DNA of 64,000 nt from Deltaproteobacteria bacterium (GTDB lineage Bacteria; Desulfobacterota; Deferrimicrobia; Deferrimicrobiales; Deferrimicrobiaceae), in contig JAKAHC010000001.1 of NCBI GenBank assembly GCA_021815305.1, forward strand, positions 310,001 through 374,000. Direction: 5' to 3'. Shown one piece after another: positions 1-64,000 of this stretch. The first letter of the stretch is position 1. Every line of letters begins with the position of its first letter. The position numbers were made by a program, and so were the translations under genes. The notes below the pieces were generated by a model. The model was given only the letters and a program-made list of their open reading frames with translations. It did not search any database and was not told where the DNA came from.

Positions 1-552
1 CGCGGGGACGTGGGCCCCGTGAAGGCGGTGGGGGACGCCCAATACCTCTTCCAGGTGGCCGCCAAGGAGGAGTCGAGGGTCCCGCCTCTCTCCGATGTGC
101 GGGACAAGGTCGCCGCCGCCGTCACCAGGGAAAAAGAGGTCGCCGCCGCCCGCGCCGAACTCATGCGGCTCCTCTCGACCGCCAGGACGGCCGCGGAGCT
201 CGAAGCGGGCGCGAAGAAGGACGGGCTCGGGACGAGCGTCTCCGGGTGGTTCGCCCCGCTGTCCGAACCGGTTCCCGAGGCGCTTGGGAACGCAGGCGAT
301 CTCCGGAAGGACCTTGCCACCCTCACCGCGAAGGCGCCGGTATCGCAGAAGATCTTCCAGGGGAAGGAAGGGCGGGTATCCGGCGTGGCGTTCCTGGGAG
401 AGGAACTCCCGGGGGATGCGGAGTGGGCGAAGCAGAAAACCTCCTTCCTGCGGGGAATCGACGAACAGAAGAAGAACGCCATGATGGAAGCCTTCCTGTC
501 GGATCGCCGCAAGCGCACCAAGGTGGAGATCAACCCCGAAGCGCTGAAGTAG
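1..552 (+). CDS. PpiD/SurA-type periplasmic peptidyl-prolyl isomerase, C-terminal part
   Basis: The frame is open at the left edge, so only the last 183 codons are present. The fragment is alanine-, lysine- and glutamate-rich and mostly helical, with a stretch that begins SDVRDKVAAAVTREKE. This resembles the C-terminal region after the parvulin domain in PpiD/SurA_N_3 proteins, where the reading frame ends in a charged tail. In the family the protein is an inner-membrane-anchored periplasmic chaperone that helps outer-membrane proteins fold. The catalytic parvulin domain and the N-terminal anchor would lie upstream of the window, so the call rests on the tail alone. A secreted nuclease gene follows after 29 bases. 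Confidence 0.55.
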   Translation, partial: RGDVGPVKAVGDAQYLFQVAAKEESRVPPLSDVRDKVAAAVTREKEVAAARAELMRLLSTARTAAELEAGAKKDGLGTSVSGWFAPLSEPVPEALGNAGDLRKDLATLTAKAPVSQKIFQGKEGRVSGVAFLGEELPGDAEWAKQKTSFLRGIDEQKKNAMMEAFLSDRRKRTKVEINPEALK

Positions 553-581
553 CGTAGCCGGGGCCTCGAGGGGGACGCTCC

Positions 582-1670
582 TTGTTTCTTCGGCGGGCGA
601 TACCGGGGGGTCCCCGGTCCGGCAGGGAGCGGCTGCTCCTTGCCGTTTTTTTCCTGCTCCTTTCCTTCATCCGCACCGCCGCGTTCGCCTCGGAAACGGG
701 CGTCGTCCTGGAGGTCGTCGACGGGGACACGCTGCGTGTACGCCTCGATGGGAAGGCGGCGACCGTCCGCCTGATCGGCATCGATGCCCCGGAGAGGAGC
801 CACCCGACCCTCGGGAAGCAGTTTGTCGCCGATGAAGCGGCGGCGCACCTCTCCTCCCTTTGCCTCGGGAAGACCGTCCGGATGGAAGGGGACGCCGAGG
901 ATGCGGACAAGTACGACCGGCTCCTGCGGTACGTCTTTCTTTCTCCGCCCGACGGCCGCCTCCTGAACCTGGAAATGCTCCTCGCGGGGATGGCTCGGGC
1001 CTACACGCGGTTCCCTTTCTCCCGGCGGGAGGCGTTCCTTGCCGCGGAAAGCCTCGCCCGGCGCGAAGGAAGGGGATTGTGGAGGGAAGGGGGGAGGGGG
1101 GAGGCCCGCTGGCTCGCGTCCGGGAACGCCTCTCCCGTGATGGTGTACCCCTCCGGGGGGAGGAGTTACGTCGTCGCATACGGCGGGGTGTTCCGGTCCG
1201 GCGTGGAGCGCGCAGGGCTGACGAGGGAGATCGAGTGGCTCCTCCGCCGCCGGGCGGAGCTGTCGGACGCGGAGTTTGCAAGGAAGGCCGGGGACCGGGG
1301 GTATCGTCCCGTCGACCCCGCGAAGGACCTCCCCGCCCCGGCCGCCCGGGCGGCAGGGATCCCGGCCGCCCGGGATGGAATCGCCGTCCCCTGGGAGGAG
1401 GCGCATCGCCATGTGGGTGAGGAGATCGTCGTCGAGGGGACGATCGTCCGGTCCCACCGCGCGGCGAAGGCGCTGTACCTCAACTTCCACCCGAACTGGA
1501 AGCGGTACCTTACCATCGTCATCTTCGCCGCGGACCTTCCGCGCTTCCCGGAGGATCCGGAGAAGGCGTACAAAGGGAAGAAGGTCCGCGTCCGCGGGGA
1601 GGTCACACTCTACAAGGACCGCCCGGAGATGAATCTAAGGAACCCTTCCGACATGACCGTCGTGCCGTGA
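582..1670 (+). CDS. Secreted thermonuclease-family (SNase) protein with C-terminal OB-fold-like domain
   Basis: The start is TTG. Residues 18-36 form a hydrophobic signal segment ending near AFAS. Residues about 40-165 are a staphylococcal-nuclease domain: VVDGDTLRVRL opens the fold, LIGIDAPERSHP holds the active-site Asp and Glu, and DKYDRLLRYVF supplies the second catalytic Arg. After a linker, residues about 270-362 (from EEIVVEGTIVRSHR to the end) look like the OB-fold nucleic-acid-binding module seen in YhcR-type nucleases. The protein probably degrades nucleic acid in the periplasm or outside the cell. At 362 residues it is longer than a plain SNase domain because of the extra module. 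It is convergent with hppA. Confidence 0.8.
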   Translation: MFLRRAIPGGPRSGRERLLLAVFFLLLSFIRTAAFASETGVVLEVVDGDTLRVRLDGKAATVRLIGIDAPERSHPTLGKQFVADEAAAHLSSLCLGKTVRMEGDAEDADKYDRLLRYVFLSPPDGRLLNLEMLLAGMARAYTRFPFSRREAFLAAESLARREGRGLWREGGRGEARWLASGNASPVMVYPSGGRSYVVAYGGVFRSGVERAGLTREIEWLLRRRAELSDAEFARKAGDRGYRPVDPAKDLPAPAARAAGIPAARDGIAVPWEEAHRHVGEEIVVEGTIVRSHRAAKALYLNFHPNWKRYLTIVIFAADLPRFPEDPEKAYKGKKVRVRGEVTLYKDRPEMNLRNPSDMTVVP

Positions 1671-1834
1671 AGAGCGGAACCGCCTCGAAGGCGTCGCCGG
1701 CGCGCCGCTCCGTTCGCCCGCCCGGCGCGGGCGGTGCAGGCCGCCCGCGGGAGCGGGCGCTTCTCCGCGGGAGGGCTTCCCGTTCGCATCCGACCGCCCG
1801 TCTTCGCGGCGGAGCGGCCAAGGCATGGTGGAGG

Positions 1835-1870
1835 GAAAAACCCGGGGGCCTTCGGTTTCCGGGCCCCCGG
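1835..1870 (-). terminator. Rho-independent terminator of hppA
   Basis: A 9-bp GC stem (arms near 1842-1850 and 1862-1870, loop TTCGGTTTCCG) is followed on the minus strand by a run of five T at 1836-1840. It lies about 30 bases beyond the hppA stop codon. Confidence 0.75.
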
Positions 1871-1899
1871 TGCGTCGCAGGATGTTCCCCGGGCGTTTC

Positions 1900-4353
<2,454 letters not shown>

Positions 4354-4470
4354 GGCCCCTCCATCTCTGTTTTTACTGGATAAAGCGTGGCGGGAGATCC
4401 GCCGGATTCAGCGAAAATAAAAAACCCGAAGGCTTTGCCCGGGGCGCACGGCCGATATTGAAACGGGCAA

Positions 4471-4499
4471 TTTGTATCACGCATCCCGGTGCGGGTCAA
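4471..4499 (-). promoter_or_regulatory. Sigma-70 promoter for hppA
   Basis: On the minus strand a -35 box TTGACC (4499-4494) and a -10 box TACAAA (4476-4471) are separated by 17 bases, with TG upstream of the -10 as in extended -10 promoters. Transcription would start near 4465, giving a leader of about 110 bases. Confidence 0.5.
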
Positions 4500-4671
4500 G
4501 AGGAAACCCCCCGAAGCCCCCATCGGCGGATTCCCCCCTGTGCGGGTCGCTTCGGTCCCGGGGACGTTCCCGTCCGCACGCGGTTCGGCTCCGGTGGGGT
4601 CCCTCCCCAGCCGTGGAATGCCTCGGGGTGCACGGGAAACCCGGGATCGCGGGAAGGGGCGTATTCCGCGG

Positions 4672-4680
4672 TGGTATAGT
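4672..4680 (+). promoter_or_regulatory. Extended -10 promoter for the dusB-ntrBC-thiED operon
   Basis: TGGTATAGT combines an extended TG with a 5/6 match to TATAAT. There is no recognisable -35 box. The -10 ends only 6 bases before the dusB ATG at 4687, so the transcript would start at or next to the start codon. Confidence 0.5.
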
Positions 4681-4686
4681 GACGGC

Positions 4687-5610
4687 ATGGAATTCCGGGG
4701 GAAACTGATCCTGGCGCCGCTGGCCGGGGTAACCGACGCGACGTTCCGGCGGCTGTGCCGGGAGAACGGCGCCGACATCGTCGTCACGGAGATGGTGTCG
4801 GCGAAGGGGCTGCTGTGCGATCCCGCGCGAACCGGGCGGTACCTCGCCTACGACGAGGCGGAGCGGCCGGTGGGGGCGCAGTTGTTCGGCTCCGACCCCG
4901 GCGAGATCGCGAAGGCCGCGGAGGAAATCGCGCGCAGGGGGTTCGACTTCGTGGACATCAACATGGGGTGCCCCGTCCGCAAGGTCACCGGCGGAGGCTC
5001 GGGAGCCGCGATCCTTGCGAACCCCCGGCTCGCCGGGGAAATCGCCCGCGCGGCGGTCGGGGCGGCCGGGATCCCCGTCACCGCGAAGATCCGGTCGGGT
5101 TTCGGGGCGGAAAGGGAGACGTACCTCGATGTGTCCGGGGAGATCTTCGAGGCCGGCGCGGCCGCCGTCACCCTGCACCCCCGCCACCGGGGACAGATGT
5201 TCTCGGGAAGCGCGGACTGGAGCCACATCGCGGCGCTGAAGAAGGCCTTTCCCGGCCGCGTGATCATCGGGAACGGCGACATCCGCACCCCCGGGGACGC
5301 CGCACGCATGCTCGCCGAAACGGGGTGCGACAGCGTGATGCTCGGGCGCGCCGCCATGGGGAACCCCTGGATCTTCGCCGCCGTGAAAACGGGGACCGGC
5401 CCCGCCACCACTCCCGACGCGCGGCGCGCCCTCATCCTCCGCCACGGGGAAGAGATGTTCCTCCGCCACGGGCCTCCCGGCATGCGGGAGATGCGCAAGC
5501 ACCTGGCATGGTACAGCAGGGGGATCCCCGGAAGCGCGGCCTTCCGTTCGGAGCTGCCCGAGGTCTCCGACCCGGCTTCCTTCCGGGCGGTCGTCGAGCG
5601 CTTCTTTTGA
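4687..5610 (+). CDS. dusB: tRNA-dihydrouridine synthase, DusB/NifR3 type
   Basis: FMN-dependent enzyme that reduces specific uridines in the tRNA D-loop to dihydrouridine. It has 307 residues. Its TIM barrel opens with LAPLAGVTDATFRRLCRENG, and NMGCPVRKVTGGGSGAA holds the catalytic Cys. FMN-phosphate contacts are seen in IIGNGDI and GCDSVMLGRAAMGNPWIF. ATG 4687 matches the family N-terminus and has no SD sequence; the -10 box just upstream suggests a leaderless message. The next gene, ntrB, starts inside its stop codon. The dusB-ntrB-ntrC order is the classic nifR3-ntrB-ntrC arrangement. Confidence 0.93.
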   Translation: MEFRGKLILAPLAGVTDATFRRLCRENGADIVVTEMVSAKGLLCDPARTGRYLAYDEAERPVGAQLFGSDPGEIAKAAEEIARRGFDFVDINMGCPVRKVTGGGSGAAILANPRLAGEIARAAVGAAGIPVTAKIRSGFGAERETYLDVSGEIFEAGAAAVTLHPRHRGQMFSGSADWSHIAALKKAFPGRVIIGNGDIRTPGDAARMLAETGCDSVMLGRAAMGNPWIFAAVKTGTGPATTPDARRALILRHGEEMFLRHGPPGMREMRKHLAWYSRGIPGSAAFRSELPEVSDPASFRAVVERFF

Positions 5611-6728
5611 ACGACCTCCTGCGCCAGACGCTGGAATCGGTCAATGTCGGGATCCTCGTGTTCGATTCCGCGGGGAAGCTGGTCTACGCCAATCCCGCCG
5701 CGGAGGAGATCCTCCGAGGCTCCTTCCAGGCGCTCTCGGGCAGGCATTTCCGCACCCTCTTCCGGGGGAGCCCCGGGGCGGTCCGGATCCTCCGCAAGGC
5801 CCTCGAGGAACACACCCCCGTCACCGGGTTCGACGTGGAGCTTCGGCCCCCGGGAATCGGGCGGCCCGCCCATGGGTCCCCTCCCCCTCCGGTGCCGGTG
5901 ATGCTCGGCGCGTCACCCCTTGCGGGGAACGCGGGGGAACCGCAGGGGGCGGTACTCTCCGTCAAGTCTGCGGAGATCCTGTCCCTCGTCGGCCAGGACG
6001 AGCGGGCCGCGATGAGCGCGGAGGAGATGCAGATGCTCGCGTACGGCATCGCCCACGAGATCAAGAATCCGCTGGGAGGGATCCTGGGGGCGGCCCAGTG
6101 GATCCTGCGCGACGAGGGGTCGGACGAGGAACGCGACGAGGGGGTCCGCCTGATCCTGCGCGAGGCGAAACGGATCAACGAGTTGGTGGAGAAGATGCTG
6201 GAAATGGGGAGAACGCCCCCGCCTCCGCGGCCATTCCCCCTCCCGCCGCTGCTGCGCGACGCGGAGCAGCTCCTCCTCTCGGAAGCCCGCGCGGCGGGAA
6301 AGGAGATCCACTTCGACCTGGTGGTGGATCCCAGCCTGCCCCCGGTGTCGGGCCACCCGGACACCGTCTACCGGGCTCTCCTCAACATCCTCAAGAACGC
6401 CGTGGAGGCGATCGATGCGAGCGGCACGGTGCGCGTCGAAGCGCGGATGAACGTCAACTACCGGTTCGCGCGGGGGCGGGGCCGGAAACGGTCCTTCCTC
6501 GAAATCGAAATTACCGACAGCGGCGTGGGGATGGCCGAGGAAGAACTGCACAAGGCGCTTCTCCCCTTCTACACCACGAAGCCCCGGGGGACGGGGCTGG
6601 GTTTGGCGATGGCCCGGCAGGCGGTCACGAGGATCGGAGGGAAGCTGGAAATTAAATCGACCCCGGGTGGCGGGACCACGGTTAAAATATCCCTTCCGGT
6701 CGACCCGGGAAGAAAGATCGCCCAGTGA
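5607..6728 (+). CDS. NtrB-like PAS-domain sensor histidine kinase
   Basis: The start is TTG at 5607, overlapping the dusB stop codon (TTGA). Residues about 5-110 form a PAS domain, opening LESVNVGILVFDSAGKLVYA. A HisKA domain follows with the phospho-acceptor His in YGIAHEIKNPLGGILGA, then an HATPase_c domain with ILKNAVEAID (N box), ITDSGVGM (G1) and GTGLGLAMARQAV (G2). There is no membrane segment, so the kinase is cytoplasmic, as NtrB/GlnL is. Length is 373 residues. It should phosphorylate the NtrC-like regulator whose start codon overlaps its stop. By context it could sense nitrogen status through PII, but the signal is not shown by sequence. Confidence 0.88.
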   Translation: MNDLLRQTLESVNVGILVFDSAGKLVYANPAAEEILRGSFQALSGRHFRTLFRGSPGAVRILRKALEEHTPVTGFDVELRPPGIGRPAHGSPPPPVPVMLGASPLAGNAGEPQGAVLSVKSAEILSLVGQDERAAMSAEEMQMLAYGIAHEIKNPLGGILGAAQWILRDEGSDEERDEGVRLILREAKRINELVEKMLEMGRTPPPPRPFPLPPLLRDAEQLLLSEARAAGKEIHFDLVVDPSLPPVSGHPDTVYRALLNILKNAVEAIDASGTVRVEARMNVNYRFARGRGRKRSFLEIEITDSGVGMAEEELHKALLPFYTTKPRGTGLGLAMARQAVTRIGGKLEIKSTPGGGTTVKISLPVDPGRKIAQ

Positions 6729-8167
6729 AACGTGTCCTGATCGCCGACGACGACGAGAGCATCCGCTGGGTTCTCCAGAAGACCGTGGCGGGGATGGGTT
6801 TCACGGCGGACCTCGCGGAGGACGGCGAGAAGGCCCTCGCGCTCCTCGGCAAGAACAGCTACGCGGCCGCCTTCGTGGACATCCGGATGCCCGGCGTGGA
6901 GGGGATCGAGGTCCTCGAACGCGTACAGGCACGCAGGTCCCCCACCCGGTTCTTCATCATGACGGCGGTCCACCGCCCCGACGCCGCCGCCCGTTCGACA
7001 CGGGCGGGCGCCGCGGAATTCATCACGAAACCGTTCGACCTGTCCCGGATCGAGGGACTCCTCCGGGAGCTTTCGCGGGAGGCCGCTTCCCGGGAGCGCC
7101 CGTTCCGGCCCGAGGAGCGCGAGGACTGGGCATCCGCCCGGATCGTGGGGAAGAGCCGGGCCATCCTCGAGGTGTTCCAGAGCATCGGGAAGGTGGCCGA
7201 CTCGGACGCGACCATCCTGCTCCACGGGGAGCGGGGGGTTGGGAAAGAGCTGATCGCCCGGTGCATCCACGAGCTGGGCCGCCGCAAGGGACCGTTCGTC
7301 GCGGTGAACTCCACGGCCATCCCCCGGGACCTCCAGGAGGCGGAGCTGTTCGGCCACGAGAAGGGGGCGTTCACGGGAGCGGATACCGCCCGGGAGGGGA
7401 GGCTGTCGGCCGCCCGGGACGGAACCCTCTTCCTCGACGAGATCGGGGACACCCCCATCGAGTTGCAGGCGAAACTGTTGCGCGTCCTCCAGGAGAGGGA
7501 GTACACCCCCCTGGGGTCGAACCAGGCCCGCGGCTTCGGCGGAAGAATCATCGCGGCGACGAACCGCGATCTGAGAAAGATGGTGGCCGACGGGAAGTTC
7601 CGGGAGGACCTCTACGACCGCCTCAACGTCTTCCCGCTGCGTGTTCCTCCCCTCTCGGAGCGGAAGGAGGACGTGCCGCTGCTGGCGGACTACTTCCTGC
7701 AGAAGTATTGCGCCGTCCTCTCCCGGCCGGCGCGCTCGTTCTCGAAGGAGGCGCTCGAGGCGGTCGCCTCCCACCCGTGGAAAGGGAACGTCCGCGAACT
7801 GGAGAACTTCGTGCAGCGCCTGGCCGTTCTCTCCTCCGGCAAGCTGCTCCGCAGGGAGGAGGTGGAGCGGGAGCTTTCCAAGGCCGACGGCCAGCCGGAC
7901 CCGTCGTCCGCCCCGATGGAGCTGCTGGTCGAGGAGCGGATCCGGGAGTTCGTCAGAAAGCTGGGGCCCGCCCTGGCGTCCGAGACCGGACTCCACGCGC
8001 TGTTCGTACGGCAGATGGAACGCCCTCTCCTCAGGATCGTCCTGGACGCCACGGGGGGAAACCAGATCCGGGCGGCGGGAATCCTGGGGATCAACCGGAA
8101 CACATTGAGAAAGAAGGTCGCCGGTCTGGGCCTTGCGCCGAAGACGCGGAAAAGGAGGGGGAGGTGA
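6725..8167 (+). CDS. NtrC-family sigma-54-dependent response regulator
   Basis: The GTG start overlaps the ntrB stop codon by 4 bases (GTGA). Residues 1-120 are a receiver with the acidic pocket ADDDES, phospho-acceptor Asp in FVDIRMPG and Lys in ITKPFD. Residues about 140-375 are an AAA+ domain: Walker A HGERGVGKELIAR, the sigma-54 contact loop KGAFTGAD, Walker B GTLFLDEIGD and arginine finger region REDLYDRLNVFPLR. The C-terminus holds a Fis-type helix-turn-helix (GNQIRAAGILGINRNTLRKK). It activates sigma-54 promoters when phosphorylated. It ends in KTRKRRGR, and its stop overlaps thiE, which is an unusual partner for ntrC. Confidence 0.9.
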   Translation: MKRVLIADDDESIRWVLQKTVAGMGFTADLAEDGEKALALLGKNSYAAAFVDIRMPGVEGIEVLERVQARRSPTRFFIMTAVHRPDAAARSTRAGAAEFITKPFDLSRIEGLLRELSREAASRERPFRPEEREDWASARIVGKSRAILEVFQSIGKVADSDATILLHGERGVGKELIARCIHELGRRKGPFVAVNSTAIPRDLQEAELFGHEKGAFTGADTAREGRLSAARDGTLFLDEIGDTPIELQAKLLRVLQEREYTPLGSNQARGFGGRIIAATNRDLRKMVADGKFREDLYDRLNVFPLRVPPLSERKEDVPLLADYFLQKYCAVLSRPARSFSKEALEAVASHPWKGNVRELENFVQRLAVLSSGKLLRREEVERELSKADGQPDPSSAPMELLVEERIREFVRKLGPALASETGLHALFVRQMERPLLRIVLDATGGNQIRAAGILGINRNTLRKKVAGLGLAPKTRKRRGR

Positions 8168-8829
8168 GCGGGGCGGCCTCACGGATCCGGGGCCTGTACG
8201 CCATCCTCGACCCGTCGGTCGTGGCGCGGCGGAGAAGCGGGGAAGAGGCGCTCGACCTGGCCCTCGCGGACGCCCTCGCGGGGGGGTGCCGCCTCGTCCA
8301 GTACCGCGACAAGACGTCCTCCCCGCGCGAAGCCCTCGCCCGGGCGAAGCGGTTCGCCCTCGCCTGCCGACGCGCGGAGGCGACGTTCCTCGTCAACGAC
8401 CGGCTCGACATCGCTCTCCTGTGCGGGGCGGACGGGTGCCATCTGGGGCAGGACGATCTGCCGGTGACGGCGGCCCGGCCGATCGTTCCCGCGGGGTTTC
8501 TGCTCGGGGTATCCACCCACGGCGCGGAGGAAGCGCGGCGCGCCCAGACCGACGGCGCGGATTACGTCGGCTGCGGCGCCGTGTTCCCGACGGGGACGAA
8601 GGAGGACGCCCTGGCGCCGGGGGGAGTGGCGCTCGTCGAGGAAGTGGCCGGGGCGATTTCCATCCCGGTGGCGGCGATCGCCGGGATCAACCGGGAAAAC
8701 GCGGCATCCGTGCTGCGGGCGGGCGCGGCCGCGTTCGCGGTGATCTCCGACCTGTTCGCGGAAGATGGGGTCCGGGAACGGACAAAGGAGTTTCTTTCGA
8801 TATGGGAAACGCACACCGGCCGCCGGTGA
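8164..8829 (+). CDS. thiE: Thiamine-phosphate synthase
   Basis: Joins HMP pyrophosphate and thiazole phosphate to form thiamine phosphate. The protein is a 221-residue TIM barrel. Family marks are LYAILDP at the N-terminus, GGCRLVQYRDK for pyrophosphate and phosphate contacts, FLVNDRLDIALLCGADGCHLGQDD, GVSTHGAEEA, ADYVGCGAVFPTGTKED and VAAIAGIN. The GTG start at 8164 overlaps the ntrC stop codon (GTGA). thiD overlaps its 3' end by 28 bases, so ThiE and ThiD should be made together. I see no TPP riboswitch, which fits a gene lying inside an operon. Confidence 0.92.
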   Translation: MSGAASRIRGLYAILDPSVVARRRSGEEALDLALADALAGGCRLVQYRDKTSSPREALARAKRFALACRRAEATFLVNDRLDIALLCGADGCHLGQDDLPVTAARPIVPAGFLLGVSTHGAEEARRAQTDGADYVGCGAVFPTGTKEDALAPGGVALVEEVAGAISIPVAAIAGINRENAASVLRAGAAAFAVISDLFAEDGVRERTKEFLSIWETHTGRR

Positions 8830-9593
8830 TCCTGGTCTTCGGAGGGCTCGACCCGACGGGGGGCGCGGGGATCCTGATGGACGCCCGCGCGGCGGGGGCC
8901 GCGGGAGCGCACGCGTGCGCCGTCCCCTCCTGCCTGACCGTCCAGACGACTGCGGCGTTCTCCCGTTTCGCGCCGGTCTCCAGAAAGGTCCTCGATGAAT
9001 CCTTCGCCGCCGCCGCAGCGAGTTTCCGCCTCCGTGCCGTGAAAGTCGGCATGGTGGGAACCCGTGCGGCGGCGGAGGCGGTGTTCTCCTTCGTTTGCGC
9101 CCGCAACGACCTCCCCCTCGTCGTCGATCCCGTGCTGCGCTCCTCCTCGGGCGGGCTGCTCCTCGACCGGGCGGCGCTCCCCGCGTACCGCCGGCTGATC
9201 CGGTGCGCCGCCGTGCTCACCCCCAATCTTCCCGAGGCGGAGAAACTCCTGGACCGCCGCATCGCCTCCTTCTCCGGGGCGGTGGACGCCGCAAAGGATC
9301 TTTCCGCGCTCACCGGAGCGTCCGTCGTCCTGAAAGGGGGGCACTTCCCGTGGAAGGGGAGGCGGGGGACCGACATCGTATTCTCCGACGGGGCGGTAAC
9401 CCTGTTGCCTCCCCAGGGCGTCCGGCGCGGAGATCCCCACGGCACGGGCTGCGCTCTCGCCGCCGCGATCGCCGCGCGGATCGCCGCTGGCGACGCCGTC
9501 GTACCGGCCGTGGCGGCGGCGAAATCGGTGCTGTCTTCCCTCGTCCGCGGCGGATTCCCCTCCGCGGAGGGGCGTCTCACCCTCTTTTCGTGA
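8802..9593 (+). CDS. thiD: Hydroxymethylpyrimidine (phosphomethylpyrimidine) kinase
   Basis: Phosphorylates HMP and HMP-phosphate with ATP to supply ThiE. It has 263 residues and a ribokinase-like fold. FGGLDPTGGAGI is the N-terminal substrate loop, KVGMVGT and VVDPVLRSSSGGLLL follow, VLTPNLPEAEKLL is the ThiD signature, and RRGDPHGTGCALAAAIA holds the anion hole and catalytic Asp/Cys region. ATG 8802 has AAAGGAG 11 bases upstream. It overlaps thiE, so the pathway step order matches the gene order in reverse. It is the last gene of the dusB operon before the patatin-like gene 13 bases on. Confidence 0.92.
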   Translation: MGNAHRPPVILVFGGLDPTGGAGILMDARAAGAAGAHACAVPSCLTVQTTAAFSRFAPVSRKVLDESFAAAAASFRLRAVKVGMVGTRAAAEAVFSFVCARNDLPLVVDPVLRSSSGGLLLDRAALPAYRRLIRCAAVLTPNLPEAEKLLDRRIASFSGAVDAAKDLSALTGASVVLKGGHFPWKGRRGTDIVFSDGAVTLLPPQGVRRGDPHGTGCALAAAIAARIAAGDAVVPAVAAAKSVLSSLVRGGFPSAEGRLTLFS

Positions 9594-9606
9594 ACGGAGG
9601 ACCAGG

Positions 9607-10494
9607 ATGCCTGCGCGTCGTCCGGCGATTCCCGCCGTCTCCCTGCTCGTTCTGCTCCTCCTCGCATCGTGCGCGGGGCGCGAGATGAAGCCCGTCCCGC
9701 AGGGTGCCCCCAGGAAGCCCTTGAAGGTGGCCCTCGTCCTGGGCGCGGGCGCCGCGAAAGGGTTCGCCCACGTGGGGGTGCTCAAGGTCCTCGAGGCGAA
9801 CCGGGTGCCGATCGGCATGATCGTGGGTACCAGCGTCGGGAGCTTCGTCGGCAGCATGGCCGCCTACGGCTACCCCGCGTACGACCTGCAGAAGGTCGCG
9901 ATGACGCTCGAAAAAGGGGACATCGTCGACCTGACCGTCCCCGACAACGGATTCGTGAAGGGGGAGAAACTCGAGGCGTACGTCAACCGGATGGTCCGCG
10001 ACACGACGATGGAGAACCTGCGGATCCCGTTCTACGCGGTGGCCACGGACATCCAGTCGGGCCAGGAGATGGTGTTCGGCAAGGGGAACACGGGCGAGGC
10101 CGTCCGGGCAAGCTGCGCCATCCCCGGCGTCTTCCACCCGGTGCGGATCGGAGAGCGGGTCTTCGTGGACGGAGGCGTGGTGAGCCCCGTGGCGGTGGAC
10201 GCCGCCCGCCGCATGGGAGCGGACGTGGTGATCGCCGTGGACATCTCGGGGGGGAGGAGCCGCACGGTCCCCCAGGGCACGCTCGACACCATCTTCCAGG
10301 CGATCAACATCATGTACTCGAAGATCGCCGCCGCCCAGGTCTCGCGGGCGGATGTGGTCATCCGACCGAACGTGGGGCGGATCGCCGCAAGCGACTTCAC
10401 CGTGCGGCACGAGGCGATCCTCGAGGGGGAGAAGGCCGCCCAGGCGGCGCTGCCGAAGATCCGGGCGCTGCTGGGGGAATCCGTCACCAGGTGA
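9607..10494 (+). CDS. Patatin-like phospholipase family lipoprotein
   Basis: A lipoprotein signal (residues about 8-22, lipobox LLASC) anchors the protein to a membrane facing the periplasm. The patatin fold follows: oxyanion loop GAGAAKGFAHVGVLKVL, nucleophile elbow GTSVGS with the catalytic Ser, and DGG near residue 190 with the catalytic Asp. The first glycine-rich motif reads GAGAAKG rather than the usual GGGxRG, as in several RssA-like bacterial patatins. Length is 295 residues. It probably hydrolyses acyl esters of lipids; the substrate is unknown. It follows thiD by 13 bases with SD AGGACCAGG and is convergent with dnaB. Confidence 0.85.
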   Translation: MPARRPAIPAVSLLVLLLLASCAGREMKPVPQGAPRKPLKVALVLGAGAAKGFAHVGVLKVLEANRVPIGMIVGTSVGSFVGSMAAYGYPAYDLQKVAMTLEKGDIVDLTVPDNGFVKGEKLEAYVNRMVRDTTMENLRIPFYAVATDIQSGQEMVFGKGNTGEAVRASCAIPGVFHPVRIGERVFVDGGVVSPVAVDAARRMGADVVIAVDISGGRSRTVPQGTLDTIFQAINIMYSKIAAAQVSRADVVIRPNVGRIAASDFTVRHEAILEGEKAAQAALPKIRALLGESVTR

Positions 10495-10520
10495 CCGGAC
10501 AACCCGCCCGGCGGGATGAT

Positions 10521-11903
10521 CTACTCGAAGTCCTGCGCCAGGTCTTCGAACCGCGTGAACTGCGACAGGAAGGCGAGCTTGATGTCCCGCATGGGGCCGT
10601 TCCGGTTCTTCCCCACGATCACCTCGGCGATCCCCTTCTCCTCCTGCGCCGTCTTGTCCTTGCTGTACATCTCCTCGCGGTAGACGAACAAAATCAGGTC
10701 GCTGTCCTGTTCGATCGCCCCCGATTCCCTCAGGTCCGCCATCTGCGGACGCTTGTCGCTGCGGTTCTCCACCCCTCGGCTCAACTGGGAGATCGCGATC
10801 ACCGGGACGAATAGTTCCTTCGCGAGGGACTTCAGCGACCGGGAAATCTCCGAGACCTCCTGCACCCGGTTGTCGGAATTCCCGCGGGTGTTGGAACCCC
10901 GCATCAGCTGGAGATAGTCCACGATGACGAGGCCGACGTCGCGCTCCTTCTTCAGCCGCCTCGCCTTCGCCCGAAGCTCGACCGCCGACAGCGTCCCCGA
11001 GTCGTCGGTGTAGATCGGCGCATCGGAGAGCTTTCCCACCGCGGCCACCAGGCGGTTCACCTCGTCCTGTCCCAGCACCCCCGTCCGCAGTCGCTGGAAG
11101 TTCACCCTCGCCTCGGAGCAGATCATGCGCATCGCCAGCTGCTGACGGCTCATCTCCAGGGAGAAGATCGCCACGGGCACCTTGTGGCGGGTCGCCGCGT
11201 TCACCGCCACGTTGAGGGCCAGGGAGGTTTTCCCCATCCCCGGGCGCGCGGCCACCACGATCATGTCGGACTTCTGGAACCCGGAGGTGACGTTGTCCAG
11301 GTCGGCAAAGCCCGTGGGGACGCCCGTGATCCGCTCCTTCGCCTCGTAGAGGTGCTCGATCTCCTTCATCGCGTCGCGCGCCATCTCGGTCATCGAGTAG
11401 TACGAAGGCTTGATCTTGTCCTCGGCGATGGCGAAGATCGCCGCCTCCGTCCTGTCGAGGAAATCGTCGATGTCGCTCCCGCCCTGGAAGGCCGCTGCGG
11501 AAATCTCCTGCGCGGCGGCGATCGTCTTCCGGTAGATCGCCTTCTCCTTGACGATGTGGGCGTAATGGACCGCGTTGGCCGACAGCGGCACGGAAGTGAC
11601 GATCTCGGCAAGGTAGCCGAGCCCTCCGACCTGCTGCTCGGCGCCGCGGTCCCTGAGGGCCGCCGAGAGGGTGAGCTGGTCGATCGGGCGCCCTCGGTCC
11701 CAAAGGTCGACCATCACGCCGTAGAGAACGCGGTGCGCCCCCTGGTAGAAGTCGTCCGGGCGCAGGACTTCCATCACGCCGTTCATCGCCTCGTTGTTCA
11801 GGAGGACGGAGGCGAGGACGGCCTGCTCAGCGTGCAGATCGTTGGGGGGAACCCGGAGGGAGGCGTCGTTCCCGCCTGGCGGGGTGCTGCGCTTGTCGTT
11901 CAT
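10521..11903 (-). CDS. dnaB: Replicative DNA helicase DnaB
   Basis: Hexameric 5'-3' helicase that unwinds the replication fork. It has 460 residues. The N-terminal primase-interaction domain begins near PNDLHAEQAVLASVLLNNEA. The RecA-like domain has Walker A AARPGMGKTSLALN, Walker B in LVIVDYLQLM, and the C-terminal motif around SDLILFVYREEMY. The start was set at ATG 11903, which has SD GGGAGG 5 bases upstream; a longer frame back to 11933 has no support. It is the last gene of the prs-ribosomal operon, 49 bases after rplI. That is a common bacterial arrangement (rpsF-ssb-rpsR-rplI-dnaB). Confidence 0.95.
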   Translation of the reverse strand: MNDKRSTPPGGNDASLRVPPNDLHAEQAVLASVLLNNEAMNGVMEVLRPDDFYQGAHRVLYGVMVDLWDRGRPIDQLTLSAALRDRGAEQQVGGLGYLAEIVTSVPLSANAVHYAHIVKEKAIYRKTIAAAQEISAAAFQGGSDIDDFLDRTEAAIFAIAEDKIKPSYYSMTEMARDAMKEIEHLYEAKERITGVPTGFADLDNVTSGFQKSDMIVVAARPGMGKTSLALNVAVNAATRHKVPVAIFSLEMSRQQLAMRMICSEARVNFQRLRTGVLGQDEVNRLVAAVGKLSDAPIYTDDSGTLSAVELRAKARRLKKERDVGLVIVDYLQLMRGSNTRGNSDNRVQEVSEISRSLKSLAKELFVPVIAISQLSRGVENRSDKRPQMADLRESGAIEQDSDLILFVYREEMYSKDKTAQEEKGIAEVIVGKNRNGPMRDIKLAFLSQFTRFEDLAQDFE

Positions 11904-11952
11904 CGACGCCTCCCGACCGGGAAAATGCGGCAAATGCCCTGGACCCGGGACG

Positions 11953-12399
11953 TTACGCTTCGGGCACCACGCGGACGGAGATCTCGGGGACGATGTCGCC
12001 CGCCACGCGGATCTTCAACTTGTAGTCGCCCACCTGCTTGATCGGCTCGGGGAGCAGGATCGACTTCCTGTCGACAACGATCCCCTCCTTCTCGAGAGCG
12101 AGGGCGACGTCCCGCGAAGTGACGGCGCCGAACAGCTTCCCCTCCTCGCCGGCCTTCGCGGCCAGGGCGAGGGACACGGCGGCCAACCTCTCCGCCGTCG
12201 CCTCGGCGGTCTTGCGGGTCTTCTTCGCCCGGGTTTCGATCACCCGCCGTTCGTGCTCCAGGGACTTCATGTTCCGGACGTTCGCCAGGACCGCCAGCTG
12301 CCGCGGGACAAGGTAGTTCCGCCCATACCCGTCGGCGACCTTGACGACCTCGCCCGCCTTCCCCAACTTCTCGACGTCCTCGCGCAGGATGACTTTCAT
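11953..12399 (-). CDS. rplI: 50S ribosomal protein L9
   Basis: 148 residues. The N-terminal domain opens MKVILREDVEKLGKAGEVV and continues with YGRNYLVPRQLAV, the L9 signature, joined by a long charged helix (residues 40-75) to a C-terminal RNA-binding domain that has KLFGAVTSRDVALAL. It binds 23S rRNA domain V at the base of the L1 stalk. It lies between rpsR and dnaB in the usual order. Confidence 0.96.
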   Translation of the reverse strand: MKVILREDVEKLGKAGEVVKVADGYGRNYLVPRQLAVLANVRNMKSLEHERRVIETRAKKTRKTAEATAERLAAVSLALAAKAGEEGKLFGAVTSRDVALALEKEGIVVDRKSILLPEPIKQVGDYKLKIRVAGDIVPEISVRVVPEA

Positions 12400-12410
12400 C
12401 GGCCCACCCC

Positions 12411-12701
12411 CTACCGGACCTGCGTGGCGGTGAACGGGATCAGCGCCACGACCCGCGCCTTCTTGATCTCCACCGTCAGCTTCCGCTGGTGCTTGGCGCA
12501 GTTGCCCGTGATGCGCCGGGGGACGATCTTCCCCCGCTCGGAGACGAACTGCTTGATCATGTACTGGTTCTTGTAATCGATCTGGAGCTCCTTTTCGGCG
12601 CAGAAACGGCAGAACTTCTTCCGCACGTACCGTTTCTTGCCTCCTCCGGGTCCGCGGTCGTCGCGGCCGCCGGCGGGACGGGGCTTGTACGGGGTGCTCA
12701 T
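12411..12701 (-). CDS. rpsR: 30S ribosomal protein S18, zinc-binding (C+) form
   Basis: 96 residues; it sits on the 30S platform next to S6. The core [18 protein letters not shown] through [17 protein letters not shown] keeps a CxxC pair plus a later Cys and His. This is the zinc-binding C+ pattern that many S18 proteins have lost. The start at ATG 12701 has SD AAGGAGGAAGG upstream. A longer in-frame extension to 12950 is arginine-rich and overlaps ssb, so it was rejected. The N-terminal 25 residues are glycine- and arginine-rich. Confidence 0.95.
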
Positions 12702-12739
12702 CGGTTCCTTCCTCCTTCGTTCGATCGATGGGTTTTCAT

Positions 12740-13138
12740 TCAGAACGGGATGTCGTCGTCCTGCGATTCCGGTGAAGGGGCAGCGGGAACACCGCTCTCC
12801 GGCGAAGCGCCGCGCGGCCCGCCCAGGAACTGGACGTTGTCGGCAACCACCTCGACCTTGCTCCGCTTCACGCCGTCGGACTCCCAGCTGCGTTGCCGGA
12901 GGCGTCCCTCGACCAGCACGGGCCGCCCCTTGGAGAGGTATTCCGCGCAATTCTCGCCCGTCTTGCCGAACACCACGATGTCGAAGAAGGAAACCTCCTC
13001 CTTCAACTCGTTGTTCGACTTGTACCGGCGGTTCACCGCGATGGAGAAGCCGGTCACGGCCACCCCGGCAGGAGTGAAGCGGGTCTCGGGATCCCTCGTG
13101 AGGCGACCCGCGAGAATGACGCGATTGAAGTCGACCAT
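12740..13138 (-). CDS. ssb: Single-stranded DNA-binding protein
   Basis: 132 residues. Residues 1-105 form the OB fold, opening [20 protein letters not shown], with VAVNRRYK-like strands and [22 protein letters not shown] short disordered proline/serine linker leads to the acidic tip DDDIPF, which recruits replication and repair proteins. It coats single-stranded DNA as a tetramer. ATG 13138 matches the family start; the in-frame extension to 13234 is proline-rich shadow. It lies between rpsF and rpsR, the common rpsF-ssb-rpsR order. Confidence 0.95.
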
Positions 13139-13166
13139 GGGTGGTTCCCTCCCAGCAGGGCTCCCC

Positions 13167-13565
13167 TCACTCCCCCGCGGGGGTTGGAGGGGCTTCGGGT
13201 GCGGGAGCATCGGGCGCGGGCGAGGAGGGCGCAACGGGCGCAGCCTCCGCGGCGGGCGCCTTCGGCTTCAGTTCCGCAGTGTGGACGGTGGTCAGGAACC
13301 GCAGGATTCCGTCGAAGATCTTGATGTTGCGCTCCACCTCCTCGACCACGCCGCGGTTCCCCGTGTAGACGATGAAGGTGTAGAAGGCGTTGTTCTTCTT
13401 GCGGATCGGGTAGGCGAGTTTCCGGTTTCCCCAGTCGTCGGTCTTCAGCACCTCGCCCTGGAAGGCGGCGACCACCCCGGCGATCTTGCCGAGGAACTCC
13501 TTCCGGGCGTCCTCCGTGAGTTCGGGTTCGAACAGGATTGCGGTCTCATACCTCTTCGCTGTCAT
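13167..13565 (-). CDS. rpsF: 30S ribosomal protein S6
   Basis: 132 residues. The ferredoxin-like core opens KRYETAILFEPELTEDARKE, then DDWGNRKLAYPIRKKNNAFY, and ends at about residue 100. The last 35 residues are an alanine/proline tail (PAPEAPPTPAGE), longer than in E. coli and probably disordered. S6 binds S18 on the 30S platform. The start at ATG 13565 overlaps the 3' end of pth by 20 bases. Confidence 0.95.
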   Translation of the reverse strand: MTAKRYETAILFEPELTEDARKEFLGKIAGVVAAFQGEVLKTDDWGNRKLAYPIRKKNNAFYTFIVYTGNRGVVEEVERNIKIFDGILRFLTTVHTAELKPKAPAAEAAPVAPSSPAPDAPAPEAPPTPAGE

Positions 13566-14223
13566 CGTGCGGTGTAGCCTCCTTTCGGCTGATCGAGCCC
13601 CCGGACGATACGTCGGGAGCAAGGAGTATGTTCCCCGCCGGGGATTCCGTGCGGGGGCTCCGCGCCTTCGCGTTCCAGCGCGTCATTGCCTCGTCGAAAC
13701 CGATCCTTGCGATGTCGCCCGCGGCCGTGCAGGCGAAGGCGACCGCCTCATCGAACGCCTTCCTGCCCTCCGGCGAGGGAGGCGTCAGCACGTAGTCCGC
13801 CGGGTCCACGCCGGCAGGCGGCCGCCCGATGCCGATCCGGATCCGCAGGAAGCCGGACGTCCCGAGTTCTTGCCGGAGGGACCGCAGGCCGTTGTGCCCG
13901 CCGGTTCCGCCTCCGCGCTTGAGCCGCACGGCGCCCGGCGGCAGGTCCAGGTCGTCGTGGACGACCACCAGGTCCTCGGGGGCGCCTGCGTGCTTCCGGA
14001 AAAGGGGCGCCACCGCCACGCCTGATAGGTTCATGTACTCCATCGGCTTGACGAGGACGACCCGGCGGCCTTCCAGCTCGCAGGACGCCTGCTCCGCCCC
14101 GCCCGAAGACCTCCACCGCGCGCCCATCGCGCCGGCGATCCGGTCGACCGTCCGGAACCCGGCGTTGTGGAGCGTCGCGGCGTAACGCCGTCCGGGGTTC
14201 CCCAGTCCGACGATCAGTCGCGT
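13546..14223 (-). CDS. pth: Peptidyl-tRNA hydrolase, apparently with an ACG start
   Basis: Releases tRNA from peptidyl-tRNA that drops off ribosomes. The conserved core includes NPGRRYAATLHNAG (catalytic His), KPMEYMNLSG, VVHDDLDLPPG and GGGTGGHNGLRS. The frame is closed upstream by the rplY stop (14232-14230). Between that stop and the core there is no ATG, GTG or TTG. ACG at 14223 would give an exact family N-terminus (M)RLIVGLGNPG and sits 9 bases after SD AAGGAG, so I place the start there. CTG at 14217 is the alternative, with worse spacing. Length is 225 residues, with a C-terminal tail longer than usual. It follows rplY by 6 bases. Confidence 0.88.
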   Translation of the reverse strand, partial: TRLIVGLGNPGRRYAATLHNAGFRTVDRIAGAMGARWRSSGGAEQASCELEGRRVVLVKPMEYMNLSGVAVAPLFRKHAGAPEDLVVVHDDLDLPPGAVRLKRGGGTGGHNGLRSLRQELGTSGFLRIRIGIGRPPAGVDPADYVLTPPSPEGRKAFDEAVAFACTAAGDIARIGFDEAMTRWNAKARSPRTESPAGNILLAPDVSSGGSISRKEATPHDDSEEV

Positions 14224-14229
14224 GGTACG

Positions 14230-14892
14230 CTACTCCTTCTCTTTCTCTTCCTTCTCCCCGGCTTCCGCCACGCTCGCGCCCTCGCCGGCCTCGATCTCGA
14301 CCGCGGCCGCAGGCGCCGCCTCGGCCTTCGGCGTGTGGACCGCCGCGATGGTCATCCGCAGGTCCTTCTCCATGGGGACCACGCCTTCGGGGAACGCGAT
14401 CTCCCCCAGGTGCAGCGACTGGCCGATCCCCAGCGGGGAAACGTCGATCTCGAGAAACTCGGGCACGTTGTCGGGAGTGCATTCCACCTCGAGGCTCCGG
14501 GTCACGACCTCGAGGACTCCGCCGAACTCGATGCCGGCGGCCTTCCCGCGGATCCTCAGCGGGACCTCCACGCGGAACTTCTGCCCCAGCGCCACCTCGT
14601 AGAAATCGACGTGGGTCACCCTGTCCGTGATGGGGTGGGCCTGGACCTCCTTGAGGACGGCGTACGACTCCTTCCCGTCCGCGCCGTCCTGCACCGTCAT
14701 CCGAACCACCACCGTCCCGTGCCGCGCGGTGTCCAGGAACTTCTCGAGGGGCTTCCGCTGGAACTCGATCGGCCGGCTCTCGAGTCCCTTGCCGTAGATG
14801 ACCCCCGGGATCCTCCCCTCGGCCCGCCGTTTCCGGTTGACCTCTTTCCCCGTCTCGCGGCGGCGCACCGCCGTCAACTCCATCATTGCCAT
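14230..14892 (-). CDS. rplY: 50S ribosomal protein L25/general stress protein Ctc
   Basis: 220 residues, the long TL5/CTC form. The N-terminal 5S rRNA-binding domain has MELTAVRRRETGKEVNRK and RIPGVIYGKG. The C-terminal beta domain (residues about 100-185) has VTHVDFYEVALGQKFRVEVP and PEFLEIDVSPLGIGQSLHL. The tail is acidic and lysine-rich. ATG 14892 has SD AGGGAGG 8 bases upstream. It lies between prs and pth, the standard prs-rplY-pth order of Gram-negative bacteria. Confidence 0.94.
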   Translation of the reverse strand: MAMMELTAVRRRETGKEVNRKRRAEGRIPGVIYGKGLESRPIEFQRKPLEKFLDTARHGTVVVRMTVQDGADGKESYAVLKEVQAHPITDRVTHVDFYEVALGQKFRVEVPLRIRGKAAGIEFGGVLEVVTRSLEVECTPDNVPEFLEIDVSPLGIGQSLHLGEIAFPEGVVPMEKDLRMTIAAVHTPKAEAAPAAAVEIEAGEGASVAEAGEKEEKEKE

Positions 14893-14906
14893 CGTGGTAT
14901 CCCTCC

Positions 14907-15842
14907 CTAAACGAAGAGCGAGCTGACAGAATCCTGAAAGTGGATCCTCTTGATGGCCTCTCCCAGCAGGGGAGCCACCGTGAGAACGTGGATCTTCTTG
15001 CACGAATCCTTCGGTCCCAGCGGAATCGTGTCCGTGACCACCAGTTCCTCGATCTCCGACTTCTCGAGCCGATCGATCGCGGGCCCCGACAGCACGGCGT
15101 GGGTCGCGCAGGCGTATACGTGCCGGGCTCCCTTGGCGCGAAGGGCGTCCGCGGATTGCGCCAGCGTCCCCGCCGTGTCCACCATGTCGTCGAGCAGGAC
15201 CGCCGTCTTCCCCTCGACTTCCCCGATGATGTTCATCACCTCCGCCACGTTCGGCGCAAGCCGCCGCTTGTCGATGATGGCGAGGGCTGCGTTCAGCCGC
15301 TTGGCGAATGCCCTCGCCCGCTCCACGCCGCCGGCGTCGGGGGAAACGATCACGATGTCGTCGCCGTACTTTTCCTTCATGTACTCGAGGAGCACCGGCG
15401 CCGAGTAGAGGTGGTCCACCGGGATATTGAAGAATCCCTGGATCTGCCCGGCGTGGAGATCCATCGTCAGGACGCGCGAAACGCCGGCCGCGGTGAGCAA
15501 ATCGGCGACCAGCTTCGCCGTGATCGGGGCGCGGGGCAGGATCTTCCGGTCCTGCCGCGCATAGCCGTAATACGGAAGGACCGCGGTCACCCGCTTGGCC
15601 GAAGCGCGTTTCAGGCCGTCCATCAGGATCAGGAGCTCCATCAGGTGATCGTTCACCGGCGGGCAGGTCGGCTGGATCACGAATACGTCGACGCCGCGGA
15701 CATTGTCGCGGATCTCGACGTTCACCTCGCCGTCGCTGAACCGTTTGATCACCGCGCTGCCCAGCGGGATGCAGAGGCACGCGCAGATTTCCTTTGCGAG
15801 ATCCGGGTTCGCGTTCCCCGTGAAAATCTTCAGTCGTGTCAC
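14907..15842 (-). CDS. prs: Ribose-phosphate pyrophosphokinase
   Basis: Makes PRPP from ribose 5-phosphate and ATP for purine, pyrimidine, histidine and NAD synthesis. It has 311 residues. Motifs in order are [26 protein letters not shown] (ATP site), [23 protein letters not shown] (flexible loop region) and [14 protein letters not shown], the PRPP-binding loop. The start is GTG 15842, with SD AGGGGA 6 bases upstream; the frame extends farther but that part crosses the promoter. A TATAAT promoter lies 45 bases upstream, so prs is probably the first gene of the long translation operon. Confidence 0.95.
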
Positions 15843-15887
15843 GCAGTTCCCCTGTCGGAGGAGGTCATTCCGCCAAAAGAATTGGAT

Positions 15888-15915
15888 ATTATACCGAAGG
15901 AGGGTCCGTTGGCAA
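15888..15915 (-). promoter_or_regulatory. Sigma-70 promoter for the prs-to-dnaB operon
   Basis: The minus strand has a -35 box TTGCCA (15915-15910), a 16-base spacer and a perfect -10 box TATAAT (15893-15888). The GTG start of prs is 45 bases downstream. The -35 box sits inside an inverted repeat (15911-15935). Confidence 0.7.
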
Positions 15916-15935
15916 GGGGTATTCGCCCCCTTGCC
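15911..15935. repeat. Inverted repeat between tRNA-Gln and prs
   Basis: Arms GGCAAGGGG (15911-15919) and CCCCTTGCC (15927-15935) are perfectly complementary around a 7-base loop. The left arm overlaps the prs -35 box. It could end tRNA-Gln transcripts, although it lacks a T run, or act as an operator. Confidence 0.6.
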
Positions 15936-15966
15936 TCTCCGGATCCCTGAAGCCGGCATCCCGACG

Positions 15967-16040
15967 TGGCTGGGAGGGAAGGGGTCGAACCTTCATTAGA
16001 GGCTCCAAAGGCCCCTGTCCTGCCGTTAGACGACCTCCCA
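15967..16040 (-). tRNA. tRNA-Gln (anticodon UUG)
   Basis: The 74-base cloverleaf has acceptor TGGGAGG pairing with CCTCCCA, discriminator G and an encoded CCA. The D arm is GTC/GAC, the anticodon stem GGGGC/GCCTC encloses loop CTTTGGA, and the T arm GAAGG/CCTTC encloses TTCGACC. The anticodon TTG reads CAA and, by wobble, CAG. It lies between spoVG and prs, as in many deltaproteobacteria. Confidence 0.95.
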
Positions 16041-16054
16041 GCGTTGCCGGAATT

Positions 16055-16339
16055 CTACCGGGCGGCCGCTACACCGTCAAGGGTCCCGGTTTCCCGTTCG
16101 TACTCCCCGATCACCGCGTCCTCGATCATCCGCCGGGTATCGTTGTTCAGGGGGTGAGCCGTGTCCCGGTACGTGCCGTCCTTGGTCTTTTTGCTCGGCA
16201 TGGCGACAAACAACCCGCTGTTCCCCTGGATGACCTTGAGGTCGCGCACGACGAAGCAATCGTCGAAAATGATCGTCGCGTACCCCTTGAGCTTCTCGTT
16301 GTCCGACACGGGGAAAACCTTCACCTCGGTGATCCGCAT
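16055..16339 (-). CDS. spoVG: SpoVG-family nucleic-acid-binding regulator
   Basis: 94 residues with the SpoVG core MRITEVKVFPV, LKGYATIIFDDCFVVRDLKVI, LFVAMPSKKTKDGTYRDTAHPLN and the DNA-contact region NDTRRMIEDAVIGEYE. In firmicutes SpoVG affects septation and sporulation and binds DNA or RNA. In non-sporing proteobacteria its role is unsettled. SD GAGGAGG is just upstream. It follows ispE by 27 bases and precedes tRNA-Gln by 14. Confidence 0.93.
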   Translation of the reverse strand: MRITEVKVFPVSDNEKLKGYATIIFDDCFVVRDLKVIQGNSGLFVAMPSKKTKDGTYRDTAHPLNNDTRRMIEDAVIGEYERETGTLDGVAAAR

Positions 16340-16366
16340 CCTGGTCCTCCTCTCATGGTCTGCCTT

Positions 16367-17221
16367 CTAGATGTTCCCGGCGACGAATACCCGTCGCCCG
16401 TCCCCTCCTGCCCGCAACGAATTCTCCGCCCGTCTCGCCCCGGAAACCGACGCGAACAGGCCGAAAACCGCCGAACCGCTGCCCGTAAGCCCCGAAGCGC
16501 AAGCCCCCGCGGCCTGGAGCTCCTTCTTGATCCTCCCGATCTCGGGGCACACCGGCCCCCACGCCTCCTCGAAGTCGTTCCGGACGATGGCCGCCGCATC
16601 CTCGATGCTGCGGATCGCCGGGGGGGGGGCCGCCGGCGGCGGATCGCCGAAACCGCGCCGCAGCCGCGCGTACGCCTCCCGGGTGGAAAGCCCGAAGGGG
16701 GGGAGAACGATCACGGCGTGAAAGGGAGTTTCCCACAGGAGGGGCGTCAGCCGGTCCCCGAAACCCTCCACGAGGGCGGCCCTCCCCAGAAGGAAAAACG
16801 GCACATCCGCCCCTACCTGCGCGGCCATCCCCCGCAATCCTTCTCCGGGAGGGACCTTTCCCGTCAGCGACGCCAACCCCTTCAGCGCCGCCGCCGCATC
16901 GGAACTCCCTCCTCCCAATCCCCCTTCCGCCGGGATCGTCTTCCGGAGCCGGATTCGAACCCCGGAAGGGGCTTTCGCCCACTTCATGAAGAGGGCGGCC
17001 GCCCGGTGGCAGCTGTTCGTTTCGTCCACCGGAATGCCGGGAGCATCGCACGTCAGGGCGATCCCGCGGGAGGCCTCCTCGACGGTCACTTCGTCATAGA
17101 GGGAAACCGGGACCATCACGGACCGGATATCGTGGTACCCGTCGGGACGCTTCCCGTATACCTCGAGGGAAAGGTTGAGTTTCGCGGGAGCGAGGAAGGA
17201 AACAGCCGATACGGTGCCCAA
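16367..17221 (-). CDS. ispE: 4-diphosphocytidyl-2-C-methyl-D-erythritol kinase
   Basis: GHMP-family kinase of the MEP isoprenoid pathway; it phosphorylates CDP-methylerythritol at the 2-hydroxyl. Motifs are LAPAKLNLSLEVYGKRPDGYHD at the N-terminus (split here as LAPAKLNLSLEV then GKRPDGYHD), the ATP loop PAEGGLGGGSSDAAA, GADVPFFL, and LTGSGSAVFGLF near the C-terminus. TTG 17221 gives the usual length of 284 residues and has SD AAAAGG 6 bases upstream. The longer frame to 17308 runs across the promoter. It is the likely first gene before spoVG. Confidence 0.92.
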   Translation of the reverse strand: MGTVSAVSFLAPAKLNLSLEVYGKRPDGYHDIRSVMVPVSLYDEVTVEEASRGIALTCDAPGIPVDETNSCHRAAALFMKWAKAPSGVRIRLRKTIPAEGGLGGGSSDAAAALKGLASLTGKVPPGEGLRGMAAQVGADVPFFLLGRAALVEGFGDRLTPLLWETPFHAVIVLPPFGLSTREAYARLRRGFGDPPPAAPPPAIRSIEDAAAIVRNDFEEAWGPVCPEIGRIKKELQAAGACASGLTGSGSAVFGLFASVSGARRAENSLRAGGDGRRVFVAGNI

Positions 17222-17253
17222 AGGAAACCTTTTCAAACGATGTTTTCGTTCAA

Positions 17254-17282
17254 AGGTATACCCGATCGCCTCTTCTGTCAAT
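17254..17282 (-). promoter_or_regulatory. Sigma-70 promoter for ispE-spoVG-tRNA-Gln
   Basis: The minus strand has a perfect -35 box TTGACA (17282-17277). A -10 candidate TACCTT lies at 17259-17254 with 17-base spacing, or TATACC at 17261-17256 with 15-base spacing. It is 33 bases or more upstream of the ispE TTG start. Confidence 0.5.
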
Positions 17283-17583
17283 AAAGAGATAACGCGGCGG
17301 AAATGCAAGGGAACAGAATCAGGATCGCGGACGAAAACTCATCGGAATGCGTAGATTCGACCCCCCTGGAGGGGTCGCCCGGCTTTACCGCGATGTTCTC
17401 CACGGCCCGGAGGAGCAGCCCCTCCCTCTTTTCCTCCGTACATGGATATTATGCACGGGGTCCGGCCCGATTCCCACCCCGATTTGCGGAGGTCAAGCGC
17501 CGCGGAGAAAAACCGACCGGGACGCCTGGAGGCGCCCCGGTCGGTCGTTTGTTGAGGAAAAGCGAGGGCCTTATCGCAAACCG
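17283..17583. other. Intergenic region between ispE and the garR-like gene
   Basis: About 300 bases with no convincing gene. The left part is the region upstream of the ispE promoter. The right part carries the terminator of the aldarate operon at 17507-17545. The short open frames in it show no family resemblance. Confidence 0.6.
17507..17545 (-). terminator. Rho-independent terminator of the glucarate operon
   Basis: A long stem pairs ACCGACCGGG (17512-17521) with its complement at 17536-17545, and inner GCC/GGC closes a short loop. On the minus strand it is followed by a run of five T (17512-17508). It lies about 40 bases after the stop codon of the reductase gene. Confidence 0.8.
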
Positions 17584-18468
17584 CTATCGATTTACCTCGA
17601 TGTGAGCCATTTTTTCGTAATACTTGACCAGACTGCAATGGTCCTCGTCTCCCGAACCGTCGACTTTGAGTGCCTGCATCATCTCCATGACGGCGGCGGT
17701 CAACGGGAGCGGGACCCCGATCTCGCGGGAGGTTTCCAGCACGTTCCCCAGATCCTTGATGTGCAGATTGACCCGGAAGCCCGGGGCGAACTTGCGATCC
17801 ATCACCAGCCTGGCCTTTGCGTCGAGCACCGTGCTCCCCGCCAATCCGCCGCGGATCGCCTGGTAGACCAACTCCGGCCTGACGCCGGCCTTGGCGGCCA
17901 GTACAAGCGCCTCGGACATGGCGGCGATGTGGAGGGCCACAACGATCTGGTTGGCAAGTTTCGCGATGTTTCCCGCCCCGATGTCTCCCACCAGCACGAC
18001 GGACCCAGCCATGGCCTTCATGACGGGGCAGCACTTTTCGAAAACTTCCTTCTTCCCGCCGACCATGACCGAAAGCGTTCCGTCGACGGCCTTCGGCTCG
18101 CCGCCGCTCACCGGCGCGTCGAGCATCTCCACCCCCTTCTCCGCAAGCGTCCCGGCGATCTCACGGCTGACCAGGGGCGCGATCGAACTCATGTCGATGA
18201 GCGTCGTGCCGGGGGAGGCCCCCTCGAGGATGCCGTTCTCCCCCAGGACGGCTTCCCTGACATGCGGGGAGTTCGGAAGCATGGTCACGATGACGTCGCA
18301 CTTCCCGGCCACCTCCTTCGGCGACTCCGCCGCCTCGGCGCCGTCGGCCGTCACTTCCTTCATCGGCGCAGGGTCGGTGTCGAAGACCACCAGCCGGTAT
18401 CCCGCCTTCATGAGGTTCCTCGACATCGGCTTTCCCATGATTCCCAGACCGATGAAACCCGTTTTCAT
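17584..18468 (-). CDS. 2-hydroxy-3-oxopropionate (tartronate semialdehyde) reductase, GarR type
   Basis: NAD(P)-dependent beta-hydroxyacid dehydrogenase of 294 residues. Its Rossmann fold opens GFIGLGIMGKPMSRNLMKAG. Substrate loop DAPVSGGEPKAVDGTLSVMVGG and catalytic Lys in GNIAKLANQIV follow, and FRVNLHIKDLGNVLE is in the C-terminal helical domain. In D-glucarate catabolism this family reduces tartronate semialdehyde to D-glycerate. 3-Hydroxyisobutyrate dehydrogenase belongs to the same family and cannot be excluded by sequence, but the neighbours favour the GarR role. It is the last gene of the operon, before a strong terminator. Confidence 0.85.
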   Translation of the reverse strand: MKTGFIGLGIMGKPMSRNLMKAGYRLVVFDTDPAPMKEVTADGAEAAESPKEVAGKCDVIVTMLPNSPHVREAVLGENGILEGASPGTTLIDMSSIAPLVSREIAGTLAEKGVEMLDAPVSGGEPKAVDGTLSVMVGGKKEVFEKCCPVMKAMAGSVVLVGDIGAGNIAKLANQIVVALHIAAMSEALVLAAKAGVRPELVYQAIRGGLAGSTVLDAKARLVMDRKFAPGFRVNLHIKDLGNVLETSREIGVPLPLTAAVMEMMQALKVDGSGDEDHCSLVKYYEKMAHIEVNR

Positions 18469-18510
18469 CGCATCATCTCCCGTGGGGGACCTTCCACCCG
18501 GTCCGAAGGA

Positions 18511-19488
18511 TCAGTTGATCGTGATGTTCAGTTTCCTGATGAGCGCCAGATAGTCCGCCGTGGCCTGCTTCAGGAACTTTCCGAAATCGGCGCTTCCCTC
18601 GTACATGACCGGCATGTTCATGTCGGCCATCGCCTTCCGGAACCCGGGATCCTCGGTGATTTTCTTCAGGGTGCCCCCCAGGTACGCGACCACCTCTTTC
18701 GGCGTGCCGACGGGCGCGGCCACGCCCTTGATGGAGCCCCAGGTGGCCACGTCGAACCCCAGCTCCCTCAGGGTCGGAACGTCGGGAAGCGACGGGTCGC
18801 GCTGGGGGAGCGCCACCGCGAGCGGCCTGAAACGCCCCGCCTTGATGTGGGTCATGATCTCGCACGGGTGGCCGCCGCCGATCATCAGGTGCCCTCCCGC
18901 GAGGGCCGTGGTGGCCTCGGCGCCGCCGGAGAAGGGAACCGTGACGATCTTGATGCCCGCCGCCTTGCCGAAGGCGGTGAGCGCGAGGTCTACGGCGCCC
19001 GCCTTCACCGATACCGCCGTGGTGATCGGCTTCCCTTCCTTCTTGGCCCAGGCGACCATATCCTTGATCGAGTGGAACTGGGAATTCGCGCCGGTGACGA
19101 TGACCACGGAGTGGATGGAGAGCCTCGCCACGGGAACGAGGTCCTTGAGCGGGTCGTACGGCATCTTCTGGAGGGACGGCATGACCACGTCATGGCCCGA
19201 CCCGTACCCGAAGTAGAGGGTGTAGCCGTCCGGCTTGGAGCGCACGACCCCTTCCGTTCCGACCACTCCGCCGCCTCCCGGCTTGTTCACGATCACCAGG
19301 GGCTCTTTCGAATATTTCGTCCAGAACTTCTCCACGGTACGGGCAAGGAGATCCGTGGACCCACCCGGACCGAAGGGAACCACGCCCGTGATCGGCTTCG
19401 ACGGGTAGGCGTCCCCGGCCATCGATGCGACGGGGAACATGGCGGACGCGAGCAGCATTGCGACGAGTACGGCGACGGTTTTTTTCAT
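18511..19488 (-). CDS. TctC-family periplasmic substrate-binding protein
   Basis: Solute receptor of a tripartite tricarboxylate transporter. It has 325 residues with a signal peptide at residues 1-24 ending MFPVASMAGDA. Family marks are YPSKPITGVVPFGPGGSTDLLAR at the start of the mature protein (YPSKPITGVVPF, then GPGGSTDLLAR), VIVNKPGGGGVVGTEGV, and GGAEATTALAGGHL. It binds its ligand in the periplasm and delivers it to TctAB. The operon context suggests an aldaric acid (glucarate or galactarate) as ligand; the family normally binds carboxylates. The gene lies 13 bases after tctA. Confidence 0.9.
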   Translation of the reverse strand: MKKTVAVLVAMLLASAMFPVASMAGDAYPSKPITGVVPFGPGGSTDLLARTVEKFWTKYSKEPLVIVNKPGGGGVVGTEGVVRSKPDGYTLYFGYGSGHDVVMPSLQKMPYDPLKDLVPVARLSIHSVVIVTGANSQFHSIKDMVAWAKKEGKPITTAVSVKAGAVDLALTAFGKAAGIKIVTVPFSGGAEATTALAGGHLMIGGGHPCEIMTHIKAGRFRPLAVALPQRDPSLPDVPTLRELGFDVATWGSIKGVAAPVGTPKEVVAYLGGTLKKITEDPGFRKAMADMNMPVMYEGSADFGKFLKQATADYLALIRKLNITIN

Positions 19489-19501
19489 CTCTCTCCTCCT
19501 T

Positions 19502-20998
19502 TCAGGTTTGGACCGCCGGTTTTTTTCGGAACATCACCAGGGCTTGGCCCAGGACGAGGAACGCGAACAGTCCGATCAGGGCCATCGAGATCGGGTGGGT
19601 CACGAAGATGAGGAAACTTCCTCCCGACATGAGGAGGGACCGCCGCATCGATCCTTCGATCATGGGCCCCAGCACGAAGGCCAGCACCAGGGGGCCGGGC
19701 TCGAACTTGAGCTTGCGGAGCAGGTAGCCGAACAGCCCGAACCCGACCAGGCTGTAGATGTCGAATGCCTGCCCCTGGATGCTGTACGAGCCGATGGCGG
19801 TGAAAAGGATGATGACGGGGGCCAGGATCCCGAACGGGACCCGGAGGAGCTGCGCCCAGATCCCCACCATGGGCAGGTTCAGCACGAGGAGCATGACGTT
19901 CCCGATGTACATGGACGCGATGACTCCCCAGAAGACCTCCGGGTGCTCCTGGATGAGAAACGGGCCCGGAGTGACCCCCTTGATCAGCAGGGCGGCGAAG
20001 ATCATCGCGATGGAGGCGTTGCCGGGGATGCCGAGGGTCAAAAGCGGGATGAACGACGAGCTCGACGCCGCGTTGTTCGCCGACTCGGGGCCCGCCACCC
20101 CCTCGATCGCTCCCTGCCCGAACTCCTCGGGGTGTTTCGACACCTTCTTTTCGAGGGCGTAGGAGACCAGGGAGGAGATGACCGCGCCGCCGCCGGGGAT
20201 GATGCCGACGAAGAACCCGATGAGGGTTCCGCGCAGGATCGCCATCCGCGAATCCACCCAATCCTTCACGGTGGGCCAGACCTGGCCGACCTTGGTGGTG
20301 ACGATCTCGGTCTTCATGACCGACTCCAGCCCCGTGAAGATCTCCCCCAGGCCGAACACCCCCATGGCGAGGGTGACGAAATCGAAGCCGCTCTGGAGCT
20401 CGATGACGCCGAAGGAGAACCTCGTCTTGCCGGAGATGGGATCGAGCCCCACCGAGGCCAGGAGGAGCCCCATCGCCAACATGATGAGCCCCTTGATGAC
20501 GGAAGCGCCCGACAGGGTCACCGCCATGAGCAGCCCCACCAGGGCGAGGGAGAACATTTCCGGGGGACCGAAGCTCAACGCGAACCCGGCGATCTTCGGG
20601 GCGAACAGGGTCAGCCCCAGCACCCCGGCGGTGCCGGCCACGAACGAACCGATGGCGGCGATGCCGAGGGCCGCTCCGGCTCTCCCCTTCTGGGCCATCT
20701 TGTACCCGTCGATGCAGGTGACCACCGATGCCGCCTCGCCGGGGAGGTTCAGGAGGATGGAGGTGGTGGAACCTCCGTACATCGACCCGTAGAAGATCCC
20801 CGCCATGAGGATGATGGCGGTCACCGGCGAGCTGATGGCGTAGGTGGCCGGCAGGAGAAGGGCGATCGTGGCGGCGGGCCCCAGCCCGGGAAGCACTCCG
20901 ACCGCGGTGCCGAGCAGCGCGCCGATGAAGGCGAACAGGAGGTTGACGGGGGTCAGGGCGATGGAAAAACCGTTGATCAGTCCGGAAAATATTCCCAT
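19502..20998 (-). CDS. TctA-family large membrane subunit of tripartite transporter
   Basis: 498 residues with about 11-12 hydrophobic segments. The family signatures are GTAVGVLPGLGPAATIALLLP near the N-terminus (as GVLPGLGPAATIALLLP), YGSMYGGSTTSILLNLPGE, and the duplicated-half motif LTLGIPGNASIAMIFAALLI. It forms the transport path, driven by an ion gradient. ATG 20998 opens MGIFSGLINGF and follows the tctB stop by 11 bases; the longer frame to 21196 runs through tctB. Transport of glucarate is inferred from context only. Confidence 0.92.
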   Translation of the reverse strand: MGIFSGLINGFSIALTPVNLLFAFIGALLGTAVGVLPGLGPAATIALLLPATYAISSPVTAIILMAGIFYGSMYGGSTTSILLNLPGEAASVVTCIDGYKMAQKGRAGAALGIAAIGSFVAGTAGVLGLTLFAPKIAGFALSFGPPEMFSLALVGLLMAVTLSGASVIKGLIMLAMGLLLASVGLDPISGKTRFSFGVIELQSGFDFVTLAMGVFGLGEIFTGLESVMKTEIVTTKVGQVWPTVKDWVDSRMAILRGTLIGFFVGIIPGGGAVISSLVSYALEKKVSKHPEEFGQGAIEGVAGPESANNAASSSSFIPLLTLGIPGNASIAMIFAALLIKGVTPGPFLIQEHPEVFWGVIASMYIGNVMLLVLNLPMVGIWAQLLRVPFGILAPVIILFTAIGSYSIQGQAFDIYSLVGFGLFGYLLRKLKFEPGPLVLAFVLGPMIEGSMRRSLLMSGGSFLIFVTHPISMALIGLFAFLVLGQALVMFRKKPAVQT

Positions 20999-21009
20999 GG
21001 AGCGCTCCT

Positions 21010-21501
21010 TCAGGAGAACCACGTGCCGGTCGGCAGATCCACCTTGAGAAAATGCACGAACAGGGCGTACATGGCCGCGGCGGACAGCAGGGCGATGACC
21101 GAGGTTTTCAGCCATCCCTCCCTTTCCACGAATTTCTGCCAGCCGACCATGAAGAGGACGGTGGAAACGAGGTACCCCGCCCGCTCGAACAGCCACGCGT
21201 ACGCGATGACGAGCAGGATTCCCGGAAGGAGCCTGGAAAGCGCCGGGACCGGCGCGTCCGCCGGGTCCGCCTCCCCGGCGCCGCCCCCTTCCTTGCCGGA
21301 CTCCGGGACCGCTTCCGAACGGAAGGATGCGGCGAACCAGAGGGCCCCCAACCCCGCCAGCGCGACGCCGACGGCGAACGGCAGGAACCCCGCATCGGGA
21401 GAGATCAGGAACCCGAGTTTCAGGTAGTGACGGGAATAGGCGGCCACGAGGATGCCGAAGACGACGACAGCCGCCGCGGAGATCCTCTCCGTCCGGTTCA
21501 T
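21010..21501 (-). CDS. TctB-family small membrane subunit
   Basis: 163 residues with four predicted membrane segments, in two pairs: residues about 8-25 and 38-58, then 95-120 and 135-155. A charged alanine/glycine loop separates the pairs. This is the usual DUF1468/TctB layout. ATG 21501 overlaps the stop codon of the upstream DapA-family gene by 4 bases (ATGA), so translation is coupled. It partners TctA in the membrane. The family is poorly conserved in sequence, and position between dapA-like and tctA genes supports the call. Confidence 0.85.
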   Translation of the reverse strand: MNRTERISAAAVVVFGILVAAYSRHYLKLGFLISPDAGFLPFAVGVALAGLGALWFAASFRSEAVPESGKEGGGAGEADPADAPVPALSRLLPGILLVIAYAWLFERAGYLVSTVLFMVGWQKFVEREGWLKTSVIALLSAAAMYALFVHFLKVDLPTGTWFS

Positions 21502-22406
21502 GCCGTTTCTCCCTCCTTCAACGCGCCCATCCCGACCAGGATCTTCCGTAACCGGGCCATGTTGGGCTCCGTGCAGCGGGAATTGGGCAGGATCGGCTCC
21601 CCGACCCGGAGGCCCAGCAGGTTCGCTGCGTCCTTGGTCACCACCGGGAAGCTCCCCAGGTTGAAGGCCATCCGGAGGGGGGCGAGCCGGAACTGGGCTT
21701 CCCGGGCCCCCTCCAGGTCCCCGGCCAGGAATTTCTCGTAGATCTCCACCACGAGGGCCGGGACGATGTTGGCCGTCGCCGCGACGCAGCCGGCGCCGCC
21801 GTAGGCGAGGGTTCCAAGGATCATGACGTCCCTGCCCGCCATGACGCGGAAATTTTTCGAACGGGTCCTGCGGATGTACTCTTCCGTCAGGACCAGGTCG
21901 CCGCTGCTGTCCTTCGCCCCGACGATGTTGGGAACGTCGGCCAGCCGTTCCACGAGGTTCGCGGAGAGGTTCGCCCGCATCCGGTCCGGGTTGTTGTAGA
22001 GCAGCATCGGAAGGTCGGTGGATTCGGCGACCGTCCGGAAATGGCGGTACAGCTCTTCGTCGTTGGGAGTGAGGAACATGGGGGGGAGCATGGTGATCGC
22101 CTGGACCCCCTGCCTGCCCGCCCTCCGGGCCGCCCGGACGCACTCCCGGGTGGAGATCGCGCCGATTCCCGCGTAGACCGGGACGCGCCCGGCGACCTGG
22201 TCGACGGTGGCGGCCACTGCGCGTTCCTGCTCCTCGGGATCCAACCCGAAGAACTCCCCGTTGCTTCCGAGCGAAAGGATGCCGTGCACCCCCCCGGCGA
22301 TCACGTGCTCGACCATCCTTCGAAGACCCCGTTCTTCCACCCGCTCCTCGCCGTCCACCGGGGTAAGGAGGGGGGGAATCACTCCATGAACGAAGTCCGT
22401 CTTCAT
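21498..22406 (-). CDS. DapA/NAL-family lyase, probably acting on 5-keto-4-deoxyglucarate
   Basis: 302-residue class I aldolase-fold enzyme. It has GSNGEFFGL (phosphate/carboxylate loop), Tyr in LLYNNPDRM and the Schiff-base Lys in IVGAKDSSGDL. Members of this family include dihydrodipicolinate synthase, N-acetylneuraminate lyase, KDG aldolase and 5-keto-4-deoxyglucarate dehydratase (KdgD). Lying directly after gudD, it should use the GudD product. With a GarR-type reductase and no alpha-ketoglutarate-semialdehyde dehydrogenase in the cluster, cleavage to pyruvate and tartronate semialdehyde fits better than the KdgD reaction. That is inference. ATG 22406 matches the family start. Confidence 0.85.
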   Translation of the reverse strand: MKTDFVHGVIPPLLTPVDGEERVEERGLRRMVEHVIAGGVHGILSLGSNGEFFGLDPEEQERAVAATVDQVAGRVPVYAGIGAISTRECVRAARRAGRQGVQAITMLPPMFLTPNDEELYRHFRTVAESTDLPMLLYNNPDRMRANLSANLVERLADVPNIVGAKDSSGDLVLTEEYIRRTRSKNFRVMAGRDVMILGTLAYGGAGCVAATANIVPALVVEIYEKFLAGDLEGAREAQFRLAPLRMAFNLGSFPVVTKDAANLLGLRVGEPILPNSRCTEPNMARLRKILVGMGALKEGETA

Positions 22407-22419
22407 GGCGGATCCCCTT

Positions 22420-23778
22420 TCAGCGCACCAGGCAGGGGCGCTTGCTGTCGAATCTCCAGCCGGGAACCAGGTACTGCATGGTCTTCGCGTCGTCGCGGGC
22501 GCCCAGCCCCATTTCCCTGTACAGCCGGTGCGCCGCCTCGATCCGCTCCATGTCCGCCTCCACCCCAAGGCCGGGCCGGTCGGGAACGGAAATCTTTCCG
22601 CCTTCGATCCGGAACGGCTCCACGGTCAACCGCTGGCCGTCCTGCCAGATCCAGTGCGTGTCGATGGCGGTGATCTTCCCGGGCGCGGCCGCGGCGACGT
22701 GGGTGAACATCGCAAGGGAGATGTCGAAGTGATTGTTGGAGTGGGACCCCCAGGTCAGTCCCCATTCGTTGCACATCTGCGCGACGCGGACCGACCCGGC
22801 CATGGTCCAGAAGTGCGGGTCCGCCAGCGGGATATCCACCGAGTGCAGCCGGATCGCGTGCGCCATCTCCCGCCAGTCGGTGGCGACCATGTTGGTGGCG
22901 GTGGGAAGACCGGTCGCGCGACGGAACTCCGCCATCACCTCGCGCCCCGAGTACCCTTTTTCCGCCCCGCAAGGATCTTCGACGTAGGCCAGGACATGGT
23001 GCATGCCGGAGCACAGGCGGATCGCCTCCTCCAGCGACCATGCGCCGTTGGGGTCCACGGTTACCCGCGCGTCGGGAAACCGTTTCGCGAGCGCCGTGAC
23101 CGTCTCGATCTCCTCGGCGCCGCTCAGCACGCCCCCCTTCAGCTTGAAGTCGCGGAACCCGTAGCGGGCGCGGGCGGCTTCGGCGAGCCGCACGATCGCC
23201 TCGGGGGTCAGCGCCTCCTCGTTCCGCAGGCGCAGCCAGCCGTCCTTTTCGCCGGGAGCGTCCGGATACGGGAGGTCCGTCCTGCGGCGGTCGCCGATGA
23301 AGAACAGGTACCCCAACACCTCCACCGACGTGCGCTGCTGGCCGTCGCCCAGGAGCGCCGCGACGGGAACGCCGAGAAAACGGCCCAGCAGGTCGAGCAT
23401 CGCGGCTTCCACCGCGGTGACCGCGTGGACCGTCGTGCGCAGATCGAAGGTCTGGGGGCCGCGGCCGGCCGCGTCCCTGTCGGCGAAGGAGCGCCGCACG
23501 GCGTCGAGGACGTTCTTGTAAGCGCCGAGGGACCGGCCCAGGACCAGCGGCTTCGCGTCCTCCAGCGTACGTCGGATCCGCTCGCCGCCCGGAACCTCGC
23601 CGACCCCCGTGTGCCCCGCGCTGTCTTGCAGGATCAGCACGTTCCGGGTGAAGCAGGGGGAGTGCGCGCCGCTCAGGTTGAGCAGCATGCTGTCGCGGCC
23701 GGCGACCGGGATGACCTGCATCCCGGTGACGACCGGCGCGCTTCCCGATGCGCGGCCCGCTTCCCCCGATGGACCCAA
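22420..23778 (-). CDS. gudD: Glucarate dehydratase
   Basis: Enolase-superfamily enzyme that dehydrates D-glucarate (and L-idarate) to 5-keto-4-deoxyglucarate. Diagnostic stretches are [41 protein letters not shown] with the catalytic Lys pair, [12 protein letters not shown] (metal Asp), YVEDPCGAE and [16 protein letters not shown] with the catalytic His/Asp. It ends [14 protein letters not shown] like the E. coli enzyme. The frame is open to 23847, but that ATG lies inside the promoter and operator. TTG 23778, 6 bases after SD GGAGGAG, gives 452 residues, close to the 446 of E. coli GudD. It is the first gene of the operon. Confidence 0.95.
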
Positions 23779-23831
23779 GATCCGCTCCTCCCGTCCCAGG
23801 AACCGGCAACTTCCATCCTCCGGATGAAGGA

Positions 23832-23860
23832 ATGGTAGCGATATCATTTTTGGGTGTCAA
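23832..23860 (-). promoter_or_regulatory. Sigma-70 promoter of the gud operon
   Basis: The minus strand has a perfect -35 box TTGACA (23860-23855), a 17-base spacer and a -10 box TACCAT (23837-23832). Transcription would start about 45 bases before the TTG start of gudD. An operator covers the end of the spacer and the -10. Confidence 0.75.
23833..23846. promoter_or_regulatory. LacI/GntR-type operator O1 in the gud promoter
   Basis: TGGTAGCGATATCA is an imperfect palindrome of the form TGNTANCGNTANCA with a central CG, typical of LacI-family sites. It overlaps the spacer and -10 of the gud promoter, so binding would repress. It matches O2 at 24020-24033. Confidence 0.65.
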
Positions 23861-24005
23861 CAGGTTTTTCGTCCGGTCCGCCGCCGTCCCCGGCCGATCC
23901 CGAAGAGGAGATATGCATTAACTACAAAAATATAAACAGGTAAAACGACATAACATTTCTACATATCGCATAGAAAGAGAAAGAGGCGCAGCGGGATACA
24001 GTTCG

Positions 24006-24034
24006 TTGACACGGAAATTTGTTATCGCTATCAT
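24006..24034 (+). promoter_or_regulatory. Sigma-70 promoter of the regulator-garD operon
   Basis: A perfect -35 box TTGACA (24006-24011), a 17-base spacer and a -10 box TATCAT (24029-24034) give a strong promoter. The geometry is the same as in the divergent gud promoter. An SD-like AAGGAG follows at 24050-24055. Confidence 0.75.
24020..24033. promoter_or_regulatory. LacI/GntR-type operator O2 in the regulator promoter
   Basis: TGTTATCGCTATCA fits the palindrome TGNTANCGNTANCA, resembles known GntR operators (TGTTACCGGTAACA-like) and matches O1. It covers the spacer end and -10 box, which implies autoregulation. Confidence 0.65.
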
Positions 24035-24101
24035 ATTCCAAAATCCTATAAGGAGAGGGCGGAACCGGATTTCCGACCCTTCCGGATGCGGGTGCAGAGG
24101 T

Positions 24102-25124
24102 TTGGCCATCACCGTCGCCCATCGTTCCAGCCGTTCTACCGGCGTCGTGACCTTGAAGGACGTGGCGAAACTTGCGGGTGTTTCGCCGATCACGGTTTCC
24201 CGCGTCCTGAACCGGCCGGAGATCGTGGCGACCGGCACCGCGGAGCGCGTCCGCGAGGTGATCGAACGCACCGGGTACGTCCCCAACCTGCTTGCGGGGG
24301 GCCTGGCGTCCCGGAAGACCAAGTTCGTGGCGGCGATCGTGCCGGCGATATCGAACCAGGTATTCTCGGAGGCCATCCAGTCCCTTACCGACCGGCTTTG
24401 GGAGAGCGGCTACCAGGTGCTGCTCGGCACGTCGGGCTACCCGGCCTCCCGCGAGGAGGACCTCCTCGCCGCCATCCTGAGCAGGCGTCCCGACGGAATA
24501 TTCCTCACCGGCATTTCGCACTCCGCGGAAAGCTGCCGCCGGCTGGTCACGGCGAACGTGCCGATCGTCGAGGTGTGGGACCTGACGCCCACCCCCATCG
24601 ACATGCTGGTCGGCTTCTCTCACGAGAACGTCGGGCACGCGGTGGCCGAACATCTCCTGGGGCGGGGTTACGTCCGGTTCGGTGTGATATCGGCCGACGA
24701 CGCGCGGGCGGAAGTGCGGCGGAAGGCGTTCCTGTCGCACCTGTCGACCCGCGGGATTGCCGACCTGTCGACCGTGCTCGTGCCTGCGCCGTCCAGTTTC
24801 CGGCTGGGACGGGAAGGCCTCGGCCGCCTTCTCGAGGAAGCGCACCTCCCGCTGGCGGTCTTCTGCAGTTCGGACACCCTCGCCCACGGCGTACTGGCGG
24901 AAGCCCGGTCCCGCCGTATTTCCGTACCGGGAAACCTGGGCATCGTGGGGTTCGGCGACCTCGACTTCGCGGCGCACACCTTTCCCCCGCTGTCGACGGT
25001 GAGGATCGACCGGACCGCCATCGGCCGGAGGGCCGCCGACGCGCTGCTCGGAAGGATCGAGGGGAAGGACGTGGAGAGGATCGCCGACATCGGGTTCCAG
25101 GTCATCGAACGCGGGACCACCTGA
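24102..25124 (+). CDS. LacI-family transcriptional regulator (GntR-like) of aldarate catabolism
   Basis: The N-terminal helix-turn-helix reads TLKDVAKLAGVSPITVSRVL, followed by the hinge region YVPNLLAGGLASRKT and a periplasmic-binding-protein-like sugar-sensing domain (from VAAIVPAISNQVFSEAIQSL through GIVGFGDLDFAAHTFPPLST). The gluconate regulator GntR is the closest relative I recognise. The start is uncertain. The first possible codon, TTG 24006, is the -35 box itself, so it is rejected. TTG 24102 gives 340 residues; GTG 24147, just before the HTH, is the other choice. No good SD precedes either. It should repress both promoters until an aldarate or its product binds. Confidence 0.85.
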   Translation: MAITVAHRSSRSTGVVTLKDVAKLAGVSPITVSRVLNRPEIVATGTAERVREVIERTGYVPNLLAGGLASRKTKFVAAIVPAISNQVFSEAIQSLTDRLWESGYQVLLGTSGYPASREEDLLAAILSRRPDGIFLTGISHSAESCRRLVTANVPIVEVWDLTPTPIDMLVGFSHENVGHAVAEHLLGRGYVRFGVISADDARAEVRRKAFLSHLSTRGIADLSTVLVPAPSSFRLGREGLGRLLEEAHLPLAVFCSSDTLAHGVLAEARSRRISVPGNLGIVGFGDLDFAAHTFPPLSTVRIDRTAIGRRAADALLGRIEGKDVERIADIGFQVIERGTT

Positions 25125-25175
25125 ACCGGGTCCCGGATCGCCGGGGCCGGGCAACATCCATCGGAGAGAGCCGGC

Positions 25176-26759
25176 ATGTCTCACGAGAACGATTTTCCGG
25201 AAGGGCATTGCGGAGAGCGTGCGATCCTGATCAGGATCCATGACCGGGACAATGTGGCCATCGTCGTCAACGCCGGGGGACTTCCGGCGGGCAGAAGGCT
25301 GGAAGACGGGACCGTGCTGGCCGACGACGTCCCTTCGGGCCACAAGGTCGCCCTGGCCGACATCGACGAAGGCGCCCCGGTGATCCGCTACGGCGAAGCG
25401 ATCGGGCGGGCGGTGAAGGCGATCCCGCGCGGAAGCCGGGTCGACGAGTCGCTCGTCCGTTCGCCGTCTCCTCCCGCGCTCAAGGACCTTCCGATCGCAA
25501 CGCAATCCGGTCCCGGCCTTCCGCCGCTTGCCGGCTACTCCTTCGAAGGGTACCGCAACGTCGACGGAACGGCAGGAACCAGGAACATTCTGGGTATCAC
25601 GACCAGCGTGCAGTGCGTCGCAGGCGTCGCGGACCACCTGGTCCGCCGCATCCGGGAAGAACTGCTGCCGCGCTATCCGAACGTGGACGACGTGGTCGCC
25701 CTGAACCACGGCTACGGCTGCGGCGTCGCGATCGACGCCCCCGCCGCCGTCATCCCGATCCGCACCCTGCAGAACCTTGCGCGCAACCCGAACCTTGGGG
25801 ACGAGGTGATGGTCATCGGCCTGGGGTGCGAAAAGCTCGATCCGGAGCGGCTCGTGCCCCCGGATCGGGTACGCGCCTCCGCCGACGGACGTTCGGACCC
25901 GCCCGTCCTGTGTCTCCAGGACGAAACCTTCCGCGGTTTCGGGGACATGGTTCGCGCCATGATGGGGATGGCCGAAAGGAGGTTGGCGCGGCTCGACCTC
26001 CGGCGACGCGAGACCTGCCCCGCCTCCGACCTGGTCGTCGGCGTGCAATGCGGCGGAAGCGACGCGTTTTCCGGGGTCACGGCGAACCCGGCCGTGGGAT
26101 ACGCGGCGGACCTCATCGTGCGGGCGGGCGGCACCGTGATGTTTTCGGAGGTGACGGAGGTCCGGGACGCGATCCACCTGCTCGCACCCCGCGCTGCCGA
26201 CGAAACCGTGGGACGGGCGCTGCTGCGCGAAATGGCCTGGTACGACCGTTACCTGGAAAGCGGCGGTGCGGACCGGAGCGCAAACCCGACGCCGGGGAAC
26301 AAGAAGGGGGGGCTCGCGAACGTCGTGGAGAAGGCGCTTGGCTCCGTCATCAAGTCCGGCAGCGGCAGGATCGCGGACGTGCTCGGACCCGGCGAGCGCG
26401 TACGGCGGAAGGGCCTGGTTTTCGCCGCCACGCCCGCCAGCGATTTCGTCTGCGGCACGCTGCAGCTTGCGGCGGGAATGAACCTGCAGGTGTTCACGAC
26501 CGGCCGCGGCACGCCCTACGGCCTGCCGCTGGCGCCGGTGGTGAAGGTTTCCTCGAACACGCCGCTCGCCGAGCGCTGGCGCGACCTCATCGATCTCGAC
26601 GCCGGGCGCATCGCGACGGGCGAAGCGGGCATTCCCGATGTCGGCCGGGAGCTGTTCCGGCTGATCCTCGACGTGGCGAGCGGGCGGAGGCAGGCCGCGG
26701 CCGAGCGGCTCGGGCTGCGCAACGACCTGGTCCTGTTCCATCCGGCCCCGGTGACGTGA
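25176..26759 (+). CDS. garD: Galactarate dehydratase
   Basis: Fe-dependent UxaA/GarD-family enzyme that converts galactarate (meso) to 5-keto-4-deoxyglucarate, the same product as GudD. It has 527 residues. The N-terminal SAF domain has VHD-like [12 protein letters not shown] and HKVALADI. The catalytic part has [83 protein letters not shown] and [19 protein letters not shown]. It ends HPAPVT like E. coli GarD. ATG 25176 has SD GGAGAGAG. It lies 51 bases after the regulator and shares its promoter; it is convergent with clpB. Confidence 0.95.
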
Positions 26760-26774
26760 CGCGCCCCCGCCGGA

Positions 26775-29357
<2,583 letters not shown>

Positions 29358-29399
29358 CTTTCGCCCCCGGGCGCGATCTTCTGCGGAAGGATGGGATCC

Positions 29400-29432
29400 G
29401 GGGGCGCCCCCATGACGACTCCGGGCGCCCCC
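29400..29432. repeat. Inverted repeat between htrA and clpB
   Basis: GGGGGCGCCC (29400-29409) pairs with GGGCGCCCCC (29423-29432) around a 13-base loop, within the 90-base htrA-clpB gap. There is no T run on either side, so it is not a standard terminator. It may slow polymerase or shape the mRNA between the two genes. Confidence 0.6.
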
Positions 29433-29447
29433 GCGAAGGAACGTCGG

Positions 29448-30908
29448 TTATTTGTTCTTCACCGCGAGGAACAGCCGTCCCTCGGACCGCTGGACGAGGA
29501 ACAGCACGACCTTGTCGCTCTTGAACTTCTTCATCAGCCTGGAGAACTCGACCGTGTTCGGGACCGGCTGCTGGTTGATCCGGAGGACGACGTCCCCTTC
29601 CTGGAATCCCGCCTCGTCCGCCGGGCTGCCGCCGTCCACAGAGGTTACGATGACGCCCTTGACGTCCTTGATCCCGAGGCGCTGGGCCATCGCGGGCGTG
29701 AGGTCCTGGACCGTCAGCCCCAACCCCTTCGAAAGGTCGGAGGCGCTTGCCCGTTCGGACTTCGTCCCCTCCATCTCGGCGATGGTCACGGGGATCGTGA
29801 GTTCCTTCCCGTCCCGGTACACCTTGATGTCCACCTTCTTCCCGGGAGAGGTGGCGGCCACCATGGACGGAAGGTCGTGCTGGTCTTTCACGTCCTTGCC
29901 GTCATACGAGACGATCACGTCTCCCGACCGGATCCCCGCCTTCGCGGCCGGCCCGTCCTTCGTGACGTCGGACACCAGCGCGCCCTGCTTGCCGGGAATG
30001 CCCAGCCCCTGGGCGACCTCGGGGGAGAGCGGCTGGATATAGACTCCCAGCCATCCGCGGACCACTTTCCCCTTCTTCAACTGGCCCAGGATCGACTTGG
30101 CGAGGTTGATGGGCGTTGCAAAGCCGATCCCCTGCCCGCCCTGGATGATCGCGGTGTTGATGCCCTCGACTTCCCCCTGCAGGTTGAACAGGGGGCCTCC
30201 GGAATTCCCGGGGTTGATCGACGCGTCGGTCTGGATGAAATCGTCATACGGCCCCGACCCGATGATCCGGCCCTTTGCGCTGACGATCCCCGCCGTTACC
30301 GTGTGACCCAGTCCGAACGGGTTGCCGATGGCGATCACCCATTCTCCCACCTCGAGTTTGTCGGAGTCTCCCAGCTTGACGAAGGGGAGTTGCCTGTGCG
30401 CGTCGATCTTGATCAGGGCGATGTCCGTCTTGGGGTCGGTCCCGATCACCTTGGCCTTGTAATCCTCCTTGTCCAGAAGCGTAACGGTGATCGCGTCCGC
30501 CTTCTCCACCACGTGGTTGTTCGTAAGGATGTAGCCGTCGGGGGAGATGATGAACCCGGACCCCAGCGACCTGCGTTTCTGCTCCTTCGGCATGCGGCCG
30601 AAGAAGTTGTGGAAGAACTGCTCGAACGGATCCTGCGGCCCCATGGGACTGCGGAACTGCGGGTGATCGAACTTGACCACCTGGGTCGTGGAGATGTTCA
30701 CCACCGCCGGAGTCACCGCCTTCACGAGTTGCGGGATCTCCATCAGGGGGTACGACCGTTGACCCGCCGCGGCGGACGCAGGGGATGGTTTGCCCTTTCC
30801 TCCGGAGGACGCCCGGCCGAGGGGTGAAATGTTGAGCCCCGCGGAAATGAGCACTCCGGCGGCGACCGCCGCGAGCACGAGCACCAATACTCTGCTTTTG
30901 CGAATCAC
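29448..30908 (-). CDS. htrA: HtrA/DegP-type periplasmic serine protease
   Basis: 486 residues with an N-terminal signal or anchor (residues 6-26). The trypsin-like domain has the triad His in LTNNHVVEKAD, Asp in DPKTDIALIKID and Ser in NPGNSGGPLFN. Two PDZ domains follow, beginning near VRGWLGVYIQPLSP and LSKGLGLTVQDLTP. It degrades or refolds damaged envelope proteins. The GTG start overlaps the stop of the DUF1844 gene by 4 bases. It lies between DUF1844 and clpB in the stress island. Confidence 0.95.
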   Translation of the reverse strand: MIRKSRVLVLVLAAVAAGVLISAGLNISPLGRASSGGKGKPSPASAAAGQRSYPLMEIPQLVKAVTPAVVNISTTQVVKFDHPQFRSPMGPQDPFEQFFHNFFGRMPKEQKRRSLGSGFIISPDGYILTNNHVVEKADAITVTLLDKEDYKAKVIGTDPKTDIALIKIDAHRQLPFVKLGDSDKLEVGEWVIAIGNPFGLGHTVTAGIVSAKGRIIGSGPYDDFIQTDASINPGNSGGPLFNLQGEVEGINTAIIQGGQGIGFATPINLAKSILGQLKKGKVVRGWLGVYIQPLSPEVAQGLGIPGKQGALVSDVTKDGPAAKAGIRSGDVIVSYDGKDVKDQHDLPSMVAATSPGKKVDIKVYRDGKELTIPVTIAEMEGTKSERASASDLSKGLGLTVQDLTPAMAQRLGIKDVKGVIVTSVDGGSPADEAGFQEGDVVLRINQQPVPNTVEFSRLMKKFKSDKVVLFLVQRSEGRLFLAVKNK

Positions 30909-31441
30909 CTGTTGCCTCCTTTTCTTTCCTGGCCGGTCGGCGGCGCATTCACCAGCGCCATGTATCCCATGCGGAGGTGGTACAACCCTTCCCGCAGAAC
31001 TTCCTCCTCTTCCTTCGCCAGGTTGCCCTTCGTCTTTTCCTGGAGGATGCCGAGCAGGTCGATTGCGTCCTTGGCGGCCGGCAGGTCCACCGGAGAGCGC
31101 TTCCCGTCCGGGCCCTGGATCATTCCGAGATTCACCATCGCTCCCAGCTGCAGGGATTCCACGAGATCGAGGAATTGCGGCTCCCCTACCCGGGGAAGGG
31201 ACTTCCCCCGCCCCTTTCCCCCTTCGACGCCTCCGGCGTCCCTCCGGTTCCCTTCTTTTGCAATCCCGGGCGGTATTTCGCTTCCCGGACCCTCCGGACC
31301 GCCCCCGCCCGGAGCCTGCGGAGGCTTTTCCCCGGGAGGCGCCGCCGGCGGAGGCCCCGGAGAAGGAGGCGGAACGGGCTCCTCCTCCCGGCCCCGGCGG
31401 TCGATCACCCGGAACCCCTTGTCGTCCTTGTCGGCAGACAT
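30905..31441 (-). CDS. DUF1844 domain protein
   Basis: 178 residues. The first 85 are proline-, glycine- and glutamate-rich (PPPSPGPPPAAPPGEKPP) and likely disordered. The C-terminal DUF1844 domain reads PQFLDLVESLQLGAMVNLGM, then DLPAAKDAIDLLGILQEKT and EEEEVLREGLYHLRMGYM. The family has no established function and is common in deltaproteobacteria, where it tends to sit near conserved housekeeping genes. The ATG is joined to the ClpA-like stop as TGATG and its own stop overlaps htrA, so it is translationally coupled on both sides. Confidence 0.8.
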   Translation of the reverse strand: MSADKDDKGFRVIDRRGREEEPVPPPSPGPPPAAPPGEKPPQAPGGGGPEGPGSEIPPGIAKEGNRRDAGGVEGGKGRGKSLPRVGEPQFLDLVESLQLGAMVNLGMIQGPDGKRSPVDLPAAKDAIDLLGILQEKTKGNLAKEEEEVLREGLYHLRMGYMALVNAPPTGQERKGGNR

Positions 31442-33711
31442 CAGACCGGCACCTTCTGCGTGATCACGACCGGCTCCCCCTCGACCTCGTCGACCAGGAA
31501 GTGGTCGGATTCCCTCCACTTCAGCGTGACGGGCATCTTCACCTTCTCGTCGATGCCCCGCTTGAGGAACCTGGCGCCGTACTTGACGGAGAAGCCCGCG
31601 CGCGAAAGCGAGGAAACCGCGGACTCGGTGTAGACGAGGGTCTTCCCGTGGGCGGCCATCATCTTCCCGATGGAATCGAGATAGAGCGCGGCGATCCGGC
31701 GGACCTCGTCGAACGCAAGCGGCGTGAAGACGATGACGTCGTCCAGGCGGTTGATGAACTCCGGCGTGAACCGGTTTTCCGCCGCCTTCAGCACCGCCTT
31801 GCGCACCGGTTCGAAGTCGTCCGTGCCGGTCCCGAACCCCATCGGCCGGGTGAGCCGGGAGAGCTCCTCCGCCCCGAGGTTGCTGGTCATGATGATGATC
31901 GTGTCGGAGAAATACACTTTCTTCCCGCGCCCGTCGGTCAGCCACCCTTCATCGAAGGCCTGGAGGAAGAGGTTGTGGACGTACGTGTCCGCCTTCTCGA
32001 TCTCGTCGAGCAGCACGACGCTGTAAGGGTTGTCCTTCACCTGGTTCGTAAGGATCCCCCCCCGCTCGGACCCCACGATCCCGCGGGGCATCCCGATGAG
32101 TTTGTCCACCGCCAGCGCACCGTCCCGATACTCGGACATGTCGACGCGGATCAACTGCCGGTCGTCCCCGAAGAGGTACTCCGCGAGGGCCTTCGCCATC
32201 TCCGTCTTTCCCACCCCGGTCGGCCCGAGGAAAAGGAGGACGCCGTCCGGCCGGTAGATGTTCGCCTTGAGCGGCCCCTTGTTCATCCGCAGGGACTTGG
32301 CCATCGCGGAGATGGCCTCCTTCTGCCCGACCACGCGCCGGGAGATGCGCTCCTCGATGTCCCGAAACCGCTCGATCACGTCGCGGCGGACGATGTCCTG
32401 GGGGTTCTTCGTTTCGTTCGAGATGACCTCGAGGACGTCCCTCGCCTTTACCGTCTTCTCCTCGTCCCCCCGGATCTCCACGCGGACGCACGCCGTGTCG
32501 ATCCAGTTGATCACCTTGTCGGGGAGCCGCAGCGACCGGGCGTACCGCTCGGACATGTCGAGCGCGAAGTCGATCGCCTCGTCCTGGACCTCCACCCCGT
32601 AGTTCGCCTCGAGGCGCGGCTTGAGCCCCTGGAGGATCTCCCGCGTCTCGTCCACGGTCGGCTCGCCGACCTTGACGACGCGGAACCGGCGCGCGAGGGC
32701 CTCGTCCTCCTGCACGATCTCCTTGTATTCCGTGCCCGTGGTCGCTCCGATGATCTGCACCTCTCCCCGCGCCAGGGCGGACTTGAAGATGTTCGCGGCG
32801 TCCGACGGGACGCCCATGGCCGAGCCCGCCCCCACCAGCGTGTGGGCCTCGTCGATGAACAGGATGATGTTCTTGCGCTCCTTGACCTCGGCGATCACCT
32901 TCTCGATGCGGTCCTCGAACATCCCGCGGAAGACGGTCCCCGCAACCACCGTGTTCATCTGGAGATTCACCACGTGGTGTCCCCGGAGCCGTTCCGGCAC
33001 CCGGTGCGGTTCGTACTCCAGCCGCATCGCGAGCCCCTCGACCACGGCGGTCTTCCCCACCCCGGGGTCGCCCAGGATCATCACGGAGTTGCACCGGTCC
33101 TTGTGGCACAGATACTCGACGATCTGGTCGATCTCGGCCTCCCGGCCGATGATCGGCGGGATCTTCCCCTCGCGGGCGAGGAGGTTCAGGTTGACGGCGA
33201 AGGCCCGGAGATTTCCCGGAAGCTCGTACCGCTTCCTGTACTCCTCGACCTTCTCCTCCCGGCTTCGAAGCTGCGCGGAGAACCGGGAGAGAGCGACGGA
33301 AGGGTCCACACCGTAGTTCTTGAGGATCCGGGCGGGGATGGAGTGCACCTCGTGGAAGATGCCGAGGAACAGGTCGGCGGCGTCGATCTCGGAGCGCCGG
33401 TTGCGCTGCGCCGTTTCCCACGCCACCCGGAACACCTGCTTGGTGGCCGGCGGCACCTTCAGGCCCACGCCGAGGTACTGCCGGGAGATGTTGAGGTGCT
33501 CGTTGACCGAATACAGCACCGCCTCGACGTTGAGGCCGATGGAGGCCATGAGGTCGTGGAACAGCGCCTTCTCCTGGTCGGCGAATGCGATGAACAGGTG
33601 CTCGAGCCCCAGGTAGTAATGGTGTCGCCTCTGGGACTCCTCGATCGAGGCGTTCAGCATCCGGTGACCGGATTCGGAAAGTTTTTCCCGGTAGAACGAT
33701 ATCTCCATCAT
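31441..33711 (-). CDS. ClpA/ClpC-like AAA+ unfoldase
   Basis: 756 residues with two AAA+ modules. The N-terminal Clp repeat domain (residues 1-150) has YYLGLEHLFIAFADQEKALF. Ring 1 has Walker A GDPGVGKTAVVEGLAMR and FIDEAHTLVGAG. Ring 2 has [20 protein letters not shown] and TSNLGAEELSRL. The long ClpB-type middle coiled coil is absent, so it is not a second ClpB. Where ClpA/ClpC carry the ClpP-binding loop (IGL/VGF), this has RPMGFGTG, so it may feed a ClpP peptidase that is not in this window. ATG 33711 was preferred over TTG 33723, which abuts the SD GAGGAG. Confidence 0.87.
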   Translation of the reverse strand: MMEISFYREKLSESGHRMLNASIEESQRRHHYYLGLEHLFIAFADQEKALFHDLMASIGLNVEAVLYSVNEHLNISRQYLGVGLKVPPATKQVFRVAWETAQRNRRSEIDAADLFLGIFHEVHSIPARILKNYGVDPSVALSRFSAQLRSREEKVEEYRKRYELPGNLRAFAVNLNLLAREGKIPPIIGREAEIDQIVEYLCHKDRCNSVMILGDPGVGKTAVVEGLAMRLEYEPHRVPERLRGHHVVNLQMNTVVAGTVFRGMFEDRIEKVIAEVKERKNIILFIDEAHTLVGAGSAMGVPSDAANIFKSALARGEVQIIGATTGTEYKEIVQEDEALARRFRVVKVGEPTVDETREILQGLKPRLEANYGVEVQDEAIDFALDMSERYARSLRLPDKVINWIDTACVRVEIRGDEEKTVKARDVLEVISNETKNPQDIVRRDVIERFRDIEERISRRVVGQKEAISAMAKSLRMNKGPLKANIYRPDGVLLFLGPTGVGKTEMAKALAEYLFGDDRQLIRVDMSEYRDGALAVDKLIGMPRGIVGSERGGILTNQVKDNPYSVVLLDEIEKADTYVHNLFLQAFDEGWLTDGRGKKVYFSDTIIIMTSNLGAEELSRLTRPMGFGTGTDDFEPVRKAVLKAAENRFTPEFINRLDDVIVFTPLAFDEVRRIAALYLDSIGKMMAAHGKTLVYTESAVSSLSRAGFSVKYGARFLKRGIDEKVKMPVTLKWRESDHFLVDEVEGEPVVITQKVPV

Positions 33712-33751
33712 CGGCGGTATCAACTCCTCGCCCCGGCGGGCCGATTCGCCC

Positions 33752-34606
33752 TCACCGGGAGATGCCCCGCATCGAAAGCAGGCGTTCGATCCTCTTCTCG
33801 ACGGGCGGATGGGTGCTGAACAGGCTCGCCATGCCTCCTCCCGCCAGCGGGCTCATGATGAACATGTGCGCCGTGGCCGGCGAGGCGTCCATCGGGATCT
33901 GCCGCGACCGCCCGGAGATCTTCTCCAGAGCGCGCGCCAGCGCCTCGGGTTTCCCGCAGAAACGCGCCCCCGTTTCGTCCGCCAGGTACTCGCGGGATCG
34001 GGAAACGGCCATCTGGACCAGCATCGCGCCCAGGGGGGCCAGGATCGCCATCACGAGGAGCTCGAGCCCTCCGCCCCCTTCCCGGTCGTTGCGGCTTCCC
34101 CCCCCGAAGACGGCGGCGAACCGCGCCATGTTGGCCAGCATCATGATCGCCCCCGCGAGGGTGGCCGCGACCGTGCCGACAAGGATGTCGCGGTTCCTGA
34201 CATGCGCCAGCTCGTGGGCGAGTACGCCCTCCAGTTCCTCCGGCGAAAGGATCCGCAGGATCCCTTCCGTTGCGGCCACCGCGGCGTGCTGCGGGTCGCG
34301 ACCCGTGGCGAATGCGTTGGGCGATTCCTCGGGGAGGATGTACACCTTCGGCATCGGCACCCCCGCCGCCACCGTCAGCCTGCGGACGATCCCGTAGAGC
34401 TGCGGCGCGTCGCTCTCGGAAATTTCCCGTGCGTTGTACATGCGCAGCACGATCTTGTCGGAAAACCAGTACGATCCCGCGTTCAGGGCGATCGCGAGTC
34501 CGAAGGCGACGACCATCCCGGACTGCCCCCCGACCGCGCGGCCCACCAGCAGAAACAGGGCCGTGAGGACCGCGAGCAGGAACGTCGTTTTCAAAGTGTT
34601 GGTCAT
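33752..34606 (-). CDS. htpX: M48-family membrane zinc metalloprotease HtpX
   Basis: 284 residues with membrane segments at about 8-25, 30-48, 145-168 and 180-200. The zinc motif [10 protein letters not shown] sits on the cytoplasmic side and the third zinc ligand Glu lies in [12 protein letters not shown]. HtpX degrades misfolded inner-membrane proteins and complements FtsH. It lies 45 bases after the DnaJ-like gene and 40 before the ClpA-like gene. Heat-shock control of htpX is known in enterobacteria and fits its place here. Confidence 0.94.
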
Positions 34607-34651
34607 GTGGTCCCTTTCCCCCGTTACCGTATTGATTCCATTATAGACGTT

Positions 34652-35647
34652 TCAGTTCCATTGCCCCCGGAGATCCGGGTCCTCGTAGGCCGCGATGCGC
34701 TCCACAAGCGAAAGGAATTCCTCCGAACGGTCCTTCGGCACGGCCACATGCAGGATGACGTACTGGTCGCCCCGATCCACCGTCCCGGGCGTCCGGACCC
34801 CCTTCCCTTTCAGGCGGAGCTTCCGCCCGCTGGCGGATCCCGGCGGCACGGTCACGGTGACGGGACCGTCGATCGTGGGGACCTGGATCCTGGCGCCCTT
34901 GACCGCTTCGGAGAACCGGATCGGCGCATCGAGGAGGATGTCGTTCCCCTCCCGTCGAAAATACGGATGGGACAGCATCCGCAACTCCACGACGAGATCC
35001 CCGCTCTCCCCCGAAGCCGGCCGCTCCTCTCCCTTGGAGGGGACGCGGATCGTGGCGCCGTCCCGGGCGCCCGCGGGGATCTTGATCTTCACGCGATCTT
35101 CGGTTTCCGTCACGCCGCGGCCGAAACAGGCGGGACATCCCCTGCGGCCCGTCCGGCCGGTTCCCCCGCACTGCGCGCACGTTCTGGGCCGATGGAAACG
35201 GATCTCCCGGATCCCGCCGCGGACCATGTCGAGGAAGTCCACGGGAAGCTCCACGTGGATGTCGCTTCCCCGGCCGCGGGGGTGGAATCCCGCCCCCTCG
35301 CCGCCGAAGAGATTCCCGAAGAGGTCCCCCAGGTCGAACGCCTCCGCCCGCGCCCCTCCCGGGGAAAACCCTGCGGGGCCCGCATCCCCCGCTCCGAAGG
35401 GGCCGCCCCGGAAACCTCCGGAGAACGCTCCCTTGCGGATACCGTCGTACTCCTCCCGCTTCTTCCTGTCGCGCAGGACCTCGTGCGCCTCGTTGACCTC
35501 CTTGAAGCGCGCCTCGGCCGTCCTGTCGCCCGGGTTGACGTCGGGATGGTGCTTCTTCGCCAACCGCCGGAACGCTTTCCGGATCTCTTCCGTGGAGGCG
35601 TTTTCCGGGACCCCCAGGATCTCGTAATAGTTTTTCCGCGGGTCCAT
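34652..35647 (-). CDS. DnaJ/CbpA-type co-chaperone with a half zinc finger
   Basis: 331 residues. The J domain (2-70) has the HPD motif in [11 protein letters not shown] glycine/phenylalanine-rich linker (about 72-125) follows, with FGNLFGGEG. The first C-terminal domain contains only two CxxC modules, CAQCGGTG and CPACFGRG, where class A DnaJ has four. Class B CbpA has none. The second substrate domain ends near [12 protein letters not shown]. It should stimulate the DnaK ATPase and deliver clients. ATG 35647 opens [20 protein letters not shown] strong hairpin separates it from the hsp20 gene upstream. Confidence 0.9.
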
Positions 35648-35672
35648 CGGTTCCCTCGCGGCCGTACCGCCT

Positions 35673-35708
35673 GCGGAGGGCCCGGGGGACGGCCCCCGCG
35701 CCCTCCGC
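35673..35708. repeat. Strong bipartite hairpin between hsp20 and dnaJ-like genes
   Basis: GCGGAGGGC pairs with GCCCTCCGC at the ends, and CGGGGG with CCCCCG inside, around loop ACGG; a single C-C mismatch separates the stems. The 36 bases fill half of the 76-base gap. There is no T run, so mRNA stabilisation or processing is more likely than termination. Confidence 0.65.
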
Positions 35709-35723
35709 AAACGTCCGGCGCAG

Positions 35724-36176
35724 CTATTTCACGGCCACCGGGATCTGCTTCTTCTTCGCCTGCTCCTTCTTGGGGAGGGTGAGCTCCAGGACCCCGTTCT
35801 TCAGGGTCGCGGAGATCCTTTCCTGGTCGACGGTGGCCGGCAGGGAGAACGACCGCTGGAACGTGCCGTAGGCCCGCTCGATCCTGTGGTAGTTCTCCTC
35901 CTTGACTTCCCTTTCGACCTTTCGCTCCCCCTTCAGGGTTAGCAGGCCGTCCTTGACCTCGATCCCGACCTGGTCCTTCGAAAGTCCCGGCACCTCGGCC
36001 TTGACGACGACGGCGTCGTTGTTCTCGTAGATGTCCACCGCCGGGGTCCACATCCCGGTGCCCAGCCCCTCCTCGCGCCCGCGGGTGCGGGCGAGGGTAT
36101 CCTCGAAGAGTTGATTCATCTTCTCCTGGATAGAGGAGAGATCCCGCATCGGGTCCCACCAACGGACGATCGCCAT
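35724..36176 (-). CDS. Small heat-shock protein, Hsp20/alpha-crystallin family (second copy)
   Basis: 150 residues that prevent aggregation by holding unfolded proteins for DnaK/ClpB. The N-terminal arm opens [20 protein letters not shown]. The alpha-crystallin domain (about 45-138) has [20 protein letters not shown], the NVNIxxG-like [16 protein letters not shown] motif, and ends [10 protein letters not shown]. It is a paralogue of the gene at 36250-36702, with near-identical starts. The C-terminal I-x-V-type anchor is IPV. A hairpin may mask its ribosome-binding site. Confidence 0.94.
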
Positions 36177-36217
36177 GTTCGCTCCTCCTTTCCCGAAGAG
36201 GTCCCCCCTGCGGGGGG
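36177..36217 (-). promoter_or_regulatory. Hairpin leader with masked Shine-Dalgarno site (possible RNA thermometer)
   Basis: In the mRNA of the second hsp20, CCUCUU (36201-36196) can pair in full, with one G-U pair, to the SD AGGAGG (36189-36184) around loop CGGGAA. The start codon follows 7 bases later. A stronger stem CCCCCC/GGGGGG (36217-36212 with 36208-36203) lies just upstream, as in multi-hairpin thermometers. Confidence 0.4.
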
Positions 36218-36249
36218 AGTTCCGCGCGGGATCTCGCCCGCGCGTCCCG

Positions 36250-36702
36250 TCAGTTGACGTTCACCCGGATCTGCTTCGGCTTCGCATGCTCCCGTTTTCC
36301 GAGGCGCACCTCGAGGATGCCGTCCTTGATCTCCGCCCGGACCTTGTCGGGATCCACGGAATCGGGCAGGGAGAACGCCCTCTGGAAGGCTCCGTAGGCG
36401 CGCTCCACCCTGTGGTAGCTCTCCTCCTTGACCTCCTTCTCGAACTTCCTCTCGCCCCGCATCTGCAGCACGCCGCCGTCGACCTCGACGTGGACCTGCT
36501 CCTTCGTCACCCCCGGCACCTCCGCCTTGAGGACGATCTCCTGTTCCGTCTCGAAGATGTCCACGGCGGGAGACCAGGTCCCCGCGACGGGCTGCTCCCC
36601 GGGGAAGGGGGCAGTCCCGAAGGTTTCCTCGAAAACGCGGTTCATCCGGTTCTGCAACGTCGACAGCTCCCTTGTCGGGTCCCACCAGCGTACGATCGCC
36701 AT
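36250..36702 (-). CDS. Small heat-shock protein, Hsp20/alpha-crystallin family (first copy)
   Basis: 150 residues. The N-terminal arm opens [20 protein letters not shown], the alpha-crystallin domain has SPAVDIFETEQEIVLKAEVP and VRAEIKDGILEVRLGK, and the C-terminal anchor is IRVNVN. It and the copy at 35724-36176 are tandem duplicates separated by 73 bases. Paired small heat-shock proteins can form mixed oligomers or act at different steps; which applies is unknown. A GC-rich hairpin lies upstream at 36721-36749, but here the SD AAGGAGGAG is not obviously paired. It follows dnaK by 68 bases. Confidence 0.94.
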   Translation of the reverse strand: MAIVRWWDPTRELSTLQNRMNRVFEETFGTAPFPGEQPVAGTWSPAVDIFETEQEIVLKAEVPGVTKEQVHVEVDGGVLQMRGERKFEKEVKEESYHRVERAYGAFQRAFSLPDSVDPDKVRAEIKDGILEVRLGKREHAKPKQIRVNVN

Positions 36703-36770
36703 CGCTCTCCTCCTTTTCCGGCGCCGTCGCCCCGCCCGGGGCGCGGCGGTCTTGGTATCGCTTCTCCCCC

Positions 36771-38672
36771 TTACTTCTTCGCGGGGTCCTCGTACTCCGC
36801 ATCGACCACGTCCCCCTCGGCCTCCTTGCCCTGCGCGGCCCCTCCCGCGGCCTCGCCTCCCGGCGGCGCGGACGTGGCCTGCTTGTACATGTGCTCCGCC
36901 AGCGCGTGCGACTCCTTGATCAGTTTCTCCGCGGCGGCCTTCAGGACCGCCTCGTCCTCGGACTTGAGCGCCTCCTTCGCCTCCGCGAGGGCCGCCTCGA
37001 CCTTCGATGCCGTTTCGGCGGGGACCTTGTCGCGGTTGTCCCGGAGCGTCTTCTCCGTGTTGTAGACCAGGGAGTCGAGGTGGTTTCGCGCCTCGATGGC
37101 CGCCTTGTGTTTCCGGTCCTCGGCGGCGTTCGCCTCGGCCTCCTTGACCATCTTGTCGATGTCGCTCTTGTCCAGCCCCGTCGACGCCGTGATGGTGATC
37201 TTCTGCTCCTTGCCCGTCCCCTTGTCCTTCGCGTTCACGTGGAGGATGCCGTTCGCATCGATGTCGAAGGTCACCTCCACCTGCGGCACGCCCCGGGGAG
37301 CGGGCGGAATCCCGTCGAGGTGGAACCTGCCCAGCGTCCGGTTGTGCGCCGCCATCTCGCGCTCCCCTTGCAGGACGTGGATCTCCACGCTCGGCTGGCT
37401 GTCCGACGCCGTGGTGAAGACCTCGCTCTTGCGCACGGGGATCGTGCTGTTCCGCTCGATGAGCTTCGTCATCACTCCACCCAGCGTCTCGATCCCCAGC
37501 GACAGGGGGGTCACGTCGAGGAGAAGCAGGTCCTTCACGTCGCCGCCCAGCACGCCCGCCTGCACCGCCGCGCCCGCAGCGACCACCTCGTCGGGGTTGA
37601 CGCCCTGGTGCGGGTCCTTGCCGAAGAACCCCTTCACCATCTCGACGACCCGCGGGATGCGGGTGGAGCCGCCCACCAGGACCACCTCGTCGATCTTCCC
37701 GACGGTAATCCCGGCGTCACGGACCGCCATTTCGCAGGGTTTCAACGTCCGGTCGAGGATGTCCTGCACCATCTGCTCGAACCTGGACCGCGAGAGCTTC
37801 AGCTGCAGGTGCTTCGGGCCGGTCGCGTCCGCCGTGATGAACGGGAGGCTGATCTCCGTCTCCATCACCGAGGACAGCTCGATCTTCGCCTTCTCCGCCC
37901 CCTCTTTCAGACGCTGCAGGGCGGTGCGGTCCTTCGAGAGGTCGATCCCCTGGTCCTTCCTGAACTCGGCGATGATCCACTCGATCAGGCGCTGGTCGAT
38001 GTTGTCGCCGCCCAGGTGCGTGTCCCCGTTGGTCGACTTCACCTCCACCACGTTGTCCCCCACCTCGAGGATGGAGATGTCGAAGGTGCCGCCGCCGAAG
38101 TCGAACACCGCGATCAGCTCGTTCTTCTTCCGGTCGAGGCCGTACGCCAGCGCCGCCGCCGTGGGCTCGTTGATGATCCGGAGAACCTCCAGTCCGGCGA
38201 TCGTCCCCGCGTCCTTGGTCGCCTGCCGCTGCGAATCGTTGAAATAGGCGGGAACGGTGATGACCGCCTGCTTCACCTCCTCGCCGAGGTACGTCTCCGC
38301 CGCCTTCTTCAGTTTCCCCAGGATCATGGCGGAGATCTGCTGCGGCGTGTACACCGTCCCCCCGGCGGAAACGCGGGCGTCCTGGTTCGGCCCCTGGACG
38401 ACCTTGTACGGCACGAGCCGGGTTTCCTCGGACACCTCGTCGTACCGGCGCCCCATGAACCGCTTGATGGAGAAGACCGTGTTCTCGGGGTTCAGCACCG
38501 CCTGTCGCTTGGCCACCTGTCCGACGAGGATCTGTCCGTCCTTGCCGAATCCCACCACCGACGGGGTCAGACGGCCCCCCTCCTCGTTGATGAGCACCTT
38601 GGGTTCGCTCCCCTCCATGACCGCGACCACGGAGTTCGTCGTCCCCAAATCGATCCCGATGATCTTCGCCAT
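36771..38672 (-). CDS. dnaK: Molecular chaperone DnaK (Hsp70)
   Basis: 633 residues. The ATPase domain has [63 protein letters not shown] and [10 protein letters not shown]. The linker is [21 protein letters not shown]; the substrate domain follows, with [19 protein letters not shown]. The tail ends [10 protein letters not shown]. It works with the DnaJ-like protein, ClpB and the small heat-shock proteins, all in this cluster. grpE is not in the window and no CIRCE element is seen upstream, so HrcA control is not supported here. Confidence 0.97.
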
Positions 38673-38694
38673 CTTCTTTGCTCCTTCCCTGGGT

Positions 38695-39084
38695 TCAAAT
38701 CGCTTCCAGCAATTTATCGATGAAACGGTACAGCGCCCTGCCGTCCACCGGTTTGGTCACCATCCCCACGGCCCCCGCCTCCAGCGCCCACATCCTCCGC
38801 TCCTTCCCGGCCTCCCTCGCGATGAGGACCACGGGGGTCCTTGCGGCGAGCTCCGCGATCCGCATCAGCGCGTCCAGCCCGCCCAGGGACGGTATGTCCA
38901 GGTCCACCACGGCGAGGTCGGCCGCCCCGGACGCAAGGCGTCGCAACCCCTCTGCGCCGTCGCTCCACAACTCCGGAAGCGCCCCCGCGTCCGAAAGCCA
39001 GCCGAGCATCGGGGCCACCTTCGCGAAGTCGTCCGCCATGGCGTCGGCGATCAGGACCACTCTGCGGGCCGTTTTCCTTGCCAC
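38695..39084 (-). CDS. Single-domain response regulator (receiver) upstream of dnaK
   Basis: 129 residues, one receiver domain and no output domain. The phospho-acceptor Asp is in [17 protein letters not shown], the conserved Thr/Ser region is TPVVLIARE, and the Lys is in GMVTKPVDG. The N-terminal acidic pocket is weak ([11 protein letters not shown] in place of the usual DDD), so phosphorylation may be altered. GTG 39084 has SD GGAGG 8 bases upstream and gives the standard domain length; an upstream ATG at 39159 has no SD. It lies 22 bases before dnaK, and a sigma-54 promoter candidate sits right in front. Confidence 0.75.
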
Positions 39085-39109
39085 TCCCTTGACCTCCGCC
39101 TTCGGATAA

Positions 39110-39126
39110 AACAAATCCCGTGCCAC
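39110..39126 (-). promoter_or_regulatory. Candidate sigma-54 promoter for receiver-dnaK operon
   Basis: On the minus strand GTGGCACGGGATTTGTT matches the sigma-54 consensus YTGGCACGRNNNTTGCW except for the first base and T in place of C in the -12 element. Spacing between the GG and the -12 G is correct. Transcription would start near 39099, about 15 bases before the GTG start. Confidence 0.5.
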
Positions 39127-39229
39127 TTTCAGGGAAGAGGGAGGTCTGCGGTAACACATCGTTTTTCAATAGGTTTTTCTGCTGCGATCGAGGACGTCTC
39201 CAGAAGGAACGGGTCAGGTGCGCCATTCT

Positions 39230-39252
39230 GGCAACGACGAATCCGCGTTGCC
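39230..39252. repeat. Inverted repeat, possible enhancer site for a sigma-54 activator
   Basis: GGCAACG and CGTTGCC are perfect complements around a 9-base spacer. The centre lies about 140 bases upstream of the predicted start of transcription, the usual distance for NtrC-type binding sites. It lies 23 bases beyond the stop codon of the activator gene; the lack of a T run argues against a terminator. Confidence 0.5.
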
Positions 39253-39274
39253 GTGCCAAAAAGGCAGGGAGAGA

Positions 39275-40645
39275 TCAGCCGATGCCGTACTCCTTCACTT
39301 TCCGGTGGAGGGTCCGCACACCGATGCCCAGGAGTTTCGCCGCATGGGTCTTGTTCCCCCCCGTCTTTCCGAGGGCGTCCCGGATGGCGTCCCGCTCGAT
39401 CTCCGTGAGCGTGCGGGAGGGGGGGAGCGGGATCGGCCCGGAGGCCGTCGGCGGAAGGACCGCATGCGTCACCTCCGGCGGAAGGTCTCCCGGTTCGATC
39501 GCATCCCCCTGCGAGACGAGGGTGGCGGTCTCCAGCGCATTGCGAAGCTGGCGCACGTTCCCGGGCCACCGGAAGGCGAGCATCGCCCTCAGGGCGGCGG
39601 GGGAGAGAACCTTCGGCGGCATGCCGTTCTCCTGCGCAATCCGCCCCAGGAAATGTTCGCACAGACGCGGGATGTCTTCCCTTCGGTCCCGCAACGGGGG
39701 AACGACGATGCCGAACACGTTCAGCCGGTAGAAGAGGTCCTCCCGGAACGCGTTCTCCTCCACGCGGGCCTTGAGGTCCCGGTTCGTCGCGGCGAGGATC
39801 CGCACGTCCACCCGGAGGACCTGGGAACCTCCCACCCGCATCACTTCCTTCTGCTCGATGGCGCGAAGCAGCTTCGCCTGGATTCCGGGGGAGACGTCCC
39901 CCACCTCGTCGAGGAACAGGGTGCCCCCCTCCGCGCTTTCGAGCTTGCCCGGGCGATCCCCCGTCGCCCCCGTGAACGCCCCCTTCTCGTAACCGAACAG
40001 CTCGGACTCGAGGAGCGCTTCGGGAATCGCCGCACAATTCAGCGGGAGGAAGGAGCGGTCCCTCCGGGGGCTCAGCCGGTGGATCGCCCGCGCCACCAGC
40101 TCTTTTCCCGTCCCGCTCTCCCCGGTGATCAGGACGTTCATCCTCGTGGGAGCGACCAGCCGGACCTTCTGGAGCACCTCCTCCATCGCCCGGGACGCGC
40201 CGACGATCCCTTCCACCCCCGTGGGGGAGCCCACCTCCTCGCGCAGCCGATCGATTTCCCTCTGCATCGCCCGCTCCTTGGCGGCGCGGAAGACGGCCGC
40301 CCGCAGGCGCGGGATCTCCACGGGCTTGAGAAGGAAATCGGAGGCGCCGGACCGGACGGCCTCCACGGCCCCCTCGACGGTGCCGTACGCGGTGAGGACG
40401 ACCACGGGAACGCCCGGGTGCGACTTCGTCACGTGACGCAGCACATCGAGGCCCGTCAGCCCCGGCATCCGCAGGTCGGTCACCACCACGTCCCCGCCTT
40501 CCGCCGAAAGCCGCGCAAGCCCCTCCCGCGGATCGGCGAAGGGGAAGACCTCGAACCCGTCGCGGCGCAGCGCCGCGGCGACGCTCGAAAGGCTGTCGGC
40601 GTCGTCGTCGAAGACGAAAACCCGCCCCTTCCCCTTCGCGGTCAC
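39275..40645 (-). CDS. NtrC-family sigma-54 activator next to the heat-shock cluster
   Basis: 456 residues. The receiver (1-120) has FVFDDDADS, phospho-Asp in VVTDLRMPGLTG and Lys in LLKPVEI. The AAA+ domain has Walker A GESGTGKELVARAIH, the sigma-54 loop EKGAFTGATG, GTLFLDEVGD and REDLFYRLNVFGIVVPPL. The Fis-type HTH is KTGGNKTHAAKLLGIGVRTL. GTG 40645 overlaps the stop of the kinase by 4 bases. By position it resembles HsfA of Myxococcus xanthus, an NtrC-like activator of the heat-shock gene lonD. That comparison is by context and not by alignment. Confidence 0.92.
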   Translation of the reverse strand: MTAKGKGRVFVFDDDADSLSSVAAALRRDGFEVFPFADPREGLARLSAEGGDVVVTDLRMPGLTGLDVLRHVTKSHPGVPVVVLTAYGTVEGAVEAVRSGASDFLLKPVEIPRLRAAVFRAAKERAMQREIDRLREEVGSPTGVEGIVGASRAMEEVLQKVRLVAPTRMNVLITGESGTGKELVARAIHRLSPRRDRSFLPLNCAAIPEALLESELFGYEKGAFTGATGDRPGKLESAEGGTLFLDEVGDVSPGIQAKLLRAIEQKEVMRVGGSQVLRVDVRILAATNRDLKARVEENAFREDLFYRLNVFGIVVPPLRDRREDIPRLCEHFLGRIAQENGMPPKVLSPAALRAMLAFRWPGNVRQLRNALETATLVSQGDAIEPGDLPPEVTHAVLPPTASGPIPLPPSRTLTEIERDAIRDALGKTGGNKTHAAKLLGIGVRTLHRKVKEYGIG

Positions 40646-41409
40646 CGCGGCGCCCCCGGGGGAAGCGCCAGCGGGAGCCGGCCGGGGAACATGGCGCGGA
40701 ACTGGGACTCGAACGGCAGCGAGACGGTCACGATCGTGCCGTGCCCTTCGCGGCTGCGGAGGGATACGGTCCCGCCGTGCTGATGGACGATCTGCCGGAC
40801 GATGGGGAGCCCCAGCCCGCTGCCGTTCTTGCGGGTCGTGTAGAAGAGGCGGAAGATCTGCCGGCGCTCCGCCCGGGGAATTCCCCTCCCGTTGTCCTGG
40901 ATCCGCGCGAAGGGACGCCCCGCCCGCACCCCGGTGGTCACGCGGATCGTTTTCCCCTCCTTGTCCAGCGCTTCCTGGGCGTTCAGCAGCAGGTTGAGCA
41001 GCGCCTGTTTGAGCTGCCTCTCGTCGGCGAGCACCGGCAGCGGCGTGGGATGGATCCGCGTCCTCAGAACGATCCCGTGGTAGGAGAGGTCGACTTCGAG
41101 GAAGCGCAGCGTCTCGGCGACGATCCGGTTCAGGTCCACCATCGTCAGCTCGATCGCCTGCGGCCGCGCGAAGCGCAGGAAACCGGAAAGCGTTTCGTTC
41201 AGGCGCTGCGTGACCTTGAGGTTCGCGCGGGCAAGGGAGAGGAGCTCCCCCTTCTGGGGGACGGCTTCGGGGGAGATCTCGGAGAGCATCTCCTCGAGGA
41301 GTTGCCCGTTGATGTAGAGGGAGTTCAACGGGTTGCGGATCTCGTGGGCCAGGCCCGCCGCGACCGCGCCCAGATCCTCGAGCTTTTTCCGTCTCCTCGT
41401 GGCCGGCAC
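40642..41409 (-). CDS. Soluble histidine kinase core without a sensor domain
   Basis: 255 residues containing only HisKA and HATPase_c. The phospho-acceptor His is in AAGLAHEIRNPLNSLYINGQ, the N box is LLNLLLNAQEALD, G1 is IQDNGRGIPR and G2 is GSGLGLPIVRQIV. The GTG start follows an in-frame TAA by only five codons, so no sensor domain can lie upstream in frame. Either the signal comes through a partner protein, or the gene has lost its sensor by truncation. It overlaps the NtrC-like gene by 4 bases and should be its cognate kinase. The tail is proline-rich. Confidence 0.85.
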   Translation of the reverse strand: MPATRRRKKLEDLGAVAAGLAHEIRNPLNSLYINGQLLEEMLSEISPEAVPQKGELLSLARANLKVTQRLNETLSGFLRFARPQAIELTMVDLNRIVAETLRFLEVDLSYHGIVLRTRIHPTPLPVLADERQLKQALLNLLLNAQEALDKEGKTIRVTTGVRAGRPFARIQDNGRGIPRAERRQIFRLFYTTRKNGSGLGLPIVRQIVHQHGGTVSLRSREGHGTIVTVSLPFESQFRAMFPGRLPLALPPGAPR

Positions 41410-41490
41410 GAGGACGATTCTACCTTATTCTCCCCATCCGCGCAGACTCCGAAAGCGTTGCCGGGGCGGGGATCCCCCGGTCCCCTGGGA

Positions 41491-42123
41491 TCAGAGGTAC
41501 TCGATGTGGAGCAACGGGGCCGTCTGTGCGGAATCATCGTCCAACTGGACGATCCCCGGTCCGGAAACCAACGGGTCGAGCAGGAGGCGGATCTGGAAAT
41601 CCGGCTGCGTCCCTTGCAGCGCCGCCCGGACCAACGAGGTCACCTCGATCCGGATGGCAGGGCGCGGAATGACTGCGTCGGAGGGATGGAAGTTGAAGAT
41701 CGGGATCCCCAGCACCGGGGGAAGATACGGTGAGGGAGGTTGCCGGAAATAGTCCGTGTCGAGAAGGGGGAGCGGAAAATCGACCAGCTCCGCCAGGACG
41801 GGGACGTCGCTTCCGTACGGCACGCTCGCGACGAACACCTCGACGTACGCCAACTGGACGTTCGCCGTATACGGTATCTTGCCCTGAAGCGGGAAATCCA
41901 GGAATCCGCGGTATTCCGTACCCCCCGCGTCCACCCCGATCTGGATGTCCCGGGTGACGGAAGCGGGGCTGATGACGGGAGACCCCGTCCCGTTGTAGGA
42001 GATGGAGGCGTCGACCGACAGGTTGCTGAGTTCGTCGTACACGGGAGCGCTGCTGCTTCCGCCGCAACCGTTCAGTGTCAGCGCAAGCGCGCCCAGCGCT
42101 CCAATAACCCACAGTTTCCTCAT
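41491..42123 (-). CDS. Lipoprotein with a DNRLRE-like beta-sandwich domain
   Basis: 210 residues. The signal is MRKLWVIGALGALALTL and the lipobox LNGC is followed by GGSSSAP. The rest is beta-rich: YRGFLDFPLQGKIPYTANVQ, then LAYVEVFVASVP and PAIRIEVTSLVRAALQG. This pattern (a folded strand where a substance is 'fixed' as FLDF, then VEV strands and a late TSLVRAAL) resembles the DNRLRE/CBM96-like surface domain. No catalytic residues are seen. ATG 42123 has SD AGGAGGT 7 bases upstream. It is divergent from the PBP1A gene. The function is unknown. Confidence 0.6.
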   Translation of the reverse strand: MRKLWVIGALGALALTLNGCGGSSSAPVYDELSNLSVDASISYNGTGSPVISPASVTRDIQIGVDAGGTEYRGFLDFPLQGKIPYTANVQLAYVEVFVASVPYGSDVPVLAELVDFPLPLLDTDYFRQPPSPYLPPVLGIPIFNFHPSDAVIPRPAIRIEVTSLVRAALQGTQPDFQIRLLLDPLVSGPGIVQLDDDSAQTAPLLHIEYL

Positions 42124-42233
42124 GGCCGGCACCTCCTGGTATTTTCCCCCGCCCGGTTTCCGCTATTGGACGCCACGCATCGGAGGATATTCGAATTCCC
42201 CCCCGGGGTCCATACCCCGCATTCCCCCAACCT

Positions 42234-42242
42234 TGATATAAT
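42234..42242 (+). promoter_or_regulatory. Extended -10 promoter for PBP1A
   Basis: TGATATAAT is a perfect TATAAT with the extended TG motif. There is no good -35 box. The TTG start of the PBP1A gene is 39 bases downstream. Confidence 0.6.
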
Positions 42243-42280
42243 GGGAATCCAACCCATATCTCCTCCGCGAAAGGCACGCC

Positions 42281-44305
42281 TTGCTTCAGAACCTCGAGCC
42301 GCGGGAATCTTCCGGATTTCCCTGGAAAAAACTGCTGCTGGTCCTCCTCGTCGGCGGGCTCTTCTTCGCCATGGGCACGGCGACGGGCATCGCCCTGCTG
42401 GCGAAGTTCGGCGATTTCCCCCCGATCGAGTCGGCCCGGGCGTACCGCCCCAGCGTCACCTCCAAGATCTACGACCGGAACAACCGGATCGTCGGGGAGA
42501 TCTACCTGCAGAAGCGGACCCTCGTCCCCTTCAAGTCCATTCCCCCGCACGTGGTGAACGCCTTCGTCGCCGCCGAGGACGCGAATTTCTACAGGCACAG
42601 AGGGGTGGACTTCGTCGCCATCGCCCGAGCCGTCGTCATGGACATCTTCCACGGAGGGTACGCGCAGGGGGCGAGCACGATCACCCAGCAGACGGTCAAG
42701 GCGCTCTTCCTCACCCCGGAGAAGAGCATCTCGCGGAAGCTCAAGGAGATGATCCTCGCCTACCGCATCGAGAGGAAGCTCTCCAAGGACGAGATCCTCT
42801 ACCTCTACTTGAACCAGATCTACCTCGGGGACGGCGCCTACGGGGTGGAGGCCGCGGCCCAGACCTATTTCGGCAAGCCGGTATCCTCCCTCAACGTGGC
42901 GGAGGGCGCGATGCTTGCGGGACTGGCCCAGGCCCCGACGCGGTACTCGCCGCGGAACCACCTCGACCGTGCCAAGGCGCGCCAGCGGTACGTCCTGCGC
43001 CGGATGGCCCAGGTCGGATTCCTCGACAGGGACGAGGCGGAGAAGGCCTACGCCGTTCGCCTCGCCTTCGCGCCCCCCTCGACCTTCCGCTCGAAGGCCT
43101 CCTATTTCCTCGAGTACGTCCGCCTGTACCTCCAGGAAAAGTACGGAACGGAAACGGTCAACAAGACGGAGCTTCGGATCTATACGACCATCGACGGGAG
43201 GCTCCAGGAAGCGGCGCACGACGCGCTCGCGGACGGGGTGAGGCGGATGGAGGAGCGGAACGGGTACCATGGCCTCCAGGGGGCTTTCCTGTGCATGGAT
43301 CCGCACACCGGGGGGATCCTGGCGATGGTGGGCGGCGTCGATTTCGCCGCCTCCCAGTTCAACCGCGCGCTGCAGGCAAGGCGGCAGCCCGGCTCCGCGT
43401 TCAAACCGATCGTCTACAGCGCGGCCCTGGACAAGGGGAAGACCCTGGTCTCCACGCTGGACGACTCGCCGATCGAGTTCGAGAGGAGCGAGACGGAGAT
43501 GTGGAAGCCGAAGAACTACGACGGGACGTTCCTGGGGCCGATCCCGCTGCTGGAGGCGCTGGCGAAGTCCCGCAACCTGGCCACCGTCCGCCTCCTGAAC
43601 GACATCGGGGTGGACACGGCGATCCAGATGGCCCGGAACCTGGGGATCGAGTCGCCCATCGAACGGAATCTCTCCATCGCCCTGGGGTCCTCCGGCGTGA
43701 CCCCCCTGGAGATGGTCACGGCATACTCCACCTTCGCCGATGGGGGGCAACGTCCCGCGCCGTTCTTCATCCGCGAGGTGCAGGACGCCTCGGGGAACGT
43801 CCTGGAGCGTGCGGACCCCAGGCTCGTCCCGGTGATCTCCCCCGACACGGCCTACCTGACGGTCCGGGCGATGCAGGAGGTCGTGCGATCCGGCACGGCC
43901 GCTTCCGCGCGGGGGCTTTCTCCGAACCTGATGGGGAAAACGGGGACCACGAACGAAAACACGGATGCCTGGTTCATCGGGGGATCGCCGGACCTCATGG
44001 CGGCGGTGTGGGTGGGGTTCGACACGCCCGCTTCGCTGGGGGATCGCCAGTCGGCCGCCACCGTGGCGCTTCCGATCTGGGCGCGGTTCATGGGACAGGC
44101 GCTCGCCCGCTTCCCGGACCGGGAGTTCCCCGTTCCCCCCGGGATCACCTTCGCCCGCGTCGACCCGTCGACGGGGAAGGCCCTGCCGCCGGGCAACGCC
44201 GACGGAGCGGTGCTCCCCTTCCGCCTGGGAACGGTGCCGGACGCCGCCGCCCCGGCGGTGAAACCCTCCTCCCCCCGGAAGGGAGCGGCGGACGATCTGA
44301 TGTGA
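42281..44305 (+). CDS. Penicillin-binding protein 1A (bifunctional glycosyltransferase/transpeptidase)
   Basis: Polymerises and crosslinks peptidoglycan in the periplasm. It has 674 residues with a cytoplasmic tail and an anchor at about 17-40. The GT51 domain has the catalytic Glu in AAEDANFYRHRGVD and GASTITQQTVK. The transpeptidase has the active Ser in QPGSAFKPIVYSAAL (SxxK), SRN in AKSRNLATVR and MGKTGTTNENTDAWF (KTG). The TTG start has SD AAGG 7 bases upstream. It is shorter than E. coli PBP1A because the interdomain region is compact. The last 40 residues are proline- and alanine-rich. Confidence 0.94.
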   Translation: MLQNLEPRESSGFPWKKLLLVLLVGGLFFAMGTATGIALLAKFGDFPPIESARAYRPSVTSKIYDRNNRIVGEIYLQKRTLVPFKSIPPHVVNAFVAAEDANFYRHRGVDFVAIARAVVMDIFHGGYAQGASTITQQTVKALFLTPEKSISRKLKEMILAYRIERKLSKDEILYLYLNQIYLGDGAYGVEAAAQTYFGKPVSSLNVAEGAMLAGLAQAPTRYSPRNHLDRAKARQRYVLRRMAQVGFLDRDEAEKAYAVRLAFAPPSTFRSKASYFLEYVRLYLQEKYGTETVNKTELRIYTTIDGRLQEAAHDALADGVRRMEERNGYHGLQGAFLCMDPHTGGILAMVGGVDFAASQFNRALQARRQPGSAFKPIVYSAALDKGKTLVSTLDDSPIEFERSETEMWKPKNYDGTFLGPIPLLEALAKSRNLATVRLLNDIGVDTAIQMARNLGIESPIERNLSIALGSSGVTPLEMVTAYSTFADGGQRPAPFFIREVQDASGNVLERADPRLVPVISPDTAYLTVRAMQEVVRSGTAASARGLSPNLMGKTGTTNENTDAWFIGGSPDLMAAVWVGFDTPASLGDRQSAATVALPIWARFMGQALARFPDREFPVPPGITFARVDPSTGKALPPGNADGAVLPFRLGTVPDAAAPAVKPSSPRKGAADDLM

Positions 44306-44332
44306 CCGCCGCGGGACGGGGGGAGCTTCGCC

Positions 44333-45076
44333 CTATCCGGCTCTCCTGGCGATCACGACCATCCGCTCGGCGCCCCGGGTGAAGGGAGCGCCGTCGAGGG
44401 AGCCGTGGACGGCCGCGACGCGCATCCCGGCGCGACGCAGCATCTCCTCGAGCTCCGCTTCCGAATAGATCCGCACGTCGAAGGCGGAACAGATCCGGAT
44501 CCCGTCCGGCCGGGTGAGCTCGTGCTCCGCCCGCGCCCGGCCCGTTGCGTGGTCGAAACGCACGCGCAGGCGAAGCTCCCCCGCGGGGACCGTCATCGTC
44601 GTCTCGAGGTCCTCCTCGCCGGACAGCCCTTTCTGCGCGTTGCGCAGGTCCAGGAGGAGGATCCCCCCCTCCCTCAGGCTGCGCGACACGTTCTCGAGAA
44701 CCTTCTGGTTCTCCTCGTCGCAGAAATAGCCGAACGACGTGAACAGGGAGAAGCAGGCGTCGAATGCGCCGGGGCGCACGAACTCCCGCATGTCCCCCCG
44801 GACCCACTCGATGGAGATCCCCTCCCTCGCGGCGCGCGCCCGGGCCAGGCGCAGCATCTTGTCCGACAGATCGACTCCGGTGACCCGGTATCCCCTCCGG
44901 GAAAGGGGAATGGCGTGGCGCCCCCTCCCGCACCCCAGGTCCACCACGGGCGCCCCTTCGGAGAGCGGCAGGAGCGAAAGGATCTGGGCCACTTCCTCCT
45001 CGGGGTCACGCTCCAGCGGGCCGAACAGTTCCGGGTACCGTTCATCGAAGATCGTCTCGAACCAGGGCCGGGTCAC
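44333..45076 (-). CDS. Class I SAM-dependent methyltransferase
   Basis: 247 residues. The SAM motif is VVDLGCGRGRHAIPLSRRG, then VTGVDLSDKMLRLAR and WVRGDMREFV. The end has FDVRIYSEAELEEMLRRAG, as in small-molecule methyltransferases of the Methyltransf_25/11 type. The substrate is unknown. The GTG start is 7 bases after the rtcB stop, so it is the last gene of the chained operon. That may link it to RNA repair, but no RNA-binding domain is visible. Confidence 0.85.
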   Translation of the reverse strand: MTRPWFETIFDERYPELFGPLERDPEEEVAQILSLLPLSEGAPVVDLGCGRGRHAIPLSRRGYRVTGVDLSDKMLRLARARAAREGISIEWVRGDMREFVRPGAFDACFSLFTSFGYFCDEENQKVLENVSRSLREGGILLLDLRNAQKGLSGEEDLETTMTVPAGELRLRVRFDHATGRARAEHELTRPDGIRICSAFDVRIYSEAELEEMLRRAGMRVAAVHGSLDGAPFTRGAERMVVIARRAG

Positions 45077-45083
45077 GCCGTCC

Positions 45084-46532
45084 CTACCCTTTCACCACAC
45101 CGACGGGGCGCAACCGGGCCACCTTCCGGGCGATCCCGGCGCGATCGACCACATCCACCACGGAGTCCACGTCCTTGTACGCCTCGGGGATCTCCTCCGC
45201 GAGCGTCCTGCGGGAAGCGCACGCCACGAGCACCCCCCGCTGCTCCATCGCCTCGAAGACCGACTTCCCCCGGACGCTCTGCTTGGCCGCCGTTCGGCTC
45301 ATCCGTCTGCCTGCTCCGTGGCACGTGGACCCGAAGGCGGTCCGCATCGCGCCGGGGAGGCCGGCGAGGACATAGGAGCCCCTTCCCATGTCCCCCGGGA
45401 TGAACACGGGTTGCCCCACCTCCCGGTAGGCCGCCTGGAGCTCCGGGTGTCCCGGCGGAAACGCCCGCGTGGCTCCCTTCCGGTGCACGAGCACCTCCCG
45501 CCGCCGGCCTGCCACTTCGTGGGTCTCGAACTTGGCGTTGTTGTGCCCCACGTCGTACACCACCCGGATCCCCGCGTCCCCCGGCCCCATCCGCAGGCAC
45601 CGCTGGACCGTCTCCCGCACCTGATGCGCCAGAAGCTGCCGGTTGGCGAAGGCGTAGTTCGCGGCGCAGGCCAGCGCCGACAGGTAACCGCGTCCCTCGG
45701 GGGAAGCCACGTGCGCGCAGGCAAGCTGCCGGTCCGGCACGCGGATCCCGTTCCGGAGCATGTAGGAGGGCATCGCTTCGAGGTGGTCGTCGCACACCTG
45801 GTACCCCAGCCCCCGCGAGCCGGAGTGGAGGAAGAAGACCGCCTGCCCCCGGAAGAGCCCGTAGGCGTCGGCGGCCTCGGGGTAGAGGATCTCCTCCACC
45901 TCGTCGATCTCCAGGAAATGGTTCCCGGCTCCGAGCGTCCCCAGCTGGTCGGCGCCCCGCCTCTTCGCCGTATCCGATACCGAGTCGGGGTCGGCCCCGG
46001 GAAGCCTCCCGCCGCTCTCGGTCGCGGCGACATCCTCCTCCGTGGCGTAACCGCGCGGGAGCGCCCAGCGCGATCCTTCCGTGAGGACCTTGTCCATCTC
46101 CTTCGGGGAGAGCCGCACGAAACCCGTCGATCCCACACCGGCGGGAACCTCGCGGTGCAGCGCGGCGACCAGTACCGGAAGACGGGCTCTCAGCGCCGCC
46201 ATTCCGATGTTCGAACGGAGCAGCCGCACGCCGCAGTTGATGTCGTACCCCACCCCTCCGGGGGAGACGACGCCGTCCTCGGGGTCCATCGCCGCCACCC
46301 CCCCGATGGGGAAACCGTATCCCCAGTGGATATCGGGCATGCCGATGCTGTGCGAGAGAATCCCGGGGAGGTGCGCCACGTTCATGACCTGGCGCAGCGC
46401 CTGGTCGCGGCGGATGTCTTCCATCATCTCCCCGGAAGCGAACACGAGGCCCGGCACGCGCATCCCGCCGGTTTCCGGAATTTCCCATGTCGTGTCGGTG
46501 AGCTGCACAAGGCGGACGTCCTCGAACTGCAA
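45084..46532 (-). CDS. rtcB: RNA-splicing ligase RtcB
   Basis: GTP- and Mn-dependent ligase joining RNA 2',3'-cyclic or 3'-phosphate ends to 5'-OH ends. It has 482 residues. Metal ligands are in GYDINCGVRLLRSN (Cys), GAGNHFLEID and FFLHSGSRGLG; the guanylylated His is in VYDVGHNNAKFE or, by family alignment, HRKGATRAFPPG. It ends VARLRPVGVVKG as family members do. The TTG start has SD AAGGAGG upstream. An archease gene lies 69 bases upstream in the operon, as in other organisms. Confidence 0.95.
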   Translation of the reverse strand: MQFEDVRLVQLTDTTWEIPETGGMRVPGLVFASGEMMEDIRRDQALRQVMNVAHLPGILSHSIGMPDIHWGYGFPIGGVAAMDPEDGVVSPGGVGYDINCGVRLLRSNIGMAALRARLPVLVAALHREVPAGVGSTGFVRLSPKEMDKVLTEGSRWALPRGYATEEDVAATESGGRLPGADPDSVSDTAKRRGADQLGTLGAGNHFLEIDEVEEILYPEAADAYGLFRGQAVFFLHSGSRGLGYQVCDDHLEAMPSYMLRNGIRVPDRQLACAHVASPEGRGYLSALACAANYAFANRQLLAHQVRETVQRCLRMGPGDAGIRVVYDVGHNNAKFETHEVAGRRREVLVHRKGATRAFPPGHPELQAAYREVGQPVFIPGDMGRGSYVLAGLPGAMRTAFGSTCHGAGRRMSRTAAKQSVRGKSVFEAMEQRGVLVACASRRTLAEEIPEAYKDVDSVVDVVDRAGIARKVARLRPVGVVKG

Positions 46533-46601
46533 GGTGCCTCCTTCCCGTCGATGCGACCGGTGGAGGGGGGCCGTCGCCGGGTACGACCGGAGAATGGGCG
46601 A

Positions 46602-47024
46602 TCAGACGTCCAGGACGAACCTTCCCGTCCACCCCGAAGGCCCCGCCGAGACGGCGAGGCCGTGCGCCGTGACCGCCTTGATCTCCCGGTACACCGCGTG
46701 ACGCGCCGGGTCCGCCGGTTCTCCGGTGACCGTGACGGTCACGACGTCAAGTTCCATGGTAGCACCCGCGTCCCGCACAAGGAACCGGTCGAGGGCAAAG
46801 AGGAGGAGCGCCTTCCGCAGGATTCCGTGGAACCGCTCCTCGCGGGTGGCGCCTGCGGCGGAAAAGGTCCTCCGCGCTGCGCGCCGGACCGTCCGCCGGT
46901 CGGTGAGGAGGGAGAAGAGCGTCTCCACCGACGCCGCGCACAGCCCCGGGAAATCGGCGCATCGGACCTCGACGCGCAGGTCGGCGGTGTGGGGAAGAAG
47001 GCGGTACCGGGCGCCCGGGGTCAC
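46602..47024 (-). CDS. Archease, RtcB activator
   Basis: 140 residues. The family mark is YRLLPHTADLRVEVRCADFP with the conserved Asp used in metal binding, then LFSLLTDRRTV and a C-terminal strand GWTGRFVLDV. Archease lets RtcB turn over and use other nucleotides. The GTG start overlaps the metallophosphoesterase stop by 4 bases, so it is translationally coupled upstream. It precedes rtcB by 69 bases. Confidence 0.92.
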   Translation of the reverse strand: MTPGARYRLLPHTADLRVEVRCADFPGLCAASVETLFSLLTDRRTVRRAARRTFSAAGATREERFHGILRKALLLFALDRFLVRDAGATMELDVVTVTVTGEPADPARHAVYREIKAVTAHGLAVSAGPSGWTGRFVLDV

Positions 47025-47758
47025 GTTCCGTCCCGTAAACGGTCGGCGAAGACAACGGGGAGCCCCGCGGCGAGCACCTTGTCGCGGGCGGCCTCGACGT
47101 CATAGGGCACCCGGACCCACTCGGCGGAACGGTCGTCCGTGTCGTACAGGAGGAAGGAGGCGTCGCGGTTGCGGTCCCGGGGCTGCCCGACGCTCCCCGG
47201 GTTGATGAGGGCCTTCTCCCCCCGGCGGAGACGGAACTCCCCGGGGGGGATGTGCTCCACGCGGCCGTCTTTCCTTCGGACGAACCCGCCCGCCACGTGC
47301 GTGTGGCCGAAGAGGATCGGCCCTTCCGCCACCGAGGCGAAGAGGGTGGAGAGTTCGAGGGATGCCTGTTCGGCGGAGCAGATGTACCTGTCGGGGTCGG
47401 TCGGCGACCCGTGCACCAGGAGGATGCCGCCCTCTCCGGCCAACTGCGCGGGAAGCGCCGCCAGGTACGACCGGCTCTCCGGGGTGAGATGCTCTCCCGC
47501 CCACAGCGCGGCGGTCAGTGCCGACGGGTGGAAATGCCTCCCCGAAGAGCGGCCGCACGCCACGGCGTCGTGGTTCCCGGACACGCCCCCGGCCGCGTGG
47601 TCCATCGCCCACCGGACACACCGCTCCGGCTCCGCGTTGTACCCCACGAGGTCCCCGAGGTGGTAGACGCGGTCGGGCCGCCGCGCCGCAAGCTCCCGCT
47701 CTACCGCGGCGAGGGCGTCCCCGTTGGCGTGGATGTCCGAGAGAACCGCGAACTTCAC
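47021..47758 (-). CDS. Calcineurin-like metallophosphoesterase
   Basis: 245 residues of the YfcE/MJ0936-like fold. Metal motifs are in order: LSDIHANGDAL (DxH), HLGDLVGYNA (GD), SGNHDAVA (GNHD), LVHGSPTD and FGHTHVAGG (GHxH). The GTG start overlaps the gene upstream, and its stop overlaps archease. The family hydrolyses phosphodiesters or phosphomonoesters. In this operon it could process 2',3'-cyclic phosphate RNA ends before or after RtcB, which is inference. The substrate cannot be told from sequence. Confidence 0.88.
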   Translation of the reverse strand: MKFAVLSDIHANGDALAAVERELAARRPDRVYHLGDLVGYNAEPERCVRWAMDHAAGGVSGNHDAVACGRSSGRHFHPSALTAALWAGEHLTPESRSYLAALPAQLAGEGGILLVHGSPTDPDRYICSAEQASLELSTLFASVAEGPILFGHTHVAGGFVRRKDGRVEHIPPGEFRLRRGEKALINPGSVGQPRDRNRDASFLLYDTDDRSAEWVRVPYDVEAARDKVLAAGLPVVFADRLRDGT

Positions 47759-49047
47759 GCGCTTGCCGCCGCGGCCCCCCCCATCCCGGGCGGAAAAGCG
47801 CGGGCGGTCCTCTTCCTGCCCATGTACTCCCGGACGAGGTCCATGAAGATGTCCATCTCGTACCTGCGGTCCGTCCGCGTCCCGTCGAAATAGAGCACCC
47901 GAACCGGCATCGCGTCGCAGTCCCGGGAAAGGCGCGGGTACACCGCCTCGGAGACGATGCCGTTCATGCAGGAGAACGGGTTGATGTCGAGCACGCCGTC
48001 GGCGCCTTTGCGGTGCAGATACGCCGATTTCCCCACCGACAGGAGCATCTCTCCCAGCGCGCCGTCGGGAAGGAGGTAGGGGCTCGCCAGATCGAGGATT
48101 TCCCGGATGTCGTGCGGCTCCTCGTAGCCCCGGAAATCGTCCCCGAACACGGAGAAGAGCTGCCGCTCGTCCCTGTGCTGGAAGTGCCACTTGAGCCTCG
48201 CCCCGAACATCTCCATCGAGAGGTGCCGCCGGAACCGCTTGAGGAGACGGATGTGGGCGACGTTGGTGTACCAGAGCCACTCGCTGACGTCGGAGATCCA
48301 GCACTCCCCGCCCGCATCCTCCACCATCCGCACCGCGTCGTCGTTGCTGAAGGTGTTGAGGCGGCAGAAGATCTCCCCGACGATCCCGATGAGCGGCCTG
48401 GGGACGGAGAAGTCCGCGGGAACGGCGCGAAGCATCCTTCTTCCGCGGGCCAGGGACTCGACCAGCCGCGCCATCCGCTCCTTCGGGTCCTTCCCGCGCG
48501 ATTCGACCGCCGCGCAGTAGTCGGACAGCGCCGCCCGGTACGCCTCGTCGGCCGACCCCTTCCCGGTTTCGTACGGGCGGGTCCGCAGGAGCAGCTTCGT
48601 GAGCGTTTCCGCCCCGACCATGGCGCGCCACGCCGTGCGGAGGAGTTCGTCGGCGTGCTCGCCGATGCCGCTGTATCCGTCCTGGCAGCCGGGCGAGAGG
48701 ACCGCGACGTCGCCGTACCCCATCTCCGCGAGCACCCCCTTGATGTAGGGACCGTACTGGCCGAAGCGGCACGGCCCGTCCGAGGTGGGCATGAACAGCG
48801 CCATCCGGTCGGCGGAGATCTCGCCGCGCACCAGGAGCTTGAGGGTGTCCCCCAGCGTCACCCGCAGGGGAAGGCACTCCTCCCCGGAGGAGTGACGGCC
48901 GCCAAGGACCATCGTCTCCTCGTCGGAGGGAGGCATCGGCCTGGCGTCGATCCCGACGGAGCGGAACGCCGCCGCGATCGCCCGGACCCCCGCCTCCGTC
49001 ATGGAAGGAAAGTAGACCGTCTTCCCGGACAGCGGCGAGCCGGTCAC
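47755..49047 (-). CDS. Acyl-CoA dehydratase activase-related protein (DUF2229-type partner)
   Basis: 430 residues. Conserved cysteines lie in HSSGEECLPLRVTLGD, SDGPCRFGQYGPYIKG and LSPGCQDGYSGIGEH, and the C-terminal part has ISDVSEWLWYTNVAHI and VLDINPFSCMNGIVSEAVYP. Such proteins accompany the large BadF/HgdC-like activases; the cysteines probably bind an iron-sulfur cluster. The true substrate and the partner enzyme are unknown. The GTG start overlaps the activase stop by 4 bases (GTGA) and its stop overlaps the metallophosphoesterase. Confidence 0.8.
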   Translation of the reverse strand: MTGSPLSGKTVYFPSMTEAGVRAIAAAFRSVGIDARPMPPSDEETMVLGGRHSSGEECLPLRVTLGDTLKLLVRGEISADRMALFMPTSDGPCRFGQYGPYIKGVLAEMGYGDVAVLSPGCQDGYSGIGEHADELLRTAWRAMVGAETLTKLLLRTRPYETGKGSADEAYRAALSDYCAAVESRGKDPKERMARLVESLARGRRMLRAVPADFSVPRPLIGIVGEIFCRLNTFSNDDAVRMVEDAGGECWISDVSEWLWYTNVAHIRLLKRFRRHLSMEMFGARLKWHFQHRDERQLFSVFGDDFRGYEEPHDIREILDLASPYLLPDGALGEMLLSVGKSAYLHRKGADGVLDINPFSCMNGIVSEAVYPRLSRDCDAMPVRVLYFDGTRTDRRYEMDIFMDLVREYMGRKRTARAFPPGMGGAAAASA

Positions 49048-52000
49048 TTTTGCGCCCACGGGCGGAGCACCCCCTTGCTGTCGAGATAGGCCTCGCACCG
49101 GGTCATGTAGCCGGCGTCGTTGCCGTGGCCGTCGAATTGCAGCGACAGGAACGGCGAGCCGGAGGCCCTCGTGATGAAGTGTCGCACGAAGGAGTCTGGG
49201 CCGCACTTGAAATTCGTGACGTAGATCACGTGGAACTTCGGTCGGCTCCCGCACCACTTCGCCGCGGCGATGATCTTGCGCCCGTAGTTCCAGAACATGT
49301 TGTCGTTCACGTCCCGGATGTCGATGTCGTCCACCGGGAGGAAATCGATCGGGATCACGTTGGCGCCGTACTGGTCGCGCAGCTTGGCCGGAATGTTGAG
49401 GTTGACGTCCCGGTCGTACAGGTTGTAGGGGCGGCCCAGCAGGATGATCGCGTCCGCCCCGGCCCGCGTGACCCGCTCCACGGCATCCATCCCCGCGGCG
49501 TGCAGGAAGGCCGAAAGCCGCGCCTGCTCCCGGTACCCGTCCCGGATCCCCTCGCGGATCTCCTTGCGGGAGACCCCCAGCGGGCCGAAGCAGTCGAACA
49601 GATCCTCCACCATGTACTTCTCCCCGTCCCGGAACCGCACGGTGGGGGAGAGGAGCTTCTGCCGGAGCTCCTTCTCCCAGCGGGGAACGCCCGCAACGAC
49701 GAACGGGAGCGTCTGGCCCCAGGGGCAGAAGTGCGACTCCGTGTGCGTGTGGACCGTCTCCGAGTTGATCGCGTTCGGCAGGAAGAGGAAGTCGATCCCG
49801 CCGGCGAGCAGCGCCGAGACGTGCCCATGGGCGACCTGGATGGGGTAGCACGGCTCCGCAATGGTCCGTTCGAGCCCCTCCCGTGCGATCGCCTTGTCGG
49901 TCCGCGGGGACACCTTCACCCCGAAACCCATGCGCGCGAGCACGCCCCTCCAGAAGGGGAACCTCTCGAAGAAGTACATCGCCCGCGGGTACCCGACGGT
50001 CCCCCGCGGTCCCTTCTCCGGCGTCTCCCCCACGATGCGCTCGAACCACTCGTTCCGCTTCGCCACCAAGTCCTCGATCACGGGCCGCGAGTCGGTGCGG
50101 GCCGCCTTCCGGTACTTCTCGGAGCATTTGTCTCCCCAGTAGGTCCGGCTGTCGTCGATGCGGATCTCCTGCATGTCGCAGAGGTTGCTGCACCCCTTGC
50201 AGACGAACTCCCTCCGTTTGTAGTCCACCCTGGACAGGTCGAAGCCTCGGAACTTCGACCCCTCCTGCGTGGCGCGGACCTTGTCGCGGGCGAGAAGACC
50301 CATCCCGATCGCGCCGATGACCCCGTTGTGCGGAGGAACGATGACCTTGCGCCCCAACACCTGGGAGAAGGCCGCGGCCACCGCGTCGTTGTACGCGGTC
50401 CCTCCCTGGAAATAGATGGTCTCCCCGATCTTCCTCCCGCGGACGACGCGGTTCAGGTAGTTCATCACCACCGAGTAGGCCAGCCCCGCCACGAGGTCCC
50501 TCTTTTCCGCGCCCCGGTGGAGGTAGTTGTTCAGGTCCTGCTCCATGAACACTGTGCAACGCTCCCCCATGCGCACCGGGGCCTTCGAGGAAAGGGCAAG
50601 GTCCGCGAACTCCCCCTTGATCCGGATCCCGAGCCGTTCGGCCTGCTCCTCCAGGAACGATCCCGTGCCGGCGGCGCAGGCGTCGTTCATCGCAAAGTCG
50701 GTGACGACCCCGTCCGACAGTCCGATGAACTTGGAGTCCTGTCCGCCGATCTCGAAGATCGTGTCCACGGAGGCGTCGAAGTACCGCTTGCTGATGAAGG
50801 TGGAGCCGGTCTTGTGCGCGGTGATCTCGTCCTGGACCGTGTCGGCGCCGACCAGCTCGCCGATCAGCTCCCGCCCGGAGCCGGTGGTTCCGACCCCGCG
50901 GACGGCGATGGTGTCGCCGAACTCTTCCCGGAGCGCCGCAAGCCCGTCGGTGACCACCTGCACGGGTCTTCCCTGGGTGCGGACGTAGATCTCCTTGTGG
51001 AGATTCCCCTCCCAGTCGACCAGCGCGAAGTTCGTGGAGACGGATCCGATGTCGATGCCCAGGAAGAGATCCGGACGCCCCACGATCACGGGAGCCGGCT
51101 GCACGCGGTTCCTGAGGAAAACGACGTTTTCGGTCGTCAGCGGCTCCCAGGCGGGAAACGCCGGCGGCCCGTGCGATCCAGAGGACGTCCCGGCGGCCGG
51201 AGCTCCCTCTTCCGCGGGGGACTTCATCCTGCGATCCGGGGATTTCGCCATCGCCGCTCCCAGGGCCCCCATGTGGGCGAACCCGCGGGGAAGGACGACG
51301 TCTCCGGCGGGTAACCCGAAGGCGTCGCGGATCGCCAGGACCACCCCGGCGTTCTCGAACAGACCACCGACCAGGGCGACCGGGGGCACGGGGTCCTTTC
51401 CCTTGTTGATGTTGCTCTTGAAGTTCCGGGCTACCGCCTCGCACAGGCCTTTCAGGATCTCCTCGGGCGAGTACCCCTTCTGCTGGGCGTGGATCATGTC
51501 GCTTTTCGCGAAGACGGAGCAGCGCCCCGCGATGCGCGCCCCGCTCGCGGCATGGCGCACCATCTCTCCGATCTGCTCCACCCGGAGCTTCATGCGGTGC
51601 GCCTGCTGGTCGATGAACGATCCGGTCCCCGCGGCGCAGTCCCCGTTGGTGTCGTAATCCCCGATGGAAAGGGACGCGCCGTCGGGGGACGGCTGGAGGC
51701 GGATCACCTTGGCGTTCTCGCCCCCCATCTCGAAGATCGTCCGGACTTCGGGGTGCGCCGCCGCCACGGCCTTGACGAGGCAGCGGAAATCGTTCTCGTA
51801 GCTTCCCCCGACCAGTTGCGCCAGCTGGCGGCCGCTTTTCCCCGTGACGGAGACGCCGCGCACGTTCCCCGTTCCCAGGACGGCCAGCCACCGGCGAAGC
51901 CGCTCGGGCACCTTGCGGACCGGGTCCCCCAGGAGACGATCGTAGGAGAGGAAATAGCCCCTCGCCCCCCCGGGCAACACCACCGGATCCGGATCCTGGA

Positions 52001-52097
52001 ACTTCTCCCTCGCCTCCGAAGCCGGGTCCGCCGCCCCGTCCGCGAGGAACAGGGCGAACTTCATGCTGATCGAGCCGACATCGATGCCCAGGATCAC
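49044..52097 (-). CDS. Large BadF/BadG/BcrA/BcrD-type activase with two tandem ASKHA modules
   Basis: 1017 residues. Two ATPase modules open LGIDVGSISMKFALFLADG and LGIDIGSVSTNFALVDWEG. Each has a cluster motif: DCAAGTGSFIDQQAHRM and DACAAGTGSFLEEQAERLG. Later Cys lie in CKGCSNLCDM and DKCSEKYRKA, which suits a [4Fe-4S] cluster between subunits. The C-terminal third resembles the 2-hydroxyglutaryl-CoA dehydratase component fold. In related systems the activase drives electrons to a dehydratase or reductase with ATP. No dehydratase genes lie nearby, so the target is unknown. The GTG start follows a GG-rich SD. Confidence 0.9.
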   Translation of the reverse strand: MILGIDVGSISMKFALFLADGAADPASEAREKFQDPDPVVLPGGARGYFLSYDRLLGDPVRKVPERLRRWLAVLGTGNVRGVSVTGKSGRQLAQLVGGSYENDFRCLVKAVAAAHPEVRTIFEMGGENAKVIRLQPSPDGASLSIGDYDTNGDCAAGTGSFIDQQAHRMKLRVEQIGEMVRHAASGARIAGRCSVFAKSDMIHAQQKGYSPEEILKGLCEAVARNFKSNINKGKDPVPPVALVGGLFENAGVVLAIRDAFGLPAGDVVLPRGFAHMGALGAAMAKSPDRRMKSPAEEGAPAAGTSSGSHGPPAFPAWEPLTTENVVFLRNRVQPAPVIVGRPDLFLGIDIGSVSTNFALVDWEGNLHKEIYVRTQGRPVQVVTDGLAALREEFGDTIAVRGVGTTGSGRELIGELVGADTVQDEITAHKTGSTFISKRYFDASVDTIFEIGGQDSKFIGLSDGVVTDFAMNDACAAGTGSFLEEQAERLGIRIKGEFADLALSSKAPVRMGERCTVFMEQDLNNYLHRGAEKRDLVAGLAYSVVMNYLNRVVRGRKIGETIYFQGGTAYNDAVAAAFSQVLGRKVIVPPHNGVIGAIGMGLLARDKVRATQEGSKFRGFDLSRVDYKRREFVCKGCSNLCDMQEIRIDDSRTYWGDKCSEKYRKAARTDSRPVIEDLVAKRNEWFERIVGETPEKGPRGTVGYPRAMYFFERFPFWRGVLARMGFGVKVSPRTDKAIAREGLERTIAEPCYPIQVAHGHVSALLAGGIDFLFLPNAINSETVHTHTESHFCPWGQTLPFVVAGVPRWEKELRQKLLSPTVRFRDGEKYMVEDLFDCFGPLGVSRKEIREGIRDGYREQARLSAFLHAAGMDAVERVTRAGADAIILLGRPYNLYDRDVNLNIPAKLRDQYGANVIPIDFLPVDDIDIRDVNDNMFWNYGRKIIAAAKWCGSRPKFHVIYVTNFKCGPDSFVRHFITRASGSPFLSLQFDGHGNDAGYMTRCEAYLDSKGVLRPWAQK

Positions 52098-52140
52098 GAT
52101 GCCCCCCAGGGCGGACGGATTGGAAAACCCGATTCGTCGC

Positions 52141-52158
52141 TACAATTGCCGTGCCGAC
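52141..52158 (-). promoter_or_regulatory. Candidate sigma-54 promoter for the activase-RtcB operon
   Basis: On the minus strand TCGGCACGGCAATTGTA matches YTGGCACGRNNNTTGCW except C for T at position 2 and T for C in the -12 element. Spacing is right. The activase GTG start is about 33 bases past the predicted transcription start. Palindromic repeats lie about 100 bases upstream. Confidence 0.35.
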
Positions 52159-52223
52159 AGACCACCCCTTGCGTATCGGCAGGTTACGATTTGCGGCCCC
52201 CTGCGCGGGAACCGCCGCCGTGC

Positions 52224-52255
52224 CCGATCGGATAACCGGATATCCGATCGGATAA
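52224..52255. repeat. Direct and palindromic repeat in the activase/tatA divergent region
   Basis: CCGATCGGATAA occurs twice, at 52224-52235 and 52244-52255, offset by 20 bases (two helical turns). The second copy is part of a perfect 14-base palindrome TATCCGATCGGATA (52241-52254), and CGGATATCCG (52237-52246) overlaps both. It is a likely protein-binding site in the 258-base divergent region. Confidence 0.6.
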
Positions 52256-52291
52256 TCCGCGGGCGGCGTGGAATTCCCGCACGCGGCGCGG

Positions 52292-52297
52292 TATATT
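52292..52297 (+). promoter_or_regulatory. -10 box for tatAC
   Basis: TATATT is a 5/6 match to TATAAT, 58 bases before the tatA ATG. The -35 region (TGGAAT at 17-base spacing) is a poor match. Confidence 0.35.
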
Positions 52298-52355
52298 AGG
52301 TCCATACGCGGGCGCGACCGACGGGGTGCGACCGGCGGTTCGCGAAGGGGTGCGC

Positions 52356-52727
52356 ATGTTCGGTATCGGCTTTCAGGAGATGCTCGTGATCCTGGTCGTG
52401 GTCCTGATCTTCTTCGGGCCGAAGCGGCTTCCGGATCTGGCCAAGAGCCTGGGGAAAGGGATTGCGGAGTTCAAGAAGGCGTCCGAAGAGGTTCGCAAGG
52501 GGATCGAGGACGCCGTGAAGGAGGAGTCCGCTCCCGAACCCGGGAAGGGGGCGGAGAGTCCCTACGGGCCGGGGGACGCTCCCGTGGCGCCTCCACCCTC
52601 CCCGGATGCGCCCCCTGTTGACCTCCCGCGGCCATTCCGCGCGGAAGGGGAAGCCACGGCCGGCCCGACCCCGTCGCCGGCACCCGCCGCCCCGCCGGAG
52701 GCCCCGGCCCCGCCACGACAGGGTTGA
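52356..52727 (+). CDS. TatA/TatB-type twin-arginine translocase subunit
   Basis: 123 residues. A short membrane helix (about 4-22) opens MFGIGFQEMLVILVVVLIFF, then the FGPKRLPDLAKSLGKGI amphipathic motif and a proline-rich tail. The tail suggests a TatB-like or long TatA protein, and a shorter TatA lies at 55321-55512. It exports folded proteins with TatC, which follows 6 bases later. ATG 52356 has SD AAGGGG; the longer frame to 52326 adds nonconserved residues. Confidence 0.88.
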   Translation: MFGIGFQEMLVILVVVLIFFGPKRLPDLAKSLGKGIAEFKKASEEVRKGIEDAVKEESAPEPGKGAESPYGPGDAPVAPPPSPDAPPVDLPRPFRAEGEATAGPTPSPAPAAPPEAPAPPRQG

Positions 52728-52733
52728 CGCGGC

Positions 52734-53504
52734 TTGCCGACGACCCCCGAGGAGGACCGCAAGCCTCTCACCGAACATCTCGACGAACTCCGCCGCCGCC
52801 TGATCCGCTCGCTGATCGCCCTCGGGATCGGCACGGGGATCTGCTACAACTACGCGGAAAGGATCTACCGGGCGCTGCTCCACCCGCTGACCGTCGCCCT
52901 GCCCGCCGACTCCCACCTGATTTTCACGGAGCTCACCGAAGCGTTCCTCACCTACTTCAAGCTCTCCCTCTGGGGAGGGTTCGTCCTTTCCTCCCCGGTG
53001 ATCTTCTACCAGGCGTGGCGCTTTGTCAGCCCCGGCCTGTACAGGAAGGAACGCAAGCTCGTGGCGGTCTTCGCCGGGTGGTCGACCGTCGGGTTCCTCG
53101 CCGGGATGGCCTTCGCGTACTTCATCGCCATTCCCGCGGTGCTCTCCTTTTTCCTGTCCTTCGGCCGCTCCGTCGTCGTCCCCATGCCGTCGATGAAGGA
53201 TTCGCTGTCGATGGTCCTGCGCCTCCTGCTGATTTTCGGCGTGCTCTTCGAGCTTCCCCTGACGCTGTACCTCGCCGGCCGCGCCGGGATCCTCACGCGG
53301 GAATTCCTGCGGAAGGGGCGCAAGGGCGCAGTGCTCGGAGCGTTCCTGCTCGCCGCCGTCCTCACCCCTCCCGACGCGGTGTCCCAGATCCTCGTCGCCT
53401 GCCCGATCTACGTGCTCTTCGAGCTGGGGATCCTCCTGTGCGGGCTGGGCGAACGACGCCACGAGGCGGCCGCGGCGGCGCCGTCTGCGGCGGCGCCGTC
53501 TTGA
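52734..53504 (+). CDS. tatC: Twin-arginine translocase subunit TatC
   Basis: 256 residues with six membrane segments. Family marks are LTEHLDELRRRLIRSLIALG at the N-terminus, FTELTEAFLTYFKLSLWGG, and LTPPDAVSQILVACPIYVLFELGIL (here LTPPDAVSQILVACPIYV, then LFELGIL) near the end. It recognises the twin-arginine signal. The TTG start lies 6 bases after tatA. The tail is alanine-rich. Confidence 0.95.
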   Translation: MPTTPEEDRKPLTEHLDELRRRLIRSLIALGIGTGICYNYAERIYRALLHPLTVALPADSHLIFTELTEAFLTYFKLSLWGGFVLSSPVIFYQAWRFVSPGLYRKERKLVAVFAGWSTVGFLAGMAFAYFIAIPAVLSFFLSFGRSVVVPMPSMKDSLSMVLRLLLIFGVLFELPLTLYLAGRAGILTREFLRKGRKGAVLGAFLLAAVLTPPDAVSQILVACPIYVLFELGILLCGLGERRHEAAAAAPSAAAPS

Positions 53505-53552
53505 GTCCACGGGAGAAATTGCCTATAGTCGGAGGGTGACCGGAGGGGGACC

Positions 53553-53763
53553 GATGTCGAAACCGGAGAGCGCGCGGCCGCGGTACACGTCGCCCAGATC
53601 CGCCGGAAGGTTTCCGCGCTCGCCCGCCGGATCGATCGGGCGTACGCCGGGCCGGAGTCGGTGCTCGTCGGAGTGCTGAAGGGTTCGGTGTTCTTCCTCG
53701 CGGATCCGGCTCACGAAGGATGTGGAAACCGATGCCGCGGGGAAGGACGTTCTCGCGGTCGAG
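53553..53763 (+). pseudogene. hpt: Decayed hypoxanthine phosphoribosyltransferase (hpt) remnant
   Basis: Between tatC and the zinc-ribbon gene, one frame (53553-53705) encodes HVAQIRRKVSALARRID and then SVLVGVLKGSVFFLAD, the N-terminal Hpt core. From 53707 another frame encodes RLTKDVETDAAGKDVLAVE, the segment just before the PRPP loop of Hpt. About 30 codons in between, holding the SSYG region, are missing and the frame is shifted. The PRPP-binding EDIVDTG and all the C-terminal half are absent. No intact copy lies in the window. A sequence or assembly error is a smaller possibility. Confidence 0.7.
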
Positions 53764-53800
53764 CGGACGGAGAAATCACCTCATCTGCCGGAGGGGCAGC

Positions 53801-55276
53801 ATGATCATCGAATGCCAGACGTGCCATGCGCGGTTCCGCCTCGACGAAACCAAGATCAAGGGGCGGGGAGCCCGCGTCAAGTGCCGCAAGTGCGGAGAGG
53901 GGATCATCGTCCTCAAGGACGGCGGTGCGGGGTTTTCTCCGCCGGATGCGGTCCGGCAAGGGAGCCCCGGCATTCCGCCACGCGGGATCCCCGAACGTGA
54001 CGCCGCGCCGGAGGGAACACCGGACAACCTGATCCCCTTCCCCGGTTCGGCGCGCCCGGAAGAGGTCGCTCCTTCCGTGGAGGCCGCCTCTCCGCCCGCA
54101 ACGCCGGTTTCGCGGGATGCGGAGGCGCCCTTCCCCCCTCTCCCGTCGGAAGAGAAGGACGAGGTGGACCTCGCCTTCGAACGGATCCTTATGGAAAACC
54201 GGCAGCCTGCCGTTGCGGAGACCTCGGCGGGAGCGGCGGAAGCCCCTTCGCCTGCGGAGCCGGGACCGGCCCTGGCCGAGTCGGACCTCCACGCCCCTGT
54301 CCTCGAACCGGAGCCGGGACCGGGGATCGGGCCGGATCTCGCCCCGCCTCCCTCCGGCGCCCGGACTCCGGCGGAGGCGGCTCCGGCATCGGGAGAAGCG
54401 GGCGGATTCCTCCTGAGCGACGCGGAAACCCTCGACTTCCTGAAAGCGGACCGCCGGTCGGATCCTGCCGGCGGGAGCACGGATATCTCCCTTTCGATCT
54501 CCTCCACCCCGTTCGGGGAAGAGGCGATGTTCCCCGGGGAATTGCCGCCTCCGCCGGAGGAACCGCAAGGGGCCGGCGGCCCCCCGCAGGAGGAGTTCCT
54601 TGTCCAGGGAAACGTGAACCCGGAGGCGGTTTCCCCGGCCGAATTCGATGCGCCGCCGCCCCGCGAGGCGGAACCGCCCCCGCCTCCGCCGGCGGAAAGA
54701 ATTCCGCGTCGGGATACCGCCGCGGAGGAGCCGCCGCGGAAGAAACCTTCGTCGCCCCTCGCAGCGGGGCTCGCGCTGCTGTTCCTCCTGGCCGCCGTCG
54801 CAGGGTATTTCGGCTTCACCGACTCGGGGAGAAGGCTCGCCGAGCGCGCCGTGCCCGGTGCGGCGGGCCTTTGGGGAGGGAAGCCGGCGGCCGCGGTGAA
54901 GGGACGGTATGAAGTGAAGAACGTGATCGGGTATTACGAAAGCGGCGCCGCATCCCCCAGAATCCTCGTCATCAAGGGACAGGTCGCCAACCTTTCCTCG
55001 AGGGAAAAAAGCGGCGTCCGCGTCCTCGCCGCCCTGCTGGACAACACCGACAAGGTGCTCGCGGAACAGGCGGTCTACGCGGGGAACCTTTTGACGGGGG
55101 AGGCGTTGCGGGCGCAAAGCCGCGAGAGCATGTCCAAGACTCTCGGGAACCGGTTCGGGGTGGGGCTGACGAACATGAACATCCCCCCGGGCAAGTCCAT
55201 CCCGTTCATGGTGGTGTTCTTCGACGCCCCGAAGGATATCGACAGCTACAGGCTGGAAGCGACGGACAGCGAGTGA
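53801..55276 (+). CDS. Zinc-ribbon, single-pass membrane protein with DUF3426-like domain
   Basis: 491 residues. The MJ0042-type zinc ribbon at the N-terminus reads MIIECQTCHARF then VKCRKCGEGI (CxxC twice). A long proline/alanine/glutamate linker (about 50-345) includes PPPPPAERIP. A membrane segment lies at about 322-340 (AAGLALLFLLAAVAGYFGF), and a C-terminal beta domain has GQVANLSSREKSGVRVL and NIPPGKSIPFMVVFF. The function is unknown. Such proteins are common in deltaproteobacteria. ATG 53801 has SD GGAGGGG. Confidence 0.8.
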   Translation: MIIECQTCHARFRLDETKIKGRGARVKCRKCGEGIIVLKDGGAGFSPPDAVRQGSPGIPPRGIPERDAAPEGTPDNLIPFPGSARPEEVAPSVEAASPPATPVSRDAEAPFPPLPSEEKDEVDLAFERILMENRQPAVAETSAGAAEAPSPAEPGPALAESDLHAPVLEPEPGPGIGPDLAPPPSGARTPAEAAPASGEAGGFLLSDAETLDFLKADRRSDPAGGSTDISLSISSTPFGEEAMFPGELPPPPEEPQGAGGPPQEEFLVQGNVNPEAVSPAEFDAPPPREAEPPPPPPAERIPRRDTAAEEPPRKKPSSPLAAGLALLFLLAAVAGYFGFTDSGRRLAERAVPGAAGLWGGKPAAAVKGRYEVKNVIGYYESGAASPRILVIKGQVANLSSREKSGVRVLAALLDNTDKVLAEQAVYAGNLLTGEALRAQSRESMSKTLGNRFGVGLTNMNIPPGKSIPFMVVFFDAPKDIDSYRLEATDSE

Positions 55277-55281
55277 AGGAG

Positions 55282-55301
55282 GGGGGGCTTTACGGCCCCC
55301 C
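55282..55301. terminator. Hairpin between convergent zinc-ribbon gene and tatA
   Basis: GGGGGGC and GCCCCCC pair around loop TTTACG, in the 44-base gap between two convergent genes. There is no T run, so it would be a weak terminator for either. Confidence 0.45.
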
Positions 55302-55320
55302 GCGGAAAGTCCCGGCGGAA

Positions 55321-55512
55321 TCACTTCCCCTTGGTGCCGGTGTCGTCCTTGGTCGGCGTGACGTCCACCTCGTTCTTGTCCTTCATCGCCTTCTTGAAAT
55401 TCCTGATCCCCTCGCCCAGACCGGACCCGATCTGTCCCAGCCTGCCGGCGCCGAACAGCAGCACCACGATCACGAGGATGACGAGAAGCTCCGGTAAGCC
55501 GAGTCCGAACAT
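55321..55512 (-). CDS. tatA: Twin-arginine translocase subunit TatA
   Basis: 63 residues. It opens [20 protein letters not shown] (membrane helix), then [17 protein letters not shown] (amphipathic part) and a lysine-rich tail. The size and motif are those of TatA proper, which forms the export pore. ATG 55512 matches the family start; the frame runs farther upstream without SD. It lies 73 bases after the DHQ synthase II gene. Confidence 0.93.
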
Positions 55513-55585
55513 GCCCCCTCCTTGGAGAAACGCGCCTTCCCGCGGCTGCACCTCCAGTGTACCGCGGAGGAGTGCGGCTTGTCCC

Positions 55586-56587
55586 CTACTTTTCCCGAAT
55601 GGTTTCCTCGACCGCCACGCCGAAGTGCCGCCCCGCCTGTTCCTCCAGGAGGAGGACCCCGTCCCCCTCCGCGATGCGCGCCACCGACGGCGTCGTCCCG
55701 CCGGGCCCCACCAACCGGATCGTCTCCGCGTTCTGCAGGACGATAGAGCACTCGCTCCCGGAGGGGGTGAGGGCCCGGATCAGCACGAGGGGGCGGCGTT
55801 CCACCTTCACCCGTCCGACGTGGGCGGTCTCTCCCCTGCCGGCGTCGTCGACGAGAAGCACCCCCGCGCCTGCGGCGAGATCCGAGAGGTAGGCGGTGCG
55901 TCCGCCGGGAACGCGGCAGTACGAATGGACCGCGCCCGCGTTCACCCGGAACGGGCGGGGGAGGACGTACGGGTTCGGGACGTTCTCCGCGCAGACGAGG
56001 AACATCCCCGCGCTGCCGTTGCCGACGAGCATTCCCCGGCTGCCCTCGATCCATGTGCACGTGTCCACGCACACCCGGTCGCCCATCCCAAGGGGCGCGA
56101 CCTCGATCACCCTGCCCGGAACGAGGGAGAGTTCCTCCGGCATCGCCCCGGCCGATCCGGCCAGCGCGCGCATCCCCGCGGGGTCCGGGCAGGAAAGGAC
56201 CAGCCCGTACACGCCCTTCTCGAGCACTCCCCGGTAGAGGGCCACGTCCTCCGGGCGCTTCGCCACGACGAGGATCCGCCGGCCCCACGCGACCAGGTTT
56301 TCGAGCGGGATGATCTCGCGCTCCCGGGGGAAGACGACCCATGGAGTTTCCGGGGGAGAGGATGCGATCCGCGTCTGGTCCGCTTTCGCCTCCATGTGCG
56401 TCACCAGGAAATCCGGCCCCTCGCGCAGGTCCCCCTCGGCGCAAACGGCGACGACGCGCCCCAGTTCCCTGGCGTTTCCTGCGCATCCGTCGGGAACCCA
56501 GAGCGCCTCCACCCCCGATTCGAGGGCGGCGACCGCAACCTCCTTGTCCCACGGGATGACCCGCGCCCAGAGCCGCGGAAGGTTCAC
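55586..56587 (-). CDS. 3-dehydroquinate synthase II (archaeal type)
   Basis: 333 residues. It forms 3-dehydroquinate from 2-amino-3,7-dideoxy-D-threo-hept-6-ulosonate (ADH), with NAD and loss of ammonia. Family marks are [25 protein letters not shown]-like [38 protein letters not shown] and a final [16 protein letters not shown]. It replaces AroB of the standard shikimate pathway. The GTG start overlaps the ADH synthase stop by 4 bases. It is well known from archaea and also reported in some Desulfovibrio-like bacteria. Confidence 0.92.
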
Positions 56588-57387
56588 CCGGACTTCCCCT
56601 TCAGGACGGCGAGCGCCTCCTTCACGGCGGCGCCGCCGTGGACGATGGCGGCGATGGCGCGCACCATGGAGGCGGGGGAGCGGTGCTGGAAGACGTTCCT
56701 GCCGATCGACGCCCCCGCGCCCCCCGCCGCGATCGCGTCGTGCACCATCCGGAGGACCTCCTCGTCGCTCTCCATCTTCTCCCCCCCCGCGATGACGACG
56801 GGAGAGGCGCACCCCTCCGTGACCTCGTGGAACGTCTCGGGGGATCCGGTGTACGGGACCTTGACGATATCGGCGCCCATCTCGGCTCCCACCCGGGCCG
56901 CGTGGCGCACGTACTTCACGTCGTACTCGTTGCGGATCTTCGGCCCCCGGGTGTAGATCATCGCGAGCAGCGGCATCCCCCACCGCTGGCAGGCGCTCGA
57001 GACGCCGCCGAAGTCCCGCAGCATCTGCGCCTCGTCCTCCGCTCCGAGATTCACGTGGATGGAAACGCCGTCGGCTCCCATCTGCAGGGCGTCCTCCACC
57101 GTGGCGACCAGGACCTTGCGGTTGGAATCCGGCGAAAGGGAAGTGCTCGCCGACAGGTGCAGGAGAAGGCCCAGGTCCTTCCCGTACCCTCGGTGCCCGA
57201 ACATCGCCGCCCCCCGGTGCACCACCGCGGCGTTGGCCCCCCCCTCCGCGATCAGGTTCGCCGCAGGGGGAATCTGGATCAACCCGGGGATCGGTCCCAC
57301 GGTCATGCCGTGATCCATCGGGACGATGACCGTCCTCCGGGTGTTCCGATCCAGGATCCGCTCGATGCGGATCTTTTTCCCGATCAT
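56584..57387 (-). CDS. 2-amino-3,7-dideoxy-D-threo-hept-6-ulosonate (ADH) synthase
   Basis: 267-residue class I aldolase of the DeoC/LacD superfamily. It joins 6-deoxy-5-ketofructose 1-phosphate and aspartate semialdehyde to make ADH, the first step of archaeal-type aromatic synthesis. Family marks are [41 protein letters not shown] (tyrosine) and the Schiff-base Lys in [15 protein letters not shown], then [14 protein letters not shown]. Its stop overlaps DHQ synthase II, so the two make a unit. FBP-aldolase activity cannot be excluded by sequence alone. Confidence 0.9.
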
Positions 57388-57427
57388 CGGCCTCCCTCCT
57401 CCTCCCCCCGTCCCTGAGGGTGATCGC

Positions 57428-58993
57428 TCACTTGAACGCCCCGCGAACCTTCAGGAGTTCGTTGAGGTAGATCACGTTATCCGCGAATTTCACGGCCTCT
57501 TCGTATTTCACCTTCCCGGCGACGACCAGATCCGCGAGGGTCCAGTCGATGGAGACCAGTTCCTCGACGTTCGCCTGCATCATCCCGCGCAACTGGTGCG
57601 CCTTCCCTTCCCGGATGGCGTTGCGGACCCGCAAAGAGGACGCCATCTTCTCCCAGGCCAGCACCCGGCCCGACCCGTCGGCGCGCTTGAGCAGCCTTTG
57701 GGAGAATATGAGCAGCAGGGACTCGGCCAGCTGGGCACGGATCTGCGGCTGCTGGTTCGCCGGGAACGCGTCGACGATGCGGTCGGCGGCCGCCGTTGCG
57801 TTGTTGGAGTGGAGCGTCCCCATGACGAGGTGTCCGGTTTCCGCGGCGGTGAGGGCGATGGACATGCTCTCGTGGTCGCGCATCTCTCCGATCACGATGA
57901 CGTCGGGGTTCTGCCGGAAGATGTGACGCAGGCCGTCTCCGAAGGAGATGGTGTCGGTCCCCACTTCCCTCTGGTTGACGTTGGAGTTCTTGTGGCGGTG
58001 GGTGAACTCGACGGGGTCCTCGATGGTGATGATGTTGGCCCGCCGCTCCCGGTTGATCGTGTCGACGAGCCAGGCGAGGGTGGTGGATTTCCCGTGTCCG
58101 TTGGGGCCCGTGACGAGGATCAGCCCCTGGTTCTTCAGGGAGTACTCCCGAAGGAAGTCGGGGATTCCGAGCTCGGCGGCCGAGGGCACCGTCTCCGATA
58201 CGTGCCGCGCGGTGAAGGCGATCGAGTTGCGCTGCCGGTACAGGTTGCAGCGGAAACGGCCCACGCCGTGCAGCGAGAAGGCGAAGTCCAGCTCGAGCTG
58301 GTCCTGGAAATGCCTGCGCTGCTCCGGGGAAAGGATCGCGTAGATCATCTGCTCGATTTCCACGGGTTTCAAGGCCGGGAGATTGAGCCGGCGGATCTCG
58401 TTGTCGACGCGGATCGAGGGAATCGCACCCGCGGAGAGGTGGAGGTCCTGTCCCTTCCACGAAAGAAGCACCGAGAGCATGCCGGCGAGGTTGTTCTCCA
58501 CACGGGCGCGCTTCCCGGCCTCCTTTTCCGAATCGACCCTGAGCGTGGTGGTCCCGTACCCGTGGGATTGGAAGAAAGCGAGCGCCTGTTCGAAATGGGA
58601 CGCGGACAGGATGACCGGTTTCGTGGAGTGCCCCGACTGGAACTCGAGCTCCGTGAGTGCGGAGAGATCGGTGGGATCGACCATCCCGACGACCAGCCGC
58701 TTCCCCTCGAAGCCGATGGGAAGGAGCCGGCGGAGGCGGATCGTCTCGATCTGCACCAGTCGCTGCACGGCGGCGGGGATCTCGACCTTGGCGAGGTTGA
58801 TGTGCTGCATCCCGAGCTGCTCCGAGAGCGCATGGAGCAGCGCCTCCTCCGTCAGGAACCCCAGCCGCACGAGGTTCTCTCCGAGCGTCCCCCCCAGCTG
58901 GTGCTGGCTGCGCAGGGCCTCCTGGATCTGGTCTTCGGTGATCACCCCCGCGGACACAAGGATCTCGCCGATTTTCAGCTTCTTTTCCGCCAT
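57428..58993 (-). CDS. PilT-like ATPase with N-terminal MshEN domain
   Basis: 521 residues. The N-terminal region (1-150) is a GspE/MshEN domain, opening [21 protein letters not shown] and [18 protein letters not shown], which in other proteins binds c-di-GMP or ATPase partners. Residues 170-520 are PilT-like: Walker [15 protein letters not shown], Asp box in [20 protein letters not shown], Walker [10 protein letters not shown] and His box [10 protein letters not shown]. The usual GSGKS is GHGKS here. PilT drives pilus retraction and normally lacks this domain. ATG 58993 opens [10 protein letters not shown]. Confidence 0.88.
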
Positions 58994-59071
58994 GTTTGGC
59001 CTCCTCGCGCAGCCTGGCGTAAGCCAGGGAACCTCCTCAAATCTATCCCAGAGCACGAAGGATGAGCAATA

Positions 59072-59926
59072 TCATTTTCTCGCGCCGTCGGCCACCCTGC
59101 GCAAACAGAGGGGGGCGACGGGGCACCTTGCGCAGACCCCGCGGCGGGGCCGGGTGCAGATCCGGAGGATCCCCAGGCGCGTCAGCGGAAAGTCGAATTT
59201 CACCGGGTCCTCCGGGCAGACCGATCGCAGCGCGGAGGTGATCTCCTCGGCCATGCGCCAGTCCGCGGTCCTGCGCGCCGTGAGACCGAGACACCTCCCC
59301 AGTCTCGCCATGTGGGTATCCAGCGGCACAACGAGGTCGCCGGGCGCCACGGCCGACCACAGGCCCAGATCCACGCCGTCCGGTCCCCGGACCATCCACC
59401 GGAGGAACAGGTTGTGGCGCTTGCACGCGGAACCGCGCTCCGGACGGGGGAAGAGGAAATCGCGCTCCCTCGGGAGGGACTCCCCCCAGCGCCGCCGGAA
59501 GCCGGAAAGGAAGGACGCGAGGTCCCGGCGCAGTTCCGGAGGCCTGCCGCTCCTCCCGGCGAGGAAGGCGTCCTCCAGGGAGCCGTGGACGAGGTACACC
59601 GCCCGGAGGCAACGGAGGAACCGGAATACCCCTTCGGAAGAGAGGAACCGGTGCGACAGGCCGGCGACCGCGCGCCGGGGGAGCGCGCGGGGCGACGTCA
59701 GCGCGGCGATCGGCCCGGGGGACAGGACGGCGAACAGCCGCTCCAGGAAACCGCGGATCTGGAGGACGCCGCCGAAGGCGAAGGAGGCGGAGACGAAGGC
59801 CGCCGCCTCGACGTCCCGGGGGTCCGCGTACCGGTGGGGGAACAGGACAGGATCCGGGAAAAGCTCCGCTCCCCGCCCCTCCGCGAGCAGGCGGGAAAGC
59901 GGGCCGACAAGCCGCCGGGACGGCAC
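59072..59926 (-). CDS. DUF2400/TIGR02757-type protein with endonuclease III-like features
   Basis: 284 residues. The C-terminal half has KRHNLFLRWMVRGPDGVDLG, PLDTHMARLGRCLGLT, EDPVKFDFPLTRLGI and a Cys set CTRPRRGVCARCPVAPLC (Cx7Cx2Cx5C). It resembles the HhH-GPD/FeS arrangement of endonuclease III, but no catalytic Lys/Asp pair can be assigned with confidence. The function is not known. GTG 59926 starts 5 bases past the hisG stop; the longer frame to 60883 is hisG shadow. Confidence 0.7.
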   Translation of the reverse strand: MPSRRLVGPLSRLLAEGRGAELFPDPVLFPHRYADPRDVEAAAFVSASFAFGGVLQIRGFLERLFAVLSPGPIAALTSPRALPRRAVAGLSHRFLSSEGVFRFLRCLRAVYLVHGSLEDAFLAGRSGRPPELRRDLASFLSGFRRRWGESLPRERDFLFPRPERGSACKRHNLFLRWMVRGPDGVDLGLWSAVAPGDLVVPLDTHMARLGRCLGLTARRTADWRMAEEITSALRSVCPEDPVKFDFPLTRLGILRICTRPRRGVCARCPVAPLCLRRVADGARK

Positions 59927-59931
59927 CTCGC

Positions 59932-60819
59932 CTACGGGATGACCTTGTTCAGCGGGTATTCGACAATCCCGGACGCCCCTTCCTTCTTGAGGAGGGGAAT
60001 CAGGAGCCTGACGGTCTTTTCGTCGACGATCACTTCGACGGAGAACCACCCCGCCTCGCTCAGGGTGGAGATCGTGGGTTTCTGCAGCGCAGGCAGGACC
60101 TTGAGGATCCGGTCGAGATCGTCCCGGCTCACGTTCATCTTGAGCCCGACCTTCTCCTCCGCCCGGAGCGCGCCCTGCAGGAGCATCGCGATGGTCTCGA
60201 TCTTCTGCCGTTTCCAAGGGTCCCTCCACGCCTCCCGGTTCGCGATGAGGACGGTGGTCGATTCGAGGAGGGTTTCCACGATGCGGAGGTTGTTCGCACG
60301 AAGGCTGCTGCCCGTCTCCGTCAGCTCGACGATCGCGTCCGCGAGGCGAGGCGCCTTCACCTCCGTCGCTCCCCACGAGAACTCGACCTGGGCCTCGATC
60401 CCCTTCTCCTTGAGGCAGCGGCGCGTGAACTGCACGAGCTCCGTCGCCACGCGTTTCCCCTGCAGGTCCTGCAGGCGCCTGATGGGGGAATCGTTGGGCA
60501 CCGCCACCACCCAGCGGACGGGGCGCAGCCCCCCCCGGGCGTAGAGCAGAGGGCACACCTCCTTCACCCTGGCGTTCATCTCGAGCACCCAGTCCCGTCC
60601 GGTCAGCCCCATGTCGAGGATGCCGTCCTGGACGTAGCGCGCCATCTCCTGCGCGCGGATGAGGAGGCCCGAGAGCTCCGGGTCGTCGATGGCGGGAACG
60701 TAGCTGCGGGAACCCACATTGATGTTGAAGCCCGCCTTCCGGAACAGGTGCAGGGTCGATTCCTGCAGACTCCCTTTCGGCAGCCCTAGGTTCAGTACGT
60801 TCTCTTTCGTTTTCTTCAT
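59932..60819 (-). CDS. hisG: ATP phosphoribosyltransferase (long form HisG)
   Basis: First enzyme of histidine synthesis: PRPP and ATP give phosphoribosyl-ATP. It has 295 residues, the long form with a C-terminal regulatory ACT-like domain, so HisZ is not needed. Marks are [69 protein letters not shown] and the C-terminal [18 protein letters not shown]. No other his genes are in the window. A sigma-70 promoter lies upstream. Confidence 0.95.
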
Positions 60820-61051
60820 CTCGCTCCCCTTGTCCGGACGGCGCTACGCGTGGAATTCTACACATCGGAGTACCGGATGGCAAGCAGCGGACCGCCCTTC
60901 CGGCAACCGGCTTTCCGGAGAAGCCGTTCCGCTTCTCTCGCGGGATTCCCCGTTGGAACGGATGGAGAGATTCCGCCTCCGTGACGGCGTTCCGCCGCGG
61001 AACACGGTGCGTGGCGATCGCGGGGGGGGGTACCTCGAACGCGGGCCCGGG
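60820..61051. other. Intergenic region upstream of hisG
   Basis: Over 200 bases. It holds the hisG promoter at 60855-60883 and a small hairpin (CGGCTT 60908-60913 with AAGCCG 60921-60926) that may end upstream transcripts. No gene is seen. Confidence 0.5.
60855..60883 (-). promoter_or_regulatory. Sigma-70 promoter for hisG
   Basis: The minus strand has -35 TTGCCA (60883-60878), a 17-base spacer and -10 TAGAAT (60860-60855). The hisG ATG is 36 bases downstream of the -10. Confidence 0.65.
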
Positions 61052-61714
61052 TCAACGCCTTCTGCGCGCGGGGTTGCGGCGGATCTCCCGCGCGGCGGGG
61101 ATGAGCCTGCGGTCTTCTCCCAGGTTCACGATCTCGCCGCGCAGCGTGACGGCTTTCACGTCCCTGGGGACCGGGATCTCGAAAACACCCGACTCGCCGC
61201 GCAGAAGCGCGCCTTCCCCGCGATAGGGAGATCTCGGGAAAATGCGCTTCCTCTCGCTTCTCCCGTCGCGGTAATCGAATTCGGCGATGATGCCGATCGA
61301 ACGGAGAGAGAGATCCGGGACATCCTCGCCCCGGTTGGTCAGCGTCCCTTTCAGAAGGCTTGCCCCCCCGCCCGCCTTCTCCCGCTCCACCTCGATCCGG
61401 AAGGAATTGTCCTGCGCGACCAGGATCCTGGGACCCTCCCAGATCGCGTAGACGGCCCAGAGCACGAGGATGCCCGCGACGACGGGGGCCGCCGCCTTCA
61501 GCCACTTCCCATGGTCGCGGTAAAACCGCTTCAGGACGACGAACCGGTCCGGGGGAACGAGGAGCTTCCGGATGTCGCTTGACGCTTCCGCCTCCGCGGT
61601 CACCGGCTGGCGGCAGTGCGGGCAGAAAGCGGCATCGGAGGGGATCTGGATGGTGCAGCTGGGACAGCTTCCGTATCCCCGGTGCCCCGGGTCGAGCGTC
61701 GGATTCTCCGCCAT
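61052..61714 (-). CDS. Zinc-ribbon single-pass membrane protein
   Basis: 220 residues. The N-terminal zinc ribbon reads CPSCTIQIPSDAAFCPHC, a membrane segment lies at about 75-95 (AAPVVAGILVLWAVYAIWEG), and a C-terminal beta domain has LLKGTLTNRGEDVPDLSLRS and EIPVPRDVKAVTLRGEIVN. Its layout (zinc ribbon, membrane helix, beta domain) repeats that of the gene at 53801, though on the other strand. The function is unknown. ATG 61714 has SD GGGAG; GTG at 61729 would add five residues. Confidence 0.75.
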   Translation of the reverse strand: MAENPTLDPGHRGYGSCPSCTIQIPSDAAFCPHCRQPVTAEAEASSDIRKLLVPPDRFVVLKRFYRDHGKWLKAAAPVVAGILVLWAVYAIWEGPRILVAQDNSFRIEVEREKAGGGASLLKGTLTNRGEDVPDLSLRSIGIIAEFDYRDGRSERKRIFPRSPYRGEGALLRGESGVFEIPVPRDVKAVTLRGEIVNLGEDRRLIPAAREIRRNPARRRR

Positions 61715-61737
61715 GGGTTTCTCCCGCACGGCTCCGG

Positions 61738-63264
61738 TCAGGTTGCCTTGCTCTTCCCTCCCTCGTCGAGGTACTCGACGAGGAGGCGGACGGGGACGCC
61801 GGAAGGCCCCGGGGCGTACCCTCTCTTTTCCTTTTCAAACCAGGCGGTCCCCGCGATGTCCAGGTGGATCCACGGCGTTTCCCCGGCGAACTCCTTCAGG
61901 AAGTATCCCGCCGTGATGGTCCCCGCCTCCGCACCGCCGATGTTCTTCAAATCCCCGATCTCGCTCTTTATCTGCTCGAGGTACTCCTCGTGCAGCGGAA
62001 GTTCCCACGCCTTTTCGCCGGAAGACGCGGACGCCTCCTTCATCCGGGCCAGGAGCGATTCGTCGTTCCCCATCATCCCCACATTCACGCTGCCGAGGGC
62101 GACGATGCACGCCCCGGTCAGGGTGGCGGCATCGATCATCGCCTTCGGCTTGTAGTTGCGGACGGCGTACTCCATCGCATCGGCCAGGAGCAGCCTGCCC
62201 TCGGCGTCCGTCGAGAGGATCTCGACGGTTTTCCCCGACATCATCCGGAGAACGTCGCCGGGACGATACGCCGCGCCGGAAGGCATGTTCTCGGCGGCGG
62301 GCACCACGGCGACGATGTTCCTCCGGATGCCGAGGGCGGCGCACGCGCGCAGCGTCGCGAGCATCCCGGCACCGCCCGCCATGTCGTACTTCATCTTCTC
62401 CATGCCCTCCCACTTCTTGAGGGAGATCCCTCCCGTATCGAAGGTCACGCCCTTGCCCACCAGGGCGATCCACGGCTCCCCCTTCCCCGCGCCGCGGTAC
62501 TCCGCCGCGATGAGGCGGGGGGGCGCCTGGCTCCCCTTCCCCACGGCGAGGATTCCGCCGGCCTGAAGCGCGGTCAGTTCCGGAACGCCCAACACCCGGA
62601 CCCGGACCCTGTCCGACGCCCCGGAGCCCAGCCCGGCCCCCACCTTTCTCGCCGCTCGGGCCAGATCGTCGGGGCGGAGCTCCGCAGGAGGGGCGGATAC
62701 CAGCGCGCGTCCCCAGTTGATCGCCTCGCCCAGGCGGGCGCCGTACGTCACCCCCGCGCGAACCTCCGGCAGGGCTTTGGCGTCCCTTTCGACAAACAGC
62801 CACCGGGAGATCCGGTGCCCCTTCTCCCCCTTGTACCGGTCGTATTCGAACGAGGAAAGGGCTGCGCCCAGGGAAGCGAACCTCGCGGCGACGCGCGGCG
62901 CGACGCCCTCCGCGCCCGCCCCATGCACCACGGAGGCCACGGTGCCGAGCTTGAGCTTCTTCGCCGTCTTCATCGCGGGAAGCGCGGCCTGTCGCGCCGC
63001 GTCCGCGGTGAATTTCTCCTTCTTCCCGAGGCCGACGACGAGGATGCGGGGGGAGGACAGCCCGCGGGCGGGACGGAGGAAGAGCGTCTCCCCGACCTTC
63101 CCCCCGAAATCGCCGTCGCGGATCGCCCCCGCGATGGTCCCGCCGATCGCGGAGTCCACCGCCGCCGTCGCCCCGTCGGGACGCCCGGCCCCTTCGAACA
63201 GGTTGACCACGATCATGTCCGCCGTAACCGAACGGATATCTCCGGAAACACACTCGATGCGCAT
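61738..63264 (-). CDS. pepA: Leucyl aminopeptidase (M17 family, PepA)
   Basis: 508 residues. The dinuclear metal site is in VGKGVTFDTGGISLK and ILSTDAEGRLLLADAMEYA (NTDAEGR with Ser for Asn), with the active Lys/Arg in the same stretches. MGNDESLLARMKEAS and YLEQIKSEIGDLKNIGG follow. It cleaves N-terminal residues from peptides as a cytoplasmic hexamer. ATG 63264 opens MRIECVSGDIRSVTADMIVV; the frame extends farther without support. Confidence 0.93.
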   Translation of the reverse strand: MRIECVSGDIRSVTADMIVVNLFEGAGRPDGATAAVDSAIGGTIAGAIRDGDFGGKVGETLFLRPARGLSSPRILVVGLGKKEKFTADAARQAALPAMKTAKKLKLGTVASVVHGAGAEGVAPRVAARFASLGAALSSFEYDRYKGEKGHRISRWLFVERDAKALPEVRAGVTYGARLGEAINWGRALVSAPPAELRPDDLARAARKVGAGLGSGASDRVRVRVLGVPELTALQAGGILAVGKGSQAPPRLIAAEYRGAGKGEPWIALVGKGVTFDTGGISLKKWEGMEKMKYDMAGGAGMLATLRACAALGIRRNIVAVVPAAENMPSGAAYRPGDVLRMMSGKTVEILSTDAEGRLLLADAMEYAVRNYKPKAMIDAATLTGACIVALGSVNVGMMGNDESLLARMKEASASSGEKAWELPLHEEYLEQIKSEIGDLKNIGGAEAGTITAGYFLKEFAGETPWIHLDIAGTAWFEKEKRGYAPGPSGVPVRLLVEYLDEGGKSKAT

Positions 63265-63306
63265 CGCAAGGCTCCCCTGTCCGGGATCTGAAAATGCCCT
63301 GTTTAG

Positions 63307-63336
63307 ACCATACTGGCCCGTTCGAGGGATTGTCAA
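63307..63336 (-). promoter_or_regulatory. Sigma-70 promoter for pepA
   Basis: The minus strand has a perfect -35 TTGACA (63336-63331), an 18-base spacer and -10 TATGGT (63312-63307). The pepA ATG is 43 bases past the -10. Confidence 0.6.
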
Positions 63337-63365
63337 GGAAAGGGACCTCGGGGACAGGGGGGTGA

Positions 63366-63394
63366 TTGACTTTTCGGGATGGCTATACTACGGT
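63366..63394 (+). promoter_or_regulatory. Possible promoter for bamD
   Basis: TTGACT (63366-63371) is a good -35; with 17-base spacing the -10 is TACGGT (63389-63394). TATACT (63384-63389) is a better -10 but only 12 bases away. Either places the start of transcription within about 10 bases of the bamD ATG, so the transcript would be leaderless or nearly so. Confidence 0.35.
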
Positions 63395-63400
63395 TTCGGG

Positions 63401-64000
63401 ATGCGGCGGATGCGTATTTTGCTCGCCTTGGGAATGGCGCTGGTCCTCCTCCTCTCCGGCTGTTCCGAAAAACTCGCCAGGCAGACGAACCTCACGGACG
63501 CGGACCTGTTCGCACGCGGACAGAAGAACGTGGAACGGAAGAAATACGGGAACGCAGCGGAGGCTTTCCAGGTACTCCTGGAGAGGTTCCCCGCTTCCCC
63601 GTTCGCCGGCCGGGCGCAGTTCCTGCTCGCCGTAAGCCGGATGGAAACCCGGGAAAACATCGAGGCCGAGGTCGCTTTCGACGACTTCCTCCGCCTCTAC
63701 CCCGCCGATCCCAGGGTCCCCGAAGCCCTCTACCTCAAGGGGAAGCTCCTCTCCCGGCAGGTCCAGATCCCCGAACGCGACCAGTCCAAGACCCGTGATG
63801 CCATCAAGGCGTACTCCCTTTTTCTCGAAAAGGCGCCGGGATCCCCGCTCGTCCCGGAGGTCGCCGCGAAGATCAGGGATCTCCGCAACCGGCTGGCCCT
63901 CCACGAAGCCGATGTGACCCGCCATTACATCCGGCGGAAACTTTACGAAAGCGCGGAAGTGCGGTCGCGCAGGGCGCTCGCCGAATACCCGGACGTGCCG
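63401..64000 (+). CDS. bamD: Outer-membrane assembly lipoprotein BamD, N-terminal part
   Basis: The frame runs off the right edge after 200 codons; the family is about 240-290 residues. The signal peptide and lipobox are in LALGMALVLLLSGCSEK. TPR-type repeats follow: ADLFARGQKNVERKKYGNAA, FPASPFAGRAQFLLAVSRME, LRLYPADPRVPEALYLKGKL and KAYSLFLEKAPGSPLVPEVA. It helps BamA insert outer-membrane proteins. ATG at 63401 or the in-frame ATG at 63410 could start it; neither has a good SD. It is divergent from pepA. Confidence 0.85.
   Translation, partial: MRRMRILLALGMALVLLLSGCSEKLARQTNLTDADLFARGQKNVERKKYGNAAEAFQVLLERFPASPFAGRAQFLLAVSRMETRENIEAEVAFDDFLRLYPADPRVPEALYLKGKLLSRQVQIPERDQSKTRDAIKAYSLFLEKAPGSPLVPEVAAKIRDLRNRLALHEADVTRHYIRRKLYESAEVRSRRALAEYPDVP

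Follow-up and report, generated by a model that had tools for sequence, protein, structure and literature searches.

In bacteria, control of the main Hsp70 is generally ascribed to RpoH or to HrcA/CIRCE. Several described systems bring heat-shock genes under sigma-54. In Myxococcus xanthus, HsfB/HsfA is a two-component pair with an NtrC-like regulator, which activates the heat-shock gene lonD (excerpts of PMC9109919). In Chlamydia, dnaK is under a sigma-54 promoter and a typical heat-shock sigma factor is lacking, according to passages of PMC8762339. Further, in Bacteroidota and Planctomycetota, dnaK, dnaJ, grpE, groEL and other genes are predicted to be enriched in sigma-54 regulons (excerpts of PMC12316311). 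With such systems and predictions, sigma-54 control of heat-shock genes is already known.

The 64,000-nucleotide stretch of DNA analysed here (the window) comes from a 2.77 Mb genome that is 97% complete, and it contains a 14.6-kb run of minus-strand genes in a single direction, with a kinase first and ClpB, ending at 26775, last. The order is histidine kinase, NtrC-type activator, receiver-only protein, dnaK, two hsp20 genes, dnaJ, M48 protease, Clp ATPase, DUF1844, DegP and ClpB. An earlier note on this DNA had placed an activator and its kinase at the head of a proteostasis cluster, and that layout stands (kinase 41409-40642, activator 40645-39275, same strand through to ClpB). Comparison with relatives indicates that this dedicated pair very probably controls the dnaK cluster through a sigma-54 promoter and paired palindromes. 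The features are:

41417-41422, minus strand: candidate sigma-70-type -10 hexamer with a putative function, TAGAAT, placed 7 nt upstream of the GTG of the kinase
40642-41409, minus strand: histidine kinase, 255 aa, with PF00512 HisKA and PF02518 HATPase only
39275-40645, minus strand: NtrC-type response regulator, with a PF00072 receiver, a PF00158 AAA+ domain carrying GAFTGA, and a PF02954 Fis-type HTH
39254-39266, no strand assigned: putative upstream activator site 1, TGCCTTTTTGGCA (minus-strand reading), 141 bp before the -24
39230-39252, no strand assigned: perfect inverted repeat GGCAACG-N9-CGTTGCC, overlapping site 2, unconserved
39221-39233, no strand assigned: putative upstream activator site 2, TGCCAGAATGGCG (minus-strand reading), 108 bp before the -24
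39150-39185, no strand assigned: AT-rich block in the enhancer-to-promoter interval, from the column profile of 22 promoter-anchored leaders and a motif sampler
39110-39125, minus strand: predicted sigma-54 promoter TGGCACGGGATTTGTT, an element present in 23/23 readable leaders
38695-39084, minus strand: receiver-only protein whose active site is degenerate (PF00072 match for the longer ORF; alignment of 13 sequences)
36771-38672, minus strand: DnaK, 633 aa, named from sequence without Pfam
36250-36702, minus strand: first Hsp20 (PF00011)
35724-36176, minus strand: second Hsp20 (PF00011)
34652-35710, minus strand: DnaJ-type co-chaperone with J domain and DnaJ_C, and no zinc-finger family match
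33752-34606, minus strand: M48 metalloprotease (PF01435), HtpX-like by name
31441-33723, minus strand: Clp-type AAA+ ATPase (Clp_N, AAA_2, ClpB_D2-small)
30905-31441, minus strand: DUF1844 protein (PF08899 on ORF 30905-31945), its start of about 31441 placed by eye
29448-30908, minus strand: DegP/HtrA-type protease with PDZ domains (Pfam)
26775-29357, minus strand: ClpB disaggregase, 860 aa, from the ORF translation by eye without Pfam; its position is kept in five long relative regions

Like HsfB/HsfA, the locus joins a two-component pair with an NtrC-like regulator to a stress gene. The excerpts of PMC9109919 also mark three differences: HsfB is a hybrid kinase, whereas the cluster kinase is non-hybrid and sensor-less; HsfA additionally controls secondary-metabolite genes, whereas one convincing target is found in this genome; and the target of HsfA is lonD, whereas here it would be the sole dnaK with a large cluster. 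The Chlamydia system resembles the locus in its sigma-54 promoter at dnaK and its lack of a typical heat-shock sigma factor; however, in passages of PMC8762339 the chlamydial dnaK remains in the hrcA operon under CIRCE, while here it lies outside that operon and without CIRCE. As in Bacteroidota and Planctomycetota, chaperone genes fall under predicted sigma-54 control, but the excerpts of PMC12316311 report a genome-scale enrichment and name neither a dedicated two-component pair nor a dnaK-led cluster, both of which occur here. In the open-licence PubMed Central literature, no published description of such a dnaK-cluster arrangement was found, nor a paper on CIRCE, HrcA or RpoH in Deltaproteobacteria, and the word dnaK is absent from the main text of the Desulfovibrio vulgaris sigma-54 regulome paper (PMC4641369).

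The promoter and the palindromes ahead of the receiver gene

The -24/-12 element TGGCACGGGATTTGTT (39125-39110, minus strand) matches 11 of 12 consensus letters, its mismatch being a T for C at -12 (39111). Within the window alone, 0.38 matches would be expected at one mismatch and two occur, a number that 5 of 100 shuffles equal or exceed, making the element only suggestive; because it was only mildly above chance there, the comparison with relatives had to decide. The predicted transcription start is at about 39099, which gives a predicted transcript leader of about 15 nt that holds GGAGG and GTG 39084. This GTG, with GGAGG 8 nt ahead, is the likely start of the receiver gene and fits the part of the protein that is conserved in relatives, and the element sits just upstream of it. 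The start of the listed ORF (39159), which lies upstream of the promoter, was rejected.

A search with the DnaK N-terminus gave matches in 94 of 99 genomes, and 30 loci were examined. By eye, none of eight phylum-level loci (L031-L038) has an activator or receiver in the 1-1.5 kb before dnaK. Among 20 loci from named genomes, 11 are orthologs at 53% identity or more and nine hold other receivers at 34% or less; ten of the orthologs belong to MAGs labelled Deltaproteobacteria (CSP1-8, SKS1.bin8 and others) and one to a Syntrophorhabdaceae MAG (Nt197P3bin122). Excerpts of PMC9386147 count Nt197P3bin122 within candidate phylum MBNT15 (Ca. Deferrimicrobiota), which makes this the probable clade of the family. 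Eight larger regions (L042-L049) were selected for an adjacent activator, and all eight have the order kinase, activator, receiver, dnaK. The regions that are long enough, L042-L046 (L044 being from family f2), continue to ClpB, with a single Hsp20 in L042 and L044; L048 continues to DegP, where its contig ends.

Readable leaders numbered 23, from 21 of the 24 family genomes and two f2 genomes, in 13 genera. Three genomes were left out: in G019 the contig breaks off within the leader, G021 gave no match to dnaK, and G022 is a fragment. All 23 carry the -24/-12 element; the check suggested in the earlier note, for conserved sites before orthologous clusters, thus supports its promoter candidate (39126-39110), placed here at 39125-39110. 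In particular, 12 leaders score 11/12, nine score 10/12 and two score 9/12. Dinucleotide shuffles reach at least 10 in 1.9% of cases and 9 in 15.8%, so the two 9/12 promoters would not stand on their own. The GG and the -13 G are present in 23/23 leaders, as the constrained search demanded GG and TG, and a C at -12 is present in none. An unconstrained search returned the same site in 22 of 23, with L019 mis-anchored. Moreover, L012 (G006) lacks the receiver gene, and there the promoter lies immediately ahead of dnaK with the palindromes also kept.

The receiver retains the likely phospho-acceptor Asp in 13/13 aligned sequences; in the same alignment the Lys is kept in 11 sequences of family f1 and replaced by Arg in two of f2, and of the usual acidic pair at least one residue is missing. 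The canonical active-site residues of receivers are this acidic pair, the Asp and the Lys. Speculatively, this receiver-only protein may act in feedback or as an adaptor.

Upstream of the promoter, the window holds two 13-bp palindromes of the TGCCA-N3-TGGCA type, TGCCTTTTTGGCA (39266-39254) and TGCCAGAATGGCG (39233-39221). Judged on the window by itself, such palindromes do not exceed chance (four matches at one mismatch against 2.16 expected; 16 of 100 shuffles reach four), and their case is built on relatives. With a threshold of at least 17/20 matches and a spacing of 30-36, the pair occurs in 15 of 23 leaders, this one included, whereas shuffles averaged 0.005 and never gave more than one in 200 rounds; these shuffle figures overstate the case, because the consensus (TGYCA-N3-TGRCA) was read by eye from the same leaders before scoring and because the leaders share descent, with L026 and L040 nearly identical, and are not independent events. 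The first copy lies 141-143 bp before the -24 in 14 of the 15 leaders with a pair, and 152 bp before it in L014. The leaders that fail the pair threshold keep related features: in L022 and L030 (family f2) the two copies are spaced at 19 and 18, L027 has both at 16/20, L018 retains a single perfect copy, and single weak copies remain in L039 (8/10) and L019 (similar, by eye), while L015 and L017, both of genus g10, carry a changed motif, TATCAAAATGATA and GATCAAAATGATA, at 140 and 139 bp. Overall, the palindrome pair (39254-39266 and 39221-39233) is the likely enhancer.

The earlier note had pointed to the perfect repeat at 39230-39252 as lying in the usual place for activator binding. That repeat is real, but exact copies of GGCAACG-N9-CGTTGCC occur in just five of 127 loci, all from this genome; the expected conservation before orthologous clusters was thus not found, and the repeat was rejected as a conserved enhancer.

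Between the palindromes and the promoter, the AT-rich block (39150-39185) is held in place across the family (22 leaders) and is a possible bending (IHF-like) region. A conserved sigma-70 or IHF motif within it was rejected, since the motif found is A-rich with no clear identity. Alternatively, a sigma-70 or sigma-32-like promoter in this block could be the real driver of transcription, with the -24/-12 match as a relic. The kept position of the block is consistent with such a promoter, as is the sampler's A-rich motif, which scored 141.9 against shuffles of at most 113.7 (width 10) and 148.4 against at most 138.2 (width 13), these being simple letter shuffles with fewer restarts than the real run. 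However, a scan of 39000-39300 in this genome found no sigma-70-type site, the A-rich motif has no regular -10 partner by eye, no sigma factor exceeds the RpoH cut-off, and the -24/-12 element is kept in 23/23 leaders, making a driver in the AT-rich block highly improbable.

The activator, its kinase and its targets

Of the 24 family genomes, 21 have an activator match at E <= 1e-120, and the three that lack one are 61-75% complete. GAFTGA is present in all 18 activators readable among these 21 orthologs, while L078, L089 and L097 were unmatched by the script. In 16 of the 18, the recognition helix has an R within G-I-[GA]-x-R-T. The two remaining activators, those of genus g10, have the helix GIG[VI]ATLHRK, with A in place of R, and carry GNKK instead of GN[KR]T; the two genomes are exactly those with the changed palindromes TATCAAAATGATA and GATCAAAATGATA. 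This co-change, one event in one genus, ties the NtrC-type activator to the palindromes.

Palindromes by themselves do not name their protein, and they could serve as operators for another regulator, such as a repressor, with the neighbouring activator acting elsewhere. That assignment is very unlikely given the R-to-A change in exactly the two genomes with changed palindromes among 18 helices. Moreover, the palindromes lie about 100-150 bp upstream, where enhancer sites usually are, and in this genome the pair pattern occurs at the cluster and at one other site (C5:108205), compared to one hit for the reversed control. With the pattern present here and just once elsewhere, the regulator looks dedicated to the cluster. 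No further convincing target was found; among 11 other sigma-54-like sites examined, the only palindrome to reach 8/10 is one of exactly that score at L118. Autoregulation of the kinase-activator genes through the same sites was rejected, as no palindrome of 9/10 or better precedes the kinase in 20 scored loci (22 tried, two without a kinase; the pre-kinase stretch is short in some).

The kinase lies directly upstream of the activator, and Pfam recognises no sensor domain in it. In 20 loci its H-box lies about 20 residues downstream of the aligned GTG start codon, although several frames are open further upstream. TANAAT stands 6-7 nt before this GTG in 19 of the 20 aligned loci, this one included, with TAATAT in the exception, L081. 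The conserved hexamer suggests that the kinase-activator pair has a sigma-70-type promoter with a leaderless mRNA.

That promoter could also feed dnaK, by constitutive read-through from the kinase-activator operon to which the sigma-54 site adds little. The -10-like hexamer before the kinase is conserved, the activator stop and the receiver start are 190 bp apart on the same strand, and no terminator-like site was found in 39000-39300, all of which read-through would fit. Nevertheless, it is unlikely as an explanation of dnaK control. In G018 and G003 the activator is on a contig other than dnaK's, and in G008 and G014 it is about 5 and 8 kb upstream; all four keep the promoter and both palindromes ahead of receiver-dnaK. 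The two elements therefore belong to the chaperone unit, and read-through is unlikely to be the main source of dnaK transcript in these four genomes.

HrcA, CIRCE and RpoH in the genome and the family

The genome has one match each for rpoN and hrcA, and the dnaK of the window is its sole DnaK found; a second match covers just 103 residues at 27% identity. At up to three mismatches, it contains exactly two CIRCE elements, both perfect, and none at the dnaK locus. One is about 20 bp before the listed hrcA start, at an hrcA-grpE-dnaJ run without dnaK, and the other is ahead of groES-groEL (GrpE, DnaJ, GroES and GroEL were identified by eye). The grpE and dnaJ genes are adjacent with no dnaK between them, unlike in the classical hrcA-grpE-dnaK-dnaJ operon; dnaK is thus outside the hrcA operon. 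In the family, CIRCE occurs in 22 of 24 genomes (two sites in 17, one in four, three in one), always on a contig other than dnaK's or hundreds of kb away from it, with the downstream genes named in the window's genome only.

With the TIGR02392 cut-off of 323 bits for RpoH, no sigma factor passes in this genome, where the single match is a 601-aa RpoD-like frame, and none passes in the 24 family genomes, where the best match is 143 bits. Sub-cut-off matches in the family lie mostly in RpoD-like frames of about 600 aa.

These results agree with the earlier statement that no CIRCE or clear sigma-32 site was seen, as dnaK has no CIRCE and no sigma factor passes the RpoH cut-off. The further suggestion that the chaperones are independent of HrcA and sigma-32 holds for the dnaK cluster on the same grounds; it fails for hrcA-grpE-dnaJ and groESL, which carry CIRCE, and independence from HrcA is therefore limited to the dnaK cluster.

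Proposed control and the base at -12

The element in 23/23 leaders, the palindrome pairs in 15/23, the co-change, the absence of RpoH over its cut-off and the absence of a local CIRCE support the proposal of enhancer-dependent control of the dnaK-led cluster. In the proposed mechanism, the pair would be cytosolic and the sensor-less kinase would phosphorylate the NtrC-type activator, which, as conservation and co-change indicate, would bind the two TGCCA-N3-TGGCA-type palindromes located some 108 and 141 bp upstream of the promoter. The DNA would loop over the AT-rich block, and the activator would open sigma-54 RNA polymerase at 39125-39110. The transcript from about 39099 would read the receiver and dnaK and probably, as a single transcript, continue to clpB; the cluster genes are co-directional with gaps of at most 90 bp. 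Separately, HrcA/CIRCE would control hrcA-grpE-dnaJ and groESL, with RpoH apparently absent. The non-C base at -12 may additionally permit some activator-independent basal transcription.

In the 23 dnaK leaders, the -12 base is T in 13, A in five, G in five and C in none. A scan for TGGCACG-N4-TTG-N-W, summed over the 24 family genomes, gave 66 sites compared to 21 for the reversed control; 11 of the 66 are dnaK leaders. The 55 others have C at -12 in 22 cases, T in 15, A in 13 and G in five, and all 22 C sites read TTGCT. The difference (C in 0/23 leaders versus 22/55 others) has a Fisher p = 0.00017, a value that ignores relatedness and in which the 55 include chance sites. Surroundings were examined for 15 of the C sites; nine precede genes that by eye are pilin-type (4), AmtB-type (2) or FliA-like (3). 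At least one C site, L125, seems to be a chance match in coding sequence. Sites with a non-C base at -12 are also found away from dnaK, for example L116 ahead of a FliL-like gene.

According to excerpts of PMC4551910, 96% of sigma-54 promoters keep a C at -12, this base restrains basal transcription, and bypass in E. coli in vivo correlates with a less conserved C at this position. With a region-I deletion of sigma-54, a temperature of 42 C raised bypass at glnAp2 four-fold. The same excerpts describe little bypass in vivo overall, and their cases use sigma-54 without region I, which argues against strong leakage with a normal sigma-54. The dnaK leaders resemble the E. coli bypass promoters of PMC4551910 in their non-C base at -12; they differ in that E. 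coli bypass was seen with region-I-less sigma-54, as far as those excerpts describe, whereas here a natural promoter has a non-C base across 13 genera. Because the non-C base is linked in E. coli to low activator-independent transcription, the promoter of the only DnaK may be leaky at a basal level, and the base may allow some such transcription of dnaK. Basal transcription would be useful, as this is the sole DnaK found. Tentatively, and with less than even likelihood, the imperfect sigma-54 promoter may be deliberately kept: it would supply a basal, possibly temperature-raised chaperone level, the pair would boost it under protein damage, and DnaK or the degenerate receiver would feed back on the pair. 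If so, natural sigma-54 bypass transcription would serve as a built-in heat response in place of RpoH. For Chlamydia, by comparison, passages of PMC8762339 report that heat lowered rpoN expression.

With C at -12 in none of the leaders, the cluster offers a concrete test case for natural sigma-54 bypass transcription. Further, in a lineage of little-known, uncultured bacteria, the DnaK gene has moved from its usual place to the head of a large cluster. Across the whole lineage, sigma-54 and a dedicated two-component pair appear to govern the sole DnaK together with the small heat-shock proteins, ClpB and the quality-control proteases, while HrcA would keep GrpE, DnaJ and GroESL, so that one chaperone machine, with DnaK on one side and GrpE and DnaJ on the other, would be split over two control circuits.

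Two DnaJ proteins, and a second dnaK in G014

Elsewhere in the window's own genome, an hrcA operon carries a dnaJ gene of its own:

L006 (contig G000:C6), 8335-11148: hrcA-grpE-dnaJ run with a perfect CIRCE (the HrcA inverted repeat), dnaK absent

Only a few bases separate grpE and dnaJ in this run. The two DnaJ proteins appear to differ: four CXXCXGXG-like repeats can be recognized by eye in the hrcA-operon DnaJ, whereas the cluster DnaJ (34652-35710) matched the J domain and DnaJ_C, and no zinc-finger family, in a domain family search of the protein. In another genome, G014, a second dnaK is present at locus L041 (G014:C60), with 73% identity across the N-terminal 120 residues.

Other sigma-54-like sites

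One such site, TGGCACGCTTCTTG[TA]T, stands before a small unknown protein in genera g5 and g6 (loci L119, L120 and L106; site around 1501); the 260 bases upstream of it contain no palindromes of the dnaK type in these three loci. The Clp-type gene of locus L112 (G003:C15) has a sigma-54-like site, TGGCACGAAACTTGTT, about 230-335 bp upstream, which lacks these palindromes.

Start of the kinase-activator pair

A promoter-like hexamer lies before the kinase start at 41409:

41417-41422, minus strand: TANAAT hexamer

TANAAT precedes the kinase GTG at 6-7 nt in 19 of the 20 aligned loci, which suggests that the kinase-activator pair is translated from a leaderless mRNA.
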